Positions 1 to 49,552 of a stretch of 49,552 nt of DNA are shown here, in pieces. Under the pieces are notes generated by a model. It worked only from the letters and a program-made list of their open reading frames with translations. It had not been told where the DNA came from and did no database searches. Numbering within the stretch: position 1 is the stretch's first letter; each line of letters starts with the position of its first letter. This DNA is from an uncultured Clostridia bacterium (lineage in GTDB: Bacteria > Bacillota > Peptococcia > Peptococcales > Peptococcaceae), in assembly GCA_944391285.1 (NCBI GenBank), contig CALXSY010000012.1, positions 1 through 49,552 on the forward strand. Direction: 5' to 3'. A program made the position numbers and the translations under genes.

Positions 1-66
1 AGAAAGTGCTTAGGGTATAAAACGCCTTATGAAATTTATTTCTCTAAAGTGTTGCATTTGACTTGA
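1..66 (+). mobile_element. IS30-family transposase, C-terminal end only (cut by window edge)
   Basis: Frame 1 is open from the first base to a TGA at 64-66. It encodes a short tail containing KCLGYKTPYEIYFSK and ending in LHLT. The pattern 'R-K-C-L-G-Y-K-T-P-Y-E' close to the stop is typical of the C-terminus of IS30-type DDE transposases. The rest of the element lies outside the window, so intactness cannot be judged. The sequence just after the stop (CTTGACAATTCAAGAG) is where such elements carry their terminal inverted repeat, but the partner end is not visible. Confidence 0.72.
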
Positions 67-85
67 CAATTCAAGAGTAAAAAAT

Positions 86-127
86 AAGCCCATGGCTGTT
101 ATTCCGAAAGAAAGCAGCCGTGGGCTT
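86..127 (-). terminator. Rho-independent terminator of the XRE gene
   Basis: A 13-bp stem (86-98 with 115-127, one G-T pair) is followed on the minus strand by ATTTTTTAC. It sits just after the stop of the minus-strand regulator at 140 and also separates it from the transposase remnant. Confidence 0.8.
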
Positions 128-139
128 TGTTATAATGCT

Positions 140-691
140 TTATTTTTTTCTGGTGCGGTAGAGCACAATAATCGCTGCAACCGCGGCAAGAGCACTAATA
201 AGCACCGGTCTTAGTACTGAGAAATAATACAAAAAGGTAAAGTATAAAGGAGCATGGCCGCCGTCGAGTACGGTTACGGCTGTGGAAGTGGAGACGTTGC
301 CTGAATGTTGCAGATTGTATATAAAGCCGAAGAAAATCAGATATCTAAGCAGGAAAGCTATTGAAATAATTAAAACTACAGCAAATATAATTCGCCAAAT
401 TTTTCGGCGGCTCTCATTTTGCTTAGAGTATTGTTCGTTTAATACTTCTAACTTAGCTGCTAATGTTTTAGTAAGATCCTGTTCTTCCTGTACGGGAATT
501 TCTTCCCCCAGCAAAACATTGACCGTGGTTTCAAGAACCTCGGCAAGTTGGATTACCATGCCGGCATCCGGAACCGATAAACCTTTCTCCCATTTGGAAA
601 CGGTCTGACGCACCACATTTAATTTGATTGCCAGCTCCTCCTGCGATAATCCATTAGCCTTGCGGAGTGCTTTAATATTTTCATTTAGCAT
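140..691 (-). CDS. XRE-family HTH regulator with C-terminal membrane segments
   Basis: This 183-residue protein begins with an XRE/Cro helix-turn-helix: MLNENIKALRKANGLSQEEL, then a recognition helix with RQTVSKWEKG and a VPD turn, over roughly residues 1-65. After a charged, coiled-coil-like linker there are two hydrophobic segments (about residues 100-125 and 150-178) and an RTRKK end, so the protein is probably membrane tethered. This build is common among small Bacillota regulators that sense envelope or cell state; the signal is unknown. The start is the ATG preceded by AAGGAGGG at a good distance; a reading frame extending 19 codons upstream would run into its own promoter. Confidence 0.85.
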   Translation of the reverse strand: MLNENIKALRKANGLSQEELAIKLNVVRQTVSKWEKGLSVPDAGMVIQLAEVLETTVNVLLGEEIPVQEEQDLTKTLAAKLEVLNEQYSKQNESRRKIWRIIFAVVLIISIAFLLRYLIFFGFIYNLQHSGNVSTSTAVTVLDGGHAPLYFTFLYYFSVLRPVLISALAAVAAIIVLYRTRKK

Positions 692-715
692 AACTATCCC
701 TCCTTGCATGGGGAT

Positions 716-749
716 ATTGTAGCACCAAATCTCGTTGCATTCAAGCAAC
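716..749 (-). promoter_or_regulatory. Promoter and candidate autoregulatory operator of the XRE gene
   Basis: On the minus strand TTGAAT (739-744) and TACAAT (716-721) are separated by exactly 17 bp. The -35 box is the centre of an inverted repeat GTTGC-TTGAAT-GCAAC (734-749). A repressor bound there would block its own promoter, as XRE proteins often do. The binding assignment is inference. Confidence 0.6.
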
Positions 750-891
750 TGATGTTAACATTTTGACAGTGGGAGGGGAATATTGTTAGCGGTTATAACC
801 ATTGCGGCAGGGAGAAAACCTTTAAACATTCTGTTTTTACAAATAAATTTTTACGCTGAATAGTAATGTGGTCTAATGTTATTTATGATCT

Positions 892-1084
892 TTATCCTCT
901 TTTGCATGATGGATCTATATATGCAGGATTATTATAGCATTTCACACCTAAAAATTCTAATTTTGCTTGGAAGATTTCTAAGGGAGAAGAAAACATTAAG
1001 AGGGCTTGTTTTTGGTCATCAATAATCAAAAGTACGCGTTGATAATAATTTTTATAGAGGTCTTGAGCAGGAGAAATGATTCAT
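892..1084 (-). pseudogene. Coding relic, start lost, family unknown
   Basis: One minus-strand frame stays open for about 64 codons, from a TGA near 1082 to a TAA at 892-894. It contains protein-like stretches such as AQDLYKNYYQRVLLIIDDQK and LEIFQAKLEFLGVKCYNN, ending in PSCKRG. I see no ATG with a ribosome binding site, and the promoter of the next gene overlaps its upstream end. It therefore looks like the tail of a decayed gene. I do not recognise the family. The rest of the gene-free stretch 750-891 shows nothing I can support. Confidence 0.3.
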
Positions 1085-1092
1085 GATATAAT
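1063..1092 (+). promoter_or_regulatory. Promoter of the DUF5714 gene
   Basis: TTGAGC (1063-1068) and a perfect TATAAT (1087-1092) are spaced by 18 bp, about 43 bases before the ATG at 1135. Confidence 0.6.
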
Positions 1093-1134
1093 ACAAGAAA
1101 CAGATACTTTAGCCAATTTTTAGGAGAGTGAATT

Positions 1135-1830
1135 ATGAAGGAAGAATGTTTAATCTGCAAAGCGCCATTGGAGTATTTGCAGGAAGATGCGGAAATGGAG
1201 TGTGCTATTTGCCATAAAAAAGAATACAGCAAAACCCGCTGCATCAATGGTCACTATGTCTGTAATCAATGCCATATGGACGGAATAGATGTCTTATTTG
1301 GTCTGTGCTTGAATGAGACTTCAAAGAATCCTTTTGCGATTATCAATAAGATGATGGCGCAGCCATTTTGCCATATGCATGGACCGGAGCATCATATTAT
1401 GGTTGGCATGGCATTGCTCACCGCTTATAAGAATGCCGGCGGCAAGATTGAACTGGAAAATGCCCTAAGAGAGATGAAAAACCGAGGGCAAGCAGTGCCC
1501 GGAGGGGCTTGCGGCTTTTGGGGTGCTTGCGGAGCGGGATTAAGCAGTGGAATGTTTGTGTCGATTATCTCCGGAGCTACGCCTTTGGATAATGAAAACT
1601 TTACCTTGGCACATAAGATGACTGCAAAATCTTTGAGCGCAATCGGTGATATTGGCGGACCGAGATGCTGCAAAAGGGATTCATTTCTGGCGATTATTCA
1701 GGCAGTAGAGTTTGTCAAGGAGCATTTCGGCATCGAGATGGAGCTGGGTAAAATGGTTTGCGGTTATTCGCCGCAGAACAATCAATGCATCGGCAAACGC
1801 TGTCCATTTTCCATAGTGAACAATAGATAA
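1135..1830 (+). CDS. DUF5714 domain protein, Cys-rich
   Basis: A 231-residue soluble protein. The N-terminus holds cysteine pairs typical of a zinc or metal site: C5-x2-C8, C23-x2-C26, then C36, C43-x2-C46 with H40. The body carries further conserved-looking Cys motifs: CGFWGACGAG, GGPRCC and a C-terminal CGYSPQNNQCIGKRCPF. This arrangement matches the DUF5714 family, found in anaerobes, often beside or fused to radical-SAM or methyltransferase proteins. The biochemical function is not established. The ATG follows TTTTAGGAGAGTGAATT, a good ribosome binding site. No partner gene survives next to it; the sequence downstream is degenerate. Confidence 0.7.
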   Translation: MKEECLICKAPLEYLQEDAEMECAICHKKEYSKTRCINGHYVCNQCHMDGIDVLFGLCLNETSKNPFAIINKMMAQPFCHMHGPEHHIMVGMALLTAYKNAGGKIELENALREMKNRGQAVPGGACGFWGACGAGLSSGMFVSIISGATPLDNENFTLAHKMTAKSLSAIGDIGGPRCCKRDSFLAIIQAVEFVKEHFGIEMELGKMVCGYSPQNNQCIGKRCPFSIVNNR

Positions 1831-1845
1831 GACAGGGTGAAAGAA

Positions 1846-1970
1846 ATGAACAAAAGCGACATCGCAAGGAATTATTGACGGTAAAGCTTTGGCAGAGAAA
1901 AGGTCGCAAAGGGGTTCTGATAGATGAGGTTTCTGCTAAAAATGTAGTTTGTGAGTACAGCAAGTATTAA
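1846..1970 (+). pseudogene. Short frameshifted relic, part resembling the N-terminus of FolD
   Basis: After a ribosome binding site (AGGGTGAAAGAA) an ATG opens a 10-codon frame. The +1 frame then reads GIIDGKALAEK (1868-1900), which resembles the opening of FolD (methylenetetrahydrofolate dehydrogenase/cyclohydrolase). A third frame reads KGRKGVLIDEVSAKN before a TAA at 1968-1970. The pieces look like debris of one or two genes; the folD link rests on a short match and is weak. The rest of 1831-2166 holds a tandem repeat (1961-2014) and an AGGAGGG at about 2059 with no reading frame behind it. Confidence 0.25.
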
Positions 1971-2014
1971 AGATATATATATTAAAACCAAGTATTAAAG
2001 ATATATATTAAAAC
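1961..2014. repeat. Tandem duplication of a 26-28 bp AT-rich unit
   Basis: Two head-to-tail copies, 1961-1988 and 1989-2014. They start CAAGTATTAAAGATATATA and end TTAAAAC, and differ by one TA dinucleotide. It lies in the decayed stretch before the CRISPR array. Confidence 0.8.
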
Positions 2015-2166
2015 ATGGAGAGAAAAAACAGAAACGACTATTAAAATTTTCAAGATAGGAGGGAAAGTACAGATATTAGGGCGGGCGATAAAAAAGCTTT
2101 AACCAAAGAGTTCATACTGATATAATAATTGCAGATTAGCTAACAAATTTAGCAATTAGCACAGCA

Positions 2167-3884
2167 ATTTCTACTCACGCACCCCTTGCGAGGTGCGACT
2201 ACTCTGCCCCTGAGAATTTGTCGTTTCCTGTAATTTCTACTCACGCACCCCTTGCGAGGTGCGACCCTTACATTTTCCAATCTTCATTTCTCACTTGAAA
2301 TTTCTACTCACGCACCCCTTGCGAGGTGCGACCAGGGGCAGGAATACGACATTATCTATATGGACGATTTCTACTCACGCACCCCTTGCGAGGTGCGACC
2401 TTAAAGGTTGAAGTCGGTGCAGCAAGCTACTGATTTCTACTCACGCACCCCTTGCGAGGTGCGACCTGATGGCAAGATTAAACGAATGTATAATGCAAAT
2501 ATTTCTACTCACGCACCCCTTGCGAGGTGCGACGCACCACCTTTATCATTTAGATATGCCTGCCCTAATTTCTACTCACGCACCCCTTGCGAGGTGCGAC
2601 TTTCATAAACTGCTTTTGCCTCTGCCGGAGATAATTTCTACTCACGCACCCCTTGCGAGGTGCGACCGATGATACTTTGAATGATGGATATTGCTTATTA
2701 TTTCTACTCACGCACCCCTTGCGAGGTGCGACTGATTTGGGCGTTTTAGCCACAGCACGAGCAATAATTTCTACTCACGCACCCCTTGCGAGGTGCGACG
2801 AAGAATGATTTTGCAAAAGTGGAACTGGGACAAATTTCTACTCACGCACCCCTTGCGAGGTGCGACTAAGAGGTGTAAGCATGAAATATATAGCAAGCTG
2901 ATTTCTACTCACGCACCCCTTGCGAGGTGCGACATTTACGCATTAGAAAACGTTGTAGAAATGTACAATTTCTACTCACGCACCCCTTGCGAGGTGCGAC
3001 GCGACAAGGGTGGATTTATTGACATCAGAGGGCTATTTCTACTCACGCACCCCTTGCGAGGTGCGACTTGTGCCGCAGGAAGAAAAAAAACCACGTTGGC
3101 AATTTCTACTCACGCACCCCTTGCGAGGTGCGACTTGCTCCGCAAATGCCACTATTTCAGCAGTGCTGGAAAATTTCTACTCACGCACCCCTTGCGAGGT
3201 GCGACAACAGAAAACATCAAAATCAATAGCAGAGATATCAATTTCTACTCACGCACCCCTTGCGAGGTGCGACTGAATATCAAAACAACGCCAAAAGAAA
3301 TATTTGACGATTTCTACTCACGCACCCCTTGCGAGGTGCGACTAACCTACAGATAAAAGCATTACTGCGCCATTGTGTGATTTCTACTCACGCACCCCTT
3401 GCGAGGTGCGACTATTTTTGATAGTCCTTTTTTGTTTTATAAAAAAATTTCTACTCACGCACCCCTTGCGAGGTGCGACAGCAATGAAGAATGCTAATAG
3501 CAACAATCCACAAAATTTCTACTCACGCACCCCTTGCGAGGTGCGACGTGCGTTCACTCCCTCCCATTGTTTGTCATGGTAGATTTCTACTCACGCACCC
3601 CTTGCGAGGTGCGACTCATAGGCGGGCGAATGTGCGAGTATTACAAATATTTCTACTCACGCACCCCTTGCGAGGTGCGACCGTGGCATGACCATTTAGA
3701 ATTACCAAAAGGCGTAATTTCTACTCACGCACCCCTTGCGAGGTGCGACTGAAAGCTACCTGTATCAAATGGGACACTGACGATTTCTACTCACGCACCC
3801 CTTGCGAGGTGCGACAAAATGCAGCAGTATTCAATGAGTTTAATACCGTAAATTTCTACTCACGCACCCCTTGCGAGGTGCGAC
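2167..3884 (-). CRISPR. Type I-C CRISPR array: 26 identical 33-bp repeats, 25 spacers
   Basis: Repeats start at 2167, 2233, 2300, 2367, 2433, 2501, 2568, 2634, 2700, 2767, 2834, 2901, 2968, 3035, 3102, 3173, 3241, 3310, 3380, 3447, 3515, 3583, 3649, 3717, 3783 and 3852. All 26 look identical, including both end copies. Spacers are 33-38 bp, mostly 33-35. On the minus (transcribed) strand each repeat begins GTCGCACCTC and ends TGAGTAGAAAT. It folds into an 8-bp hairpin CGCACCTC-GCAA-GGGGTGCG (one T-G pair), leaving an 11-nt 3' part that would become the crRNA 5' handle after Cas5c cleavage. Orientation follows from the cas operon and leader on the right, so the newest spacers should be near 3852 and the oldest near 2200. 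Confidence 0.98.
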
Positions 3885-4035
3885 CGCAATATTTAGTAAT
3901 ATTCTTTGCAATACACCTATATATAGGGGTGGACTTTACTTTTTTTCTTTTTTTGATGCCTTTTTATTCCAATTTACTATATTTTTTTAGGCGAACCTCT
4001 CGGGAAATTTATATATGCCTTTGCTTCGCTTAAAG
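3885..4035 (-). promoter_or_regulatory. CRISPR leader
   Basis: About 150 bp of very AT-rich, purine-tract sequence between the cas2 stop and the first (leader-proximal) repeat. It holds no reading frame. It contains a perfect 12-bp palindrome CCTATATATAGG at 3916-3927, roughly 32-43 bp from the first repeat. By position this is the leader carrying the array promoter and the spacer integration signals. I cannot assign the exact transcription start. Confidence 0.75.
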
Positions 4036-4326
4036 CTATATTATCAATATCCCCTCTGAATTGTATGTTTCCTTTGCGCCAACATGCTCAATTCTTCTTG
4101 ACCAATTATTTCCCAAATAATAAAATCTTAAGCTGTCTTTTTCCTTATCAATTATTTTCTCCAGCCTGTCTTTGAGCTTCATAAATGTTGAATAATCTAA
4201 GTTGGCTTCAAAAACAGAGTTTTGTACTCTTTGGGCATGATTTTGGCACTCTTTGGCAACTTTTCTTAAACGTTTTTTCCCTGCCTCGTCCGCAGTGGAT
4301 ACATCATAGCTTATTAATACCATCAT
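4036..4326 (-). CDS. cas2: CRISPR-associated endonuclease Cas2 (subtype I-C)
   Basis: Cas2 bridges two Cas1 dimers in the spacer integrase complex. The 96-residue protein has the opening MMVLISYDVST with the conserved Asp on the first beta strand, followed by QRVQNSVFEA and SLRFYYLGNNWSRRIEHVGA, a signature of I-C type Cas2. I place the start at the ATG at 4326, preceded by AGGTGAAAAGA; a GTG three codons earlier (4335), directly after the cas1 stop, is the alternative. It is the last gene of the cas operon and is followed by the leader and array. Confidence 0.93.
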   Translation of the reverse strand: MMVLISYDVSTADEAGKKRLRKVAKECQNHAQRVQNSVFEANLDYSTFMKLKDRLEKIIDKEKDSLRFYYLGNNWSRRIEHVGAKETYNSEGILII

Positions 4327-4335
4327 TCTTTTCAC

Positions 4336-5358
4336 CTACTTTAAAAGAAAACATGGATATTCCTCCAAATCACCCCTTACATATTTAGCTAATAAATTAC
4401 TTTGCACATATGGCAGTAATCCCATTTGGATTTTTTGCTTTAATATAGGGTGAAACATATCGGTTCGCTTTTTTTCTTGCCATTTACTTATTACTTTTTT
4501 CCTGCCCTCTTCATTTAAATAAACTGCTCCTGATATTTGTTTTGTAAAATCATTTTCTTTTAACATTTGTAGGTTAAATAAGGTTAAAGTGAAGCGCTCC
4601 ACAATACAGCGGCTTTCTTCTAATAAGTCACAAGCTAAAGAGCTTCTTCCACTGCGCAACTTATGACAGAAGCCGATATAACTATCTAATCCTACAGTTT
4701 CCAGAGCTGCTGCATACTCTGTTTGATAAAGAGTATAAACAAAAGATAATACCGCATTTATTGGGTCTAACGGAGGGCGCTTGCTTCTATATTCAAATGT
4801 AAAATTATTGTGCTTATTAATTAATAATTTGTTGAATATTGAAAAATACTCTTTTGCGCAGTTCCCCTCTATACCAACAAGCCCTTCAATGCTGTTTGTT
4901 AAATACACTTTTTTTATTCCGTCTTTAAGCTGCTCTAATACTGCCAGTAATTCTTCATCTTCTCGTAAGTCGGCATTATCATGTAATGTTCGTTTGATAA
5001 CTTGGCTTGTGTTATAAAGTTTAGCTGCTATTGTATTTTGCGCCAGGTTTAAATTTGTTTCACGAAATCTGTCTATTTGGGCAACTCGTAAAAAAACATT
5101 TCCTTTAGTTTCTCCGCAGATCTTAGCCAAAAACTTTCCATTAGGAGATACAAAATTTATAGGAATGCTTTTGCTTACACATTTCCCCATTAATGCAGGC
5201 GAGCAACCTATATAATTAAAGCAAACAATGTTTTCTACATTATCAAAAGGAATGCGGAACTTAGTTTCATTATCTATTTTGCACACCAAATTTTCGCCAT
5301 CTAAGCACAAATAAGCTAACTCATTTGTTATATAAACAGTGTTTAATAATTTTCTCAT
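4336..5358 (-). CDS. cas1: CRISPR-associated integrase Cas1 (subtype I-C)
   Basis: The 340-residue protein is the spacer integrase. The three metal ligands are visible: E164 (in GIEGNCAKEYF), H232 (in IGFCHKLRSGR) and D244 (in ACDLLEES), so the enzyme looks intact. The length is normal for subtype I-C. The gene overlaps cas4 by 4 bases (ATGA at 5355-5358), which implies coupled translation, and cas2 follows at once. Together with cas4 and cas2 it forms the adaptation module. Confidence 0.96.
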   Translation of the reverse strand: MRKLLNTVYITNELAYLCLDGENLVCKIDNETKFRIPFDNVENIVCFNYIGCSPALMGKCVSKSIPINFVSPNGKFLAKICGETKGNVFLRVAQIDRFRETNLNLAQNTIAAKLYNTSQVIKRTLHDNADLREDEELLAVLEQLKDGIKKVYLTNSIEGLVGIEGNCAKEYFSIFNKLLINKHNNFTFEYRSKRPPLDPINAVLSFVYTLYQTEYAAALETVGLDSYIGFCHKLRSGRSSLACDLLEESRCIVERFTLTLFNLQMLKENDFTKQISGAVYLNEEGRKKVISKWQEKKRTDMFHPILKQKIQMGLLPYVQSNLLAKYVRGDLEEYPCFLLK

Positions 5359-6008
5359 CCCTCCATCAACTCCTTTAGTTCTGTTGCTAAACTTTTAGCT
5401 TTTTTTAGTTTAGGCATACAGATATTTTTTAATGAGCATCCGCTGCATTTTTGGCTCTTTTGAATAGGAGGAATTTGTCCGTTTTGTTTATAGTCTCTCA
5501 TTTCTTTTAATATTTTTAGCAAATGAGTATTGAAACTATTATATTCTTCTTTTAACGGTAATTTAACTCGTTTTTTGACATCTGCAAAAAATATATATCC
5601 TTCACAGTCGCAGGAAAATATATTATCAATACAAATTTTTTGAGCAAAAATTTGCATTGCATCATCATAGTTAAAATCACAGTTTTTTGGCTTAGTTGGT
5701 TTATATTCTACAATAGTTATTTTACTTTGATTGTTAATAGCTATCTCTAAACTATCAACAACGCCATATATCCGATAAGGTTCGGAATCATTATATACTT
5801 CTACAGCAGAATATACTTTTTTATCTTTGCTAATATATTTCCGTTTAGGATCATGGGCTCTTTCATGCAATAAATTTGCTCTGGTAACGAAATAATTTTC
5901 TGACCAAGCTTTGTCGATTTCTAATAATCCCCAACGGTGGGCGCAATAAAGATAATGTTGGATTGAGCGGATATTGATAGTATCTTCGTCTATTTTATTA
6001 ATTGGCAA
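5355..6008 (-). CDS. cas4: CRISPR-associated exonuclease Cas4
   Basis: The 217-residue RecB-like nuclease trims prespacers and helps select the PAM during adaptation in I-C systems. The nuclease core shows GVVD (D85), VEYKP (E101, K103) and DAMQIFAQ (Q119 or Q123). Four cysteines for an iron-sulfur cluster are C22, C188, C191 and C197. The start is a TTG at 6008 behind GAGGGGGTTAG; no ATG lies near the conserved SIQHYLYC motif. It overlaps the end of cas7 by 19 bases and cas1 by 4. Confidence 0.94.
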   Translation of the reverse strand: MPINKIDEDTINIRSIQHYLYCAHRWGLLEIDKAWSENYFVTRANLLHERAHDPKRKYISKDKKVYSAVEVYNDSEPYRIYGVVDSLEIAINNQSKITIVEYKPTKPKNCDFNYDDAMQIFAQKICIDNIFSCDCEGYIFFADVKKRVKLPLKEEYNSFNTHLLKILKEMRDYKQNGQIPPIQKSQKCSGCSLKNICMPKLKKAKSLATELKELMEG

Positions 6009-6847
6009 CTAACCCCCTCAGGCAAAGCGGCAGCATCAAATGTTATTTCATAGTCACTAAAGGATCTGGGAGCTTCGATGCCATCTTTTAATTTGATTTG
6101 TATTTTGTCAAATAATACATGGGAAGGGCAGTTGCCTAAAATGTTATCATGTTTAAAAATATAAATCTCTCTCATGCACATTTTGCCTCGAGCAGCACTG
6201 TGATCATTTTCAAACATATTAAAGATTGCTTGCCATAAAAGTTCTAAATCTGCTTCATTTAATCCGGTTTTATTAGCTAAGGCAGCGGAAACATAGCCTT
6301 CTGCCCGGTATAAGCCGTAGGGGATAATGCTTTTTCTGCCTATTTCTGTTCCACCGCTGCTTTCCCGATCTACGGTTGTTCTTGCCTGACGAGTGATGGT
6401 GATATCTTGAATATTAATAGGCGAAATGCTTCTGCCAAAGTTAATTTGTACTGGTCCTCTGACAATTCCGCAAGGATCGTCACCGGTAGACATAACTGCT
6501 CCAAAAGTGCGGACATCATAATAATTTTTGCACATATAATCTCTGGCTTTAGCTACATCCTCGGCTTTTTTGCCTTTTTCACCGGTTTTCAAATTCTCGG
6601 CTTCATATGCTTCGGTAAATTTTGTGTTTAAAGCTTTGTCCGGTTTGATTAAAATATTATATCCCGGAACTCCTTCTTTAACTAACTGTACATAATTTCT
6701 TATTTTTCTTTTTAAGCATACATCACTGATGATGCCATGTCCCGTTTCTACATCAACACGAGGGGTGTTGCCGGCATCGGGGTCACCATTGGGATTGCCG
6801 TTTTCAACATCAAAAATCATTACAAAGTCATATCTGTTTTCTAACAT
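5990..6847 (-). CDS. cas7: Cascade backbone subunit Cas7 (Csd2), subtype I-C
   Basis: The 285-residue RAMP-type protein forms the helical backbone of the I-C effector along the crRNA. The N-terminal GNPNGDPDAGNTPRVD and the central VRGPVQINFGRSISPI and ITRQA motifs are characteristic of Csd2. The ATG has AAGGAGGCAAATATT before it. A 54-base gap separates it from cas8c. This strong separate ribosome binding site fits the need for several Cas7 copies per complex. Confidence 0.95.
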   Translation of the reverse strand: MLENRYDFVMIFDVENGNPNGDPDAGNTPRVDVETGHGIISDVCLKRKIRNYVQLVKEGVPGYNILIKPDKALNTKFTEAYEAENLKTGEKGKKAEDVAKARDYMCKNYYDVRTFGAVMSTGDDPCGIVRGPVQINFGRSISPINIQDITITRQARTTVDRESSGGTEIGRKSIIPYGLYRAEGYVSAALANKTGLNEADLELLWQAIFNMFENDHSAARGKMCMREIYIFKHDNILGNCPSHVLFDKIQIKLKDGIEAPRSFSDYEITFDAAALPEGVSCQLIK

Positions 6848-6901
6848 AATATTTGCCTCCTTGATTATTTATTGTGCTGCTTCGTCTTTAGTGTTATTTT
6901 T

Positions 6902-8668
6902 CTATTCGAAAAAGCTTTCATATTGGTGATAATAGCCAATCATAAATTTGCCTTGCTCTGTTAAAGAAAGATTTTTGGGAAATTCCCCGCTTAAGCCGCT
7001 GATGATTTCCTGCATCTGCTTACGATAGTTAACACTATAATTTAATTTTTGCAGATGATACTCAGCTAATTTAAGAAGTTTAGGAAAAATAATTGCGGGA
7101 GTAGTAGCTGCAGAAGAAAAATATGCATCTTTAATGGTTCGGTTTAGTGAGTCACCATAAACTGATCTTTGAATTTTTTCTAATACAGCAAATAATCTGC
7201 CGCATAAATAAGCTTGATTTAGGTTGTTTTTGTCTAAGGACACGGTTAATTCCTCCTTTTTACCTTTTTTGCGGTCTGCTCTGTTGATACAAGCCTTGAT
7301 AGTACTTGCTCTAATAGAGCCGATTTCTTTATCTATTTTACAGCGGCGAATCATTGTTTCTAACAACGCCTGTGGATAATTGGCTTCTGTTAGTACACTT
7401 TCAAAAAGTTTTGCCATTAAAGCTGGATTTACTTGATCATTACTGCTTTTGGGTGACAAGAGTTCTTTTTTTATTTGCCAGAATGCAAGAGGCTTATAAT
7501 TCTTGCCGATTTGCAAATCTTTTTGATGCATAAAAGCGCCTTTTAGCAGTTCAGAAAAATTTTGGTGATAGATAAATTTTAAAGCTAAGCGTGAGGAGTT
7601 TGGCTTAATGCCAACTAAGTAAAAATCTACTTTAGGATTAAGTTTCTCTGCCGACAGTGCTTGTTCAATGTTCAAATTTCCTTGTTGGACTTTGCTTAAT
7701 AGATTATCTAAAAGCTGGCGCAGGTTTTCTTTTTCATCGCCGAAAAATATGGCATCAAAAAGATCAGTATATTTTTCATTTTTATCCATTGCCCAATAGA
7801 TGACTGTGGTATCATCAAATAATTTTACATATTTCCGATTGCCATTTACATCTTTTACACTCAATAAATAATTTAGGGCTTCTGTGTATTTTTTCATTGC
7901 TGTTTGAGAAATATTGCTGTTGTAAGATTGGGTATTGCCATAAGATTCTTCCGAAGAATTGTTATAGGAAATTAGAGATGTACCTGAGGATTGTCCGCCG
8001 GCGATGCCTTTAATTTTATTGTGCAATCTAGCTATTTCTTCTTTTTCACCACTGATCGCACATTGAGCAAGAACTGGCTGTAAATTTTGTGTGGCATAAA
8101 AAATTTCCCATTTTTCTTTAACTTTTTCATCTTTATGCAATAATGCAGCTGAATCAGTATTTAAGCAAAAGGCGAATTTGCTGACAGCATATTTTTTGCC
8201 TAAGTTAAGCAAAAATTTGTTTTGCGCTTCAGCTTCTTTTTGCGGATTCCAGTTTTCTACAAATAAGCGAAAAGCATTGACTATCGGAGTGTTTAAGCCT
8301 TCCAAAAATTCCAATTGTTTTTTTACAAATGCTTCATGAGATTTTTTGGCTTTGTTGCTTTTATCCTCGGTGGTGAGTTTGTCTTTCTCTAAATTTAAAC
8401 CAAAAATATATATCGGACGGTGCTCAATTACATTGCTTTCTATCGCCGACTTTTCACTTCGCAGCGGAAAAATTTCTTTTTTAGGCACTTTTTTGCTTTT
8501 ATTTTTTGCATCAATTATTTCTTCTTGATAATCAATGATATCATCGATTACGCCGTCTTTAGTTAAGGATATTAAATAATTAATTTCTACTTCTGAATAG
8601 CCTTCCGGTAAAACATCGCCTTTTTCCGCTAACATATCGTAATATTCGCATAGGGCTTTAATCAACAT
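6902..8668 (-). CDS. cas8c: Cascade large subunit Cas8c (Csd1), subtype I-C
   Basis: The 588-residue protein is the large subunit that recognises the PAM and recruits Cas3. The family is highly diverged; the call rests on size, order (cas3-cas5-cas8-cas7) and Csd1-like stretches such as ALCEYYDMLAEKGDVLPEGY at the N-terminus, the VIYWAMD region and a C-terminal QGKFMIGYYHQ. In I-C systems an internal start in this gene also yields the small Cas11c subunit; that may apply here but I did not identify the internal start. It overlaps cas5c by 7 bases. Confidence 0.93.
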   Translation of the reverse strand: MLIKALCEYYDMLAEKGDVLPEGYSEVEINYLISLTKDGVIDDIIDYQEEIIDAKNKSKKVPKKEIFPLRSEKSAIESNVIEHRPIYIFGLNLEKDKLTTEDKSNKAKKSHEAFVKKQLEFLEGLNTPIVNAFRLFVENWNPQKEAEAQNKFLLNLGKKYAVSKFAFCLNTDSAALLHKDEKVKEKWEIFYATQNLQPVLAQCAISGEKEEIARLHNKIKGIAGGQSSGTSLISYNNSSEESYGNTQSYNSNISQTAMKKYTEALNYLLSVKDVNGNRKYVKLFDDTTVIYWAMDKNEKYTDLFDAIFFGDEKENLRQLLDNLLSKVQQGNLNIEQALSAEKLNPKVDFYLVGIKPNSSRLALKFIYHQNFSELLKGAFMHQKDLQIGKNYKPLAFWQIKKELLSPKSSNDQVNPALMAKLFESVLTEANYPQALLETMIRRCKIDKEIGSIRASTIKACINRADRKKGKKEELTVSLDKNNLNQAYLCGRLFAVLEKIQRSVYGDSLNRTIKDAYFSSAATTPAIIFPKLLKLAEYHLQKLNYSVNYRKQMQEIISGLSGEFPKNLSLTEQGKFMIGYYHQYESFFE

Positions 8669-9390
8669 TTCAATTCCTCCCGGTATTTAGCGACATCAAT
8701 TATGCCATCAATCATATGAGGGCGATAATAGACTGTTGAAGCTTTATCCGAAAACACAGGATTATTCCAATCATTATTAAGAGGAATACCGTTATCCTCA
8801 AATTTTACTTTGTAAGTCATAAAGCCTAAATCTACATCTCCAAGGGCTATGATTTCAGCATCAATATCGTTAAAATCAAAATCATCTACTAAAGTTATCT
8901 TTTTAACGGGGAATTCACTGCAGCCTAAACATGGGGTACGAAAATGCTGACCTTTTTCCAAACGCCTCTTTATAATATTGTAATGTTTTTTCTCAGATTC
9001 ATCTTCATGGTCACATTTTTGTTTAGTTAGTTCGAAATGAAACTCAATACCGTATTTTACATTTTTTAAAAACATTGAGGCTCTTTGTGAGCGACACTCA
9101 CTAGTGTAAACAGAGGGGTCAGATTCATTTTTTTTCATCTGTCCTTTTATCGCAGCTAGTGAGACTTTGTCTTTTACTTCATTGCGCCGGATATTGTCAA
9201 AATTAATTTTGTTATACACAATTATTTTATCAATAACGTATTTTATCGCCGGTTTCCAATAAATACTTTTCAGCAGCCCCTCTAATGCTCCCGGCGGCGG
9301 AACATCATAGCTTACTCGTTCAACTTTAAATTCTGGACGAGTAAACAAAGCATAATCTCCTTCTACAATTATTTTAAAACCATAGCTCAT
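8662..9390 (-). CDS. cas5: crRNA-processing nuclease and Cascade subunit Cas5c (Cas5d)
   Basis: The 242-residue Cas5 replaces Cas6 in I-C systems: it cuts pre-crRNA at the base of the repeat hairpin and stays on the 5' handle. The residues corresponding to the catalytic triad known from Bacillus halodurans Cas5d are present: Y44 in SIYWKP and K135-H136 in KKHYNI. The N-terminal GDYALFTRPE motif is typical. The ATG follows AAAGGAGCTTAGAATA. The gap to cas3 is 21 bases. Confidence 0.95.
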   Translation of the reverse strand: MSYGFKIIVEGDYALFTRPEFKVERVSYDVPPPGALEGLLKSIYWKPAIKYVIDKIIVYNKINFDNIRRNEVKDKVSLAAIKGQMKKNESDPSVYTSECRSQRASMFLKNVKYGIEFHFELTKQKCDHEDESEKKHYNIIKRRLEKGQHFRTPCLGCSEFPVKKITLVDDFDFNDIDAEIIALGDVDLGFMTYKVKFEDNGIPLNNDWNNPVFSDKASTVYYRPHMIDGIIDVAKYREELKC

Positions 9391-9411
9391 TATTCTAAGC
9401 TCCTTTCTGCA

Positions 9412-11580
9412 TTAAATTATATAATATTTGCCTTCAAAACAGATACCAGTCTGACTATCATAATAATCATTATTAGTTAGACACCATACTCCGTCATAAT
9501 TTTCGACGACATGCTGTTGCTGTAATTCTTGCAATTCATTTTCATAGACACTTAAGCTGTATTTCTGCAAAAGTCTTTTATTGCCAAGTCCGTTTTTTAG
9601 ATTTTCAATGAGCAGACGGCTTTCCTCATTTTCAGCTACTGCAATGGAAATATTGTCTCTGATAAGCTTAAAATCTTCAGCGTAGCTTTTAAAAGGAATG
9701 GATTTTATATTAGAACAATAATTTTTCAGCCGATGTTTTTCGATATTTTTATTTTGCTCGGAGAATAATTTGCGATAATAGCAGCTGATACTTTCGGCGC
9801 TTGCAATATCTGCAAAAGCTAAAAGGTTTTCTTTGGCATATTGATATTTGGTGCTAATGGCATTTTCACGCTCTTCTTGCAGACGAAAGATGAAAACAGC
9901 AGCATTTTTGCGTTTTCCTTCTCTGTTGCAGCGCCCTCCTGCTTGAAGTATATTATCCAGACCGGCTAACTGGCGAAAAACTGTAGAAAAATCTAAATCC
10001 ACCCCAGCTTCTATCAGAGAAGTGGACACCACAGTTATCTTTCTGTCGCTTGGAACGTTTTGCAATGCGGGGAAATCTTCCTCCAATTTTTGCAGACGTT
10101 CTTTAATTTTTATAATAGTATTTTTGCGGTCAAAAGATGTCATGTAGGTAGACAGGTGATATTTTTCGCCATTCAACATAGTATAAATATTTTTTGCGGT
10201 TTTTCTGGCGTTGACAACAATAAGTGACGTAGGGTATTTTGCATTCATTTCAATTAAATTTTCTAGAGAAATTTGATTTAAATTTCTAAATTCGCACTTT
10301 TTAAACTTGCTAAACTCCGTTTTATTTGGAAGTAAATCAACAATTAGGCTGTTGGGCAAAGCATATTTCTTTATGAGTTCACTAAAGTTTGGCATAGTCG
10401 CTGTGAGAAAAAATGCTTCGCTGTTTAGGTACTTGGTAATAAAAGCAATTCCCTGTAAAGCGGGTTGTAAATATTCTTCCGGCAATAGATGAGCTTCGTC
10501 AAATATTAAAATGCTGTCGGCAATATTATGCAGCTTGCGCAGGCGGCTTCTCTTATTATCATAAATAGACTCAAAAAATTGCACGAAAGTAGTGATTATT
10601 ACAGGAGCATCCCAGTTTTCGGTAGCATTTTTTATACAGGCGTAATTTAATTCGCTTTCATCATCGCCATAATAAGTGCAATGATGCTGCAAAATATCCA
10701 TATTGTCAGCAAAAATATTTTCGAAGGTTGTGGCTGTTTGTTCAATAATGCTATTGTAAGGGATGATATAAATAATTCTCTTTTTAGTGTTGTCCTGCAA
10801 AAGGCGCATTAAGGCAGCTTTCATGCTGCAAAGGGTTTTTCCACTGCCGGTAGGCATATTTAATAGAAATATTTCTCCTTTTTGATCAATATTGCTAAAC
10901 ACTTGGTTTTGCAAAGCAGACCTTGCTTTTTGTAAGGGAGTAGTGGCAGTAAAAGAAGATAAATTTTCGTTTATTAGCCTTAAGCAAAGAGCAAAATCTG
11001 CCTTTAAAGATGAGTCTTGCTGCTGATGGTAGAATTTTGCTGTGTCTATTGAGTCACCATCAGTTAAGCAGGAGAATATATATCTAGTTGTAAATGCAAA
11101 CTTTTCTAGCAGAATATTGGAATCAGAGCAATCTCTGGCTAAAAATTCTTTTAATGGTTGGTCACTTAAACTTGGAATAATAAGTTCCTCTTTAAATTGT
11201 GAAAAATCTTCAAATTGGCGTTTTAAGCGACCATTTAAAGTAATATCATCAGTAGAATCGACAACATTTCCTCCATCTGGAATACCGCTATGGTGACCGG
11301 CAATGCAGTAGGAGAGCAGTAGGGATGTAATGTTGTCATAATATTCTTTTAAAGCAATGGCTCCACAAGTAGAATGCTCTACCTTAAGGTTTTTGCCGGT
11401 ACTTATTTTTTCTTGAAAGGAATTTTGATACTTGCCGATATCATGAAACAATCCAGAGATGAATGCGACGTTTTTTAAAGCATCGATAGAAAAATCTTTT
11501 GCTAAAAGAGCCGTATTCTCGCTGTGTTCTTTTAAAGATTGCATTTTTCCGGAGGCTTCATCAAAATGTGCCAGAAACAT
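9412..11580 (-). CDS. cas3: CRISPR-associated nuclease-helicase Cas3
   Basis: Cas3 degrades target DNA recruited by Cascade. With the start used here it is 722 residues. The N-terminal HD nuclease shows KEHSENT, GLFHDIGK (H46-D47) and AGHHSG (H96-H97). The helicase shows Walker A PTGSGKT (about 243-249), FDEAH (360-364), LTATMP, SLIEAGVDLDF and QAGGRCNREG. All key motifs are present. I chose ATG 11580 because AGGTGA lies 7 bases before it (11588-11593); an ATG seven codons upstream (11601) has no ribosome binding site. It is the first gene of the cas operon. Confidence 0.95.
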   Translation of the reverse strand: MFLAHFDEASGKMQSLKEHSENTALLAKDFSIDALKNVAFISGLFHDIGKYQNSFQEKISTGKNLKVEHSTCGAIALKEYYDNITSLLLSYCIAGHHSGIPDGGNVVDSTDDITLNGRLKRQFEDFSQFKEELIIPSLSDQPLKEFLARDCSDSNILLEKFAFTTRYIFSCLTDGDSIDTAKFYHQQQDSSLKADFALCLRLINENLSSFTATTPLQKARSALQNQVFSNIDQKGEIFLLNMPTGSGKTLCSMKAALMRLLQDNTKKRIIYIIPYNSIIEQTATTFENIFADNMDILQHHCTYYGDDESELNYACIKNATENWDAPVIITTFVQFFESIYDNKRSRLRKLHNIADSILIFDEAHLLPEEYLQPALQGIAFITKYLNSEAFFLTATMPNFSELIKKYALPNSLIVDLLPNKTEFSKFKKCEFRNLNQISLENLIEMNAKYPTSLIVVNARKTAKNIYTMLNGEKYHLSTYMTSFDRKNTIIKIKERLQKLEEDFPALQNVPSDRKITVVSTSLIEAGVDLDFSTVFRQLAGLDNILQAGGRCNREGKRKNAAVFIFRLQEERENAISTKYQYAKENLLAFADIASAESISCYYRKLFSEQNKNIEKHRLKNYCSNIKSIPFKSYAEDFKLIRDNISIAVAENEESRLLIENLKNGLGNKRLLQKYSLSVYENELQELQQQHVVENYDGVWCLTNNDYYDSQTGICFEGKYYII

Positions 11581-11614
11581 TGAAAAATCACCTAAATTCA
11601 TGTTTTATAAATAA

Positions 11615-11643
11615 AGTATATCATAATCCATAAAAAAAGAAAA
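11615..11643 (-). promoter_or_regulatory. Candidate promoter of the cas operon
   Basis: On the minus strand a TATACT (11615-11620) lies in the sequence TATGATATACT, about 35 bases before the preferred cas3 start. The -35 region is weak (TTTTCT at 11638-11643). Position fits, but the match is poor on one side. Confidence 0.3.
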
Positions 11644-11706
11644 TATTTTAAATTAATTTTCGCAAAGAAATTTTTAAAACCATTAGTTCAGTCTTAAATA
11701 AGAATG

Positions 11707-11930
11707 TTACTGCTTTTTTAGATTTAGATAAAGTTCACCATTATCGCCTCTCCGGCAGTTTTGGCTTCTATATAGATAATTCGTATTGTGCTCTAATGTG
11801 TCTAAGGAAACGCTTTTGTCGGGCTGAAGAGCCAGATTGCCTAAAACAAATCTGCCGGCTTGGTCGGATATTTAATTGTGATTGACAGCACACCTTCACC
11901 TTAATAACTGTTGATTTGGTAAAGGGTTAC
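11707..11930 (-). pseudogene. Frameshifted C-terminal relic of an unrecognised gene
   Basis: On the minus strand the frame 11900-11841 reads GEGVLSITIKYPTKPADLF then TAG. One base away, the frame 11844-11707 continues as LGNLALQPDKSVSLDTLEHN and ends ELYLNLKKQ then TAA. A third frame just upstream reads TKSTVIKVKV. A gene whose end has suffered at least one frameshift explains this best. I do not recognise the family. The rest of the 580-base gap between cas3 and the next gene holds the candidate cas promoter, AT-rich filler and the operator at 12112. Confidence 0.4.
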
Positions 11931-12111
11931 AGAAATAAAAAAATTTGCCTTAAATCGTTTTGCTTATATTATAGTTGTCTGAAAGAAGATTTTGCAGAGA
12001 AAAAGCTTTGCAAAAAATGCGCATATGCGATAAAGTAACGACCAAGAATTTGTAAGATGGCAGCCAAATATTGCGTTTTAACTTTTAGTTAATTTTTTCA
12101 ATCAATAATTT

Positions 12112-12153
12112 AACAATAGCTCTATTGTTCCTTCAAGTATGCTATGATATCAT
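12112..12153 (+). promoter_or_regulatory. Perfect palindromic operator and promoter of the XRE-TPR gene
   Basis: AACAATAGCTCTATTGTT (12112-12129) is a perfect inverted repeat with a 2-base centre. Its right arm overlaps a possible -35 TTGTTC (12126-12131), followed after 16 bp by TATCAT (12148-12153). This is the expected layout for autorepression by the adjacent HTH protein. Confidence 0.6.
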
Positions 12154-12181
12154 TAAGGATATAAACATAAGGAGGTTCGCT

Positions 12182-13222
12182 ATGAAAATTAATCAGATTA
12201 TTCGGGAAAAGAGGAAAGAGTTATCTTTAACACAAGAACAAATCGCAGAATTTTTAGGGGTATCAACACCGGCTGTAAATAAGTGGGAGAAAGGCGGCAC
12301 CTATCCGGATATAACCCTATTACCGGCATTAGCACGTTTGCTTAAGATTGATTTAAACACGTTAATGTCTTTCAATGACGATTTAACTGATATAGAGATT
12401 GAAAATTTCGTAAATGATCTTGACAAAGTTGTTCAAGAGCAGGGCTATCAGACAGCTTTTCAGCGGGCAATCGACAAAATACATGAATATCCTACCTGCG
12501 ACAGATTGATATATTCTGTCATTCTTTATTTAGAGGGGGCGCTTACTCTTTACAATGTATCTGCAGTTGAGCAATATCAAGAAAGATATGAAACATTTTA
12601 TAAGCGTTTAGTCACAAGTGATATTCAAGAAATAAGAGATACAGCAATCAGTATGTTGATTTCCTATGCACGAAATAGAGGAGATTTTTCAAAGGCAGAG
12701 GAACTGATAAATTTATTACCGTTTTCTGCAATAGACAAAGAAGAACAATTTGCTATTCTTTACCAACGGCAGGAACGTTACCAAGATGCAAAAAAACTTT
12801 GGGAACATCGGGTACTTAAAGGTGTGACCGAGATACAGACTGCTTTAATAAATTTATTGGAAATCGCTTTAAAGGAAAAGCGGGAGAATGATGCAAACTT
12901 TTTTGCAGATATGTATGAAACTATTACCTGTCAGTTTTGTTTTCCTGAGTGGATGCGTTATAATGCCCATTTACAGCTCGCTTTAGTGAAAAAAGATAAG
13001 GTTAGAAGCTTGTCTATTCTTCAAAAGATGCTGCCTGCCATGAAAAACGAGTGGAATACACAAGATTGTCCATTATATCGCCATGCAGATGGCAGCGATT
13101 GTACCTGGCTTTCCGCTAAGCTGGTAAAAACAATTGTCGATGAGTTAGCAAACGATGGGGAATATGCATTTCTCCGCAATGGGTCGGAATTTGAAGAACT
13201 AATAGCACAATTAAAAGATTAA
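12182..13222 (+). CDS. XRE-family regulator with TPR-like helical repeat domain
   Basis: The 346-residue protein has an N-terminal helix-turn-helix (residues about 1-62: NQIIREKRKELSLTQEQIAE, STPAVNKWEKGGTYPDI). A long all-helical C-terminal region follows, with TPR-like pairs (for example GDFSKAEELINLLP and RYQDAKKLWEHR). This build recalls peptide- or protein-responsive regulators, but the ligand is unknown. The start is the ATG after AAGGAGGTTCGCT; an in-frame start 19 codons upstream would overlap the operator. It diverges from the cas operon across a 600-base gap, so a role in cas control is possible but unproven. Confidence 0.85.
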   Translation: MKINQIIREKRKELSLTQEQIAEFLGVSTPAVNKWEKGGTYPDITLLPALARLLKIDLNTLMSFNDDLTDIEIENFVNDLDKVVQEQGYQTAFQRAIDKIHEYPTCDRLIYSVILYLEGALTLYNVSAVEQYQERYETFYKRLVTSDIQEIRDTAISMLISYARNRGDFSKAEELINLLPFSAIDKEEQFAILYQRQERYQDAKKLWEHRVLKGVTEIQTALINLLEIALKEKRENDANFFADMYETITCQFCFPEWMRYNAHLQLALVKKDKVRSLSILQKMLPAMKNEWNTQDCPLYRHADGSDCTWLSAKLVKTIVDELANDGEYAFLRNGSEFEELIAQLKD

Positions 13223-13334
13223 AAATTTTTGAGATTCCAATCTTAAATGTGTGTTCTTTTCCGTGTTGGGAGAATTTTACTGCCCGCCAAGGAGAACATA
13301 AAAAGTGATTTGGACGAAGCAGAGAAGATGAACC

Positions 13335-13378
13335 AAAATAAAAATGCTGTAATACCTTATTTAAGGCATTACAGCATT
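13335..13378 (-). terminator. Terminator of the tRNA-Arg transcript
   Basis: A long hairpin (13343-13378): AATGCTGTAAT pairs with ATTACAGCATT, extended by CCTTA/TAAGG with one mismatch. On the minus strand it is followed by TTTTATTTT. It ends the tRNA-Arg transcript. Confidence 0.85.
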
Positions 13379-13386
13379 GGGGATAC

Positions 13387-13459
13387 GTCCCTGCCCGGGC
13401 TCGAACCGGGGGCGTCTTGCTTAGGAGGCAAGCCCTCTATCCTACTGAGGTACAAGGAC
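13387..13459 (-). tRNA. tRNA-Arg (anticodon CCT)
   Basis: 73 bases with a 7-bp acceptor stem GTCCTTG/CAGGGAC, a T arm containing GGTTCGAGCC, and an anticodon arm CTTGC-CTCCTAA-GCAAG giving anticodon CCT, which reads AGG. The CCA end is not encoded. It stands alone between the accessory block and feoB. Confidence 0.95.
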
Positions 13460-13474
13460 TGAAACAAGAAAGCA

Positions 13475-13503
13475 GGCAAACCGCCAAAAGCTGCCGGCTT
13501 GCC
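13475..13503 (-). terminator. Hairpin between feoB1 and tRNA-Arg
   Basis: On the minus strand GGCAAGCCG pairs with CGGTTTGCC (9 bp, one G-T) and is followed by TGCTTTCTTGTTTC. It may terminate feoAB1 transcripts, or form part of the tRNA-Arg leader because a promoter lies upstream at 13523. Confidence 0.45.
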
Positions 13504-13522
13504 AAGCTTTGTAATTTAAATC

Positions 13523-13551
13523 AGTGTAGCATAAAAACAAAGAAATTGCAA
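13523..13551 (-). promoter_or_regulatory. Promoter of tRNA-Arg
   Basis: Minus strand: TTGCAA (13546-13551), 17 bp, TACACT (13523-13528) with a TGC just before the -10 box. About 64 bases ahead of the tRNA 5' end. Confidence 0.6.
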
Positions 13552-13567
13552 GAATAATCCAAGGAAA

Positions 13568-15853
13568 TTATTTCTTGTCTTGGCAATTGCAATTATTATT
13601 TTTTTTGCCGGATTTCTGACAGGAGCAATTGCTGCTGCCGCAGCTGCAAGTACCATTTCTGCGGATATGGCGAATTACCAAGAAAATGGCTGCCAGCAGG
13701 ATAATGATGATCAGCCAGTCAATCAAATGCAGCTCAAAGTTAAAGATTAAACGTCCGAGATTGTAGACCAAAAGGGCAACAGTATAAGCCACAGCTACCT
13801 GAATTAATCCCATGCGGACAGCTCGCCAAGTAGAACCCATTTCCCTTCTGGCGGCGGCAAAGGTTGCGATGCAGGGAACATAAAGCAAAGTGAATACTAA
13901 AAAGGCATAGGCGCTTAAAGGAGTAAACATTGAGTTTAAGCTGAGTATTAGCTCGCTGTCGGCGGAAGAACCCAATAAAACGGTTAAAGTGCTGACAACT
14001 GCTTCCTTGGCAGTAAGACCGGTGATTAAAGCCGTAGCTACTCGCCAGTCAGCAAAGCCTAACGGGGCAAACAGCGGAGCGATTAAAGCACCTAAGGAAG
14101 CCAGCATGCTGTCTTTGGCTTCGACCACATTGAGCCCCCAATCAAAGGTTTGCATAAACCAAATGATGATGGTTGCCAAAAAAATGACAGTAAATGCCTT
14201 TTTGACAAATTCCTTAGCTTTTTCCCACATATGGCGGATAACACTCATCAATCCGGGCATTCTATAAGCAGGCAGCTCCATGACAAAAGGCATAGCATCG
14301 CCTTCGTAAAGAGTACGGCTTAAAATAAGGCCCATGACAACTGCCATAAAAATACCTAAGATATAAAGAGAAAAGAGAATCAGCGCTTCATGAGTGCCGA
14401 AAAAGGCGGCAATCATCATCGCGTAAATAGGCAATTTGGCACTGCAGGACATAAAAGGTACTAAGCTGATAGTCAACAGCCTGTCTCTTTCGCTGGGAAG
14501 CGTGCGGCTTGCCATAACTGCCGGCACACTGCAGCCAAAACCGATTAATAACGGGGCAAAGGAGCGCCCGGACAGACCGATCTTGCGCAAAAGCTTATCC
14601 ATAACAAAGGCAATACGCGCCATATAGCCGCTGTCTTCCAAAAGCGAGAGGAAGAAAAACAAAACGACGATAATCGGTAAAAACGATAAAACTGAGCCCA
14701 CACCGGCAATGACGGCGTTGATTAAAAGTTCGTAAAGCAGAGGACTGATGCCTAAGCCCAAGAGCCATTGCCCCAGTTGGTAACTGCCATAATCGATTGC
14801 CTGCCCCAATAAATCCTGCAAAGGACCGCCGATGACTTCAAAAGTCAGCCAGAAAACGGTCAGCATAATGCCCAAAAAGATAGGAATACTCCAGACTTGA
14901 TGGGTTAAATAGCGGTCGATTTTTTCTGAACGCAGCTGTTCTTTGGTGATTTGCTTTTTAGTCAGACACTGAGCGCAGACTTTTTCAATATAATTATAGC
15001 GCATATCGGCTAAAGCCGCTAAGGAATCTAAGCCGATGGCTTCTTCCATATTGTCCACGATGTGGTTGATAATATGAATATCGCCTTCGTCCAAGCCCAA
15101 AACTTGCGCTACCTGCGTTTCTCTTTCTACTAATTTGGTAGCGGCAAAACGCACCGGAATTTTTCGGTCGGTGGTGTGATCCTCGATAATATGGGCAATA
15201 GCATGAATCGCCCGGTGAATCTCCCCGCTGCAAAAGTCAAATTTAATTTGGGAAAGGTATTTTTCCTTTTCTTTGCAAATACGCAGTGCCATAAGGGCTA
15301 ACTCGGAAATACCTTCATTTTTAGCAGCGGAAATAGGCACGACCGGCACGCCCAAAGCTGAAGATAAGGCTTCAATATCGATAGAATTGCCGCTGGCTCT
15401 TACTTCGTCCATCATATTTAAAGCTAAGACCATAGGAATATTTAATTCCATCAGCTGCAAAGTCAAATATAAATTGCGCTCTAAGTTTGTCGCATCTAAA
15501 ATATTGATGATTACATCGGGGCGGTCTTTGATAACAAAATCCCTGGTGACAATTTCCTCAGCCGTGTAAGGAGAAAGAGAATAAATACCGGGCAAATCCA
15601 CCAATACCGCCGGCTGCTTTTGATTTTGGTGTTTTCTTTGATCAAAAGGTTTTTTTCTGCCGTGATGATGTCTGCCGATTTGATAGTCATGATGAGCAGC
15701 TATATGCAATAGTTCCGGCTTAATATAGCCTTCCTTGCGCTCAACAGTGACCCCGGGAAAATTGCCTACGTGCTGATTAGAGCCGGTGAGGGCATTAAAA
15801 AGGGTAGTTTTGCCGCAGTTTTGATTGCCGACTAAGCCTAATAAATAACTCAT
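13568..15853 (-). CDS. feoB: Ferrous iron transporter FeoB with His-rich insertion and CxC tail
   Basis: The 761-residue protein moves Fe2+ across the inner membrane. The N-terminal G domain shows G1 GNQNCGKT (9-16), G2 T36, G3 DLPG (86-89), G4 NMMD (146-149) and G5-like SAAKNEG. Between G2 and G3, residues 50-75 carry seven histidines (HH and HHH clusters), an insertion absent from the second FeoB here. The membrane part shows the gate motifs GFGCSVPA and SCSAKLPIY. The C-terminal tail has three C-x-C motifs in TCSCGSSNCSCQ and NCNCQ. Its start overlaps feoA by 4 bases (ATGA). Confidence 0.95.
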   Translation of the reverse strand: MSYLLGLVGNQNCGKTTLFNALTGSNQHVGNFPGVTVERKEGYIKPELLHIAAHHDYQIGRHHHGRKKPFDQRKHQNQKQPAVLVDLPGIYSLSPYTAEEIVTRDFVIKDRPDVIINILDATNLERNLYLTLQLMELNIPMVLALNMMDEVRASGNSIDIEALSSALGVPVVPISAAKNEGISELALMALRICKEKEKYLSQIKFDFCSGEIHRAIHAIAHIIEDHTTDRKIPVRFAATKLVERETQVAQVLGLDEGDIHIINHIVDNMEEAIGLDSLAALADMRYNYIEKVCAQCLTKKQITKEQLRSEKIDRYLTHQVWSIPIFLGIMLTVFWLTFEVIGGPLQDLLGQAIDYGSYQLGQWLLGLGISPLLYELLINAVIAGVGSVLSFLPIIVVLFFFLSLLEDSGYMARIAFVMDKLLRKIGLSGRSFAPLLIGFGCSVPAVMASRTLPSERDRLLTISLVPFMSCSAKLPIYAMMIAAFFGTHEALILFSLYILGIFMAVVMGLILSRTLYEGDAMPFVMELPAYRMPGLMSVIRHMWEKAKEFVKKAFTVIFLATIIIWFMQTFDWGLNVVEAKDSMLASLGALIAPLFAPLGFADWRVATALITGLTAKEAVVSTLTVLLGSSADSELILSLNSMFTPLSAYAFLVFTLLYVPCIATFAAARREMGSTWRAVRMGLIQVAVAYTVALLVYNLGRLIFNFELHLIDWLIIIILLAAIFLVIRHIRRNGTCSCGSSNCSCQKSGKKNNNCNCQDKK

Positions 15854-16083
15854 ACTTCGCTCACCTTCTGCACAGTCAACTTAGCGGCTTCTTCTTTTCT
15901 GATAGTTATCACGTATCCTCTTAAGGAAACTTCTATAGGATCGCCCATAGGAGCAACTTTGCGAACCTTGATTTTGGTATGGGGAGTAAAGCCCATATCC
16001 AAAAGGCGACGGCGGAGTACGCCTTCACCGCCGACAATTAAAAGCTCACATTCTTCGCCGGGGTTTATTTGGTCTAAAGTCAT
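15850..16083 (-). CDS. feoA: FeoA, SH3-like accessory protein of ferrous iron transport
   Basis: The 77-residue protein has the FeoA SH3-like fold pattern: LRRRLLDMGFTPHTKIKV then APMGDPIEVSLRGYVITIRKEEA. It associates with the cytoplasmic side of FeoB. I use the ATG at 16083, which has GGGAGGT 7-8 bases before it; a GTG three codons earlier overlaps that binding site. It is the first gene of the feoAB1 operon. Confidence 0.93.
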   Translation of the reverse strand: MTLDQINPGEECELLIVGGEGVLRRRLLDMGFTPHTKIKVRKVAPMGDPIEVSLRGYVITIRKEEAAKLTVQKVSEV

Positions 16084-16133
16084 ATTATGCACCTCCCAAG
16101 CCAGTGCTAATAAAAGTTATAGATGGTTTACTA

Positions 16134-16173
16134 TATAATAGATAATTATAGTCCTTTTTCAAAGTTCTGTCAA
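16134..16173 (-). promoter_or_regulatory. Consensus promoter of feoAB1 with overlapping iron-regulator-like operator
   Basis: On the minus strand TTGACA (16168-16173) and TATAAT (16145-16150), 17 bp apart, match the sigma-A consensus fully. An inverted repeat TATAATAGATAATTATA (16134-16150, 6-bp arms) covers the -10 box. Such AT-rich palindromes over the promoter are typical of Fur or DtxR-type operators; which one is not determinable here. Confidence 0.7.
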
Positions 16174-16275
16174 TCAAAAAAAGAAGATGGAAAAAATTTT
16201 TGTGAGCCAGAGAGCTATATAATAAAAATTAATAGAAAACAAAAGCGAATCTTTGCCAACTTTTAAAAAAAAGTG

Positions 16276-16304
16276 TTGACAAGCCGGAGCAGAGTGTATA
16301 TAAT
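16276..16304 (+). promoter_or_regulatory. Consensus promoter of the tRNA operon
   Basis: TTGACA (16276-16281), 17 bp, TATAAT (16299-16304), 43 bases before the first tRNA. Confidence 0.85.
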
Positions 16305-16346
16305 TATAAAAGTGTTGCGCAGCCTATTGACTGCAGGATTACAAAT

Positions 16347-16419
16347 GCGCTATTAGCTCAGTAGGCAGAGCACCTGACTTTTAATCAGGGTGTCCCGCGT
16401 TCGAGTCGCGGATAGCGCA
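16347..16419 (+). tRNA. tRNA-Lys (anticodon TTT)
   Basis: Acceptor stem GCGCTAT/ATAGCGC, anticodon loop CTTTTAA in stem CTGA/TCAG, T arm GCGTTCGAGTCGC. First gene of the tRNA operon. Confidence 0.96.
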
Positions 16420-16426
16420 GTAGTTT

Positions 16427-16499
<73 letters not shown>

Positions 16500-16503
16500 T
16501 TTT

Positions 16504-16577
16504 GGCATGTTGGAGAAGTGGCTTAACTCACCAGCCTTTCACGCTGGCATTCAGGGGTTCGAATCCCCTACATGTCA
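16504..16577 (+). tRNA. tRNA-Glu (anticodon TTC)
   Basis: Acceptor stem GGCATGT/ACATGTC, anticodon stem-loop CCAGC-CTTTCAC-GCTGG giving TTC, T arm GGGGTTCGAATCCCC. Confidence 0.94.
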
Positions 16578-16606
16578 TAGACAAATGTCTAATCAAAAGA
16601 AATTAT

Positions 16607-16680
16607 GGCGAAGTAGTTCAGTTGGTTAGAATGCCAGCCTGTCACGCTGGAGGTCGAGGGTTCGAGCCCCTTCTTCGTCG
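16607..16680 (+). tRNA. tRNA-Asp (anticodon GTC)
   Basis: Acceptor stem GGCGAAG/CTTCGTC, anticodon stem-loop CCAGC-CTGTCAC-GCTGG giving GTC, T arm GGGTTCGAGCCCC. Confidence 0.95.
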
Positions 16681-16708
16681 TAGAGTTGGGCTTAAGCCTA
16701 ATTTTTTT

Positions 16709-16781
<73 letters not shown>

Positions 16782-16790
16782 TGAATTAAA

Positions 16791-16847
16791 GATAGCAGAG
16801 AAAAGATAAGAGCAAAGGCTTTTGTTTTTCCTCTGCTATCTTTTTTT
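16791..16847 (+). terminator. Terminator of the tRNA operon
   Basis: GATAGCAGAG (16791-16800) pairs with CTCTGCTATC (16831-16840), followed by seven T. The loop is long and partly self-paired. Confidence 0.85.
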
Positions 16848-16915
16848 GTATGTGCACCAATGGCACCTTTAAGGAATAACATATTATTAAGTCTACAATA
16901 ATGGGGGCTTAGGAT

Positions 16916-17164
16916 ATGGAGTATACTTTAAAAGATTTGCCGGCGGGCTCTTGGAGCTATGTAAAACGGCTTGATATAAACGGTAAGATGAGGCGCAGGC
17001 TATTGGATCTGGGCTTAGTTAAAGGCAATCGGGTCAGCTGCATGGGTGCAAGTCCGCTGGGCGGCTTGAGAGCGTATCAGATTTGCGGAGCTGTGGTGGC
17101 TATTCGTGATGAGGATGCTGCCTTGGTACTGATCGACCGGCCGAGGGGGTGGGGCGATGAATAA
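16916..17164 (+). CDS. feoA: FeoA (second copy)
   Basis: The 82-residue SH3-like protein has the FeoA pattern KMRRRLLDLGLVKGNRVSC, then GASPLGGLRAYQICGAVVAIRDEDA. It overlaps feoB2 by 8 bases, so the two are translationally linked. It differs clearly from the first FeoA in sequence, so the two operons are not a recent duplication. An AT-rich inverted repeat (AATAA-CATA-TTATT, 16875-16888) lies upstream. I found no strong promoter, so read-through from the tRNA operon cannot be excluded. Confidence 0.92.
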   Translation: MEYTLKDLPAGSWSYVKRLDINGKMRRRLLDLGLVKGNRVSCMGASPLGGLRAYQICGAVVAIRDEDAALVLIDRPRGWGDE

Positions 17165-19244
17165 GGAAAACGGCGACTTGATGATGCGCACGGTGGCTTT
17201 GGCGGGCAATCCCAATGTCGGCAAAAGCACTATTTTCAATGCCCTCACCGGTTTAAAGCAGCATACCGGCAATTGGAGCGGCAAAACGGTTAGTTATGCC
17301 AAAGGCTTGTGCCAGTATGAGGGGCACACTTATAATGTAGTGGATATCCCGGGAGCGTACTCTCTTTTGGCTCATTCCAAGGAGGAAGAAGTGGCAAGGG
17401 ATTATTTGTGTTTCGGCGGGGCTGACGGGGTAGTGGTGGTTTGCGACGGAACTTGTTTGGAGCGCAATTTAAATCTGCTTTTGCAGATTTTGGAGCTGAC
17501 GGACAAAGTGGTTGTCTGCGTCAATCTCTTAGATGAAGCAGCCAAAAAAGGCATTAAGATTAATCTGCCTTTATTGGAGGAAAAACTGGGCGTGCCGGTA
17601 GTAGGGACAGTGGCTCACCATAAAGAGGAATTAGGCAGTATTTTAAAGCGTTTGGAAGAAATATTTGCCGCCGGAGAGAAAAGGGAAGCAGTCTATATAA
17701 ATTATCCCGACTATATAGAGGAAGAAATCGGACGGCTGACAAATATTCTGCCGCAGGAAATCGGCGACAAGGCTTATAAAAGATGGCTGGCGCTCAGACT
17801 TCTGGAGGGCGACCAAGGATTTAAAGAGACCCTGCTTGCTCAAAATTCCAAGGCAGAAGAGATTGAAAAAGAAGCAGAAGAAAGCCGCAAACGCCTGCAA
17901 GAGCGGGGAATTGCCAAGGAAACGCTGGCAGATGAGATTGTGACGGCTATTTTAAGGAAAGCCCAGCGAATAGCCGAAGAAGTTATTTATTATGAAAATG
18001 AGGATTGCCACCAAAAGGATCGCCGCATCGATCGGATTTTGACCGGCAAAATCAGCGGGTATATCTGTATGGCGCTTTTTTTGGTAGCGATCTTTTGGCT
18101 GACTATTGTGGGTGCTAATTATCCTTCGGAGCTTTTGGGAATATTTTTTGACCGAGGGGAAATTTTTCTGGCGGACTTATTTGTACAATTAAGGCTGCCG
18201 GAGGCTTTAAGCGCTCTTCTTTTAGAAGGAGTTTGGCGGACTGTAGGCTGGGTGGTAGCGGTTATGCTGCCGCCGATGGCAATATTTTTCCCGCTCTTCA
18301 CGCTTTTGGAAGATGTGGGCTATCTGCCGAGAATCGCTTACAATCTGGATAAACCATTCAAATGCTGCAAGGCTTGCGGCAAGCAGGCGCTGACCATGTG
18401 CATGGGTTTAGGATGCAATGCGGTGGGAGTAATGGGCTGCCGTATCATTGATTCGCCGCGGGAAAGACTGATGGCGATTTTGACCAATTCGCTGATGCCT
18501 TGCAACGGCAGGCTGTCGGCGTTGATTATGCTCTTTTCTCTGCTGGCTTTGGCAAAGGGGGGCGGTGAGCTTGGAGGTATCGGAATTGCATTGGGGATGA
18601 GTGCGCTTTTAGTGATGAGCCTTTTCGCAACTTTGCTGATTAACAAACTGCTTTCCCAAACTATTCTAAAAGGAGTGCCTTCGTCTTTCGTTTTGGAATT
18701 GCCGTCTTACCGCAAGCCGCAGATTGCCCAGGTTTTGGTACGCTCGGTTTTTGAGCGGACGCTGTTGGTTTTAAAGCGGGCGGTAGTGGTAGCGGCACCG
18801 GTAGGAGCGCTTTTGTGGGTGTTAGCCAATATATCGGCTGGTGAGATGAGCCTTTTAAGTTATCTGGCGGCTAAATTAGACGGCATAGGCTCTTTGATGG
18901 GCTTGGACGGAGTGATTTTGCTGGCTTTTATTTTAGGCTTGCCTGCCAATGAAATCGTGGTGCCTATCATCATTATGGGATATCTGGCAGAAAAGGGTTT
19001 GGTGGAAACCAGCAGCCTAAGTCAGCTGCAAGAGCTTTTTTGGGCTAACGGCTGGAATGAGGTAACTGTGATTTGCCTGTTGGTTTTTATGCTTTTTCAT
19101 TGGCCTTGTGCCACAACTATCTGGACTATCAGAAAAGAAAGCGGAAGTTTGAAATGGAGTTTGCTGGCAATTTTGCTGCCGACTTTTTTGGGAATGAGCT
19201 TGTGTATCGTGATAAATTTGGCGGCAAAAGTTTTCGGATTTTAA
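17157..19244 (+). CDS. feoB: Ferrous iron transporter FeoB (second copy)
   Basis: A 695-residue FeoB. G1 is GNPNVGKS (17-24), G2 T44, G3 DIPG (63-66), G4 NLLD (123-126). The first gate region is Cys-rich (KCCKACGKQALTMCMGLGCN), and GCRIIDSPRERL is typical of a clostridial FeoB subfamily. It lacks the His-rich insertion and the CxC tail of the first copy and is 66 residues shorter. The first ATG follows GGGGGTGGGGCG; ATGs nine and ten codons later are alternatives. Two FeoB types in one genome suggest different metal affinities or conditions; that is inference. Confidence 0.94.
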   Translation: MNKENGDLMMRTVALAGNPNVGKSTIFNALTGLKQHTGNWSGKTVSYAKGLCQYEGHTYNVVDIPGAYSLLAHSKEEEVARDYLCFGGADGVVVVCDGTCLERNLNLLLQILELTDKVVVCVNLLDEAAKKGIKINLPLLEEKLGVPVVGTVAHHKEELGSILKRLEEIFAAGEKREAVYINYPDYIEEEIGRLTNILPQEIGDKAYKRWLALRLLEGDQGFKETLLAQNSKAEEIEKEAEESRKRLQERGIAKETLADEIVTAILRKAQRIAEEVIYYENEDCHQKDRRIDRILTGKISGYICMALFLVAIFWLTIVGANYPSELLGIFFDRGEIFLADLFVQLRLPEALSALLLEGVWRTVGWVVAVMLPPMAIFFPLFTLLEDVGYLPRIAYNLDKPFKCCKACGKQALTMCMGLGCNAVGVMGCRIIDSPRERLMAILTNSLMPCNGRLSALIMLFSLLALAKGGGELGGIGIALGMSALLVMSLFATLLINKLLSQTILKGVPSSFVLELPSYRKPQIAQVLVRSVFERTLLVLKRAVVVAAPVGALLWVLANISAGEMSLLSYLAAKLDGIGSLMGLDGVILLAFILGLPANEIVVPIIIMGYLAEKGLVETSSLSQLQELFWANGWNEVTVICLLVFMLFHWPCATTIWTIRKESGSLKWSLLAILLPTFLGMSLCIVINLAAKVFGF

Positions 19245-19265
19245 GGGCATACGCAAGAGAAAAAA

Positions 19266-19288
19266 GCGCAAGAAATTGCGCTTTTTTT
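19266..19288 (+). terminator. Terminator of feoAB2
   Basis: GCGCAA-GAAA-TTGCGC (19266-19281) flanked by an A run before and seven T after. Confidence 0.9.
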
Positions 19289-19368
19289 GGCGTTTTGCCA
19301 GCAATGTATAAAAATAAAAAAAGATTAAGCAATATTAAAAAAATAAGAAATATTGAAGAGCAGACTGA

Positions 19369-19397
19369 TTGACAATTAAAGGATATAAGAATATAAT
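19369..19397 (+). promoter_or_regulatory. Consensus promoter of the liv operon
   Basis: TTGACA (19369-19374), 17 bp, TATAAT (19392-19397). The 5' leader that follows has an 8-bp inverted repeat TAAACATT/AATGTTTA (19412-19419 with 19436-19443), which may be a regulator site or a leader hairpin. Confidence 0.85.
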
Positions 19398-19473
19398 ATT
19401 TGCAATACAAATAAACATTTGCATTATTGCAATATAATGTTTATAAATTTGAAAAATATAGGAGGAAAAACTG

Positions 19474-20652
19474 ATGAAAAAGATTTTATCTGTATGTTTA
19501 ATCTTAATGCTTTCCATTGGTCTTTTGGCTGGCTGCGGCGGCGACGAAACCACCAATAACAACGAAGGTCAAGCTGGCGGCACAGAAAACAATGCTGCAG
19601 CTATTAAAATCGGCGGTACCGGTCCTTTGACCGGCGGTGCAGCTATTTATGGTTTAGCTGCTAAACAAGGCGCTGAAATCGCTGTGGAGGAAATCAACGC
19701 TTTGGGCGGTCTGCAATTTGAATTAAAATATGAAGACGACGCCAACGACGCTGAAAAAGCTGCTAATGCTTACAACGTAGTAAAAGACTGGGGGATGCAA
19801 ATTTCTTTGGGTTCCGTAACTTCTACTCCCGGTACTGCAACTGCCAGTAAAAACTATGAGGACAGAATTTTTGCTTTAACTCCTTCTGCCTCCTCTACCT
19901 CTGTAACCGAAGGCAAAGATAACGTTTTCCAAATGTGCTTCACCGATCCCGGACAAGGCGCTAAATCCGCTCAATACATCTATGAGCAAAATTTGGGCGA
20001 GAAAATCGCTATCATCTACAAAAACGACGAAGTATATTCCAGCGGTATCTATGAAACCTTTATCGCTGAAGCTGAAAAATTGGGCTTGAATGTTGTTTCC
20101 ACTACTACCTTCACTACCGACAGCCAAACCGACTTCTCCGTGCAATTGGGTGAAGCTAAAAATGCCGGTGCTGACTTGGTATTCCTGCCGATGTACTATG
20201 AGCCGGCTTCCTTGATTTTGACTCAGGCTGACAGCATGGGCTATGCACCTAAATTTTTCGGTGTAGACGGCATGGATGGTATCTTGACCTTAAAAGGCTT
20301 TGATGCTTCCTTGGCTGAAGGTGTTATTCTCTTAACTTCCTTCTCTGCTGACGCTCAAGACGACATGACTGTAAACTTTGTAACCAAATATCAAGATAAA
20401 TACGGTGAAACTCCGAACCAATTTGCTGCAGGTGCTTATGACAGCATTTATGCACTTTACAACGCTTGCACCAATGCCGGCGTAACTGCTGACATGACTG
20501 CTGAACAAATCAATGATTTGATGATTGAACAATTCACTACCATGAGCTTTGACGGCTTGACCGGCACTCAAATTACTTGGAGCAGTGACGGTACAGTTTC
20601 CAAAGATCCAAAAGGTATGGTTATCCAAGATGGCGTTTATGTTGGTATGTAA
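19474..20652 (+). CDS. livJ: Branched-chain amino acid ABC transporter, substrate-binding lipoprotein
   Basis: The 392-residue precursor has a lipoprotein signal peptide with lipobox LLAGC (C21), then a Thr/Asn-rich linker. The mature part is a type I periplasmic-binding fold: IKIGGTGPLTGGAAIYGLAA, AAEIAVEEINALGG and TPSASSTSVTEGKDNVFQMC are typical of the LivJ/Leu-Ile-Val binding family. It binds Leu, Ile, Val or related ligands outside the cell and delivers them to LivHM. The ATG follows AGGAGGAAAAACTG. A terminator-like hairpin after the stop likely lowers read-through, so the binding protein is made in excess. Confidence 0.93.
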   Translation: MKKILSVCLILMLSIGLLAGCGGDETTNNNEGQAGGTENNAAAIKIGGTGPLTGGAAIYGLAAKQGAEIAVEEINALGGLQFELKYEDDANDAEKAANAYNVVKDWGMQISLGSVTSTPGTATASKNYEDRIFALTPSASSTSVTEGKDNVFQMCFTDPGQGAKSAQYIYEQNLGEKIAIIYKNDEVYSSGIYETFIAEAEKLGLNVVSTTTFTTDSQTDFSVQLGEAKNAGADLVFLPMYYEPASLILTQADSMGYAPKFFGVDGMDGILTLKGFDASLAEGVILLTSFSADAQDDMTVNFVTKYQDKYGETPNQFAAGAYDSIYALYNACTNAGVTADMTAEQINDLMIEQFTTMSFDGLTGTQITWSSDGTVSKDPKGMVIQDGVYVGM

Positions 20653-20667
20653 ATAATGCTCATCATG

Positions 20668-20697
20668 AAGGCTGCCTAATAAGCAGCCTTCTGTTTT
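20668..20697 (+). terminator. Partial terminator between livJ and livH
   Basis: AAGGCTGC (20668-20675) pairs with GCAGCCTT (20683-20690), followed by CTGTTTTATTTT. It probably reduces, rather than stops, transcription into livH. Confidence 0.75.
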
Positions 20698-20767
20698 ATT
20701 TTAGAAATTTACATAACTTCGCTGAGGCGAAAAAGAGCGAAAAAGATTAAATAAAGAGGTGAAGGAA

Positions 20768-21649
20768 ATGTTGTTTTTATCCTATCTTATCAGCGGTATT
20801 AGCTTAGGAAGTATTTATGCGATTATCGCCTTGGGCTATACGATGGTTTACGGCATTGCTAAAATGCTTAACTTTGCTCACGGTGATGTCATTATGGTGG
20901 GCGGATATATTTGCTTTTTTGCCTGTTCCTATTACGGCTTGCATCCATTGGTGGGGATTGTGATGGCAATGGTGGTCTGCACGGTGTTGGGTATTTTAAT
21001 TGACCGTTTTGCCTACAAGCCTTTGAGACAAGCTCCGGCATTGGCAGTTTTGATTACCGCTATCGGCATGAGCTATTTTCTGCAAAACTCTGCCCAATTA
21101 TTGTGGGGCTCAGGCTCCAGAGTGTTCAGCTCGGTAATCGGCAAGGGCTCATTCAGCTTCTTTGACGGACAGCTGACTATCAACTATCTCACTGTTGTGA
21201 CGATTGTCGTTTGTATCGTCATCATGGTGGGCTTGGTATGGTTTATCAATCAAACCAAAAGAGGCAAAGCGATGCGTGCCTGCTCAGAGGATAAAGGTGC
21301 CGCTCAGCTGATGGGTATTAATGTAGACAATACTATTTCCTTGACCTTTGCTATCGGTTCAGCCTTAGCAGCGATAGCCGGCGTGCTTTTGTGCTCGGCA
21401 TATCCTTTATTGAATCCGACAACCGGTATGATGCCCGGCATCAAAGCTTTCACGGCAGCGGTTTTCGGCGGTATCGGCTCTATCCCGGGAGCGCTGGTCG
21501 GCGGTTTGCTTTTGGGGATTATCGAAATCTTTGCTAAAGCATATCTGTCAACCCAATTTTCCGATGCGATAGTTTTTGCCGTTTTAATCATCGTGCTTTT
21601 GGTTAAACCGACCGGCTTATTGGGCAAGAAGATCAATGAGAAAGTGTGA
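20768..21649 (+). CDS. livH: Branched-chain amino acid ABC transporter, permease LivH
   Basis: This 293-residue polytopic membrane protein has the LivH signatures ISLGSIYAIIALGYTMVYG, MLNFAHGDVIMVGGY and RGKAMRACSEDKGAAQLMGI. It forms half of the transmembrane channel. I start at the ATG at 20768 with GAGGTGAAGGAA before it; a GTG three codons earlier lies inside that binding site. LivM follows after 9 bases. Confidence 0.93.
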   Translation: MLFLSYLISGISLGSIYAIIALGYTMVYGIAKMLNFAHGDVIMVGGYICFFACSYYGLHPLVGIVMAMVVCTVLGILIDRFAYKPLRQAPALAVLITAIGMSYFLQNSAQLLWGSGSRVFSSVIGKGSFSFFDGQLTINYLTVVTIVVCIVIMVGLVWFINQTKRGKAMRACSEDKGAAQLMGINVDNTISLTFAIGSALAAIAGVLLCSAYPLLNPTTGMMPGIKAFTAAVFGGIGSIPGALVGGLLLGIIEIFAKAYLSTQFSDAIVFAVLIIVLLVKPTGLLGKKINEKV

Positions 21650-21658
21650 GGTGGTTAA

Positions 21659-22729
21659 ATGATGAAACAAGCTAAAATGAATAGAACCACCAGAAGCAAC
21701 CTGATTACCTATTTGATGGTAATTGCTTTCTTTGTAATTTTTCAAATCCTTATAGCTACCGGCAATGTGTCCAGCTTATTAAAAGGGCAGTTAGTGCCGA
21801 TTTGTGCTTATGTAGTTATGGCTATTTCGCTGAATTTAGTAGTAGGCGTTTCCGGTGAATTGAGCTTGGGACATGCCGGCTTTATGAGCGCTGGAGCATT
21901 CAGCGGCATCGTAGCGGCAGGGTATTTGCAAACGATGATGGAGAGCGAAACTTTGGTGCTCCTCATTGCCATGATAATAGGCGGCATTGTAGCGGCAGCA
22001 GCAGGAGTAATCGTCGGCGTGCCGATTTTGCGCTTAAGCGGCGACTATTTGGCGATTGTAACCTTGGCTTTCGGACAAATCATTAAAAGCATTGTAGAAA
22101 ATTTGTATGTCGGCTACGATGCTAACGGCTTGCAGTTTTCCATGGTAAAAAATACCCTGGAGCTGGGCGAAGGCGGCAAAATGCTGATCACCGGTCCGAT
22201 GGGAGCCAACGGCATGGCGACTATTTCCACCTTTACTATGGGTTTTGTGCTGATTATGGTCTGCTTGTTCGTGATTTTCAATCTGGTTAACAGCAAAAGC
22301 GGCAGAGCTATCATGGCGCTGAGAGATAATAAGATTGCGGCGCAGTCAGTAGGCATCAGCAGCAGTAAATATAAATTGCTGGCTTTTGTGGTTTCTGCCG
22401 CTATGGCAGGCATGGCAGGCGTGCTCTTTGCCTTGAACTTTACTACGGTGGTCGCCAGCAAGTTTGACTTCAACACTTCTATTTTAATCTTAGTTTTCGT
22501 TGTTTTGGGCGGCTTGGGCAATATGCGCGGCAGTATTATTGCAGCAGCTTTGCTGACTGTGCTGCCGGAATTGCTCAGAAGCTTTGCTGATTATCGGATG
22601 CTGGTTTATGCGATCTTCCTGATTTTGATGATGTTGGCAACCAATAATCCCAAATTAAAAGGATTTTTGCAAAGCATCAGCGCTAAAATAAAAGGAGCAG
22701 TTGGCAAGGGAGGTGAGGCAAATGGCTAA
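21659..22729 (+). CDS. livM: Branched-chain amino acid ABC transporter, permease LivM
   Basis: The 356-residue membrane protein has the LivM motifs VVGVSGELSLGHAGFMSAGA, LRLSGDYLAIVTLAFGQI and GRAIMALRDNKIAAQSVGI, the last being the coupling loop to the ATPases. It pairs with LivH. Its end overlaps the start of livG by 8 bases. Confidence 0.94.
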   Translation: MMKQAKMNRTTRSNLITYLMVIAFFVIFQILIATGNVSSLLKGQLVPICAYVVMAISLNLVVGVSGELSLGHAGFMSAGAFSGIVAAGYLQTMMESETLVLLIAMIIGGIVAAAAGVIVGVPILRLSGDYLAIVTLAFGQIIKSIVENLYVGYDANGLQFSMVKNTLELGEGGKMLITGPMGANGMATISTFTMGFVLIMVCLFVIFNLVNSKSGRAIMALRDNKIAAQSVGISSSKYKLLAFVVSAAMAGMAGVLFALNFTTVVASKFDFNTSILILVFVVLGGLGNMRGSIIAAALLTVLPELLRSFADYRMLVYAIFLILMMLATNNPKLKGFLQSISAKIKGAVGKGGEANG

Positions 22730-23552
22730 AATGGTTCCTCTGCCCAGCCGGGGCATGGTGCCGGAAAGAGATATCGGCAAGGCACCGATTTTAGAAGCAA
22801 CTCACTTAGGAATAGAATTCGGCGGCTTAAAAGCAGTTGACGATTTTGATTTGACTGTCGGGCGCACCGAAATAGCCGGTTTGATCGGACCTAACGGCGC
22901 CGGCAAAACAACTGTCTTTAACCTTTTGACTAAGGTTTACCAGCCGACCAGTGGCACAGTGCTTTTGGACGGCAAAGATACTCACGGCATGAGTGCTATC
23001 CAGGTCAATAAAGCCGGTATTGCCCGCACCTTCCAAAATATCAGGCTTTTTAATAATCTGACCGTGGAAGACAATGTTAAGATAGGCATGCATAATCATA
23101 TTAAGTACAATACCATAAGCGGGATTTTGCGTTTGCCTAAGTATTGGATAGAAGAAAACAGAGCTCATGAGAAGGCTTTAAGTTTGCTGGAAATCTTTGA
23201 TATGCAGCATCTGGCGGAGCATAAGGCGGGCAGTTTGCCTTACGGTGCCCAAAGAAGACTGGAGATAGTCAGAGCATTGGCGACCGAGCCCAAGCTTTTG
23301 CTTTTGGACGAGCCGGCTGCCGGCATGAATCCTTCGGAAACGGCAGAGCTGATGGATAACATCCGCAAAATCAGAGATACGTTTAATATCGCGATTTTAC
23401 TGATAGAGCACGATATGCGTCTGGTTATGGGCATTTGCGAAGGCATCGCCGTTTTAAACTACGGCAAAATCATTGCCAAAGGCTCGCCGGAGGAAATTCA
23501 AAACAACCAAACAGTTATTGAAGCATATCTGGGCAAAAAGAAGGAGGGCTGA
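22722..23552 (+). CDS. livG: Branched-chain amino acid ABC transporter, ATPase LivG
   Basis: A 276-residue ABC ATPase. Walker A is GPNGAGKT (56-63), the LivG-type signature is LPYGAQRRLEI, and Walker B is LLLLDEPAAGMNP followed by LLIEHDM. Compared with typical LivG it has about 20 extra residues before the first strand. The start is the ATG at 22722 with GGGAGGTGAGGCAA before it; a TTG seven codons upstream is less likely. Confidence 0.94.
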   Translation: MAKMVPLPSRGMVPERDIGKAPILEATHLGIEFGGLKAVDDFDLTVGRTEIAGLIGPNGAGKTTVFNLLTKVYQPTSGTVLLDGKDTHGMSAIQVNKAGIARTFQNIRLFNNLTVEDNVKIGMHNHIKYNTISGILRLPKYWIEENRAHEKALSLLEIFDMQHLAEHKAGSLPYGAQRRLEIVRALATEPKLLLLDEPAAGMNPSETAELMDNIRKIRDTFNIAILLIEHDMRLVMGICEGIAVLNYGKIIAKGSPEEIQNNQTVIEAYLGKKKEG

Positions 23553-23557
23553 GGCTG

Positions 23558-24265
23558 ATGGCAATGCTGGAGGTAGAAAATATTAATGTATATTACGGAA
23601 GCATTCACGCCATCAAAGGCGTCGGCTTTCATGTCAACGAAGGGGAAATCATTTCTTTGATCGGTGCCAACGGCGCCGGCAAAACGACTATTTTGCAGAC
23701 TATTTCCGGACTTTTGCGCAGTAAAACCGGCAGCGTAAAATTTATGGGGCAGGATATTTCTCATGTGCCGGCACATAAAATTGTGGGCTTAGGGCTGGCA
23801 CAGGTGCCGGAGGGACGGCGAGTGTTTTTGCAAATGAGCGTAGCGGAAAATTTGGAATTAGGTGCTTACACCCAGGGCAAAGCCGGCATGGAGGACACTT
23901 TAACGATGATTTACGACCGCTTCCCTCGCCTAAAGGAAAGACGCAAGCAAATGGCAGGCACTCTTTCCGGCGGTGAGCAGCAGATGCTGGCGATGGGACG
24001 GGCGATGATGAGCCATCCGAAAATGCTGATGCTGGATGAGCCATCCATGGGTTTAGCGCCGATTTTGGTGGAAGAAATCTTTGATTTGATTAAAATGCTC
24101 AACGAAGGCGGAACGACGATTCTTTTGGTTGAGCAAAATGCACAGATGGCATTGTCGATTGCCGACCGCGGCTATGTCTTGGAAACCGGCAGTATTGTCA
24201 CCAGTGCAGCGGCAAAGGATTTATTGAATGACGATTCAGTGCGCAAAGCGTATTTGGGCGGTTAA
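23558..24265 (+). CDS. livF: Branched-chain amino acid ABC transporter, ATPase LivF
   Basis: The 235-residue partner ATPase has Walker A GANGAGKT (36-43), Q-loop QVPEGRRVF, signature LSGGEQQMLAMGRA and Walker B LMLDEPSMGLAP. The VPEGRRVF stretch and short length separate LivF from LivG. It is the last gene of the operon, followed by a strong terminator. Confidence 0.94.
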   Translation: MAMLEVENINVYYGSIHAIKGVGFHVNEGEIISLIGANGAGKTTILQTISGLLRSKTGSVKFMGQDISHVPAHKIVGLGLAQVPEGRRVFLQMSVAENLELGAYTQGKAGMEDTLTMIYDRFPRLKERRKQMAGTLSGGEQQMLAMGRAMMSHPKMLMLDEPSMGLAPILVEEIFDLIKMLNEGGTTILLVEQNAQMALSIADRGYVLETGSIVTSAAAKDLLNDDSVRKAYLGG

Positions 24266-24270
24266 AAAAA

Positions 24271-24293
24271 GAGGAGCAGAGGCTCCTCTTTTT
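24271..24293 (+). terminator. Terminator of the liv operon
   Basis: GAGGAGC-AGAG-GCTCCTC (24271-24288) with an A run before and TTTTT after. Confidence 0.9.
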
Positions 24294-24584
24294 GTATGAA
24301 AATTTGTATGAAAAGAATTACTTCCTATATAATATAAAAGGTGAAAAGAGGATAATTGAGGAAAAGCCAGCAAAAAGCAAACTAATAAAAATAATAAAAA
24401 ATGGCTATGGAAAATAAGAAAAAAAAGCTTGGGTTTTGCGCCTGGTTATGGTATTATAATTAGGCGTGTGAAATTGCGTTGAGGCAGGAGGTTGCTAGTT
24501 GCGATGATACGCCAGGCGTCGTGTGCTAGGTAATTCCTGCGGAGAATTGCTCAGCAAAGACTGAGCGAGAAGGAGGTCAAAACC
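24294..24584 (+). promoter_or_regulatory. Promoter and leader region of the S10 ribosomal operon
   Basis: Within this 319-base gene-free stretch a TATAAT (24455-24460) is the best -10 box; the -35 is poor (TTTTGC at 15 bp). The transcript would have a leader of about 115 bases that ends in a perfect hairpin GCTCAG-CAAAGA-CTGAGC (24549-24566), directly before the ribosome binding site AAGGAGGT of rpsJ. An ACGCC/GGCGT pair lies further up. The structure could serve autogenous control, which is inference. I see no reading frame here. Confidence 0.5.
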
Positions 24585-24893
24585 ATGGCAAAACAAAAAA
24601 TCAGAATCCGTTTAAAGGCATTTGATCACAAGTTATTAGATCAATCAGCCCAAAAAATCGTTGAAACTGCAAAGAAAACAGGGGCTAATGTTTCCGGTCC
24701 TATTCCTCTTCCGACAGAGAAAAATGTTTTCACGATCTTAAGATCCCCCCATGTCAACAAAGACTCTCGGGAGCAGTTTGAAATGAGAACGCACAAAAGA
24801 TTAATTGACATCTTAGATCACAATGCTAAGACTGTCGAAGCTTTGAAGCGTTTGGATTTGCCTTCGGGCGTTGAAATTGAAATCAAATTATAA
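24585..24893 (+). CDS. rpsJ: Ribosomal protein S10
   Basis: The 102-residue 30S protein, also NusE in antitermination complexes, opens [20 protein letters not shown] and carries [20 protein letters not shown]. Length is standard. It is the first gene of the S10-spc-alpha cluster here; its ATG follows AAGGAGGTCAAAACC. Confidence 0.98.
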
Positions 24894-24924
24894 TCTCGCA
24901 TGAGCTTGAGGAGGTGTGCAAGTA

Positions 24925-25548
24925 ATGAAAGCTATTTTAGGTGAAAAAATTGGAATGACCCAAATGTTTACTCCGGAAGGCAAAGCTGTACCGGTAACTG
25001 TAATTCAAGCGGGTCCCTGCGTTGTCGTCCAGACAAAGACTGCCGATACAGATGGCTATGAAGCAATTCAAGTCTCATACGGCGCTATAAAAGAAAAAAA
25101 TGTAAATAAACCTTTGAAAGGACACTTTGCCAAAGCAAACGCAAAGGTAAGCAGATATTTAAGAGAGTTCCGTGTTGAAAATGCTGGCGATTACTCTTTA
25201 GGACAGGAAATCAAGGTTGATATTTTCCAAGTTGGTGAAAGTGTTGACGTAACCGGCACCAGCAAAGGTAAAGGTTTCCAAGGTTCTATCAAATTGCACG
25301 GTCAGCATCGTGGACCAATGGGACATGGTTCTAAATACCATCGCCGTACCGGTTCTTTGGGTGCGTTAGGTCCCAACAGAGTATTCATCGGTCGTCCCTT
25401 GCCTGGTCGCATGGGCGGCGACAAAATCACCATTCAAAATCTTGAAGTTATCAAGGTTGACGTAGAAAACAATCTGATCTTGGTTAAAGGTTCCGTGCCT
25501 GGCGCAAAGAAAAGCATGGTAACCGTAAAAGCCAGCGTAAAAGCGTAA
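24925..25548 (+). CDS. rplC: Ribosomal protein L3
   Basis: The 207-residue 50S protein starts [19 protein letters not shown] and has the loop [20 protein letters not shown] that reaches the peptidyl transferase centre. The ATG at 24925 has GGAGGTGTGCAAGTA before it; a GTG three codons upstream is inside the binding site. Confidence 0.98.
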
Positions 25549-25576
25549 AACGCATTTAGAAAGGAGGAAACGACTT

Positions 25577-26200
25577 ATGCCAAAAGTTGCTTTATATAAT
25601 GCACAAGGAGCTCAAGTAGGCGATATCGAGCTCAATGACGCAGTGTTTGGAATCGAGCCAAACGAAAGCGTAGTTCATGAAGCAGTAGTAATGCAAATGG
25701 CCAGCTGGAGACAAGGTACTTCCTGCACCAAATCCAGAGGCGAGGTAAGAGGAGGCGGCCGCAAGCCTTGGAGACAAAAAGGAACCGGTCGTGCCAGAGT
25801 AGGCACCATCCGTTCTCCGCTATGGCGCGGCGGTGCTATAATTTTTGGACCTAAACCCAGAAGTTACAGCTACTCTATTCCTAAGAAGAAAAGACGCTTA
25901 GCTCTTTGCTCTGTACTTTCCAGCAAAGTCGCTGAAAATAATATTATCGTAGTAGATGAGCTCAATTTTGAAGCTCCGAAAACTAAAGAAATGATCAAAG
26001 TATTAAATGCTTTGAATGTAGAGGGTAAAGCTTTGGTAGTAACCGGCGATGTTAATGAAAACGTTGCTCTTTCTGCCAGAAATATCCCCGGTGTGTTGCC
26101 TCTCGAGGCAAACGGCGTTAATGTATACGACGCTTTAAATGCCGGCAAAATCATCTTGACTAAAGATGCTGTTGCTAAAATTGAGGAGGTGTTAGCGTAA
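25577..26200 (+). CDS. rplD: Ribosomal protein L4
   Basis: The 207-residue 50S protein has the tunnel-loop sequence [20 protein letters not shown] followed by [16 protein letters not shown]. In other bacteria L4 represses its own operon. Its stop codon overlaps the rplW start by one base. Confidence 0.98.
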
Positions 26201-26490
26201 TGGAAAAAGAGGCTAGAGACATTATCTTGCGCCCGGTAGTAACCGAGAAATCCGTAGACTTGCTTCAACAAAACAAATACGTTTTCAAAGTAAGAATGGA
26301 CGCTAACAAAATCGACATCAAACGGGCTGTAGAAGAAATTTTCAAAGTTAAAGTTATAGATGTTAACACCATGCGCGTTAAAGGTAAAGAAAAACGCATG
26401 GGTCGCTCCGTAGGCAGAACCAGCGATTGGAAAAAAGCTATCGTTGAGCTGGCTGCCGGAGATTCCATCGAGATTTTTGAAGGTATGTAA
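26200..26490 (+). CDS. rplW: Ribosomal protein L23
   Basis: 96 residues, with [20 protein letters not shown] and an [17 protein letters not shown] loop. It forms the docking site for trigger factor and SRP at the tunnel exit. Confidence 0.97.
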
Positions 26491-26514
26491 TCAACTTTAA
26501 GGAGGGAAACTCTA

Positions 26515-27345
26515 ATGGCAATCAAGAAGTTTAAACCTACTTCTGCCGGCAGACGTCAGATGACCGTTTCCGATTTCAGCGAAATCACCGCTACCAAACC
26601 GGAAAAATCTCTCGTAGTGCCTTACAAAAAGCATGCCGGACGTAATGCTCAAGGTCGCATTACTGTCAGACATCAAGGCGGCGGTCACAAAAGACAATAC
26701 AGAATTATTGATTTCAAACGTCTGAAAGATAATATTCCGGCTAAAGTCGCCACTATTGAATATGATCCTAACCGTTCAGCACGTATTGCACTGCTCAACT
26801 ACGCTGACGGTGAGAAACGCTACATCATCGCACCAAACGGCTTAAAAGTTGGCGCTACCGTTATCAGCGGTACTGATGTAGATATCCAGATTGGTAATGC
26901 AATGCCGATTTATAATATTCCGGTCGGTACTGTTATCCACAATATCGAATTAAAACCTTTAAAAGGTGCTCAATTATGCCGTGCAGCTGGTACCAGCGCG
27001 CAATTGATGGCTAAAGAGGGCAAATATGCTCACTTACGTTTGCCTTCCGGTGAAGTAAGATTAGTATTGGCAGAATGCCGTGCTACCATCGGTCAGGTTG
27101 GTAACCTTGAGCATGAAATCATCAACATCGGTAAAGCCGGTCGTACCCGTTGGCTGGGTGTTAGACCTACCGTTCGTGGTTCTGTAATGAACCCCAACGA
27201 CCATCCACATGGTGGTGGTGAGGGTCGTGCACCGGTCGGACGCAAGTCTCCGATGACTCCTTGGGGCAAAAAAGCATTTGGTCTCAAGACCCGCAAAAAG
27301 AAAAATATCAACAACAAATATATCGTTACCGCGCGCAAGAAATAA
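26515..27345 (+). CDS. rplB: Ribosomal protein L2
   Basis: 276 residues with the L2 hallmark [20 protein letters not shown] near the peptidyl transferase centre and a basic [11 protein letters not shown] end. Ribosome binding site AAGGAGGGAAACTCTA. Confidence 0.98.
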
Positions 27346-27397
27346 TCTTGAGTGGAACTTAAGTTGTATGCTTGTGTGAAAGGAGGCATATTTCTTC

Positions 27398-27679
27398 ATG
27401 AGTAGATCGTTGAAAAAGGGCCCTTTTGTGGAAGAAAAACTCTACAGAAGAGTCGTTGAGATGAATGAGAAGAATGAGAAAAAAGTATTAAAAACCTGGT
27501 CTCGCAGTTCCACTATATTCCCGGAATTTGTCGGACATACCATTGCAGTACACGATGGTCGCAAGCATATCCCTGTATATATCACCGAGGATATGGTAGG
27601 ACACAAATTGGGTGAATTTGCACCGACCAGAACATTTAAAGGCCATGCCGGCAGTGAGAAATCTTCCGGTTCCCGCTAA
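27398..27679 (+). CDS. rpsS: Ribosomal protein S19
   Basis: 93 residues, starting [20 protein letters not shown] and with [20 protein letters not shown]. It lies in the 30S head. The 52-base gap before it is among the larger ones in the cluster. Confidence 0.98.
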
Positions 27680-27700
27680 TATTAGAGAGGAGGTTTAGCA

Positions 27701-28033
27701 ATGCAAGCAAAAGCTGTCGCTAAATATATCAGAATCTCTCCTCGTAAAGCTGCTCAAGTAGCAGACCTCGTTAGAGGAAAAAGCGTGGGAGAGGCTTATG
27801 CAATTTTGAAATTTACACCTAACAAAGGTGCAGCTATCATCGAGCAAGTATTGAAATCGGCTGTAGCTAACGCTGAACATAACTACAACATGGATGTTGA
27901 TAAATTATATGTAAGCACCATTTTTGTTGACCAAGGACCAAGCTTGAAACGCTTTAAACCCAGAGCTATGGGTCGTGCCGATGGTATAATGAAAAGAACC
28001 AGCCATATTACCGTAATGGTAAGCGAAAAGTAA
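27701..28033 (+). CDS. rplV: Ribosomal protein L22
   Basis: 110 residues, with [19 protein letters not shown] and the C-terminal hairpin [20 protein letters not shown] lining the exit tunnel, where macrolide resistance changes occur in other species. Confidence 0.98.
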
Positions 28034-28052
28034 TTACTAAGGAGGGAAACTC

Positions 28053-28700
28053 GTGGGTCAGAAAGTAAATCCAAAAGGATTGCGTGTCGGCGTGATCAAA
28101 GACTGGGATGCTAAATGGTATTCCGATAAAAACTATGTAGAACTCCTCCATGAAGACTTGAAACTCCGTAAATTCTTAAAAACTAAATTATATGCTTCCG
28201 GCGTATCCAATATCGTAATTGAGAGAACCGGTACTGCTAAAGTAAGAATTAACATCTTCACTGCCAAACCCGGTATCGTAATCGGCAGAAACGGAGCTGA
28301 GATCGAAGTTCTTCGCAAAGAGTTAGAAAAAATGACCAATAAACAAGTTGACGTACGTATTACTGAAGTAAAACGTCCTGACGTTGACGCACAATTAGTA
28401 GCTGAAGCAACTGCAGCAGCTATTGAAAGACGTACCGCATTCCGCCGTGCTATGAAGCAAGCAATCAGCAGAGCAAAGAAAAGCGGTGCTGAAGGTATTA
28501 AAATTGCAATTTCCGGTCGTTTGGCAGGTGCAGATATTGCACGTACCGAATGGGCCAGCGAAGGTAAAGTTCCTCTGCATACTTTGAGAGCAGATATTGA
28601 CTACGGTTTTGCTGAAGCAGATACTACTTACGGTAAAATCGGTGTTAAAGTTTGGATCTACAAAGGTGAGGTTCTTCCTGAGGCTAAGAAACAAGGTTAA
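28053..28700 (+). CDS. rpsC: Ribosomal protein S3
   Basis: 215 residues: [20 protein letters not shown], then a KH domain with [12 protein letters not shown] (the variable GxxG). It uses a GTG start with AAGGAGGGAAACTC before it. Confidence 0.98.
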
Positions 28701-28715
28701 AGGGGGCCGTTATCA

Positions 28716-29150
28716 ATGTTGTTACCAAAAAGAACTAAATGGCGCAGACCACATCGTGCCAGCCTCAAAGGCACTGCTCATAAAGGCAACACTGTGACTT
28801 ATGGTGAGTATGGCTTGCAGGCTTTAGATGGTGCATGGGTCACCAGCCGTCAGATAGAGGCTGCCCGTATTGCGATGACTCGTTATATCAAACGTGGCGG
28901 TCAAGTATGGATTAAAATTTTCCCCGATCGTTCCGTCTCCAAAAAACCGGCCGAAGTACGTATGGGTTCCGGTAAAGGTGCTCCGGAGTATTGGGTAGCT
29001 GTAGTTAAACCGGGCAGAGTAATGTTTGAATTATCCGGTGTCAGCGAAGAAGTGGCAAGAGAAGCTATGCGTTTGGCTATGCACAAATTGCCGGTTCGCT
29101 GCAAATTTGTTAAGAAAGAAGAAATGGGTGGTGACGTAAATGAAGGTTGA
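28716..29150 (+). CDS. rplP: Ribosomal protein L16
   Basis: 144 residues: [19 protein letters not shown] and [19 protein letters not shown]. Its last 11 bases overlap rpmC. Confidence 0.98.
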
Positions 29151-29340
29151 GAAATTAAGAGAACTGTCCACCAATGAATTAACTCGCAAAGTTGACAGCT
29201 TCAAAGAAGAACTTTTTAATTTGCGTTTCCAGATGGCTACCGGTCAATTGGAGAATCCGATGCGAATCAAAGAATTGCGCAAGGATATCGCCAGAGCCAA
29301 AACCATTTTGCGTGAACGTGAAATTAAAGAACAAGCATAG
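29140..29340 (+). CDS. rpmC: Ribosomal protein L29
   Basis: 66 residues, two-helix protein: [20 protein letters not shown] and [19 protein letters not shown]. Starts inside the end of rplP. Confidence 0.97.
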
Positions 29341-29352
29341 GGGGTTTTAGGT

Positions 29353-29613
29353 GTGGAAAGAGCTAATCGCAAAGTCCGCTACGGTGTAGTAGTCAGTGAT
29401 AAAATGGATAAAACGGTAGTTGTCTCAGTAGAGAATAGTTTCCGTCATCCTCTCTATGGCAAAATTACTACATTGACTAAGAAATATAAAGCACATGATG
29501 AAGAAAATATCTGTGCAGTCGGTGATAAAGTAAAAATTATGGAAACACGTCCTTTGAGCAAACAAAAAAGATGGCGTGTTGTAGAAATTACTGAAAAAGC
29601 GACTATCGTATAA
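29353..29613 (+). CDS. rpsQ: Ribosomal protein S17
   Basis: 86 residues with an OB fold: [20 protein letters not shown] and [19 protein letters not shown] start behind GGGGGTTTTAG. Confidence 0.97.
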
Positions 29614-29644
29614 GTAAAGCTGTTGCCGAAAGGAGGTAACCTAG

Positions 29645-30013
29645 ATGATCCAACAAGAAACCAGATTAAAAGTTGGTGATAACACCGGTGCAAAAGAATT
29701 GTTGTGCATCCGTGTTTTAGGTGGTACAAAACGTCGTTACGCTAGTTTGGGCGATGTCATCATTTGTTCTGTCAAAGAAGCAACACCTGGTGGCGTTGTC
29801 AAGAAGGGTGACGTTGTCAAAGCTGTAGTTGTGAGAACTAAAGAGTCCGTCAGAAGAGCTGATGGTTCCTATATTCGCTTTAGCGAAAATGCGGCTGTAA
29901 TCATCAAAGATGATAAAAGCCCCAGAGGTACTCGTATCTTTGGACCTGTCGCCAGAGAATTGCGTGACAAAGATTACATGAAAATCGTATCTTTGGCTCC
30001 GGAAGTACTGTAA
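29645..30013 (+). CDS. rplN: Ribosomal protein L14
   Basis: 122 residues: [20 protein letters not shown] and [20 protein letters not shown], both invariant in the family. Ribosome binding site AAAGGAGGTAACCTAG. Confidence 0.98.
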
Positions 30014-30037
30014 TGCAGTAATTTGGAGGTGAAATAA

Positions 30038-30352
30038 ATGACTAAGATGAATGTTAAAAAGGGTGACGAGGTAATCGTTATCGCCGGTAAAGATAAAGGC
30101 AAGCAAGGTAAAGTATTATCTGCCAGCCCCAAAAACGAAAAGGTTGTTGTTGAGGGCATAGGTATGGTAAAACGTCATACCAAACCAAGCCAAAAACTGC
30201 CTCAAGGCGGTATTATCGAAAAAGAAGCTCCGATTCATGTCTCCAATGTTATGCCTTACTGCTCCACTTGCAAAAAAGGTGTGCGTGTAGCTCATGTAAT
30301 CGAAAACGGTAAAAAAATCCGTGTCTGCCGTAAATGCGGCAAGGCTCTTTAA
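30038..30352 (+). CDS. rplX: Ribosomal protein L24
   Basis: 104 residues with a KOW motif ([20 protein letters not shown]). The C-terminus carries two CxxC pairs (CSTCKKG and CRKCGKAL), a zinc-ribbon-like end seen in part of the family. Confidence 0.97.
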
Positions 30353-30386
30353 TTAGATCCTTACGAGAAAGGAGGCTATAAATTAG

Positions 30387-30926
30387 ATGGCACGTTTGAA
30401 AGACAAATATATCAATGAAGTTATCCCCGGTTTGCAGGAAAAGTTCAACTACTCCAACGTAATGGCTATTCCTAAACTGGATAAAGTAACCATAAATATT
30501 GGCTTAGGTGAAGCTGTTGCCAATCCTAAAGCAGTAGATGCTGCTTTAAATGATTTGGCTGCTATCACCGGTCAAAAACCTGTAGTAACTAAAGCAAAAA
30601 AATCTATCGCAACCTTCAAGGTTAGACAGGGCATGCCTATCGGCGTTAAAGTTACCCTGCGCGGCGATCGTATGTATGATTTTGTTGACAAATTAGTTTC
30701 TATCGCTTTACCCCGTGTTCGTGACTTCCACGGTGTATCTCCGAAATCCTTTGACGGCAGAGGCAACTATAGCCTTGGTTTAAAGGAACAGTTGATTTTC
30801 CCGGAAATCGAATACGATAAAGTTGACAAGGTCAGAGGTTTGGAAATCGTATTTTCCACTACTGCAAAGACCGACGAAGAGGGCAGAGAGTTATTAAAAC
30901 TCTTAGGTATGCCTTTTGCCGGTTAA
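30387..30926 (+). CDS. rplE: Ribosomal protein L5
   Basis: 179 residues: [37 protein letters not shown] and [19 protein letters not shown]. It binds 5S rRNA. Confidence 0.98.
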
Positions 30927-30956
30927 TTTCACAAAAAATTGTTGGGAGGTAATCCG

Positions 30957-31136
30957 GTGGCTAAGACATCAATGAAAGTAAGAAAAGCGCCTAAATATCA
31001 AGTGCGCGAAGTAAATAGATGCAAAGTATGCGGTCGTCCTCATGCATATATGCGTAAATTTGGCTTATGCAGAGTTTGTTTCCGCGAATTAGCTTATAAA
31101 GGCCAACTGCCTGGTGTCACTAAGTCCAGTTGGTAA
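30957..31136 (+). CDS. rpsN: Ribosomal protein S14, zinc-binding short type
   Basis: 59 residues starting at the GTG at 30957, which has GGGAGGTAATCCG before it; a frame extending upstream would begin in the binding site. Four zinc ligands are C22, C25, C38 and C41 ([23 protein letters not shown]). This is the zinc-containing S14 type (S14Z). Confidence 0.97.
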
Positions 31137-31168
31137 AACCCATGTAAGGGAAGGGGGTCGCTTTAATA

Positions 31169-31567
31169 ATGGTAATGACTGATCCAATTGCAGATTTTTT
31201 AACTAGAATCCGCAATGCGAATATGGTTATGCATGAAAACGTTGAAGTTCCGGCTTCAAAAACCAAAGTAGCTATCGCTGAGATCTTGAAAAACGAAGGC
31301 TACATCAAAGATTTCGAACAAATCGAAGACGGCAAACAGGGCGTTATCCGTGTTTATTTAAAATATGGTGCTGACAAAACTAAAGTTATCACCGGTTTAA
31401 GACGTATCAGTAAGCCTGGTTTAAAGGTGTATTGCAAAAAAGACGAAGTTCCCAAGGTTTTGGGCGGTTTAGGTATTGCAATTATTTCCACCTCCAAAGG
31501 CATCGTAACTGATAAAGAAGCTCGTAAATTGGGCTTAGGCGGAGAAGTAATCTGCTACGTATGGTAA
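31169..31567 (+). CDS. rpsH: Ribosomal protein S8
   Basis: 132 residues: [20 protein letters not shown] and the C-terminal [21 protein letters not shown] second ATG two codons in is an equally possible start. Confidence 0.98.
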
Positions 31568-31598
31568 AATATAAGTTTCAGTTTTGGGAGGTGTAAAG

Positions 31599-32147
31599 AT
31601 GTCCAGAATTGGTAAGTTGCCTGTTAAAATTGCAGACGGTGTTGAAGTAAACATCCAAGAAGGCAATTTAGTAACTGTCAAAGGTCCTAAAGGAACTTTG
31701 GTAAAACAGTTGCATCCCGATATGATTTTAGAATCCGCTGATGGTGCAGTGACTGTAAGCTGCCCTAATGGTGATATAAAAAATTACAACAATCTTTGGG
31801 GATTGACCCGCACCTTGTTGAACAACATGGTAATCGGTGTTACCCAAGGATTTGAGAAAAAATTGGAATTAGTCGGCGTAGGTTACAGAGCACAAATGCA
31901 AGGCAAAAAATTGGTGCTCCAAGTAGGCTACTCCCACCCGGTAGAATTTGAACCCGGTGAGAATATGTCTATTGAAACTCCGGCTCCAACTCAAATTGTT
32001 ATCAAAGGTATCGATAAAGAAAAAGTCGGTTCTTTAGCTGCTAATATTCGCGCTGTACGTGAGCCCGAACCTTACAAAGGCAAAGGTATCAGATACGAAG
32101 GCGAAGTAGTGAAACTGAAAGCCGGAAAATCAGGCGGTAAAAAATAA
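31599..32147 (+). CDS. rplF: Ribosomal protein L6
   Basis: 182 residues: [20 protein letters not shown] and the C-terminal [18 protein letters not shown]. The ATG at 31599 follows TTGGGAGGTGTAAAG; an in-frame TTG within the binding site is rejected. Confidence 0.98.
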
Positions 32148-32185
32148 TTAACTGACAGCTATTTCCGGTGAAAGGAGTGAAAACG

Positions 32186-32539
32186 ATGATCAAGCAAACT
32201 CCCAGAAAACAAATTCGTGCCAAAAAGCACTGGAGAATGCGTGCTAAAATCAAAGGTACTGCTGAAAGACCGCGTTTGGCAGTTTTCAGAAGTACAAAAC
32301 ATATATATGCTCAGGTTATCGATGACACAGTAGGCAGAACATTGGTCGCTGCTTCTACTTTGGAATTTGAAGCTGAAGGAACCAAAACCGAGGCTTCAAG
32401 ACAAGTCGGTGAAATGATTGCAAAGAAAGCATTAGAAAAAGGCATTACAAAAGTAGTATTCGACCGGGGAGGCAACCTTTACCATGGCCGTATCCAAGCA
32501 TTGGCTGAAGGTGCTAGAGAAGCCGGTTTAGACTTCTAA
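32186..32539 (+). CDS. rplR: Ribosomal protein L18
   Basis: 117 residues: [20 protein letters not shown] and [20 protein letters not shown]. It binds 5S rRNA. ATG at 32186 with AAAGGAGTGAAAACG before it. Confidence 0.98.
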
Positions 32540-32568
32540 TTTGTGCTTTGGCAAGGGAGGGAAAAAAT

Positions 32569-33072
32569 TTGGCAAGAATAGATGCGAGCAAACTCGAATT
32601 GAAAGAAAACGTAGTTCATATTCGTAGAGTTGCGAAAGTAGTAAAAGGCGGTCGCCGTTTCAGCTTCAGCGCTTTGGTTGTAGTTGGCAACGAAAACGGT
32701 ATCGTCGGTGTTGGTATGGGTAAGGCCAACGAAGTGCCCGAAGCCATCCGCAAAGGCGTAGAAGACGCTAAGAAAAATTTGGTTGAGGTTGCTGTTGTTA
32801 AAGGCGACACTATTCCTCATGAAACTATAGGTAAATTTGGTGCAGCTAGAGTTATGCTGCGTCCGGCCAGCGAAGGTACCGGTGTTATCGCCGGCGGCGC
32901 TGTTCGTGCGGTTGTAGAATTGGCTGGTATCAAAAATATTTTAGCAAAATCTTTAGGATCTGACACTAACTTAAACATCGTTAAAGCTACTGTTGAAGGC
33001 TTAGCAGGCTTGAAAAAAGTAGAAGATGTTGCTAAGTTGCGTGGCAAAGCTCCGGAAGAAATTTTGGGTTAA
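32569..33072 (+). CDS. rpsE: Ribosomal protein S5
   Basis: 167 residues from a TTG start at 32569 placed 7 bases after GGGAGG. It contains [20 protein letters not shown] and [19 protein letters not shown]. An in-frame TTG seven codons upstream would encode part of the binding site and is less likely. The two TTGGCAAG strings around the site are a coincidental echo. Confidence 0.97.
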
Positions 33073-33085
33073 GGGGGCGGAGATT

Positions 33086-33268
33086 ATGAAATTAAAAATC
33101 ACTTTGGTGAAAAGCGTTATCGGTTATTCCGAGCATCAAAGAAAGATTGTTAAAGCCCTGGGCTTAGGCAAAACTCAAAGCTCTGTAATCCAAGAGGATA
33201 CTCCGAGCATCCGTGGTATGATTCATAAAGTCAGTCACTTAGTCAGTGTTGAAGAAGTGCAAGCTTAA
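33086..33268 (+). CDS. rpmD: Ribosomal protein L30
   Basis: 60 residues: [20 protein letters not shown] and [19 protein letters not shown] at 33086 behind AGGGGGCGGAGATT. Confidence 0.97.
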
Positions 33269-33286
33269 ATATAGGAGGTGTTTTCA

Positions 33287-33733
33287 TTGAAACTCCATGA
33301 GCTCCAACCAGCAGAGGGTTCCAAACAAGCCCCAAAACGTGTAGGTAGAGGTATTGGTTCCGGCTTGGGAAAAACTTCCGGTAAAGGTCACAAAGGTCAA
33401 AAAGCTCGCTCCGGCGGTGGCAAAGGACCTTATTTCGAGGGTGGTCAAACTCCACTGCAAAGACGTATGCCGAAACGCGGTTTTTCCAATGCTCGGTTTA
33501 AAGTTGAATATACTGAAGTAAACGTTGGCATTTTAGACCGTTTCAATGCTGACGAGGTTATCACTCCTGAATTCTTAAAAGAACAAGGTGTGGTTAAACA
33601 AGTTAAAAACGGTGGCATTAAAATCTTAGGCAACGGTGAAGTTACCAAAGCTTTCAAGGTTCAAACCAATGCTATCAGCCAGGCTGCTCAAGCTAAAATT
33701 GAAGCTGCCGGCGGAAGTGTCGAGGTGATCTGA
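33287..33733 (+). CDS. rplO: Ribosomal protein L15
   Basis: 148 residues from a TTG start with AGGAGGTGTTTTCA before it. [20 protein letters not shown] and the [17 protein letters not shown] stretch are typical. The stop codon shares one base with the secY start. Confidence 0.97.
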
Positions 33734-34980
33734 TGTTATCTACCTTGCGCGCTGCTTTAAAAGTAGAAGAAGTTCGTAAAAAGATTATTTTTACGTTATT
33801 GATGTTTCTGGTATTCCGTATTGGTGCACATATTCCTGTTCCCGGAATCGACAATTCCATTATCCAGCAATTAACCAGTCAAGCTAAAATTTTAGGCTTC
33901 TTTGATATGGTTGCCGGTGGTGCTTTCAGCAATTTCTCCATTTTTGCGATGAGTATCACTCCTTATATCAATGCATCCATTATCATGCAGTTGTTGACTG
34001 TTATCGTGCCTAGATTAGAGCAGCTGGCTAAGGAAGACCGCAAGAAAATGGCAGAGTACACTCGCTATTTAACTGTTGTTTTAGGCTTGGTTCAAGCTAT
34101 CGGTCTTTCTTTTGGTTTCAGAAGCGCTTTAGTTAATGATTCCATTGGAAGCATGGCTTTAGTTGCTTTGACTTTAACTGCTGGTACGGCTTGTTTGATG
34201 TGGATTGGTGAAAGTATTACTGAGAAGGGCATTGGCAATGGTATCAGCTTGATCATCTTTGCCGGTATCGTTTCTCAGATTCCTTCCGGCGCCATTTACT
34301 TAGCTAGTTACGCTATGCAGGGCGGCGCTGCAATTCTTTCCGTTATCGCATTCTTTGCTATCGCTATTGTTTCTATCTTAGTGGTAGTATTGGTGCATGA
34401 AGGCGAAAGAAGGGTGCCGGTACAGTATGCTAAACGGGTGGTAGGACGTAAAGTATACGGTGGTCAATCGACTCATATTCCTATCAAAGTTAACTCTGCC
34501 GGAGTTATCCCGGTAATCTTCGCAATGTCTATCCTGATGTTCCCGGCTACTATCGCCGGCTTCTTCCCGGACAACGGCGTTGCTACCTGGATTGCCAATA
34601 ACTTTACTACCGGCAACTGGTTCTACAATGTTCTTTACATGCTCCTGATTATCTTCTTTACCTATTTCTACTCCTCAATCACCTTTAACCCGATTGATGT
34701 AGCAGACAATATTAAGAAAAACGGTGGATTTATCCCGGGCTTGCGTCCAGGCAGACCTACTTCTGAATACATCACCAAAATCATGAGCAGAATCACATTA
34801 TTTGGTGCAATCTTCTTGGCTATCATTGCAGTATTGCCAAGCGTGCTTTCTACCTTCACCGGTTTGGATTTATCCTTCGGTGGTACCGCTTTATTGATCG
34901 TTGTCGGCGTTGCCTTAGACACTATGAAGCAAATGGAAGCAACCTTGATGATGCGCAGTTACCAAGGATTTATGAAATAA
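33733..34980 (+). CDS. secY: Protein translocase channel subunit SecY
   Basis: The 415-residue membrane protein forms the SecYEG pore. About ten hydrophobic segments are visible; family motifs include FRIGAHIPVPGI, ITPYINASIIMQLL, GERRVPVQYAKR and GIRPGRPT-like LRPGRPTSEYI. It starts at the last base of the rplO stop, so it is made with the ribosomal proteins of the spc block. Confidence 0.97.
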   Translation: MLSTLRAALKVEEVRKKIIFTLLMFLVFRIGAHIPVPGIDNSIIQQLTSQAKILGFFDMVAGGAFSNFSIFAMSITPYINASIIMQLLTVIVPRLEQLAKEDRKKMAEYTRYLTVVLGLVQAIGLSFGFRSALVNDSIGSMALVALTLTAGTACLMWIGESITEKGIGNGISLIIFAGIVSQIPSGAIYLASYAMQGGAAILSVIAFFAIAIVSILVVVLVHEGERRVPVQYAKRVVGRKVYGGQSTHIPIKVNSAGVIPVIFAMSILMFPATIAGFFPDNGVATWIANNFTTGNWFYNVLYMLLIIFFTYFYSSITFNPIDVADNIKKNGGFIPGLRPGRPTSEYITKIMSRITLFGAIFLAIIAVLPSVLSTFTGLDLSFGGTALLIVVGVALDTMKQMEATLMMRSYQGFMK

Positions 34981-35640
<660 letters not shown>

Positions 35641-35642
35641 TT

Positions 35643-36389
35643 ATGCTGGAGCAAAAGTCCGAGCGTGAATTAATTTATATGCGTGATGCCGGTCGGATTG
35701 TGGCTGAAACTCACCGTGAATTAAAAAACGCCTTAAGAATCGGGATGACTACCAAAGAATTAGACCAAATTGCTGATGATTATATTAGAAGCAAGGGAGC
35801 CGTGCCCAGCTTTAAAGGCTACAGCGGCTACCCGGCGTCTATTTGTGCCTCGGTCAACGAGGTGGTAGTACATGGAATTCCCAATGACGAACCATTGCTG
35901 GAGGGAGACATCGTCAGTTTAGATATCGGAGCGATATTAAACGGCTATAACGGCGATGCGGCGCAAACCTTGCCGGTAGGGGAAATCTCCGAGCTTGCAC
36001 AGCGGCTGCTGCAAGTAACGGAAGAGAGTCTTTACAAAGGCATCGAGCAAGCGCTGGTGGGCAACCGCCTATTTGACATCTCTCATGCAGTGCAGGAGCA
36101 TGTGGAAGCAAACGGTTTTTCAGTAGTTCGAGATTTTTGCGGACACGGCATCGGCCGAGCCATGCATGAGTCGCCTAACATACCTAATTATGGTCGCCCT
36201 GGGCACGGGCCTCGTTTGAAAGCTGGTTATTGTTTGGCCATTGAGCCTATGGTGAACGTGGGTACTTACGAAGTCAGTGTATTGGAGGATGACTGGACTA
36301 CCGTTACCGATGACGGTCAGTTATCCGCTCATTTTGAACACTCTGTAGCAGTGACTGAGGAAGGGCCGATAATTTTAACTGAGCTATAA
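35643..36389 (+). CDS. map: Methionine aminopeptidase, type I
   Basis: The 248-residue enzyme removes initiator methionine. All five metal ligands are seen: D94, D105, H168, E201 and E232, plus the substrate-site H79. Starts 2 bases after the adk stop. Confidence 0.97.
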   Translation: MLEQKSERELIYMRDAGRIVAETHRELKNALRIGMTTKELDQIADDYIRSKGAVPSFKGYSGYPASICASVNEVVVHGIPNDEPLLEGDIVSLDIGAILNGYNGDAAQTLPVGEISELAQRLLQVTEESLYKGIEQALVGNRLFDISHAVQEHVEANGFSVVRDFCGHGIGRAMHESPNIPNYGRPGHGPRLKAGYCLAIEPMVNVGTYEVSVLEDDWTTVTDDGQLSAHFEHSVAVTEEGPIILTEL

Positions 36390-36419
36390 CAGAGCAGAAT
36401 TGTTTTGGAGGGGTAGAAA

Positions 36420-36635
36420 ATGTCCAAGGACGTTATTGAGGTTGAAGGTACTGTAATAGAGCCATTGCCAAATGCGATGTTTAATGTCGAGTTGGAAAAT
36501 GGACATAAAGTGCTAGCCCATGTTTCCGGCAAAATCCGCATGAACTTCATCAAAATTTTGCCCGGAGATAAAGTAACGGTTGAATTATCACCATATGATT
36601 TGACCAGAGGGCGGATCACTTATAGATTTAAGTAA
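36420..36635 (+). CDS. infA: Translation initiation factor IF-1
   Basis: 71 residues, a single OB fold: [20 protein letters not shown] and [20 protein letters not shown], ending RGRITYRFK. It blocks the A site during initiation. Ribosome binding site TTGGAGGGGTAGAAA. Confidence 0.98.
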
Positions 36636-36638
36636 TGA

Positions 36639-36767
<129 letters not shown>

Positions 36768-36812
36768 TAAGATCAGAAGACAGAAGCTTCTCGTAGGAGG
36801 TGCAATTAATTA

Positions 36813-37181
36813 ATGGCAAGAATAGTGGGTATCGATTTACCTAGAGAAAAGCGTGTTGTCATAGGCTTAACCTACATCTATGGTATCGGCAGACCAACTG
36901 CTGAGAAAATTGTAGCGGAAGCTAATGTTAATCCGGACACCCGTGTTCGTGATTTAACAGATGATGAAGTAGCTAGACTCAGAGAGCAAGTTGCTAAATA
37001 CAAAACCGAAGGTGATTTGCGCCGTGAGGTTTCTTTGAATATTAAGCGTTTGACCGAAATTGGCTGCTACCGCGGTGTAAGACATCGTAAGAGTTTGCCG
37101 GTTAGAGGACAGCGTACCAAAACCAATGCTCGTACTCGTAAGGGCAAGATTAAAGCTGTCGGCGCTAAACGCAAGAAATAA
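36813..37181 (+). CDS. rpsM: Ribosomal protein S13
   Basis: 122 residues: [20 protein letters not shown] and the basic tail [17 protein letters not shown] behind GTAGGAGGTGCAATTAATTA. Confidence 0.98.
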
Positions 37182-37194
37182 GGGGTGAATATAA

Positions 37195-37596
37195 TTGGCT
37201 AAACCAAAATCAAAGGCTACTACTCGTGTAAAACGTAAAGAGCGTAAAAATATTGACAAAGGTGTGGCTCATATTCAGTCCACCTTCAATAATACTATCG
37301 TAACCATCACCGATGTAAACGGCAATGCAATCTCTTGGGCTTCCTCCGGTGGGATGGGTTTCAGAGGCTCCAGAAAAAGCACCCCGTTTGCAGCGCAGAT
37401 TGCAGCTGACACTGCAGCTAAAGCTGCAATGGATCATGGCTTGCGTGAGATCGAGTGTTACGTAAAAGGTCCTGGTGCCGGCCGTGAAGCGGCTATCCGT
37501 GCTTTGCAGGCAGCTGGTTTGGAAGTTAGCATGATCAAAGACGTAACTCCGATTCCGCATAATGGTTGCCGTCCACCGAAACGCAGAAGAGTATAG
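37195..37596 (+). CDS. rpsK: Ribosomal protein S11
   Basis: 133 residues from a TTG start: [39 protein letters not shown] and the end [12 protein letters not shown]. Confidence 0.97.
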
Positions 37597-37609
37597 GAGG
37601 AGAGAAAAG

Positions 37610-38233
37610 TTGGCTAGATATACAGGTCCAGTTTGCAGATTGTGCCGTAGAGAAGGCGTGAAGCTTTTCTTAAAAGGCGATCGTTGCTACAGCAAATGTG
37701 CATTTGAAAAAAGAGGCTATGCTCCCGGTCAGCATGGTCAACGCAGAGCAAAATTAAGCGAATACGGCTTACAGCTGCGTGAAAAACAAAAAGCAAAACG
37801 CATTTATGGCGTTAACGAAAAACCGTTCCGCACCTACTTTGCCGAGGCAGAGCGCAAAGGCGGCGTAACCGGTGAAAACTTATTGGTACTTTTGGAAGGT
37901 CGTTTTGACAATGTTGTTTATCGTTTGGGCTTTGCTGATTCCAGAGCACAAGCAAGACAATTTATCCGTCACAACCACTTTACCTTAAACGGCAAGAAGG
38001 CTAACATTCCGTCCATGCAATTAAAAGCAGGCGATGTAATTCAATTAAAAGAATCCAGCAAGTCTTCTGCTGTAATTAAAACTATCGTAGACAACCTCGG
38101 CGCTAAAAAGCCGCCGGCATGGTTAGAATTAGATGTTGCTAATCTTTCCGCTACAGTTGTAAAACAACCTACAAAAGAGGATATCGATATTCCTGTAGAC
38201 GAGCAAATGATCGTTGAGTTGTACTCCAAGTAA
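37610..38233 (+). CDS. rpsD: Ribosomal protein S4
   Basis: 207 residues from a TTG start at 37610, behind AGGAGGAGAGAAAAG. It has an N-terminal Cys cluster (C9, C12, C26, C30) and an S4 RNA-binding domain (ESTASRAQ-like [17 protein letters not shown]). A frame extending 16 codons upstream overlaps rpsK and is rejected. Confidence 0.97.
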
Positions 38234-38285
38234 TAGCTTGTAGATATTTGTTCTGGTGTGAGGGTATAGTAGGAGGGTTAAACTA

Positions 38286-39233
38286 ATGATAGAAATTGAA
38301 AAGCCCAAAATAGAATGTGTTGCTTCCAGTGAAGATTGCAGATACGGCAAATTTGTCGTCGAACCGTTAGAAAAAGGATATGGAACTACCTTGGGAAATT
38401 CTTTGAGACGGATTCTGCTTTCATCATTGCCCGGCAGTGCTGTGACGTCCATTAAAATCGATGGTGTTTTGCATGAATTCTCTACTGTCCCAGGGGTCGT
38501 TGAAGATGTCGCGGATATAATTCTTAACATCAAATCTTTAGCTTTGAAGTCTGACAGCGACGAGCCGCAGACTATCATCATTGATAAATCAGAGGCCGGC
38601 GAAATTAAAGCCAGCGATATTCAAACTACCGAAGCGGTTGAAATCTTAAACGGTGATTTGCATATTGCTACTTTGGACGACAACAGCCGCTTATATATCG
38701 AAATGGTCGTTGAGCGGGGAAGAGGATATGTATCCGCTGATAAAAATAAAAAAGAGGATCAGCCCATCGGCACCATTCCCGTGGACTCGATTTACACACC
38801 GATTCACAAGGTAAACTTCTATTTGGAGGATACCAGAGTCGGTCATCGTACAGACTATGACAAGCTGACTATTGAGCTTTGGAGCAATGGCAGCATTAAA
38901 CCGGAAGATGCCTTGAGTTTGGCAGCTCGGATTATGAGCGACCATTTAAAACTCTTTATCGGCTTAGCCGAAGGCATGGATCATGTTTCGATCATGGTAG
39001 AAAAAGAGGAAGAAGAGAAAGATAAGATCTTAGATATGACGATCGAGGAATTGGATCTTTCGGTTCGTTCTTACAACTGCCTGAAACGTGCCGGCATCAA
39101 TACCGTATATGAATTAACCCAGCGTTCTGAGGATGACATGATGAAAGTGCGTAACTTAGGCAAGAAATCCTTGGAAGAAGTACAGCATAAGATGGAAAGC
39201 CTGGGCTTAGCATTGCGGAGTAATGAAGAATAA
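38286..39233 (+). CDS. rpoA: RNA polymerase alpha subunit
   Basis: 315 residues. The N-terminal assembly domain has [20 protein letters not shown]; the C-terminal domain (from about 240) has [20 protein letters not shown] and [14 protein letters not shown], the UP-element and regulator contact surface. Usual place between rpsD and rplQ. Confidence 0.98.
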
Positions 39234-39257
39234 GAATCATAAAGAGGGGGAAGCCAA

Positions 39258-39590
39258 ATGAGATCACTAGGACGCAACAGCGCACAGCGTCGTGCCTTAT
39301 TGCGCAATATGACCACTTCTGTGCTGAAATACGGCAAAATCGAAACTACCGAAGCTAAAGCCAAAGAAGTTCGTCGTGTTGTTGAAAAAATGATTACTTT
39401 AGGCAAACAAGGCGATTTGAGCGCTTATCGTCAGGCTTTGGCCTATTTAACCGACGAAGCAGTTGCTAATAAACTGTTTAAAGAAATTGCCCCCGGCTAT
39501 AAAGAACGTCAGGGTGGTTATACCCGTGTTATCAAAGCCGGCTATCGCCGCGGCGATGGTACTCCGATGGCAATCGTTGAGTTAGTTTAA
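39258..39590 (+). CDS. rplQ: Ribosomal protein L17
   Basis: 110 residues: [20 protein letters not shown] and [20 protein letters not shown]. Last gene of the cluster; a terminator follows 10 bases after its stop. Confidence 0.98.
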
Positions 39591-39600
39591 TATAGATTAA

Positions 39601-39625
39601 GGGCTGCCCTCCGGCGGCTCTTTTT
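39601..39625 (+). terminator. Terminator of the ribosomal cluster
   Basis: GGGCTGCC-CTCC-GGCGGCTC (39601-39620, two G-T pairs) followed by TTTTT. It isolates the downstream ecf genes from the ribosomal transcript. Confidence 0.8.
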
Positions 39626-39642
39626 CGTACATAAAATAGATA

Positions 39643-39671
39643 TTGACATCTCTTTTTTTTGATGATAAAAT
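39643..39671 (+). promoter_or_regulatory. Promoter of the FMN riboswitch-ecf transcript
   Basis: TTGACA (39643-39648), 17 bp, TAAAAT (39666-39671), just ahead of the riboswitch. Confidence 0.85.
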
Positions 39672-39679
39672 AAAAAGTG

Positions 39680-39797
39680 ATCTTCAGGGCAGGGTGTAAA
39701 TCCCGACCGGCGGTGTGTCTGATGATAAGTCCGCGAGCCTTAGGGCTGAATCGGTGCGATTCCGATACCGACAGTATAGTCTGGATGAAAGAAGAGC
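39680..39797 (+). ncRNA. FMN riboswitch (RFN element)
   Basis: The conserved blocks are all present in order: ATCTTCAGGGCAGGGTG, AAATCCCGACCGGCGGTG, AGTCCGCGAGC, a variable stem with GAATCGGTGCGATTC, then ACCGACAGTATAGTCTGGAT and the closing GAAGAG that pairs with CTTC to form P1. This aptamer binds FMN and usually shuts off riboflavin synthesis or uptake genes. Here the next genes are ecfA1-ecfA2-ecfT. A terminator at 39819-39845 gives the expected OFF device by premature termination. Confidence 0.96.
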
Positions 39798-39818
39798 GGA
39801 TTAGTGCGATATTTTTAG

Positions 39819-39845
39819 AGCCTCTGAGATATCAGGGGCTTTTTT
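39819..39845 (+). terminator. Riboswitch-controlled terminator before ecfA1
   Basis: AGCCTCTGA-GATA-TCAGGGGCT (39819-39840, one T-G pair) followed by TTTTT, 22 bases after the aptamer and ahead of the ecfA1 ribosome binding site. Confidence 0.85.
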
Positions 39846-39870
39846 ATATTTAAGGCAGGGGAGTGAAACG

Positions 39871-40689
39871 ATGATTCAACTGGAAAATTTAACTCACACT
39901 TACTCCAGCGAACAAGGAAAAAATGTTGCGGTAGACAACATTTCTTTGGAAATACATAAAGGCGAGCATCTGGCGATTTTGGGACAAAACGGCTGCGGCA
40001 AATCCACGCTGGCGAAGCATTTAAATGCCCTTTTACTGCCAACTGCGGGACGGGTAATAGTTGAGGGGATGGATACTAAGGACGAAAGCAAGCTTTGGCA
40101 AATCCGTCAAACGGTCGGCATGGTTTTTCAAAATCCGGACAATCAATTGGTGGCGACGACCGTGGAGGAGGATTGTGCCTTTGGCGTGGAAAATCTGGGA
40201 CTGGAGCCCAAGCTGATTCGCCAAAGGGTGGACGAAGCTTTAGCAACTGTCGGCATGAGCGAATTTAAGGAAAAAGCGCCTCACCTTTTATCTGGCGGAC
40301 AAAAGCAAAGGGTAGCTATTGCCGGTATTATCGCCATGCGTCCCCAATACATCGTTTTTGACGAGCCTACAGCTATGCTGGACCCTCACGGACGCTCAGA
40401 GGTTATCCAGACTATGCAAAAGCTTAATAAAGAGGAAAACATAACCATTATCAATATCACCCACTTTATGGAGGAAGCGGTTTTAGCCGATAGGGTGGTA
40501 GTAATGGATAAGGGCAAAATAGCCTTTATGGGCACTCCTAAAGAAGTATTCCGCCAGGTAGAGCGATTAAAAGCACTGCATTTAGACGTGCCGGTAGTGA
40601 CCGAGTTAGCTCAGGCAATAGGTGCGGAAACAGGTATTGACGGCGATATACTGACGATCGAAGAATTGGTGGTGAGCCTATGCCGTTAG
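39871..40689 (+). CDS. ecfA1: ECF transporter ATPase EcfA1
   Basis: The 272-residue ABC ATPase energises vitamin uptake by energy-coupling factor transporters. Walker A GQNGCGKS (38-45), Q loop [20 protein letters not shown] (an EcfA hallmark), signature [13 protein letters not shown], Walker [13 protein letters not shown]. It overlaps ecfA2 by 10 bases. The operon follows the FMN riboswitch and contains no substrate-binding S subunit, so the module must serve S subunits encoded elsewhere. Confidence 0.96.
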
Positions 40690-41561
40690 AAGTGAAGAAT
40701 GTGGAATATACTTATAGCCCCAATACCCCTAATGCCAGCGTGGCGTTAAAGGGAGTTGATTTAACCATCGACGAAGGGGAATTTGTCGGCATCATCGGGC
40801 ATACCGGCAGCGGCAAATCCACCTTGGTACAGCTTTTGTGCGGCTTGATGGAGCCTAGCGAAGGACAGATTTTAATCGACGGCGTGGATATTAATAACAA
40901 AGAAACGCCAAAGGATATCCGCAAAAAACTGCGCCTGCAAGTGGGCATGGTTTTTCAGTATCCGGAGCATCAGCTCTTTGAAGAAACGGTGCTGAAAGAT
41001 ATTTGCTTCGGTCCGAAAAATTTAGGCTTTAACGAAGAAGAAGCCAAAAAGCTGGCAAAGGACGCGATGAAAAAAGTAGGGCTGCCCTTGAAATACGCGG
41101 AAGAGTCACCTTTTGATTTATCCGGCGGACAAAAAAGAAGAGTTGCTATCGCGGGAGTTTTGGCGATGAAGCCGAAATATTTGATTTTAGATGAGCCTAC
41201 TGCCGGCTTAGACCCTCAAGGGCGGGAGGAAATATTGGCGCAGGTGCAGCAAATGCAAAAGGAGCTGGGCATCACTATTATTCTGGTTTCCCACAGCATG
41301 GACGATGTGGCGCGCTTTGCCGATCGCATTATCGTGATGAATAAAGGCGAAAAGTATCTGGAGGGAACGCCTAGAGAGATATTTGCCCATGATGAAGAGT
41401 TAATAAGCTTGGGCTTAGGCATACCGCAAGTGACGCAAATACTCAAACGCCTGCAAAAGGAAGGCTGGGCAGTGCGGACGGATATTGTTGAATTAGACGC
41501 TGCCAAAGAAGAAATCTTAAAGGCTTGGCGGGCGAGAAAGGGGGGGAACAATCATGCTTAG
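40680..41561 (+). CDS. ecfA2: ECF transporter ATPase EcfA2
   Basis: The 293-residue partner ATPase: Walker A GHTGSGKS (40-47), [47 protein letters not shown]. It pairs with EcfA1 as a heterodimer. It overlaps ecfT by 8 bases. Confidence 0.96.
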
Positions 41562-42354
41562 AGATGTGACTATCGGACAGTATCTGCCGGGCAATTCTCT
41601 ATTGCACCGTTTAGACCCCCGCAGCAAAATCAACGGCGTGCTCTTTTTCATGATTTCTCTTTTTGTGATTAATAATATGGTGGGTTACTGGCTGATGGTC
41701 ATCAGCGCTGTAGGCATGATTTTGTTAAGCCGGATTCCGCTGAAATATTTTTTAAAGGGCATTAAGCCTTTGCTTTTAATTATTATCCTAACGGTTATTT
41801 TGCAGGCTTTGATGACGCCGGGCGAAATCATTTGGCAGTGGAAATTTTTGCACGTTACCAAAGAAGGCTTAATACAAGCTTTATTTATGGGCACTCGCTT
41901 GGTTTTATTGGTGAGCATCACCTCTCTTTTGACCTTGACGACAACACCTATTGTCTTGACCGAAGGCATCGAAAAAATGCTCAATCCCTTTAAAGTTATC
42001 GGTGTACCGGCTCATGAGCTGGCGATGATGATGACTATCGCTCTGCGCTTTATTCCCACTTTGATCGAGGAAACAGATAAGATCATGAAGGCACAAGCTG
42101 CTCGCGGCGCAGATTTTGAGTCGGGCAATCTAATCAAACGAGTTAATGCCTTAATTCCTATTTTGGTGCCGTTATTTTTGAGCGCCTTAAAGAGAGCGGA
42201 GGATTTAGCCACAGCAATGGAAGCCCGCGGTTATCACGGCGGCGAAGGACGCACCCGTTTAAAGGAACTGCACTTTGCCGGCAAGGATTACGGTGCCTTT
42301 GGCATGGCTGTAATATTGCTTTTGGCAGCGATCGCTACCAGAGTTTTATTTTGA
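41554..42354 (+). CDS. ecfT: ECF transporter transmembrane subunit EcfT
   Basis: The 266-residue membrane protein opens with GQYLPGNSLLHRLDPRSKI and has two Ala-Arg-Gly coupling motifs, KAQAARGADFES and AMEARGYHGG, which contact the ATPases. It links them to interchangeable S subunits. truA follows after 8 bases. Confidence 0.96.
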   Translation: MLRDVTIGQYLPGNSLLHRLDPRSKINGVLFFMISLFVINNMVGYWLMVISAVGMILLSRIPLKYFLKGIKPLLLIIILTVILQALMTPGEIIWQWKFLHVTKEGLIQALFMGTRLVLLVSITSLLTLTTTPIVLTEGIEKMLNPFKVIGVPAHELAMMMTIALRFIPTLIEETDKIMKAQAARGADFESGNLIKRVNALIPILVPLFLSALKRAEDLATAMEARGYHGGEGRTRLKELHFAGKDYGAFGMAVILLLAAIATRVLF

Positions 42355-42362
42355 GGTGAAGC

Positions 42363-43103
42363 ATGAATACTTACAAGCTGACCATTTCCTATGACGGAAC
42401 AAATTATGAGGGCTGGCAGAAGCAGCGCCGGGCTGATTCGGTGACGGTGCAGGAAACCATAGAAGGGGCGTTGAGCGATTTGTTCGGCACGGAAACTAAA
42501 ATTACCGGTGCCGGACGCACCGACAGCGGCGTGCACGCCTTGGCACAGGTGGCAAGCATGCGGGCGGAAACGGAGATTGCTCCGGATAAAATGCTCAAAG
42601 CTATTAATGTTCGCCTGCCGGAGGATATTGCTATAACTAAAGTAGAGATTGCCGCTGATAATTTTCACGCTCAAAAAGACGCCAAAGGCAAGCATTACCG
42701 CTATAATGTTTACCAAAGCCCTATTCCCAGAGTAATCGGGCGCAATTATTTTTATCAGATGCCTTATCCGTTAGAGGAGGAAAAGGTGCACCGGTCTTGC
42801 AAGCTGTTGGAAGGCACGCATGATTTCCGCGCCTTTTGTGCTTCGGGCAGTGAGGTTTTGACCCATGAGCGCACTGTTTATAAAGCTGAATTGAGCAGAA
42901 ATGGTGATTGGTGGATTTTCGATTTTTACGGCAACGGCTTTTTGCGCAACATGGTGCGGATTATGGTCGGAACGATATTGGAGATCGGTAATAATCGCCT
43001 GCCTTTAGAATGTCTCAGCGAAGCTTTTCAAAAAGGGGAACGGGCATTATTGGGCAAAACAGCACCGGCTAAAGGTTTATGGCTGATGGAAGTTTATTAT
43101 TGA
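42363..43103 (+). CDS. truA: tRNA pseudouridine synthase A
   Basis: The 246-residue enzyme modifies uridines 38-40 of tRNAs. The catalytic Asp is D54 in TGAGRTDSGVHALAQV; other motifs are YDGTNYEGWQKQ and GNGFLRNMVRIMVGTILEIG. It is probably co-transcribed with ecfT, so it too would fall under the riboswitch. Confidence 0.97.
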   Translation: MNTYKLTISYDGTNYEGWQKQRRADSVTVQETIEGALSDLFGTETKITGAGRTDSGVHALAQVASMRAETEIAPDKMLKAINVRLPEDIAITKVEIAADNFHAQKDAKGKHYRYNVYQSPIPRVIGRNYFYQMPYPLEEEKVHRSCKLLEGTHDFRAFCASGSEVLTHERTVYKAELSRNGDWWIFDFYGNGFLRNMVRIMVGTILEIGNNRLPLECLSEAFQKGERALLGKTAPAKGLWLMEVYY

Positions 43104-43134
43104 GAAAAAAGTTTAAAAAAATGAAAAATATCCC

Positions 43135-43163
43135 TTGACAAGTTTCCGGAAAACGTGTAAAAT
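43135..43163 (+). promoter_or_regulatory. Promoter of rplM-rpsI
   Basis: TTGACA (43135-43140), 17 bp, TAAAAT (43158-43163). Confidence 0.85.
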
Positions 43164-43177
43164 ATTTAAGCATGAGT

Positions 43178-43215
43178 TTATATGCTATTAGTCTGATCCA
43201 GAGCCCCGGATTCAG
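43178..43215 (+). ncRNA. Candidate L13 leader (autoregulatory RNA)
   Basis: The rplM leader contains CTGATCC-AGAGCCCC-GGATTCAG, a hairpin with a bulge whose loop AGCCCCGG resembles the Bacillota L13 leader motif. Position between promoter and rplM supports it. A covariance search would decide. Confidence 0.45.
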
Positions 43216-43261
43216 CTATATATAAAAATTTATCTTTTTTAATTCCTAAGGAGGGAATCCG

Positions 43262-43699
43262 ATGCGTACCACATATATGGCGAAACCAACCGAGGTTGAA
43301 AGAAAATGGTATGTTATTGACGCCACAGGCAAACCGCTCGGTCGTGTTGCTACTGCTGCTGCAAGTATTTTAAGAGGAAAACACAAACCAACTTATACTC
43401 CCAATGTTGACTGCGGAGATTATGTAATTGTTATCAATGCTAAAGATGCTGTTTTAACCGGTAATAAATTGGACAACAAACTTTACCGTCATCACAGCCG
43501 TCATCCCGGCGGATTGAAAAGCATTCCTTACAGAACTATCATGGCTGAAAAACCGGAAAAAGCTATGGAAGAAGCTATCAAAGGCATGCTTCCTCACAAC
43601 CGTTTAGGTCGTGCAATGTACAGAAAATTAAACGTTTACGCCGGCAGCGAGCATGAGCATCAAGCTCAAAAACCGGAAGTTTATGTAATCGAAGGTTAA
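43262..43699 (+). CDS. rplM: Ribosomal protein L13
   Basis: 145 residues: [40 protein letters not shown] and [23 protein letters not shown] behind AAGGAGGGAATCCG. rpsI follows after 14 bases. Confidence 0.98.
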
Positions 43700-43713
43700 G
43701 GAGGATTAAAAAA

Positions 43714-44106
43714 ATGGCACAGATTCAATATTACGGTACAGGCCGTCGTAAATCCTCGGTAGCCAGAGTTAGATTGGTACCCGGTAACGGCGAAATTGTA
43801 ATCAACGGCAAAAAAGTAGACGCTTATTTCGGCAAAAAAACTTTAGAGATGATCGTTAAACAACCATTGGTTTTAACTCAAAACGAATCTCGTTTAGATG
43901 TTATTGCTAAGGTTGAAGGCGGCGGCACCACCGGTCAAGCCGGTGCAGTTCGTTTAGGCATCTCCAGAGCATTAGTTAAAATGGAGCCTGAATTACGCCC
44001 TGTTTTAAAACGCGCCGGTTTCATGACCCGCGATCAAAGAATGAAAGAAAGAAAGAAATACGGCTTGAAAGCTGCTCGTCGTGCACCGCAGTTCTCCAAA
44101 CGTTAA
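43714..44106 (+). CDS. rpsI: Ribosomal protein S9
   Basis: 130 residues: [20 protein letters not shown] and the C-terminal [14 protein letters not shown] whose last Arg touches P-site tRNA. Confidence 0.98.
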
Positions 44107-44119
44107 TCTTTGTGTTATC

Positions 44120-44151
44120 AGAGCTTTTGCTGCGGCAAAGGCTCTTTTTTT
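44120..44151 (+). terminator. Terminator of rplM-rpsI
   Basis: AGAGCTTTTGC-TGCG-GCAAAGGCTCT (44120-44145) followed by a T run. Confidence 0.88.
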
Positions 44152-44180
44152 GTTTAAATGCTTATGAGGAGGCTTTGAAA

Positions 44181-44690
44181 ATGAAAAAAGCTATATTGAT
44201 AGGCATAATCATTATCGCCGTTTTAATTGCAGCATTTTTGGGATATCAATATTTTACCGAGCCTAAAGGCGACACGGTAGCCGGCAGAGAGGCGTTATTA
44301 GGGGAAGCTAAAGGCGGCGAGTGGCAGATTCAAACGGAAACAGAGCTTGAGGGTTATATCGTAAGCGGAGCATACAGCGATAAGGAAATTGCAATTGCCG
44401 TGTTTGCACCGGAGGGCGAGAAAAACTACAGTTTGCAGACAACTACGGTGAGAAAACCGGAAAAAATCATTATCGCCGGCAGTATGATAGGCGATAAATG
44501 GTACAACCTCATCTGGTTTAACGGCGCTCAGAGCGAATACGCCGAAGTGACTTATACTTTTGACGGTGAGGAGCAGGAACCGCAGCGCTATGATACTAAG
44601 GATATGAATATTATCTTCAGCGAAGCACCGAGCAAAGACTACAACATCAATGTCGTTTATTATGACAGCGAGGGCAATAAATACGAATAA
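44181..44690 (+). CDS. Membrane-anchored protein of unknown function
   Basis: 169 residues. An N-terminal hydrophobic segment (about 4-24, AILIGIIIIAVLIAAFLGY) after KK looks like a membrane anchor or uncleaved signal; there is no lipobox. The rest is hydrophilic and beta-rich with alternating strands (GEWQIQTETELEGYIVSGAY), probably outside the cell. I do not recognise a family. The start is the ATG with GAGGAGGCTTTGAAA before it. It stands alone between two terminators. Confidence 0.75.
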   Translation: MKKAILIGIIIIAVLIAAFLGYQYFTEPKGDTVAGREALLGEAKGGEWQIQTETELEGYIVSGAYSDKEIAIAVFAPEGEKNYSLQTTTVRKPEKIIIAGSMIGDKWYNLIWFNGAQSEYAEVTYTFDGEEQEPQRYDTKDMNIIFSEAPSKDYNINVVYYDSEGNKYE

Positions 44691-44700
44691 GCATAAAAAA

Positions 44701-44727
44701 GAGGAGCTGCAATTCAGCTCCTCTTTT
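44701..44727. terminator. Bidirectional terminator between convergent genes
   Basis: GAGGAGCTG-CAATT-CAGCTCCTC (44701-44723) with A run on the left and TTTT on the right, so it can end transcripts from both sides. Confidence 0.88.
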
Positions 44728-44731
44728 GGCG

Positions 44732-46249
44732 TTAGTAGGATAATTTAAATTTGCTTTCGCACTTGACTTCAAAGGCTCTGTTCCAAGGGAAGGAAAGATT
44801 GATTTCGGCGGAAGTAACATCGACCTTGACTTGAGGGAGAATTTCCTGGGTGGCGGTGAATAATTCTTCCAGCTGGACTTTATAGGGGGCAAAACGCTCC
44901 GTTAAAAGAGATTCAATTTGCTCGATATCAGCGGTGAAGGCGGTGGTGGAGGAATTCATCAGCTTTTGATTAGCCAAGGAAAGCCGCAAATCGTTAGAGA
45001 TAAGGGCTTGATAAACCAAATCTTCGCTTAAGCGAATGACCTTAAATTCCACTGCGGCTTGGGCGGCTTGTTTGGTCTGAGGGAAGGCTTGGCTTAAGCG
45101 GTAATGGGCGATGACGGTGCCTAAGGTGTTGCCGGCAGTATTCCAGCCGCTGTAAGCATGCAGAGTGTTGGCAGGGGACAGCAGATCATCGGCTAAGGCT
45201 TTGTCCCCTTTGTTGGTGTAAGCAATATCAGCCAATCCGCGGTAGGCAGAGCTGTCATTGGCAATAAATCGGGCGGCGGTTTCGCTTGACAAACTATCAG
45301 CATGGATAAAAATTATATCCTGCGCATCAGCGGAGACGGTCACATTGGCTAAAGCTAACTTTTCCTTTAAAATTGTTGCAAGATCAGCGGCTTCATAGGG
45401 GAAATATTTGCTCCAAGCGCTTTCGTCGTCAATGATAATTTGCACTTCTGCCGGCGGCAAATCGACAAAGGAAGCTAAAATCAGCATAGTCAACTCATCG
45501 GCGCCGTGAATGAAGGTTAGATTTTCGGTTGGATTAGATGAAATCTGCCGTTTTAAAATGTTGGACGGGCAGTACTCCTCGCCATCATCTTGCCCGACTA
45601 CTACTTCGCAAAGTCCAGCAGCAGCCATTTGCTGGAGCTCTGCCAGCAGTTCGCCGCTTTGCAGGAATACTTGGCGGTACTTTTCCAACACTTCTGCCGG
45701 CACCGAGCTTTCCGGCAAAGGTGCAGAATTTAAATCAGCCTGATCCCACAATCTGCCGTATTGGCTGAGCTCGTTCATGTAGCCTGACAACGCGCTGTCA
45801 TACTGGCTGGGCAGAAGACGGGGAAGAATAGTTAAAATGGTGATCTTTTGCTCAGGGTGATTTTGGCAAAACTCCTTTAAGCGCAGCAAATCATTTTGGA
45901 GATTGGCATAAGAATCGCTGTTGCGGGAATTAATCAAACCTCCCTGCAAAAGCTCATTGGTGCAAATGATGATGCGGTCGCATTTGGGAGCAGTTTTTTC
46001 TAACCATTGCCATAAGCCTTCTCGGTCGGCGGGAGTGAGAAAATCATCGAGCAGCTCCTCAGCGGGCAAGAGAAGGCGCATACCAGCCATTTGAGCCAGA
46101 GTTTGGGGGTATTGGGTATTGCAGGGACGGGAGTCTAAGGGGATAAGGGCAATGGTAGTGTTTGCTTTATTTTGCTGAGAGATATATACTCCGCTTAAAA
46201 TGCCGATTAGCAAGATAAGGGAAAGGAAAAGCAGGAGAAATTTTTTCAT
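44732..46249 (-). CDS. DUF4127 family protein, exported or membrane anchored
   Basis: The 505-residue protein has an N-terminal signal or anchor (KKFLLLFLSLILLIGILSGV) followed by the DUF4127 hallmark IALIPLDSRPCNTQYP, then TNELLQGGLINSRNS and VVVGQDDGEEYCPSN. Family members occur in Bacillota; the function is unknown. The ATG has GGAGGTTCGCC before it. A TATAAT lies at 46279-46284 on the minus strand with a weak -35. Confidence 0.82.
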   Translation of the reverse strand: MKKFLLLFLSLILLIGILSGVYISQQNKANTTIALIPLDSRPCNTQYPQTLAQMAGMRLLLPAEELLDDFLTPADREGLWQWLEKTAPKCDRIIICTNELLQGGLINSRNSDSYANLQNDLLRLKEFCQNHPEQKITILTILPRLLPSQYDSALSGYMNELSQYGRLWDQADLNSAPLPESSVPAEVLEKYRQVFLQSGELLAELQQMAAAGLCEVVVGQDDGEEYCPSNILKRQISSNPTENLTFIHGADELTMLILASFVDLPPAEVQIIIDDESAWSKYFPYEAADLATILKEKLALANVTVSADAQDIIFIHADSLSSETAARFIANDSSAYRGLADIAYTNKGDKALADDLLSPANTLHAYSGWNTAGNTLGTVIAHYRLSQAFPQTKQAAQAAVEFKVIRLSEDLVYQALISNDLRLSLANQKLMNSSTTAFTADIEQIESLLTERFAPYKVQLEELFTATQEILPQVKVDVTSAEINLSFPWNRAFEVKCESKFKLSY

Positions 46250-46371
46250 GGCGAACCTCCAATTTGTTTATTAGCCTTATTATAACCGAAAAGGAAAAAA
46301 AAGAAAAGTAGGAGAACTTTAAGTGTATAAAATTCTTACAATTTGGCTAAGCTGTCTTTGAGGTGATAAAG

Positions 46372-47022
46372 GTGGAAAAAATAAAAAACATCAAAAAGGC
46401 TTTGGCAATGATGCTGATTATCAGCGAAGGTTTATGCGCTCCTGCGGTTAATACGACCGCTGAATTGCTTAAAGCGGCAAATGAGATAAATGTAAAAACG
46501 GAGGGCTTTGTGGTTTCCGGCTGGATAAAGGCAGGCAGCAGGCAAAATATCAAGCTTTTGGAGAGATTGCTGGGCGCAGAGCTTAAGGCGGGCAATAATT
46601 TGCTTAAAATAGGCAGCGATGAGCTTAAAATAGTAATAAGCGACAGCAAGAAGCCGAGCATAAGCTTGCAGTTGATTACCCAAAGCGAGCTGACGGCGGA
46701 ATATTACCGCAGTTTTTGGCAAAAATATGCCGACAGCTGGGGTTCGGGCGAAATAATAGGCATAACCGTGCTGGCGCAAGCATATGAAGAAATGAGCGGG
46801 CTTGAGCAAAAGAAAATTATTGCACAGGCAGCGGAAATATTGCATGGGCAGGGGCAGGTTCACCAAAGCTCTGACGGTATGGAAGGGGTGTTTTTCTCTC
46901 CCAAACTGGGCAAAGGGCTGACGGTAGCGGAGGAAGAGCTGAATTTTAATATGGTTATCCGCAACCGGGAAAACCGGTGTGATATTTATCTGGCAGCGCC
47001 GCTTATTTATCAGACATACTAA
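46372..47022 (+). CDS. YwmB-like protein (DUF1779), probably exported
   Basis: About 216 residues, with an N-terminal hydrophobic stretch (ALAMMLIISEGLCAPAV), then NEINVKTEGFVVSGWIKAGS and the C-terminal RENRCDIYLAAPLIYQTY. The pattern and its place directly before murA match YwmB of Bacillus subtilis, a two-fold repeat protein of unknown function. I use the GTG at 46372 with GAGGTGATAAAG before it; a GTG three codons earlier is the alternative. Confidence 0.68.
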   Translation: MEKIKNIKKALAMMLIISEGLCAPAVNTTAELLKAANEINVKTEGFVVSGWIKAGSRQNIKLLERLLGAELKAGNNLLKIGSDELKIVISDSKKPSISLQLITQSELTAEYYRSFWQKYADSWGSGEIIGITVLAQAYEEMSGLEQKKIIAQAAEILHGQGQVHQSSDGMEGVFFSPKLGKGLTVAEEELNFNMVIRNRENRCDIYLAAPLIYQTY

Positions 47023-47065
47023 GAAAGACTTATCATTAGAAATAATAAAAAATAGACTTTAGCCA

Positions 47066-47094
47066 TTGACCGCATATCAATAATCGTGTAAAAT
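47066..47094 (+). promoter_or_regulatory. Promoter of murA
   Basis: TTGACC (47066-47071), 17 bp, TAAAAT (47089-47094). Confidence 0.8.
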
Positions 47095-47155
47095 ATAAAA
47101 AAGACTGTCTTGATATAAATAAAAGTGTATACAAAGTAAGATATAGATAATTCAG

Positions 47156-47192
47156 CTTAGAGGAGGTGGCTCCTGAAGCTCTGAAAAGAGCT
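47156..47192 (+). promoter_or_regulatory. Structured 5' leader of murA with two competing hairpins
   Basis: AGGAG-GTGG-CTCCT (47161-47174), extendable by AGCTT with AAGCT, and AGCTCT-GAAA-AGAGCT (47177-47192) share the AGCT at 47177-47180, so the long first stem and the second hairpin exclude each other. The first hides a strong AGGAGG that has no usable start codon after it. The real murA start uses a weaker AAGGA at 47193-47197. Confidence 0.45.
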
Positions 47193-47202
47193 AAGGAAAA
47201 AG

Positions 47203-48492
47203 TTGGATAAATTGATAGTAACAGGAGGAAATCCACTTAAAGGAGAAGTAACCATCAGCGGCGGTAAAAATGCTGTCCTGCCGGCCATTGCGGCGACTAT
47301 TTTGGCGGATAATATTTGTGAGATAAATTCAGTGCCCCATTTGTCCGATGTGGACACTATTAATGAAGTTTTGACTTCTTTGGGAGCAAAGGTTGAGTTT
47401 AAGGACGATGTTTTAACTATCGATCCCCGCAGTATCAATACTTATGTAGCTCCATATGAATATATTCAAAAAATGCGTGCCAGTATATTGATCTTAGGTC
47501 CACTTTTGGCGAAAAAAGGCAGGGCTCAAGTGTCTGCTCCCGGCGGCTGCAAGATTGGTTCACGTCCGATTGATTTACATATCAAAGGCTTGAGGGCTTT
47601 GGGGGCGGAGATCGAGATTAAGGATAATTATATTGAAGCGAAACTCGAAGGACGATTTAAGGGCAATAAAATTTATCTGGACTTTCCCAGCGTAGGTGCT
47701 ACCGAGCATATAATGATGGCGGCGGCAATGGCTGAAGGGACAACGATTATTGAAAACGTAGCCGAAGAGCCGGAAATTGTCGATTTGGCGAACTTTTTGA
47801 ACCATTTGGGCGCCAATATTCGCGGTGCCGGCACTAATATGATTAAAATAGAAGGCGTGGAGCGTTTAGGCAAGCAAATGGTGCGCCATGCCATTATTCC
47901 CGACAGAATCGAAGCCGGCAGCTATATGATTGCGGCAGCAGTCTGCGGCGGCAACGTGCTTTTGAAGAATGTGATTGCCGACCATATTAAACCGGTTATC
48001 GCCAAACTTCAGGAAGCAGGAGCCGAGGTCAGAGATGAAGACGGCAATCTGCGGGTAATAGGACCGCAGAAGCTTAAGGCGGCTGATATTAAAACTCTGC
48101 CTTATCCGGGATTTCCTACCGATATGCAGTCGCCTTTTATGAGTTTGATGAGCATAGCAGAAGGGGAATGCCATATCACCGAAACTATTTTTGAAAACCG
48201 CCTGATGCATGCCCAGCAGCTGAAAAGAATGGGCGCCGACATCACTATTGAAGGCAATGTAGCTAAAGTCAAAGGAGTGCCGAAGCTTTATGGAGCCAAG
48301 GTGATGGCAACGGATTTAAGAGCCGGAGCCGGGTTGATTATTGCCGGATTGGTGGCTGAGGGTGAAACAGAGATCTACGGAGTACATCATATTGACCGCG
48401 GATACGAAAATTTGTTGGAAAAATTCCGAGCTTTAGGCGCAAATATCAGAAGAGAAGAAATTACTCAAGAGGAATATGATGAAGTAGAATAA
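47203..48492 (+). CDS. murA: UDP-N-acetylglucosamine 1-carboxyvinyltransferase
   Basis: The 429-residue enzyme transfers enolpyruvate to UDP-GlcNAc, the first committed step of peptidoglycan synthesis in the cytoplasm. K22 (SGGKNAVLPA) and the catalytic Cys C116 (APGGCKIGSRPIDLH) are present, so fosfomycin sensitivity would be expected from this residue. ATDLRAGAGLIIAGLVAEGE marks the C-terminal part. The start is a TTG behind AAGGAAAAAG. Confidence 0.97.
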   Translation: MDKLIVTGGNPLKGEVTISGGKNAVLPAIAATILADNICEINSVPHLSDVDTINEVLTSLGAKVEFKDDVLTIDPRSINTYVAPYEYIQKMRASILILGPLLAKKGRAQVSAPGGCKIGSRPIDLHIKGLRALGAEIEIKDNYIEAKLEGRFKGNKIYLDFPSVGATEHIMMAAAMAEGTTIIENVAEEPEIVDLANFLNHLGANIRGAGTNMIKIEGVERLGKQMVRHAIIPDRIEAGSYMIAAAVCGGNVLLKNVIADHIKPVIAKLQEAGAEVRDEDGNLRVIGPQKLKAADIKTLPYPGFPTDMQSPFMSLMSIAEGECHITETIFENRLMHAQQLKRMGADITIEGNVAKVKGVPKLYGAKVMATDLRAGAGLIIAGLVAEGETEIYGVHHIDRGYENLLEKFRALGANIRREEITQEEYDEVE

Positions 48493-48504
48493 AGCATGTG
48501 AGAC

Positions 48505-48533
48505 AAACAGCACCGGAAAGGTGCTGTTTTTTT
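48505..48533 (+). terminator. Terminator of murA
   Basis: AAACAGCACC-GGAAA-GGTGCTGTTT (48505-48529) followed by a T run. Confidence 0.92.
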
Positions 48534-48556
48534 GCAAAAAATTTGTCGAAAAAAGT

Positions 48557-48603
48557 TATGAGTCCCTTTTTTGATACTCATAATCTGTTAAAATAGAAGT
48601 ATC
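48557..48603 (+). promoter_or_regulatory. Nested inverted repeats around a -10 box
   Basis: TATGAGT (48557-48563) pairs with ACTCATA (48576-48582), and GATACT (48573-48578) with AGTATC (48598-48603). A TAAAAT (48589-48594) lies inside the second; the -35 is weak. The arms share ACT, so the two palindromes could bind a regulator in alternate ways. Confidence 0.4.
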
Positions 48604-48625
48604 AAAGAAAAAAGGGATGAGATTT

Positions 48626-49375
48626 ATGTTACAGATGATTACACCGATGAATTTACAGCAAAATGAAGTAGGCAAGAATTATTTCTCTGCGGTGCGCCAT
48701 AGCGGCAAAATTGCCTTCTTGGATAAAATGTGTTCCAATATCCAGGAGATGCTGGATTATTTGCATAACATTTGGAATGCCGGAGATATTCAAGAGTTGG
48801 TCAGCCATTTGAGCAGCGAAATGCGCAAGAAATATTTTGACAGCAGTGAGAAAATTGTTGACATTAAGTTGAAAATGGACACATTGCTCGTTCAGCAAAA
48901 GAGGTTATTGTGGAGCAAGAGTGTAGATAATAGAATTCATGGTGTTGTTGCGCTGGTGATATTGGATCGCAGGATGAGTCAGTGGCTGATAACTATTTAT
49001 GGCATAGCCAAAAGAAGTGATGAAAATTTATTGTTAGAGGAATACTGTACTCTTGATGTCAAGCGGCTGAATCCGCGGGAGGAAATCAAGCTGGATGAGT
49101 TGGAATTGGTGACAATTAAACGCAAAAGCAAGAGTGAAAATTTAGAGGAATATTTGTTGAAGGAGGGCTATAAGAAAAAGCAGGATGACGGTTTTAAAAT
49201 ATATATCAATGATGAATTGGAAATAAAGGTTGTAAATAAAGATAAATTTATAATTTGCTGCGGACACAATAAAGAGTTATTGCATAAACATGTAAGAGCA
49301 ATAGGAGAGTATTTGCGCTTGGAAAAGGCGAGAGTGAGTTTTAAAGACGACATGATTAATATAGAAGAAAAGTAA
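48626..49375 (+). CDS. Soluble protein of unknown function
   Basis: 249 residues, no signal peptide or membrane segment. The N-terminal half looks helical (NIQEMLDYLHNIWNAGDIQE, EKIVDIKLKMDTLLVQQKRL); the C-terminal half is rich in Lys and Glu with short strands (DGFKIYINDELEIKVVNKDK). I do not recognise a family. The ATG at 48626 has AAGGGATGAG about 7 bases before it; an ATG three codons upstream is too close to that site. It stands alone between murA and the putative rRNA promoters. Confidence 0.75.
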   Translation: MLQMITPMNLQQNEVGKNYFSAVRHSGKIAFLDKMCSNIQEMLDYLHNIWNAGDIQELVSHLSSEMRKKYFDSSEKIVDIKLKMDTLLVQQKRLLWSKSVDNRIHGVVALVILDRRMSQWLITIYGIAKRSDENLLLEEYCTLDVKRLNPREEIKLDELELVTIKRKSKSENLEEYLLKEGYKKKQDDGFKIYINDELEIKVVNKDKFIICCGHNKELLHKHVRAIGEYLRLEKARVSFKDDMINIEEK

Positions 49376-49394
49376 AGAAAAAGCAGAATTGCTA

Positions 49395-49423
49395 TTGACA
49401 AAGACAAAAATATCACGTATAAT
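49395..49423 (+). promoter_or_regulatory. Putative rRNA operon promoter P1
   Basis: TTGACA (49395-49400), 17 bp, TATAAT (49418-49423): perfect consensus. Confidence 0.8.
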
Positions 49424-49484
49424 AAGTATTACCAAAATTTCTCCTTTAGGATAGAAAAAAATATTAAAAACTAGCAAAAAGGTA

Positions 49485-49552
49485 TTGACAAGGGAGCGAA
49501 AAAGTGGTAATATAATAAAGCTGTCACGAACAGCGGGATCTTTGAAAATTGA
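49485..49552 (+). promoter_or_regulatory. Putative rRNA operon promoter P2 and start of the pre-16S leader
   Basis: TTGACA (49485-49490), 17 bp, TAATAT (49508-49513); TATAAT at 49511-49516 is an alternative -10 at 20 bp. After a GCTGT-CACGA-ACAGC hairpin (49520-49534) the sequence GATCTTTGAAAATTGA matches the leader found ahead of 16S rRNA in many Bacillota. The 16S gene itself lies beyond the window. Confidence 0.7.

What the first reader, a model, noticed from the sequence alone, without database searches (positions are those of the whole stretch)
15627..15706. His-rich insertion inside the G domain of FeoB
Residues about 50-75 of the first FeoB carry seven histidines, in HH and HHH clusters, between the G2 and G3 motifs where FeoB normally has a short turn. 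The second FeoB in the window has no such insert. It may bind Fe, Zn or Ni and tie nucleotide turnover to metal level.
Basis: partly seen in the sequence, partly recalled or inferred. Interest (0 to 1): 0.5.

Follow-up and report, generated by a model that had tools for sequence, protein, structure and literature searches.

The report
Iron transporter with histidine-rich insert
One iron-uptake protein in this bacterium carries an extra histidine-rich loop that the relatives examined here lack; it may bind metal, but that is unproven, and a more widely shared cysteine-histidine motif found nearby may matter more.

Summary
FeoB1 (13568-15853, minus strand) has a 32-residue insert (residues 46-77) with seven histidines between strands 2 and 3 of its G domain. 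The G1-G3 distance is 77 residues here and 44-47 in the 109 other FeoBs read (28, 81). The most similar one (64% identical) has no insert. Pattern scans for 14-33 extra residues found only this gene. AlphaFold2 keeps the NFeoB fold and predicts a short helix with H50, H54 and H55, then low confidence through HHH. Four residues separate the insert from ExxE, a published putative Fe(II) site. Metal binding is plausible, not shown. An unexpected, better conserved feature: FeoBs of this subfamily share C-x(3-16)-H-x3-H-x3-H at the start of the helical regulatory domain (78 of 83, against 0 of 27 others). If FeoB nucleotide turnover responds to metal, that motif is the stronger candidate.

The parts
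13568..15853 (-). feoB1, 761 aa FeoB of the GNQNxGKT...GNFPGVT ('F') type
   Evidence: ORF; Pfam FeoB_N, Gate, FeoB_C, FeoB_Cyto; TIGR00437 611 bits, cut-off 315.65
15623..15718 (-). the insert, residues 46-77, 32 aa, 7 His, net charge +3 (K+R minus D+E)
   Evidence: alignment gap in four F-type relatives of the class; composition
15680..15718 (-). predicted helix 46-58 of the insert, with H50, H54, H55
   Evidence: AlphaFold2 on full length and on the cytosolic part (helix 46-59); mean pLDDT of residues 51-60 is 68 and 71
15731..15742 (-). ExxE motif E38-R-K-E41, inside VERKEG; residues 42-45 separate it from the insert
   Evidence: sequence; VERKEG is the peptide studied as a putative NFeoB Fe(II) site
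15176..15232 (-). subfamily motif C208-x4-H213-x3-H217-x3-H221-x4-H226 at the start of the helical (GDI) domain
   Evidence: C with three H in 78 of 83 other F-type FeoBs, 0 of 27 FeoBs of other types; lies in the predicted helix 210-230 except C208
13583..13648 (-). Cys-rich C-terminal tail, 6 Cys, residues 736-757
   Evidence: weak similarity to PF12669 FeoB_associated, 12 bits against cut-off 27
15850..16092 (-). feoA1, overlapping feoB1 by 4 bases
   Evidence: Pfam FeoA 69.6 bits
16145..16173 (-). consensus promoter TTGACA-17-TATAAT upstream of feoA1-feoB1
   Evidence: consensus match only
17157..19244 (+). feoB2, 695 aa, without the insert (comparison)

Best explanation
FeoB1 has the ordinary domain content of an Fe(II) transporter, plus a lineage-restricted 32-residue His-rich and basic insert at the tip of the beta2-beta3 hairpin of its G domain. 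Most likely the insert is a solvent-exposed, partly helical, otherwise flexible arm whose histidines (H50 and H54 as an i/i+4 pair, H55, and the HHH run) bind divalent transition metal weakly. It would add ligands near the ExxE motif and hold or hand over cytosolic Fe(II) at the G domain, rather than being part of the GTPase catalytic machinery. Shown here: the insert, its restriction among the FeoBs examined, and a preserved predicted fold. Inferred: exposure, metal binding, which metal, and any effect on transport or GTP turnover.
For: Insert real and absent in the 109 other FeoBs read and in the pattern scans. His enrichment beyond chance. Two predictions keep strands beta2 and beta3 (40-43 or 38-43, and 82-86) and place a helix at 46-58/59; the model aligns to NFeoB crystal structures with target TM up to 0.91. 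Residues 42-45 alone separate it from ExxE; AxxA mutants gave moderate Fe(II) deficiency in E. coli, as reported in PMC11920956 (passages). His-rich stretches occur in metallochaperone GTPases of the HypB/UreG/COG0523 group (PMC2770081, passages). Cytosolic Cys/His features recur in FeoB: the C-H-H-H motif, a His-rich stretch in L029 and L033, Cys-rich tails.
Against: One genome only: no second member to show conserved histidines. Mean pLDDT is 57-68 for residues 61-80, so no defined site is predicted. Third-position GC of the insert is lower than in the rest of the gene (8 of 32 against 362 of 729, Fisher P 0.007), less clearly so once amino acids are allowed for (P 0.06): a hint of recent origin, which would fit a neutral insert. 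The isolated ExxE peptide binds Fe(II) only weakly (Kd 2.2 mM), and the AxxA mutants were still cleaved, so other residues may bind iron (PMC11920956). E-x-x-E itself is not universal: 39 of 63 aligned FeoBs have it, 19 have D at one or both places, 5 have neither form.
Confidence: 0.5

Rival explanations
1. A tolerated, functionally neutral insert: a stretch of DNA or an expanded loop that landed in frame at a permissive hairpin tip; its histidines are accidental, helped by CAT repeats.
For: Known from one genome; hairpin tip, fold predicted unchanged; lower third-position GC than the gene; low confidence after residue 60.
Against: Seven His in 32 residues is unlikely from its own base composition (31 of 100,000 shuffles); the gene is intact. 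In 109 other FeoBs read the G1-G3 distance varies only between 44 and 47, so the site does not seem to accept inserts readily.
Confidence: 0.33
2. A protein- or membrane-contact arm: the basic, His-containing arm docks FeoA, the helical domain or phospholipid head groups and so tunes the nucleotide cycle without binding metal.
For: Net charge +3 by K, R, D and E; FeoA and NFeoB interact depending on nucleotide in B. fragilis, and the G2-G3 segment responds to GDP (PMC8980893, passages); feoA1 overlaps feoB1.
Against: In that study the FeoA contact is posited at the PxxP motif, and the G2-G3 deprotection was seen with GDP, when FeoA was not engaged. F-type FeoBs without the insert are common.
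Confidence: 0.13
3. Assembly or sequencing error, or a mobile repeat of the kind that inserts in frame.
For: Single genome; read support could not be checked.
Against: In frame with no stop; no second copy of the peptide in the genome, and the best other DNA match is 42 bases at 81%, E 0.004, in what reads as gyrB; no match in phage records at E 0.1; no unusual hairpin (z -0.7).
Confidence: 0.04

Closest known systems
FeoB ferrous iron transporter (TIGR00437; Pfam FeoB_N, FeoB_Cyto, Gate, FeoB_C)
   Same: All four Pfam domains, G motifs, usual length, feoA next to it
   Different: 32-residue His-rich insert between G2 and G3, not in the 109 other FeoBs read here
F-type FeoBs (GNQNxGKT, GNFPGVT), by record title from Clostridia, Coriobacteria, Bacteroidales and others, e.g. 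L010, L048, L049
   Same: 52-64% identity over the F-type rows of the full-length alignment; shared C-H-H-H motif in the helical domain
   Different: G1-G3 distance 44-47 instead of 77
G3E metallochaperone GTPases with His stretches (HypB, UreG, COG0523)
   Same: A GTPase with a His-rich stretch (PMC2770081, passages)
   Different: No G3E family among the Pfam or NCBIfam matches; their stretches are described at N- or C-terminal regions, here it is inside the G domain; FeoB is a membrane transporter
His-rich loop of CDF metal transporters
   Same: His-rich loop on a metal transporter (PMC7762939, passage)
   Different: There between transmembrane helices 4 and 5, here in a G domain; a different family

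Membership tests
FeoB | FeoB_N G domain, helical FeoB_Cyto, Gate (two stretches) and FeoB_C | tested here: met
   all four above curated cut-offs
FeoB | equivalog model TIGR00437 above cut-off | tested here: met
   611 bits against 315.65
FeoB | NFeoB fold | tested here: met
   predicted model matches NFeoB crystal structures, target TM up to 0.91
FeoB | Fe(II) transport | not testable with these tools
   needs experiment
G3E His-stretch metallochaperones (HypB/UreG/COG0523) | G3E-family GTPase domain | tested here: not met
   no such family among matches at E 0.001
G3E His-stretch metallochaperones (HypB/UreG/COG0523) | His-rich stretch | tested here: met
   7 His in 32 residues; bears on how it may work, not on membership
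FeoB_associated (PF12669) as a fused C-terminal tail | match above gathering score | tested here: inconclusive
   12 bits against 27 for FeoB1; relatives L011 25.9, L012 26.8, L013 35 bits
Dispersed in-frame repeat element | several copies in the genome | tested here: not met

The most novel reading that the evidence does not exclude
F-type FeoBs are metal-sensing G proteins: the conserved C-x(3-16)-H-x3-H-x3-H motif at the start of their GDI domain binds cytosolic Fe(II) or Zn(II) and sets GDP release, giving feedback inside the transporter. In this lineage the His-rich insert adds a second, G-domain metal contact near ExxE.
Probability: 0.25. Interest if true: 0.72.

Novelty: new variant of a known kind. 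Interest (0 to 1): 0.42.

Why it matters
How FeoB couples nucleotide turnover to iron transport is unsettled. A cytosolic metal-responsive element in the G or GDI domain would be a direct feedback device. The insert offers a natural with/without comparison, and the subfamily C-H-H-H motif gives a conserved target that point mutants could test in a laboratory strain.

Tried and rejected
the first whole-collection scan, with patterns taken from one protein, found no relative. One search, the second scan the rules allow, used an alignment of residues 1-45, which stops before the insert and so cannot select for or against it.

(FeoB_N family, 149 genomes of the phylum) cannot test for large inserts: the printed list was cut off at about 7e-56, above the split pieces of the window's own gene (1.5e-44 and 3.6e-18). 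The unsplit matches printed span at most 474 bases for about 154 positions (read by eye).

One search (W-type pattern, 398 genomes) gave four matches; translation shows that none is a FeoB. Sensitivity of the fixed parts of the patterns, measured on fetched loci: 48 of 80 F-type loci fit the AAT form (398 genomes) and 32 of 80 the AAC form (only 199 genomes); 23 of 25 loci L015-L039 fit the W form. FeoBs with other motif variants, inserts outside 14-33 residues, and other phyla are not covered. One search found FeoB matches in 739 plasmid records, all under 60% identity; five were listed and none was examined for an insert.

Origin of the insert: nothing beyond short weak matches in the genome, none in phage records. 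A Fur-type box pattern was not found upstream of feoA1. The distance between the insert, ExxE and the C-H-H-H motif could not be measured because no model coordinates are returned.

Literature on a His-rich insert in a FeoB G domain, or on the C-H-H-H motif, was sought. Nothing in the listings describes either, but the listings are partial (for example 20 of 36 papers, 10 of 121, 12 of 56,958), and no paper was read whole: I saw passages of PMC4847171, PMC11920956, PMC2770081, PMC9164220, PMC10647171, PMC7762939 and PMC8980893. The original Fe(II)-cleavage paper (PMC2946837) is not held, so its content is taken from PMC11920956.

Full report
What was checked. It encodes residues 50-76, with histidines at 50, 54, 55, 62, 63, 64 and 75. 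Pfam and NCBIfam place the protein in FeoB without doubt. By score the genome holds three FeoBs: this one, FeoB2 in the window, and one on another contig; the ten further FeoB_N matches score 60 bits or less and I take them for other GTPases. In one search this gene's own match is split in two pieces at the insert.

Size and limits of the insert. Against four F-type relatives of the class (65, 60, 58 and 57% identical) the alignment opens one gap of 32 columns opposite residues 46-77. The G1-to-G3 distance is 77 residues here. It is 44-46 in 28 FeoBs of relatives (one further locus, L014, lacks the N-terminus) and 44-47 in 81 FeoBs of 80 named genome loci; the other two FeoBs of this genome have 45 and 46. 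The most similar of 62 aligned FeoBs (L010 from G003, same family; 64%) has no insert. No genome of the same genus was listed in the searches by relatedness, so the age of the insert within the genus is unknown.

Wider search. Patterns for a FeoB with 14-33 extra residues at this place found only the window's own gene among 398 genomes of the phylum (F-type with AAT codon), nothing among 199 (AAC codon) and four false matches among 398 (W-type; shown not to be FeoB). The fixed parts of the patterns fit 48 and 32 of 80 F-type loci and 23 of 25 loci of relatives. The other side of this is that the insert is a singleton and its histidines cannot be tested for conservation.

Chance. Seven or more His in 32 residues has P = 8e-7 at the window's own His frequency; about 0.4 such windows would be expected in an assumed 550,000 residues. 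From the insert's own base composition it happens in 31 of 100,000 shuffles. His runs inflate both. His-rich windows as such are not unique among FeoBs: 3 of 62 others have at least 7 His in 32 residues, L029 with 10, L033 with 8 and L076 with 7, starting at residues 162-167; that of L076 overlaps the subfamily motif described below. In the short hairpin of the other 62 FeoBs, 32 have no His, 24 have one and 6 have two.

Structure. Two AlphaFold2 runs, full length with 63 sequences (mean pLDDT 87.8) and the cytosolic 308 residues with 72 sequences (92.7), agree: beta2 ends at 43, a helix spans 46-58 or 46-59, residues 61-80 have block means of 57-68, and beta3 is 82-86. The second run adds a short helix at 72-76. 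The full-length model aligns to NFeoB crystal structures with target TM up to 0.91. The insert is thus an arm on the hairpin tip and the G domain is predicted intact. H50 and H54 are spaced i/i+4 on the predicted helix, a spacing that can chelate metal (recalled, from no call).

Why metal is plausible. Residues 42-45 separate the insert from E38-R-K-E41. VERKEG is the exact peptide studied as the ExxE putative Fe(II) site of E. coli FeoB. For that site Fe-driven cleavage nearby and moderate iron deficiency of AxxA mutants are reported; but the mutants were still cleaved to some extent and the isolated peptide binds Fe(II) only at millimolar Kd (PMC11920956, abstract and passages). The motif is E-x-x-E in 39 of 63 aligned FeoBs, with D at one or both places in 19. 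In B. fragilis NFeoAB the G2-G3 segment becomes deprotected with GDP (PMC8980893, passages). His stretches are common in metallochaperone GTPases (PMC2770081, passages). None of this shows that this insert binds metal.

What turned up besides. Comparing the cytosolic parts showed that F-type FeoBs share a motif at the start of the helical (GDI) domain: C, 3-16 residues, H-x3-H-x3-H, usually with a further H five places on (62 of the 79 that could be lined up). Among 83 F-type FeoBs (FeoB1 itself not counted) C with three H is in 78, C with two H in 4 more, and neither in one (L084). Among 27 FeoBs of other types (the window's FeoB2 was not in the set) the C-H-H-H pattern is in none; five have an H-x3-H of another kind. 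In FeoB1 it is C208, H213, H217, H221 and H226. The 80 named F-type loci were chosen by residues 1-45 only, so the motif did not select itself. In the best-matching solved chain, S. thermophilus NFeoB, the aligned stretch shows no such Cys and His, and a search with the region alone found nothing better than E 0.08. H213, H217 and H221 would fall on one face of the predicted helix 210-230. This motif is conserved where the insert is not, and it lies in the domain named for control of GDP release; it is the better candidate for a link between metal and nucleotide. Its function is inference.

Rivals. A neutral insert is not much less likely than a functional one: one genome, a hairpin tip, low third-position GC (8 of 32 against 362 of 729, Fisher P 0.007; P 0.06 after allowing for amino acids). 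A docking arm for FeoA or lipid is possible but less supported. An assembly error or mobile repeat is unlikely.

Verdict. Observation confirmed; interpretation partly supported. It is a new variant of a known transporter, of moderate interest as a singleton, raised somewhat by the subfamily motif that came with it.

Noticed in passing
15176-15232 (-), and F-type FeoBs in L010-L013 and L048-L127: Subfamily motif C-x(3-16)-H-x3-H-x3-H at the start of the FeoB helical (GDI) domain: 78 of 83 F-type, 0 of 27 FeoBs of other types.
   Followed up: partly
L029:1342-3399 and L033:1342-3393: W-type FeoBs from two genomes of the same family (G008, G012) carry a His-rich stretch after the G domain (10 and 8 His in 32 residues).
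   Followed up: no
13583-13648 (-): Cys-rich C-terminal tail with 6 Cys, weakly like PF12669 (12 bits); relatives L011-L013 have similar tails, L013 above the cut-off, while the most similar FeoB, L010, has none.
   Followed up: partly
16131-16173 (-): Consensus sigma-70 promoter TTGACA-17-TATAAT for feoA1-feoB1 overlapped by an imperfect palindrome, CTATAATTATCTATTATATAG, with a second related copy (81%) at 16215-16235: a possible regulator site.
   Followed up: no
13568-19244: Two feoA-feoB pairs point away from each other around an array of five tRNA genes (16347-16781).
   Followed up: no
39676-39800 (+): FMN riboswitch.
   Followed up: no
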